Part shown: piece by piece, positions 1 to 11,340 of the stretch | Layout of the letters: each line of letters starts with the position of its first letter | Numbering within the stretch: the stretch's first letter is position 1 | Source: Deltaproteobacteria bacterium | Lineage (GTDB): Bacteria; Desulfobacterota; Syntrophia; Syntrophales; JAAYKM01 | Assembly (NCBI GenBank): GCA_019136935.1 | Contig: JAGVTI010000173.1 | Span: forward strand, 1 to 11,340 | Length of the DNA stretch: 11,340 nucleotides | Direction: 5' to 3' | Notes under the pieces: generated by a model | The model's input: the letters and a program-made list of their open reading frames with translations, nothing else | Databases searched by the model: none | Told to the model about the DNA's origin: nothing | Position numbers and translations under genes: made by a program

Positions 1-802
1 CCGGTGTTCTGACCAGGGATACCGCGTCGGCAATCCAGCGGATCGGGGGCACCGGATTCCCGGGTACGCCATGAATGATCACATGGAACAGCATGTGGGT
101 GGGATCGGGCGCCAAAGCCGTCACATCCCCCATGACGACATCAACCGCACCCTCCCAGAAATCGTTGTCGTGGGCATCGCAACACCCGCTGAAGGGCCTC
201 CAGTGAAGATCGAATTCCCTGCCGGCGCTGTTTTCCAGTTGAATGGCATGTCCGTATTGCAGGTCCATTTCCGTCAGGGGCAGGAGTGAATGCCATCCCT
301 CCTCATCCAGCAACCGGCATGCCGACGTCGCCTCTTTCCGGGGAACAAGGACATCGATGTCAGCCATAGGCCGGGCACCGTTGTTCTGATAGTAAAGCAG
401 CGAAAGGGGAGCGCCCTTGAGAAGCATCGTTCTGATCCCAGCCGACTGAAGCCGTTTGACAACCCGAGCTATTTCGTGAAACAGGGTCTGATTTTTACTC
501 CAGGACTGACGATAGACACCCTTGAGTTTCCCCATGCCGGGTTCATCCACCCCCTGTTGCCGCAGATTGGTATAAAGAAGGGGTAGCAAACGGAACGAGC
601 CTTGATCGAGCTCTCTCTCCATATCCATCCTGGATTGCCATTTCTTCCAGGCGGAAACGGCTTCATCACCGTGCATGAGAGCCGCTTTCAGGAGCAGTTC
701 CTGATCCGGCGTCGGAAAACTGTAATACTGAAGATCGGTCAACTTATTCGATGTGAGGGTAAAAACCCCGTGGCAAAAGGGGAGGGGAAAACTCCCCGGC
801 AT
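1..802 (-). CDS. NTP_transf_5-type nucleotidyltransferase, 3' end cut by window edge
   Basis: This reading frame stays open from the window edge to position 865 and is not closed within the window, so the C-terminus is missing. The translation has the hallmarks of the uncharacterised nucleotidyltransferase family NTP_transf_5 (Pfam PF14907). These are an N-terminal helical part (ELLLKAALMHGDEAVSAWKK, then RLLPLLYTNL), the signature LLKGAPLSLLYYQNNGARPM followed by ADIDVLV with the paired aspartates at codons 361-359 and 355-353, and FDLHWRP near 217-197. The DxD pair is expected to bind metal and nucleotide. The real substrate of the family is unknown, but members often sit beside PqqD-like and lasso-cyclase-like genes, which fits the gene immediately upstream. 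The start is unsure. ATG at 802 is the first ATG, but no good ribosome site precedes it; TTG at 844 is an alternative. Either start leaves little or no gap to the PqqD stop at 859, so translational coupling is likely. Confidence 0.8.
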   Translation of the reverse strand, partial: MPGSFPLPFCHGVFTLTSNKLTDLQYYSFPTPDQELLLKAALMHGDEAVSAWKKWQSRMDMERELDQGSFRLLPLLYTNLRQQGVDEPGMGKLKGVYRQSWSKNQTLFHEIARVVKRLQSAGIRTMLLKGAPLSLLYYQNNGARPMADIDVLVPRKEATSACRLLDEEGWHSLLPLTEMDLQYGHAIQLENSAGREFDLHWRPFSGCCDAHDNDFWEGAVDVVMGDVTALAPDPTHMLFHVIIHGVPGNPVPPIRWIADAVSLVRTP

Positions 803-858
803 TTGCGGCTGCAACGTCGGAAGCCGAACGTCCTCCCACGACAAAATTGCCGGGCCAA

Positions 859-1356
859 TTACTTTTCAACTTTGGTTGACGGCCATCCGGTGGCATCGAC
901 CTCATGGATCGGGTCAAGGACCAGCAAGTCCTGCATATCCGTGTATTTGTTCAGGACAGGCAGATGGAAAGCCGCTTTGGCTCCTCCCGGTTTTTTTTCA
1001 GCCAAGAACGCCTCCTGCACGCCCGCCGTCTCATCCCCATCATGGGCAGCAATGAGACCCTCCTGCCGTAATTCTTCCAGAAATGAGTGAACCGCATTTT
1101 CCTCGTCACCTGACGGAAATTCATAGGACTGCCGGATCATCCCCAATATCTCCGCTCCAGTCATCCCCTTAAGGATGAACTCCCAGATCTCGGCTCCGAC
1201 TCCCACGAGGCTGTAATAGTTACCCGTATCGAGGTTCAGGACAACCGTTTCCCCATCGATGTTTTCATGAACGACATTCGGCTCGTTGATCTTGAAACGC
1301 TCACCATTTTCCATCATGCTATTCTCAACCCCATCATACTGGATTTTTTGAACCAT
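859..1356 (-). CDS. PqqD-like peptide-binding protein with a leader-like C-terminal tail
   Basis: The first 105 residues or so form a PqqD-type winged-helix domain (RiPP recognition element). Recognisable parts are ENIDGETVVLNLDTGNYYSL (31-50), GAEIWEFIL (54-62) and a C-terminal helix SFLEELRQEGLI. Such domains bind leader peptides and hand them to modifying enzymes. At 165 residues the protein is clearly longer than a stand-alone PqqD of about 90. After a flexible link (KKPGGAKAA), residues 130-159 read FHLPVLNKYTDMQDLLVLDP and then IHEVDATGWP. The F-x-x-P-x-L start resembles the Y-x-x-P-x-L motif that lasso-peptide leaders use to dock on PqqD-type domains. I remember similar DMQDLL-LDPIHEVD tails in other PqqD-family proteins but cannot search for them. 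ATG 1356 gives the longest form; ATG 1317 or 1314 are alternatives that keep the whole domain. A strong promoter lies at 1508-1537 and the nucleotidyltransferase follows directly. Confidence 0.85.
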   Translation of the reverse strand: MVQKIQYDGVENSMMENGERFKINEPNVVHENIDGETVVLNLDTGNYYSLVGVGAEIWEFILKGMTGAEILGMIRQSYEFPSGDEENAVHSFLEELRQEGLIAAHDGDETAGVQEAFLAEKKPGGAKAAFHLPVLNKYTDMQDLLVLDPIHEVDATGWPSTKVEK

Positions 1357-1507
1357 TCCAACGGTGCGAAACCGGATACCACAACCGGCTTGTCAAAATA
1401 TTGTTTCTACAAAACATTCCTTTTTTATCCCACCGTCATTCACAGCGGTCCAGGGGGAAATCATCCCGATCATCCCTTTCCCGTATTCCAGAATGCTGAA
1501 CATGAGT

Positions 1508-1537
1508 TTTATAACGGAAGAAAGAGGACCTTGTCAA
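1508..1537 (-). promoter_or_regulatory. Sigma-70-type promoter upstream of the pqqD-like gene
   Basis: On the minus strand a perfect -35 hexamer TTGACA (1537-1532) is followed by TATAAA (1513-1508) with an 18-bp spacer, or by TTATAA with a 17-bp spacer. It lies in the AT-rich gap of 278 bp between the radical SAM stop and the PqqD start. Transcription would begin near 1501, leaving a leader of about 145 to 185 nt before the PqqD gene. This suggests that PqqD and the nucleotidyltransferase can be expressed separately from the radical SAM gene. The promoter is seen by motif only. Confidence 0.55.
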
Positions 1538-1634
1538 CCAACATCAACATCCAAGGAAAAGATCCACAAGACGTATGGGAAGTACATCAAACGGCGGAGG
1601 ATGAACGGATCGTCTTGCCGGTGTTTCGCACCCA

Positions 1635-2615
1635 TCAGCTCATGAGCCGGCCCGATGCCTCGTCGAAGGCCTTCTCATTTTCCGCTTGATACAACTTTTC
1701 ATAATCGATGAGTTCCTCCGTTGTAACGTTGTGAAGGGATAGCCACTCCCCCCGCGGAACCGTTTGATGGGGACGGCTCTTCCCCACCAGGCCGAGACAG
1801 TACCGGCAAGCATTAAGGGGCGATGTCGAACGGAAATACCCGATCAGCGTGTCGAGAAAACCAGCCCCTCGGCTGATTTGAATGCCGTCGGCTCCCGGTT
1901 TAATCGTGCATCCGTCGAGCATTTGTGCGATGGCCCCGGCCTGTGCGCATTTGTAGACGAAACCGTGATCGATGGAATGACAATCCCAGCGGTGAGCCAT
2001 TTTACAGGTATCGTAAATTCTCTGAACCAGGAACTCGTCGGAGGTCCCCTGCAAGGCAAAGGTCATGCGAAAATTTTCATAAGATTTCATATTGATTTCA
2101 ACTTTGAGGGCTTTCATCCTTGCCCGTAAAAGAGAGACCGCATCGGCATCCATTTGGGTATTCGGGTACACGGATATTTCAATTAAATCAAATGATTTCA
2201 GTATGTTGTCTGCAAACTTTTCCAGAAGGAGGCCATTTGTCAGTAACATCAACCGGCGGCCGATCCGGCTTCGACGAACCGCCTTTGCCAATGCCGCCAG
2301 GTCCGGATGCAGCAAAGGCTCTCCCCCCACTATTTTGACGTATTCAGCCCGGTATGAACGGGACAGGGCGTACAAATCCCGGTATACTTCCGACGGATCG
2401 GCCCATGACGGTTTACAGACCGGAGACGCGTGATTGCAGTCCAGGCATGTCATATTGCAGTGCCCGACGGCATTGATTTCACAGCTGTAAGACGGTTCGA
2501 TTTTCCCCAGGCGATACCGGGAGCCGCTGTTTTCGATAGGGCTCCCTTTTCGGCAATGGGACATAAGCAGGAAAGGCACGATTTTACAGATATTTTGCAG
2601 CATCAAATGATACAA
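1635..2615 (-). CDS. Radical SAM enzyme with extra C-terminal cysteines
   Basis: The protein has the radical SAM cluster motif CNMTCLDC (C53, C57, C60), which binds the [4Fe-4S] cluster that cleaves S-adenosylmethionine. It also has the GGEP motif (97-100), which contacts the SAM amino group, in VKIVGGEPLLHPDL. Further cysteines at C204, C212, C223, C236, C270 and C273 suggest an auxiliary iron-sulfur cluster in a short SPASM- or twitch-like region. The spacing does not match a standard SPASM domain that I can name. The length (326) suits a small substrate-binding radical SAM enzyme. The substrate is unknown; a PqqD-like gene directly downstream makes a peptide a reasonable guess. The start is uncertain: TTG 2615, TTG 2606 and ATG 2603 all follow a GGGGGGAG ribosome site, and all keep the domain. 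The gene lies 94 bp behind the GYD gene. A carbohydrate or capsule enzyme remains possible, since similar proteins occur in such clusters. Confidence 0.85.
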   Translation of the reverse strand: MYHLMLQNICKIVPFLLMSHCRKGSPIENSGSRYRLGKIEPSYSCEINAVGHCNMTCLDCNHASPVCKPSWADPSEVYRDLYALSRSYRAEYVKIVGGEPLLHPDLAALAKAVRRSRIGRRLMLLTNGLLLEKFADNILKSFDLIEISVYPNTQMDADAVSLLRARMKALKVEINMKSYENFRMTFALQGTSDEFLVQRIYDTCKMAHRWDCHSIDHGFVYKCAQAGAIAQMLDGCTIKPGADGIQISRGAGFLDTLIGYFRSTSPLNACRYCLGLVGKSRPHQTVPRGEWLSLHNVTTEELIDYEKLYQAENEKAFDEASGRLMS

Positions 2616-2709
2616 TTCTCCCCCCGGCGGACCTTGCGGCGCGGATAAAAGCGGCGACTCCGAAGGTCCGGTTGAGAAATCAGCCGCGGGGCGGAATATA
2701 CCGCAACGG

Positions 2710-2958
2710 CTAAATGTTTTCGATCTCGGACATCAGCCGGTCGAACTGTTCGACGTCCACCACCGGCGACGTGGTGAAGGAATCCGCATCGGGGAAATCC
2801 AGGGTAAAAACCAGGTCGTGTTCCCCCAGGACGGCGTACATGGAGACAACCTTTCCCCCGTTTTTCTCGATGATTTTAACGGCTTTCCTGGTTCGTTCCG
2901 GGGATACCCCCTTCAAAGAATCCTGGGTATATTTCCCGAACATCATGAATATCGGCAT
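2710..2958 (-). CDS. GYD-domain protein, apparently shortened internally
   Basis: The start MPIFMMFGKYTQDSLKGVSP, the stretch KIIEKNGGKVVSMYAVLGEH-DLV and the end FTTSPVVDVEQFDRLM place this in the small GYD family (Pfam PF08734). These are ferredoxin-fold, probably oligomeric proteins of unknown function. Family members are usually about 95 to 100 residues long; this one has 82. From memory, homologues carry a helix of roughly 15 residues (ending like ALTKLTGI) between the FPDAD region and the FTTSP strand. Here S60 is joined directly to F61 (near 2779/2778), so an in-frame deletion is likely. Whether it still folds is open. ATG 2958 is preceded by a good GGAG ribosome site. The gene sits 74 bp behind the tRNA deacylase gene and probably shares its transcript. 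Confidence 0.85.
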   Translation of the reverse strand: MPIFMMFGKYTQDSLKGVSPERTRKAVKIIEKNGGKVVSMYAVLGEHDLVFTLDFPDADSFTTSPVVDVEQFDRLMSEIENI

Positions 2959-3032
2959 AAAATCCCTCTCCTTCTTCTTTTCATGGCGTTGAATGAACTC
3001 TTTTCCGACACCAACATTTCCGTTCCGGAAAA

Positions 3033-3503
3033 TCAGTACGTTTCGGCGGCAAACCTGGCCGGCCTCGGGTTGACCAGCCTCTCGTAATCCCGGTAAGCCA
3101 GGCGGAACAGCTCCGTATGGGATCCCGCGTTGAAACAGATGTACTCATCATCGGCCAGGCTCTTTTCCACGTAGACATCCATGTCATAGAGATTGCCGAA
3201 AGGAGGCATGGCGCCGATTTCGCAGTCCGGAAACCTGTCTTTGAATTCGGATTCATCCGCCAGGACGACATTCTTCGACGACACGACGGCCTTCAGGAGA
3301 TCGAAATCCACGTGCCGGGTCGCCGGCAGAACAATCATCGCCATTTTCCCGTCAATCTTGACCATGACGGTCTTCGCCATCTCTTTTCCCGGGAGATGGG
3401 CGGATTCGGCGATTTCCTGCGCCGTATAGGCGGTGGAATGCCTGATCGTGACATACTTGATCCCCTGATTATCCAGGAACTCCCTCAATTTACGCAGCGG
3501 CAT
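3033..3503 (-). CDS. YbaK/ProX-type aminoacyl-tRNA deacylase
   Basis: The 156 residues match the YbaK/EbsC/aminoacyl-tRNA synthetase-associated domain (Pfam PF04073) over their whole length. Visible features are the conserved lysine K44 in KTVMVK, GAMPPFG (97-103), and FNAGSHTELFRLAYRDYERL (124-143) forming the end of the fold. Proteins of this family act in the cytosol and hydrolyse wrongly charged aminoacyl-tRNAs such as Cys- or Ala-tRNAPro, which prevents mistranslation. Substrate specificity cannot be read from the sequence. Some branches may act on other substrates. ATG 3503 has an AAAGGAG site six to seven bases upstream, so this start is firm. It is the first gene after the promoter at 3787-3815 and is followed by the GYD gene. 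Confidence 0.9.
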   Translation of the reverse strand: MPLRKLREFLDNQGIKYVTIRHSTAYTAQEIAESAHLPGKEMAKTVMVKIDGKMAMIVLPATRHVDFDLLKAVVSSKNVVLADESEFKDRFPDCEIGAMPPFGNLYDMDVYVEKSLADDEYICFNAGSHTELFRLAYRDYERLVNPRPARFAAETY

Positions 3504-3906
3504 GACGGACTCCTTTCTTGGATTGCGGAATCTTGAAACGGAATGGACCTGATTGATTGCGGCTGGTTTCAGAGCAGATGCAGAAAAACGCGTTGAATGA
3601 CCTGTCCACTCTGCAAGGCAGCCGTTTTCCCTGGAACCCTCCTCGAAAACGGATCAGACAATGGATCCACGCTTGACGAACCCGCAAAAGGACTTCTTAC
3701 GAGTTCAACACCATTTGACCGGCCGGACAAAAGCGGCATCCGGGTGAACCCGCCACCCGTTTCCGGCAAGCCGTAACCAACAATTTAAAATAGTGTTCTC
3801 ATGGGAGCCTGTCAACGAAACCGGCCCGCCCTTTTCAAAAACACAATCATGCATTTCGACGCCTTTTTGTAACCCCCGGCTCCTTTCATCCACGGATTCC
3901 AAGCCT
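3504..3906. other. Non-coding region of 403 bp with a promoter and repeat-like sequence
   Basis: No convincing gene is seen here; the short open frames have no ribosome sites and no family resemblance. On the minus strand the stretch contains a good promoter (3787-3815), then a leader of about 277 nt before the tRNA deacylase gene. The leader holds a GC-rich part with self-complementary runs (GGGTGGCGGGTTCACCC, around 3742-3758) and a degenerate copy of the 19-nt repeat family near 3690-3708 (GACTTCTTACGAGTTCAAC). No intrinsic terminator was found behind the small exported protein that ends at 3907. Confidence 0.6.
3787..3815 (-). promoter_or_regulatory. Sigma-70-type promoter for the deacylase-GYD transcript
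   Basis: The minus strand shows TTGACA (3815-3810), a 17-bp spacer, and TATTTT (3792-3787). The -35 box is perfect and the -10 box matches four of six consensus positions. The surrounding DNA is AT-rich compared with its flanks. The expected transcript start is near 3780, giving an unusually long leader of about 277 nt before the deacylase start codon. Confidence 0.5.
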
Positions 3907-4242
3907 CTATTTCACTTCGATCACCATGTTTTGCAGCATTTCCCAGGCCCGGTCCAGCTTTTCCTGTTCCTCCCGGTCAAGATTGCTTCCGGCAGGCCGT
4001 CCGGTTGAATAAATGACAACCGTGTTCCCGTCCCGATCCCTGATTTCGCGGGTTCCCAGCGAATCGTAGGGATTGCGGTTCGCCGCCTCCATTTCCTGGG
4101 CGATCATCATCCGGATCGTTTTTTCCTCCACCCCCGCTTTTTTCAGCTTGACGACCTCCTCCGGCGACAGGGCGTAAGACCAAGCGGGTAAAAGGCAAAG
4201 AAGTCCTCCCGCCAGGCAGGATAACACGCGTTTCCTCATCAT
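3907..4242 (-). CDS. Small exported protein of unknown function
   Basis: The protein begins with a clear signal peptide. Positive residues (MMRKR) are followed by a hydrophobic core (VLSCLAGGLLCLLPAW) and a likely signal peptidase I site after SYA, giving a mature chain of about 87 residues starting LSPEEVVKLKKAGVEEKTIR. It is not a clear lipoprotein, since no proper lipobox precedes either cysteine. The mature part is mostly charged helix, ends DREEQEKLDRAWEMLQNMVI, and has a short middle strand (GNTVVIYSTG). I do not recognise a family. The start is chosen at 4242 because AAAGGAGGTG (4255-4246) lies directly upstream; the longer frame to 4272 has no such site. It follows the hybrid kinase after only 42 bp and probably shares its transcript, so an accessory role in sensing is possible but unproven. 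Confidence 0.75.
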   Translation of the reverse strand: MMRKRVLSCLAGGLLCLLPAWSYALSPEEVVKLKKAGVEEKTIRMMIAQEMEAANRNPYDSLGTREIRDRDGNTVVIYSTGRPAGSNLDREEQEKLDRAWEMLQNMVIEVK

Positions 4243-4245
4243 CGG

Positions 4246-4255
4246 CACCTCCTTT
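4246..4255 (-). promoter_or_regulatory. Strong ribosome binding site that sets the start of the exported protein
   Basis: AAAGGAGGTG on the minus strand is almost fully complementary to the 16S rRNA tail. Its GGAGG core lies five bases before ATG 4242, with a second ATG at 4239. This rules out the upstream start at 4272 as the main one. Confidence 0.8.
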
Positions 4256-4284
4256 GGGACAAGTGAAACCATTGTTGAAAAAAA

Positions 4285-7200
4285 CTAATCCTCTTCGGCA
4301 TCCAGAACCTCACGGATCGTCATGGAAACCTGGTCCATCATGAAGGGTTTTTGAATAAAGGCCTTGACGCCCCGGTTCAGGATCGTCTTGGCCTCACCGT
4401 TCAAGCTGTAACCGCTGGAGAGAATGGCCTTGACCCGCGGATTGATCCGCTTGAGGTCTTCAAAGGTTTCTCCGCCGCTTCGGCCCGGCATGATCATATC
4501 CAGGATGACCAGGTCGATTTCATCCCGATGCGCCTGGTAGATTTCCAGGGCCTCCCGACCGCCCGCCGCCCGGAAAACCCGGTAGCCCAGCGTCTGCAGG
4601 AGATCGCCCGTCACATCGAGAATCGTCGGTTCGTCATCGACGACCAGCAGGGTTTCCGTGCCCCGGAGAACGGTCCGGGACTGCGCTTTCTCGGCTTTCA
4701 ACGCCATCCGTGAGGCGGGCAGGTAGAGATTGAATGTCGAGCCTTTCCCTTTTTCGCTGTAAACATTGATCATCCCCCCGTGGCCCCGGACAATTCCGAA
4801 AACGGTCGCCAAACCCAGGCCCGTTCCCCGCCCCATCTCCCTGGTCGTAAAGAAGGGTTCGAAGATCCTCTGGCGGGTTCTTTCATCCATGCCGACACCC
4901 GTATCGGTCACGGAAAGCTTCACATAGTCCCCCGGCGCCACATCGTTCGCCTTGGCATAGAGCGGATCCAGCTTGACATTGGCCGTCACCAGGTCCAGTT
5001 CCCCTCCTCCCGGCATGGCCTGCCAGGCATTCAGGTAAAGATTGAGGAGCACCTGCTCTATCTGTCCCCGATCCACCTCCGCATTCCAAAGATCGGAAGC
5101 GAATTTCCTGTGGATGACGATTTCCTTTCTCGTCCTGCTGAACATGTCCGCCGTCTTGTCGACAAGATGGTTCAAATCGGTCGGTTTGACTTCGTATTTT
5201 CCTCCCCGGGCAAAACCGAGGAGCTGCCTCGTCAGGTTCGCGCCGCTGACAACCTGGCTCTCGATTCCCTTCAGCCGTTCGTAACACGGGTTGGACCGCT
5301 CCAGGGTGAACAGCATGAGCGACGCATATCCCTGGATTCCCATGAGAATGTTATTGAAGTCGTGGGCAATCCCCCCGGCCAGGGTCCCGATGGCCTCCAT
5401 CTTCTGTGCCTGGATGAGCCGTTCCTCCAGTTTCCTCTGGTGGGTCATATCCTGGCAGGTCTGGAGATACCTGCCGTCGGTCATGTAAACGGAATGGATG
5501 CGGATGATTTTATCCGCCCCGTCCTTGCACCGGACCGTCACCGTTCCGTCCATGACATTTCCCGGCACGGGCTTTTCGTAGTGGTGATGCTTCCAGAGGG
5601 TCCGGATCTTCTCCCGGTATTCCCCGTCGGGATATATTTTTTCGAACCAGTCGTCCTTGGTCGGAATTTCCCCGAGGGTGTAGCCGAAAATTTCCGTAAA
5701 GCGGGCATTGAAGTACTCGAATCGCCGGCCCGAATCCATGAGAGAAATGCCGACGGGCAGCTCTTCCGCCAGGAGGTGAAACCGTTCCTCGCTCTCCCGG
5801 AGCGCCTCTTCCATGCGCCGACGATCCGTGATGTCCCGGATGGATTCAATGGCGCCGTAAACCTTCCCGTCGCTGTCGCATAAAGGCCCGGCCTTGGCCC
5901 ATAACCACCGCCCCCGGCCCCGGGGTCCCGGGACGCCCGTTTCCACCAGGAGGCAGCCGTCCCGGTTGACACAGCGGTCGTATTGGTTCTGCGCCAAACC
6001 GGGATGAAGAACCAGATCGGTCAGCAGGGGCCGGCGCACGCCGTATAAGGGCAGGGCGTATTCATAATTTCCCTTCCCGAGCATGTCGTCGCTGCGGATA
6101 TCCGTCAGCTCTTCCATCGCCCGGTTCCAGAGGATCACCTTCCCCTCCAGGTCGATGGCAAAGGTTGCATCCGGCAGAAATTCGGCGATATCCCGCAGGA
6201 GGCGTTCCGATCGTGCAATGGATTTCAGGAGAACCTGCTTTTCCCGTTCCTCCCGACAGAAATCGAGGCGGGCAGCCAGAAGCGGGACGATGAAGTCCGC
6301 AAGGTTTTCCAGGCTCCGGCGATCCGTGTCCGAATAATCCCTCGCCCTGTTCGCCGCGACCAGCACACCGACCAGCCTCCCCTGCAGGGCCATCGGCACG
6401 GCCAATGCCCGGTCGATCGGAACATGACCCTCGGAAACGGCGAAAGGCGTGTTGGCCAGGCAGGTTTTGCCCTCTTGAAGCGCTTTCCCCCACGGTCCCG
6501 ACCAGGTTCCGGGAGAAAAGGCAACCCCGCCGAGGCGGCGGTTGATCAGAACGCTCTCCTGCATCGCGTGAACGACCAGGCTGCCGTCGGTCTCCAGGTA
6601 ACCCAGGAAACCGTCGCGGCTCTCGAGAAAATCCAGGATGATCCGAACCAGGCGGGTATAAACCTCCTCCCCCGGATGCAGCAGGAAGGCCTGGGCGATT
6701 TCGTTGCGGATCTGAAGTTCCCGTTCGAACCGGACCCGCTGGGTCACATTATCGAAGATGGAAACCACTTCGCCGGAGGGAAGGCGGTAAACGCGGGTTT
6801 CGTGCCACCCTTCCCGGATACCGTCGCGGTAATGGGTTGCAGGAATGTACTCGGCTTCCCCCGTCCGGTGAACACGCCGGAGGACTTCGATAAGACCCGT
6901 TTTGCGCAGTTGCGGGAAAACGCTCAGGACATCCCAGCCGATGACGTCTTCCCGGCGGACGCGCGCGATCCTTTCCGCCGCCCGGTTGAAATCGGTCAGC
7001 AGGAAATCCTGTTGATCCGGGATCGGCGCCATGACGGCCACACCGCTGCCGAGGTGGTCGAACATTTCCCGGTAGCGGGTTCCATTGTCCCCGTCGGCCC
7101 CTTCCTCCGTCGAGGAATCGGGGGAAACCTCCCGGTTCGGCCCGGCAACGCTTAAATGGCGGTCCTCCCCGGCGTTGTTTTCCGGAGGTCCGGTCGCGCC

Positions 7201-7368
7201 GAGAATGCGCTCCACGTGATTCCGGAGACTTTCGATCTCCCGTTTAAGGCCGTCTTTCCGACGTACGCACTGTTCCATTTCGGCCAGTTTTCTCCCCATA
7301 CCGGCCAGTTCATCGAAAAGTTGCGCTTTTGTCGCTCCCTGTTCTTTCGTGTCTTCCCGTCGTTTCAT
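4285..7368 (-). CDS. Hybrid sensor histidine kinase (PAS-GAF-PAS-PAS-HisKA-HATPase-REC)
   Basis: This 1027-residue protein begins with a charged, coiled-coil-like segment (about 5-55) and then has a PAS domain (about 98-210), a GAF domain (about 225-370), and two further PAS domains (about 385-515 and 525-645). The kinase core follows. The phosphorylated histidine is H669 in GGIAHDFNN, the N box is NLYLNAWQAMPGGG (776-789), the G1 box is DTGVGM (822-827), the F box is FEPFFTT (836-842), and the G2 box is GRGTGLGL (846-853). It ends in a receiver domain with acidic pair D911/D912, phosphoacceptor D957 in LVILDMIMPG, and K1007. No transmembrane segment or signal peptide is seen, so it is a cytosolic sensor. 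The ligand cannot be told from the sequence. ATG 7368 follows a GGGGG run. No DNA-binding regulator is adjacent; the HD-GYP regulator 2 kb upstream is one possible partner. Confidence 0.95.
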   Translation of the reverse strand: MKRREDTKEQGATKAQLFDELAGMGRKLAEMEQCVRRKDGLKREIESLRNHVERILGATGPPENNAGEDRHLSVAGPNREVSPDSSTEEGADGDNGTRYREMFDHLGSGVAVMAPIPDQQDFLLTDFNRAAERIARVRREDVIGWDVLSVFPQLRKTGLIEVLRRVHRTGEAEYIPATHYRDGIREGWHETRVYRLPSGEVVSIFDNVTQRVRFERELQIRNEIAQAFLLHPGEEVYTRLVRIILDFLESRDGFLGYLETDGSLVVHAMQESVLINRRLGGVAFSPGTWSGPWGKALQEGKTCLANTPFAVSEGHVPIDRALAVPMALQGRLVGVLVAANRARDYSDTDRRSLENLADFIVPLLAARLDFCREEREKQVLLKSIARSERLLRDIAEFLPDATFAIDLEGKVILWNRAMEELTDIRSDDMLGKGNYEYALPLYGVRRPLLTDLVLHPGLAQNQYDRCVNRDGCLLVETGVPGPRGRGRWLWAKAGPLCDSDGKVYGAIESIRDITDRRRMEEALRESEERFHLLAEELPVGISLMDSGRRFEYFNARFTEIFGYTLGEIPTKDDWFEKIYPDGEYREKIRTLWKHHHYEKPVPGNVMDGTVTVRCKDGADKIIRIHSVYMTDGRYLQTCQDMTHQRKLEERLIQAQKMEAIGTLAGGIAHDFNNILMGIQGYASLMLFTLERSNPCYERLKGIESQVVSGANLTRQLLGFARGGKYEVKPTDLNHLVDKTADMFSRTRKEIVIHRKFASDLWNAEVDRGQIEQVLLNLYLNAWQAMPGGGELDLVTANVKLDPLYAKANDVAPGDYVKLSVTDTGVGMDERTRQRIFEPFFTTREMGRGTGLGLATVFGIVRGHGGMINVYSEKGKGSTFNLYLPASRMALKAEKAQSRTVLRGTETLLVVDDEPTILDVTGDLLQTLGYRVFRAAGGREALEIYQAHRDEIDLVILDMIMPGRSGGETFEDLKRINPRVKAILSSGYSLNGEAKTILNRGVKAFIQKPFMMDQVSMTIREVLDAEED

Positions 7369-7415
7369 TTTTCCCCCGGTTGGACGATTTTTTAAACCTT
7401 CTCCCCTTTCACCAC

Positions 7416-7474
7416 GGAATCGCCCCGGCCCGGCGAAAACCGCAACGCGATTCAGTCCGTTCCGGGGCGATTCC
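7416..7474. repeat. Perfect 13-bp inverted repeat upstream of the hybrid kinase
   Basis: GGAATCGCCCCGG at 7416-7428 is matched exactly by its reverse complement CCGGGGCGATTCC at 7462-7474, with 33 bp between the arms. It lies 48 to 106 bp before the kinase start codon. It could be an operator, a folded leader RNA, or part of a terminator for the flavodoxin gene, but no T-run follows on either strand. Confidence 0.75.
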
Positions 7475-7475
7475 C

Positions 7476-7505
7476 CTCACGCCCGGCGGGCTTGCCGCCG
7501 GTGAG
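7476..7505. repeat. Strong GC-rich hairpin next to the 13-bp inverted repeat
   Basis: CTCAC plus CGGCGG pairs with CCGCCG plus GTGAG around a five-base loop GCTTG, with a three-base bulge (7481-7483). That is eleven base pairs, most of them G-C. It starts two bases after the inverted repeat ends. Without a following T-run on either strand it is not a standard intrinsic terminator, although it lies between two genes of the same direction and might attenuate read-through from the flavodoxin gene. Confidence 0.65.
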
Positions 7506-7598
7506 ACTCAGGTCCCCCAAACGGCGATCCCATACCACGTTACACATGATAAAACAACTTTTCTTTCAGACACTTAGAACAACCGGTTCGAATCCGGC

Positions 7599-8054
7599 TC
7601 AGTAAATACCCATCCGGCAGCCGCCGGACAACACGCCTCCCAGCTCGCGGCATTTTTCCAGATCGTCGGGTTTGATGTCCCCCCTGGCAATCACGGGTTC
7701 GTAGACCTTTTTGAATTTATATCCCAGGGCGATCCGCTCGATGGCCCGGAGGGCCCCCGTTCCGTCATTTCCCGCGCTGATGAAAACGACATAGGGCTTC
7801 CGGAAAACCTTGTTTTCCACGGCATAAAACGTCCGGTCGAAAAAATCCTTGATCATCCCGGAGAGGTAGCCGAAATTCTCGGGGGAACCGATGGCTATGC
7901 CGTCGGCCCACAGGAGATCCTCCGCCGTCGCGGCGGCGGCCCTCTTCATCACGACCTCCACCCCTTCGATCGACGAGGCCCCTTCGAAAACCGCCTCCGC
8001 CATTTTCTCCGTATGTCCCGTCTGGCTATGGTAAACGATGAGTATCTTTGTCAT
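7599..8054 (-). CDS. Flavodoxin-like FMN-binding protein
   Basis: The 151-residue protein has the flavodoxin fold. Strand KILIVYHS is followed by the FMN phosphate loop SQTGHTEKMA (10-19), then ADGIAIGSPENFGYLSGMIK with DFFDR (50-74) and PYVVFISAGNDGTGALRAIE (87-106), which together line the flavin isoalloxazine ring. Proteins of this type (flavodoxins and WrbA-like or FMN-reductase-like relatives) carry electrons or reduce quinones in the cytosol. The chain is about the length of a classical short flavodoxin, but the GSPENFG segment is more like the NAD(P)H-oxidoreductase branch, so the exact role is open. ATG 8054 has only a distant AAGGA site. It stands alone between the tandem repeat region and the kinase leader; no clear promoter was found. 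Confidence 0.85.
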   Translation of the reverse strand: MTKILIVYHSQTGHTEKMAEAVFEGASSIEGVEVVMKRAAAATAEDLLWADGIAIGSPENFGYLSGMIKDFFDRTFYAVENKVFRKPYVVFISAGNDGTGALRAIERIALGYKFKKVYEPVIARGDIKPDDLEKCRELGGVLSGGCRMGIY

Positions 8055-8130
8055 GGCTTGTTGAACCGTCCTTCTTCGAAATAGAATGATTACTTGGGCA
8101 ATCGGGATAAGAACAAGATCCTTCGCTGCG

Positions 8131-8301
8131 CTCAGGATGACAACGGCGGTTGGCGCCTCAGGATGACAACGGTGGTTGGCATCTCAGGATGACAACGGTG
8201 GTTGGCATCTCAGGATGACAACGGCGGTTGGCGCCTCAGGATGACAACGGTGGTTGGCATCTCAGGATGACAACGGCGGTTGGCGCCTCGGGATGACAAC
8301 C
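8131..8301. repeat. Tandem array of 26-bp repeats, six full copies plus a partial one
   Basis: Full units start at 8131, 8157, 8183, 8209, 8235 and 8261, followed by a partial unit of 15 bases at 8287-8301. The common part is CTCAGGATGACAACGG. Two versions occur: units 1, 4 and 6 have C at position 17 and GC at positions 25-26, while units 2, 3 and 5 have T and AT. The two differences always go together. The first unit overlaps an imperfect palindrome GATCCTTCGCTGCGCTCAGG (8117-8136) that looks like a REP-type element. There are no variable spacers and the unit length is not a multiple of three, so it is neither a CRISPR nor a coding repeat. Confidence 0.95.
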
Positions 8302-8336
8302 ATGGAAACCGGAACGGCAAAACAGACGTTCCTTGC

Positions 8337-8355
8337 AACTTTTTACGGCTTCATC
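8337..8355. repeat. Dispersed 19-nt repeat, copy 1
   Basis: AACTTTTTACGGCTTCATC here is identical to the sequence at 9488-9506. A related degenerate copy lies near 3690-3708. I remember similar TTTTTACGAG-type intergenic repeats in deltaproteobacterial genomes, but cannot check this. Confidence 0.75.
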
Positions 8356-8528
8356 ACCGTTGAAACACGGTTACTTTATATAACGGCAGGCGGAGAAAGT
8401 CAGCTTTTTTAAACCGACCGTGAGGGGAAATTGGTTTCCGGACACCATCGCAACCGGAGGGCGCGGTCGCGCGAAGAATCGAAACACCGGACGCCATCCG
8501 AAACCGTGGAAGAAATTTCCGGGAAAGA

Positions 8529-9326
8529 TCAGGAGATATGCCGCTTTTGCCCGTCATAGAGCCGGGTGATCCGGCTGATGTAGTTCCGGGTTTCCTCGGG
8601 CATCCGGTCGCGACGGCTTTCCAGATTCCCCATTCCCCAGTTATAAGCCGCCAGGGCGAGGGAAACGTTGCCGTCATAGCGGTTCAGGAGCTTTTTCAGG
8701 TAGCGCGTGCCCCCCATGACATTGGCCTCGGGATCATAGGGATCGCTTACCCCCAATTCCCGGGCCGTCCCGGGCATCAACTGCATCAACCCCATCGCTC
8801 CCTTGGGAGAACGGGCTGAAGCATTGAAACCGCTCTCCACCTGGATGACCCCCCTGATCAGGTCGGGATCGACGTCGTTGGCCGCCGCCGCTTTCCGGAT
8901 GATTTCCTCATACCGCACAGACGACGGGGAAATTTCCCCGGGGGATCGCCCAGCGGCCCCCGGATTTCCTGTCTCTTTCAGGGAAGTATTTTCCCACATG
9001 GCGGGATTCCCCGGGAAACCGTCAAATTTCCAACGATAGGACACGTCCATCCCGCCATCTCCGGCGGATTGGAGCAGCCGTTCATTCATCCTGATATGGA
9101 TCCACTGAACCAGCTGCAGGAGTTTCTCCTTGTCCAGGGGAACCTCCTCCCCCGAAGAGGCCTGCGTTGGAACGGACGGAGACGCCGCCAGTTCTTTCAG
9201 AATACGGGAGAAGGCACCGGCCTCCCCCGAACCGGGCAATTGCGGCAAATCGTCCGCGGATCGTGCATTGCCGCGGGAAATCCATCGAGGATGAAAATGG
9301 AGGTTGTTTTCCGGCTGTATACTCAT
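8529..9326 (-). CDS. Lytic transglycosylase without a signal peptide
   Basis: The C-terminal 130 residues are an SLT-type lytic transglycosylase domain. Counting from the ATG at 9326, the catalytic glutamate is E164 in GVIQVESGFNASARSPKGAM, followed by GLMQLMPGTARELGVSDPYD and ALAAYNWGMG. Such enzymes cut the glycan strands of peptidoglycan and leave 1,6-anhydromuramic acid ends. The N-terminal 135 residues are of low complexity and probably disordered, apart from a helix near KEKLLQLVQWIHIRMNERLL. There is no signal peptide or lipobox, so export must use another route. The flagellar neighbours suggest a FlgJ-like hydrolase sent out through the flagellar export system (inference). The start at 9326 is chosen because GGAAGGAT lies five bases upstream; ATG 9353 has no ribosome site. 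A sigma-54-like promoter lies at 9377-9392. Confidence 0.85.
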   Translation of the reverse strand: MSIQPENNLHFHPRWISRGNARSADDLPQLPGSGEAGAFSRILKELAASPSVPTQASSGEEVPLDKEKLLQLVQWIHIRMNERLLQSAGDGGMDVSYRWKFDGFPGNPAMWENTSLKETGNPGAAGRSPGEISPSSVRYEEIIRKAAAANDVDPDLIRGVIQVESGFNASARSPKGAMGLMQLMPGTARELGVSDPYDPEANVMGGTRYLKKLLNRYDGNVSLALAAYNWGMGNLESRRDRMPEETRNYISRITRLYDGQKRHIS

Positions 9327-9376
9327 GGCTGATCCTTCCGGGTACGAGGTCATATCGGGTATCCGGATATTTTACA

Positions 9377-9392
9377 AACAAGATTCATGCCA
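9377..9392 (-). promoter_or_regulatory. Possible sigma-54 promoter for the transglycosylase gene
   Basis: The minus strand reads TGGCATGAATCTTGTT, close to the sigma-54 consensus TGGCACG-N4-TTGCW. GG at -24 and GT instead of GC at -12 are spaced by exactly ten bases. A transcript would start about 40 bases before ATG 9326. Sigma-54 control is common for flagellar genes, which fits the neighbourhood, but the imperfect -12 element leaves doubt. Confidence 0.4.
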
Positions 9393-9487
9393 CAGACCGG
9401 ATGCCGTTCGGGACAAACGGGGAAACGCCTCGCTCAGGGTGGCGGCGCGAATGTGAACTTGCAGCCGGGATGACATCCGGAGCGCTT

Positions 9488-9506
9488 AACTTTTTACGGC
9501 TTCATC
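9488..9506. repeat. Dispersed 19-nt repeat, copy 2, overlapping a stop codon
   Basis: AACTTTTTACGGCTTCATC is identical to 8337-8355. On the minus strand it reads GATGAAGCCGTAAAAAGTT, and its TGA at 9504-9502 is the stop codon of the HD-GYP regulator gene. The regulator's end may therefore have been set by the repeat's arrival. Confidence 0.75.
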
Positions 9507-11037
9507 GGGACTGCCGCAGCACCAGTTTGACCAGGCAATCGACCACCTTTTCGTCAAACTGGGTATTGCGGTTCCTGAGCAGTTCGACGACGGCGTCCTC
9601 TACCTTCATGGCTTCCCGGTAGGGGCGCGTATTGGTCATGGCGTCATAGGCATCGACGGCACACAGTATTCTCGACAGCAGGGGAATGTCCTCCCCCGCC
9701 AAGCCGTCCGGGTAACCCCGCCCGTCCCAGCGTTCGTGATGGTGCAGGATGATGTTGCGTTCATTCCCGAAGATGACCATGAACTGCAGAATGCTGTCCC
9801 CGATTGCCGGGTGCGTCTTGATAATCGCATACTCGTCATCGGACAGCCGGCCGGGCTTCAACAGGACGCTGTCCGGGATGGCGATCTTTCCGATGTCATG
9901 AAGAATCGCGGCTATTTTCAGGGATTCCAGCTCGCTTTCCCGGCAGCCCATGGCGTCCGCGACCGCCAGCGACAATTCCATGACGCGATAGGAATGTTCT
10001 TCCGTGTAGTGATCGCGAAGCTGGATGGACGCCACGAGCGATTTGAAGGTTTCGATCAGGTTGATATAGAGGCTCTCGTAAAGAACCTTGTTTTCCAGAT
10101 TCAACGACGCCCTGTTCGTCAGGCTCTGAATATGCCGCAGGTCGTTCCGGCTGACCCCCGGTCCCCGGCTGTCCTTTTTAACCGTCAGAACGCCGAACAC
10201 CCGGTTGCGGATCATCAGAGGGGCACAAATAACGGTCGGCAGGAATTCCCCTTTTTCGCCGCTTTTGGCGACCACCGCCTCCCGTTTTTCCACCACCTCG
10301 AGAAACAGTTTCGTCAAAAAAGGCAGCTTTTTATCGAGGTAATCCTGGACGTCGCCGCTTTTGATCACCTGGGGATGAAACAGCTTTTCATCCTCGTCGT
10401 AAAGCAGGAGAGCGCCGCTTTCGCCATCGACGACCTGCATGGACATATCCACGATCTTCTGGAATATCTGGTCGTTCCCTCCGGACGCGTTTTCGATGTT
10501 TTCATAAATATAACTTTTAAGGGAAAGTTCCTCTTTCTTATTGACAAGCTGGATGGGTTCGGCGCCCCGCGCCTGAACGCCGTTCTTGGAAATGGCGGTT
10601 TCCTGAAGAGAAACGTCGATCTTGAAAAGAAGGGTGTCGATATCGAAAGGCTTGGCAAGAAAATCGACGGCCCCCTTCTTCATGGCCGTGACGGCCAGGT
10701 GCGTTGCAGGATAAGCCGTAATGACCAATACCGCCGTTTCCGGTTCGACTTCCCGAATCCGGGTCAGCAGCTCCATCCCGCTCATACCCGGCATCATCAT
10801 GTCCGTGATGACCAGGTCATAGGCCTGTTCCCCGATTTTGCGGATCGCCTCCGTACCGCTTTCAGCCTCCGCGATATCGTAATCGGAATTAGACAGGCCT
10901 TCTACAATCAATTGCCTCAGACCGGTATCGTCATCGACGATGAGGATCTTCTTTCTTAACGACTCGAATCCCCCCGTTATGGCCGGTTGCGGCATCCTTC
11001 CCTCCTGATCCACACGGCGGGCAACCGGCCCGCACAT
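9502..11037 (-). CDS. Response regulator with GAF and HD-GYP domains, likely c-di-GMP phosphodiesterase
   Basis: A receiver domain (about 29-145) has the acidic residues D35-D37 in ILIVDDD, phosphoacceptor D79 in LVITDMMMPG, T107 and K129. A GAF-like sensor domain follows (about 175-315, including SGALLLYDEDEKLFHP and CAPLMIRNRVFGVLTVKK), then an HD-GYP domain (about 325-505). The latter shows EEHSYRV (346-352), the HD pair in ILHDIGKIAIPDSVLLKPGR (H380, D381), the GYP triplet 441-443 in WDGRGYPDGL, and VDAYDAMT. Such proteins hydrolyse cyclic di-GMP when phosphorylated, usually favouring motility. Two starts are equally well supported: ATG 11037 with GGAGGG five bases upstream, and ATG 10995 with AGGAGG five bases upstream. 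The second begins closer to the receiver domain and looks more natural. The gene follows the flagellar small protein after 41 bp or more. Confidence 0.95.
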   Translation of the reverse strand: MCGPVARRVDQEGRMPQPAITGGFESLRKKILIVDDDTGLRQLIVEGLSNSDYDIAEAESGTEAIRKIGEQAYDLVITDMMMPGMSGMELLTRIREVEPETAVLVITAYPATHLAVTAMKKGAVDFLAKPFDIDTLLFKIDVSLQETAISKNGVQARGAEPIQLVNKKEELSLKSYIYENIENASGGNDQIFQKIVDMSMQVVDGESGALLLYDEDEKLFHPQVIKSGDVQDYLDKKLPFLTKLFLEVVEKREAVVAKSGEKGEFLPTVICAPLMIRNRVFGVLTVKKDSRGPGVSRNDLRHIQSLTNRASLNLENKVLYESLYINLIETFKSLVASIQLRDHYTEEHSYRVMELSLAVADAMGCRESELESLKIAAILHDIGKIAIPDSVLLKPGRLSDDEYAIIKTHPAIGDSILQFMVIFGNERNIILHHHERWDGRGYPDGLAGEDIPLLSRILCAVDAYDAMTNTRPYREAMKVEDAVVELLRNRNTQFDEKVVDCLVKLVLRQSR

Positions 11038-11078
11038 GACATCCCTCCATTTTTTCGGCGTGATGGGAAAACAAAAGA

Positions 11079-11288
11079 CTACCGCCTGTTCTTCAAGATG
11101 ATATCCAGCAGGCTGTAGGAAATTTTCTTGTACGCTTCCTTTTTATCCACGTGGGTGGACAGGGACACCCTGTCCACGTACGGTTCCTCTTTTTGCACGT
11201 CCTGTAAAGCGGACGAACGCCCTCCCAGCTTGTTTTGCTTGTTATAGGCCTTGATGACGTTGTCCACCTGGTATGTCGATATGGTCAT
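11079..11288 (-). CDS. FlgM-associated small protein, DVU0524 type
   Basis: The 69-residue protein MTISTYQVDNVIKAYNKQNK...VDRVSLS...KKISYSLLDIILKNRR resembles the small proteins encoded next to the anti-sigma factor FlgM in Deltaproteobacteria (DVU0524 family). Their shared pattern is an I-x-x-YQV-x-NVI/L-x-x-Y start, a D-x-VSLS motif in the middle and a short C-terminal helix. The D-x-VSLS motif also occurs in FlgM itself. The exact role is unknown, but a link to late flagellar gene control is likely. The start is placed at ATG 11288; GTG 11294 in the same frame is possible, and neither has a strong ribosome site. FlgM, if present, would lie upstream beyond the right edge. The 52 bases remaining there hold no recognisable gene end or promoter. 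Confidence 0.65.
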   Translation of the reverse strand: MTISTYQVDNVIKAYNKQNKLGGRSSALQDVQKEEPYVDRVSLSTHVDKKEAYKKISYSLLDIILKNRR

Positions 11289-11340
11289 AAACACACCGTT
11301 CTGTTTATCTGTTTAAATAATGAAGTCCTTTTCGATTTAT

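Follow-up and report, generated by a model that had tools for sequence, protein, structure and literature searches.

A conserved leader-like tail fused to a PqqD-type recognition domain, and a candidate peptide-modification pathway around it

The gene at positions 859 to 1356 of an 11,340-nucleotide stretch of deltaproteobacterial DNA (contig JAGVTI010000173.1; the whole stretch is referred to as the window) encodes a PqqD-type recognition domain (RRE) that continues, on the same chain, into a conserved C-terminal tail. The explanation that we favor, with modest confidence, is that the RRE is fused to its own precursor-like peptide and that the tail is the modified substrate. In many bacterial phyla the tail recurs next to genes for kinase-like proteins and sugar transferases, a pattern that suggests a peptide-modification pathway not described before. 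More tentatively, and with somewhat more doubt than belief, this raises the possibility of a widespread pathway in which the RRE carries both a leader and an invariant core and which yields a single conserved phospho- or glycopeptide that would act, in at least a dozen phyla, as a cofactor, a signal or an anchor for glycans. The relevant features of the window are the following.

2..844 (-): NTP_transf_5 nucleotidyltransferase, next gene downstream, truncated where the contig ends (Pfam PF14907, 121.5 bits, cut-off 31.2)
859..1356 (-): PqqD/RRE protein with the C-terminal tail; longest ORF, 165 aa (Pfam PqqD)
862-969 (-): tail FHLPVLNKYTDMQDLLVLDPIHEVDATGWPSTKVEK, residues 130-165, exactly the span singled out in an earlier, sequence-only reading
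880..915 (-): core-like invariant segment DPIHEVDATGWP, residues 148-159 (conservation; pLDDT about 60, unpacked in models)
916..942 (-): TDMQDLLVL, residues 139-147, linking the leader-like and core-like parts (conservation; predicted helix at 141-147, lower confidence)
943..969 (-): leader-like docking segment FHLPVLNKY, residues 130-138 (pLDDT 93 at 131-140, strand at 135-138)
970..1050 (-): variable linker, residues 103-129 (1.16 bits per column over 103-128; pLDDT 57 at 111-120)
1051..1251 (-): PqqD domain, residues 36-102 (Pfam 49.8 bits, cut-off 23.4, E 4.5e-13)
1093..1095 (-): codon of Ala88, a groove position (alignment to PDB chains; association with tail residue 130)
1635..2615 (-): radical SAM protein, encoded upstream in the same orientation (Pfam Radical_SAM 44 bits, cut-off 29.5)

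Layout, conservation and distribution of the tail

The sequence-only reading had described a complete PqqD domain, then a flexible link and then the tail, and this layout is borne out by the ORF, by the Pfam match to residues 36-102 and by the conservation profile. Since homologues mostly start at the position of residue 14 or 15 in the 165-aa ORF, the true start probably lies at 1314-1317. In the AlphaFold2 model the PqqD fold spans about residue 20 to 105. The protein has the PqqD-family sequence and the winged-helix fold of RREs, and is predicted to bind a leader in its groove. Its nearest NCBIfam model is the lasso PqqD chaperone NF033536 (59.3 bits, below the curated cut-off of 80); judged by sequence, it appears lasso-like, yet is not called a lasso chaperone by NCBIfam.

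Among 5.8 billion proteins searched there were 253 relatives, and each of the 120 among the matches listed carries the tail. In a profile of 65 non-redundant homologues out of 121 sequences, mean information falls from 3.73 bits per column in the tail (130-160) to 2.61 in the domain and to 1.16 in the linker, so that the homologue alignment suggested with the sequence-only reading finds the tail far more conserved than the linker. The bare F-x-x-P-x-L motif is weak evidence by itself; the pattern [YWF]xxPx[LVIFA] occurs in 36 of 688 unrelated small ORFs of the fetched loci, and the tail motif stands above chance because it is conserved across homologues.

A scan of genome contigs returned 170 related stretches, of which the best 80 were kept and their tails all compared. 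The scan used two patterns, one of them the tail pattern LL[LV]LDPIH[ED], and so partly selected for the tail, whose presence in 80 of 80 loci is a biased rate; 13 of the 80 tails fall outside the first tail pattern used. Residues P133 (79 loci), D148 (80), H151 (79) and an aromatic F, Y or W at 130 (79) are kept. The D148 codon is GAT in 40 loci and GAC in 40, and this mixing of synonymous codons at invariant residues indicates that the peptide is conserved, not the DNA. By record title, the best 80 loci represent 14 named phyla and more: Chloroflexota (21), Cyanobacteriota (9), Bacteroidota (8), Nitrospirota (7), Thermodesulfobacteriota (6), Pseudomonadota (4), Acidobacteriota (4), Myxococcota (3), Ignavibacteriota, Gemmatimonadota, Bacillota and Planctomycetota (2 each), Lentisphaerota and Verrucomicrobiota (1 each), and others (8).

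The distribution of the tail is broad but patchy. When the genome of the window and those of 59 relatives were searched with the whole protein, 5 of the 60 matched, with domain and tail matched along their length in the own genome and in G015 (two copies), and with weak matches to the PqqD part or little more in G009, G014 and G043. The tail profile matched 8 of 298, 6 of 398, 12 of 396, 28 of 377, 3 of 141 and 3 of 138 genomes, in samples that each include at least their own centre genome, chosen as a known match. The tail search found none in phages, and 0 of 37 pattern matches on viral contigs were confirmed; among plasmids, one cyanobacterial record, from Crinalium epipsammum PCC 9333, carries the tail gene, operon included.

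The two halves of the tail vary differently. In a tally of 54 genome-sampled members, separate from the 80 loci, [FYW]xxPx[LIVMF] has the exact spacing in 25, is shifted in 2 and is absent in 27, and the GW after the core is kept in 50 of the 54. The core is therefore the wider constraint. Nineteen of the 29 members with a shifted or absent motif come from the Cyanobacteriota sample, most of them from genomes of 1.6-2.5 Mb; they read D-A-Q-E-[LM]-L-L-x-D-P-I-H-E-[VI], and docking in that branch must either use other contacts or have been lost. At least one Ser/Thr is present from residue 136 on in 79 of the 80 loci, and residue 139 is Thr or Ser in 76. The core itself has no fixed Ser/Thr: downstream of D148, 13 of the 80 loci lack these residues altogether, and we therefore gave up the idea that a single core Ser/Thr is phosphorylated in all members. 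Four loci (L007, L008, L009, L059) and 13 of the 120 listed proteins (for example, P0038), mainly Nitrospirota-type members, have a duplicated core end (GWP...GWP). L124 and L141 keep the leader motif and have the core altered to LDPPMPGL and LDPPHPGL, respectively, without GWP.

Predicted docking in the RRE groove

In window-like members, the tail probably docks in the groove of its own RRE-type domain. The AlphaFold2 model of the window protein (30-row alignment) has pLDDT 93 at residues 131-140 with a strand at 135-138; elsewhere pLDDT is 57 at 111-120, 77 at 121-130 and about 60 at 141-160. For an Oscillatoria homologue (65-row alignment, rows 34-55% identical), the matching block reaches pLDDT 94 and forms the same added strand at the same alignment positions. 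The structure prediction called for by the sequence-only reading thus places the F-x-x-P-x-L-N-K-Y segment as a confident added strand in two models from different organisms and alignments. Contact between tail and groove is read from strand assignment and pLDDT, in which docking in cis and in trans look alike. The linker and the DPIHEVDxxGWP end are low-confidence in both models, the latter also unpacked.

The best structural matches found by Foldseek are TbiB1 with its leader (5v1v, 5v1u) and TfuB1, lasso RREs that were solved with leaders; a tail-profile search of PDB chains matched no leader chain and gave a single chance match to Tektin. In the solved LppB and PbaB1 complexes, as described in PMC13381572, the leader Y/W-x-x-P-x-L/V occupies two pockets and adjoining residues extend the sheet; D70 of LppB hydrogen-bonds Tyr-16, and Q79 of PbaB1 helps hold the Trp. 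The modelled docking segment looks like such a lasso/LPP-type leader in an RRE groove. Ala88 of the window protein aligns with Asp in TbiB1, LppB and TfuB1 and with Gln in PbaB1 (alignment to PDB chains), the LppB residue being presumably D70, judging from its spacing to F74. Within the tail family Asp88 is usually absent, where the tail has Phe, and occurs mainly with Tyr/Trp tails; Phe130 of the window protein needs no partner of the Asp88 type.

Tail residue 130 is associated with leader-pocket residue 88, and the association is not significant after tree correction. In the first set (80 loci and the window), Asp88 accompanies Tyr/Trp130 in 3 of 7 versus 0 of 73 sequences, and columns 71 and 94 outrank 88 when residues are grouped. 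The enlarged raw set gives 11/29 versus 7/240, with misaligned short rows included. A filtered set of 223 rows was restricted to sequences in which the domain is almost complete, P133 is present and residue 130 is F/Y/W, with Tyr/Trp rows taken first in thinning. Below 50% domain identity, Asp88 occurs with 8 of 16 Tyr/Trp tails versus 0 of 55 (p 1.2e-6; first of 375 column-residue tests), and below 70% with 8/16 versus 1/106 (first of 490 tests). A37, a position with no known role, ranks second (11/16 versus 7/55), and lineage therefore contributes to the association. The domain tree is poorly resolved; because only 2 independent pairs lie on supported branches (Asp88 going the same way in 1.5 on average and the opposite way in 0), a tree-corrected sign test cannot reach significance. 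The unsupported best tree requires at least 11 changes at residue 130 and at least 8 of Asp88.

In sum, the claim that F-x-x-P-x-L fits a lasso-type leader motif is supported by its conservation and by the strand in two models, and the claim that the recognition domain is fused with a substrate or docking peptide gains support from conservation, the models and the residue 88/130 association.

Gene neighbourhood, precursor search and alternative explanations

Neighbours were counted within 10 kb on each side, on either strand, by profile searches in all frames with E up to 1e-5. The 80 loci contain an HprK-like gene (70), any GT2 (70), NTP_transf_5 (58), ABC (43) and GT4-like genes (27), and more rarely a sulfotransferase (9), a SPASM radical SAM gene (8) or a radical SAM gene of the window type (2). 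For the 50 loci with at least 8 kb downstream, the counts are HprK-like 48, GT2 48, NTP_transf_5 42 and ABC 30. Twenty further chosen regions have HprK-like genes in 19, nucleotidyltransferases in 19 and GT2 in 20, the region without the first two being L184, an 8.4-kb contig. The radical SAM protein of the window, of a type found in 2 of the 80 loci, is accessory and outside the core module. Elsewhere in the window, Pfam recognizes a YbaK-like tRNA-editing domain (3033-3503, -), a GYD-domain protein (2710-2958, -) and a flavodoxin-like protein (7599-8054, -), and an apparent hybrid sensor histidine kinase (4285-7368, -) and an apparent response regulator with an HD-GYP-like domain (9502-11037, -) were read by eye; the three Pfam-recognized proteins give no sign of module membership.

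The name HprK-like is sub-threshold. Hpr_kinase_C scores 31.9 and 26.5 bits against a cut-off of 33.3 in two representatives, with no match in a third, HprK_rel_A (NCBIfam) reaches 32.5 against 200, and the kinase-like family lies below curated cut-offs in every representative scanned. Walker A is kept in 58 of 60 aligned members, and RefSeq annotates the Crinalium copy as HPr kinase. The window's own assembly (72.7% complete, its contig ending in the next gene) gave no HprK-like match, and an HprK-GT2 protein query matched only a glycosyltransferase stretch there. In G1461, RRE, tail and HprK-like kinase are found by our own profiles in one 661-residue frame, for which Pfam calls PqqD only. 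Open frames of 660-661 residues with PqqD, tail and HprK-like kinase lie at L186:7177-9156 (-) and L149:88-2070 (-). One scanned ABC exporter has ABC_membrane and ABC_tran, with an MsbA score below cut-off; no ABC exporter was seen in the window.

Among representatives of the 26 recurrent gene clusters, six of which have no Pfam match, no peptidase was recognized, nor any macrolactam cyclase or SpI-like peptidase, and no N-methyltransferase family occurs among the annotated recurrent clusters. Two clusters of the first ORF set, numbers 8 and 10, look in our judgement like antisense artefacts over GT2 and PqqD genes. A phmmer search with one query, the B2 protein of L041, found no B2 leader peptidase beside the tail module; it matched in L041 and L012 only, both times beside tailless PqqD genes, and Pfam assigns the L041 protein to Transglut_core3. 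In L041, from a Bacillota MAG, this lasso-type processing set (4865-8192) consists of a tailless PqqD, Transglut_core3 (B2), HprK-like and NTP_transf_5 genes and lies about 2 kb from the tail module (L041:9983-10459); lasso and LPP clusters likewise adjoin in Bacilli. Another tailless PqqD, accompanied by a B2-like frame, is located in Oscillatoria sp. PCC 10802 (L012:2-722, -), about 9 kb away from the tail module.

A separate precursor was sought in the 80 loci among 688 ORFs of 25-130 aa that lie between 3 kb upstream and 9 kb downstream and overlap larger genes by at most 30%, and no family occurs in more than 3 loci; the top families come from L012, L023 and L024, all Oscillatoria. In 43 genomes reached via the loci, each of the 47 tail matches belongs to a frame of 145 residues or more, and a single internal stop was flagged in three of them. 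Among the genome hits, no tail frame is shorter than 144 aa apart from a 22-aa one with a stop. Tail-only proteins numbered 7 in a first search of protein sets and 165, of which 120 were listed, in a second, and 123 were inspected. They were rejected as standalone precursors; many start inside the PqqD domain or linker, or look frame-shifted. They lie mostly on short contigs, and some have Y-x-x-P. The best candidates (P0232, P0238, P0239 and P0240) lie on contigs under 1.5 kb. P0126, P0239 and P0240, also on contigs under 1.5 kb, have a hydrophobic N-terminal stretch followed by the same tail and are possibly membrane-anchored or exported tail peptides, or artefacts. Tail-only proteins, if real, would be the unfused form and strong support for the precursor reading.

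If the tail is the substrate, the F-x-x-P-x-L segment would dock in the groove of the RRE on its own chain or on a second one, and the docked leader would present the exposed DPIHEVDxxGWP to the cluster enzymes. The HprK-like kinase, NTP_transf_5 and short GT2 enzymes would then phosphorylate and/or glycosylate it, and where a locus encodes an ABC exporter, this may transport the product. Given how little the core differs between phyla, a single conserved molecule, comparable to PQQ or mycofactocin, would be expected rather than a diversifying antibiotic. Against this reading stand the 27 of 54 members without a leader motif, the lack of a fixed Ser/Thr, the absence of a recognized peptidase from the 26 recurrent clusters sampled, the sub-threshold kinase, the near-invariant core, the Asp88 association that loses significance on the tree and has A37 ranked behind it, and the own assembly without an HprK-like match.

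Several of these observations would suit a docking tether, in which the tail stays unmodified and its invariant half recruits the HprK-like kinase or the nucleotidyltransferase to another substrate, such as a glycan carrier. A protein-binding site would be expected to be nearly invariant, would need no fixed Ser/Thr and no peptidase (none was recognized in the 26 recurrent clusters sampled), could persist where the leader motif is gone and could share one chain with the kinase, as RRE and tail do in some members. We nevertheless rate this as rather unlikely: the small ORFs searched around the genes yielded no alternative peptide substrate, any such substrate would have to compete with the tethered leader for the groove, and the GWP repeats and altered ends of L124 and L141 resemble core variation more than a binding site.

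The predicted occupation of the groove would also fit self-inhibition by a pseudo-leader that closes it until a separate precursor or partner displaces the tail. This appears improbable, as no separate precursor family was found among ORFs without more than 30% overlap with larger genes, and it leaves the highest conservation, which follows the docking segment, unexplained. That the tail merely completes or stabilizes the fold and is otherwise inert is very improbable: its first half is predicted to be ordered on the domain, and the insolubility of LppB when produced alone, as described in PMC13381572, suggests that groove filling may stabilize such domains, but the most conserved residues (D148, P149, H151, G157, W158 and P159) are low-confidence and unpacked in the models.

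Significance and comparison with known systems

Genome mining for RRE-dependent peptides generally looks for a short precursor gene close to an RRE. Pathways of the present kind would escape it if the tail is the substrate, because the precursor hides inside the recognition protein. In a 2025 RRE survey, 21% of PF05402 proteins are above discrete-RRE size and without other Pfam annotation (PMC12710340), and RRE-tail proteins of 140-200 aa would belong to that group. The fused-precursor reading would also give a role to the HprK-like/NTP_transf_5/GT2 clusters in Chloroflexota, Cyanobacteriota, Nitrospirota and others, and the near-fixed core would make one specific product directly testable. 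A literature search found DPIHEV, DMQDLL, LLLLDPIH and DPIHDV in no paper, and showed no RRE-precursor fusion of the tail-module kind among the papers listed.

In the LPP system (LppA, B, K, S, D and N), as described by Popov et al. 2026 (PMC13381572), a kinase polyphosphorylates Ser3 and a SpI-like peptidase releases a variable core. On that description, LPP clusters have an RRE with [Y/W]xxP-type leader docking, an HprK-like kinase and an NTP transferase. The tail module shares the NTP transferase, found at window 2-844 and in 58 of the 80 loci; its leader docking is predicted, and its HprK-like gene, present in 70 of the 80 loci, is a sub-threshold match. LPP clusters contain an MsbA-like transporter and many glycosyltransferases, and tail loci are likewise glycosyltransferase-rich, with ABC genes in 43 of 80. 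The LPP precursor is separate, with 35-200 aa, a variable C terminus and the motif YxxPxVLxHQxIxFETxxS, is cut by the SpI-like peptidase and occurs predominantly in Bacillota (PMC13381572), whereas the tail module has its peptide fused to the RRE (FxxPxLxKYTDMQDLLLLDPIHEVD) and is spread over many phyla. Its core is almost invariant, whereas LPP and lasso cores vary.

The paeninodin/pseudomycoidin lasso type, with the HprK-like kinase PadeK/PsmK and the nucleotidyltransferase PsmN, shares the leader motif and the RRE type with the tail module, whose kinase-like and nucleotidyltransferase genes would correspond to that pair, and PsmN of pseudomycoidin has been linked to hexoses on phosphorylated Ser (PMC9266682). 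The tail module differs from it in having a fused precursor, no lasso core and, as far as one query shows, no B2. A lasso reading of the core was dropped because that query placed no B2 beside tail modules and the core is fixed. The neighbourhood resembles the LPP/paeninodin toolkit, with a separate precursor not found in the loci searched.

In the PQQ (PqqA/PqqD) and mycofactocin pathways, too, an RRE guides the processing of a peptide, and the stretch that becomes modified is the same from one organism to another; the precursor there is a separate gene and the chemistry is radical SAM based. The tail module would share the conserved modified part and differs from them in that radical SAM genes are rare (rSAM/SPASM in 8 of 80 loci, the window type in 2). 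Borosins likewise carry the substrate peptide at the C terminus of the very protein that acts on it; the fused partner there is the modifying enzyme, whereas that of the tail module is the recognition domain. The tail module appears to work like the LPP and lasso pathways and is a distinct variant of them, with a fused, near-invariant peptide.
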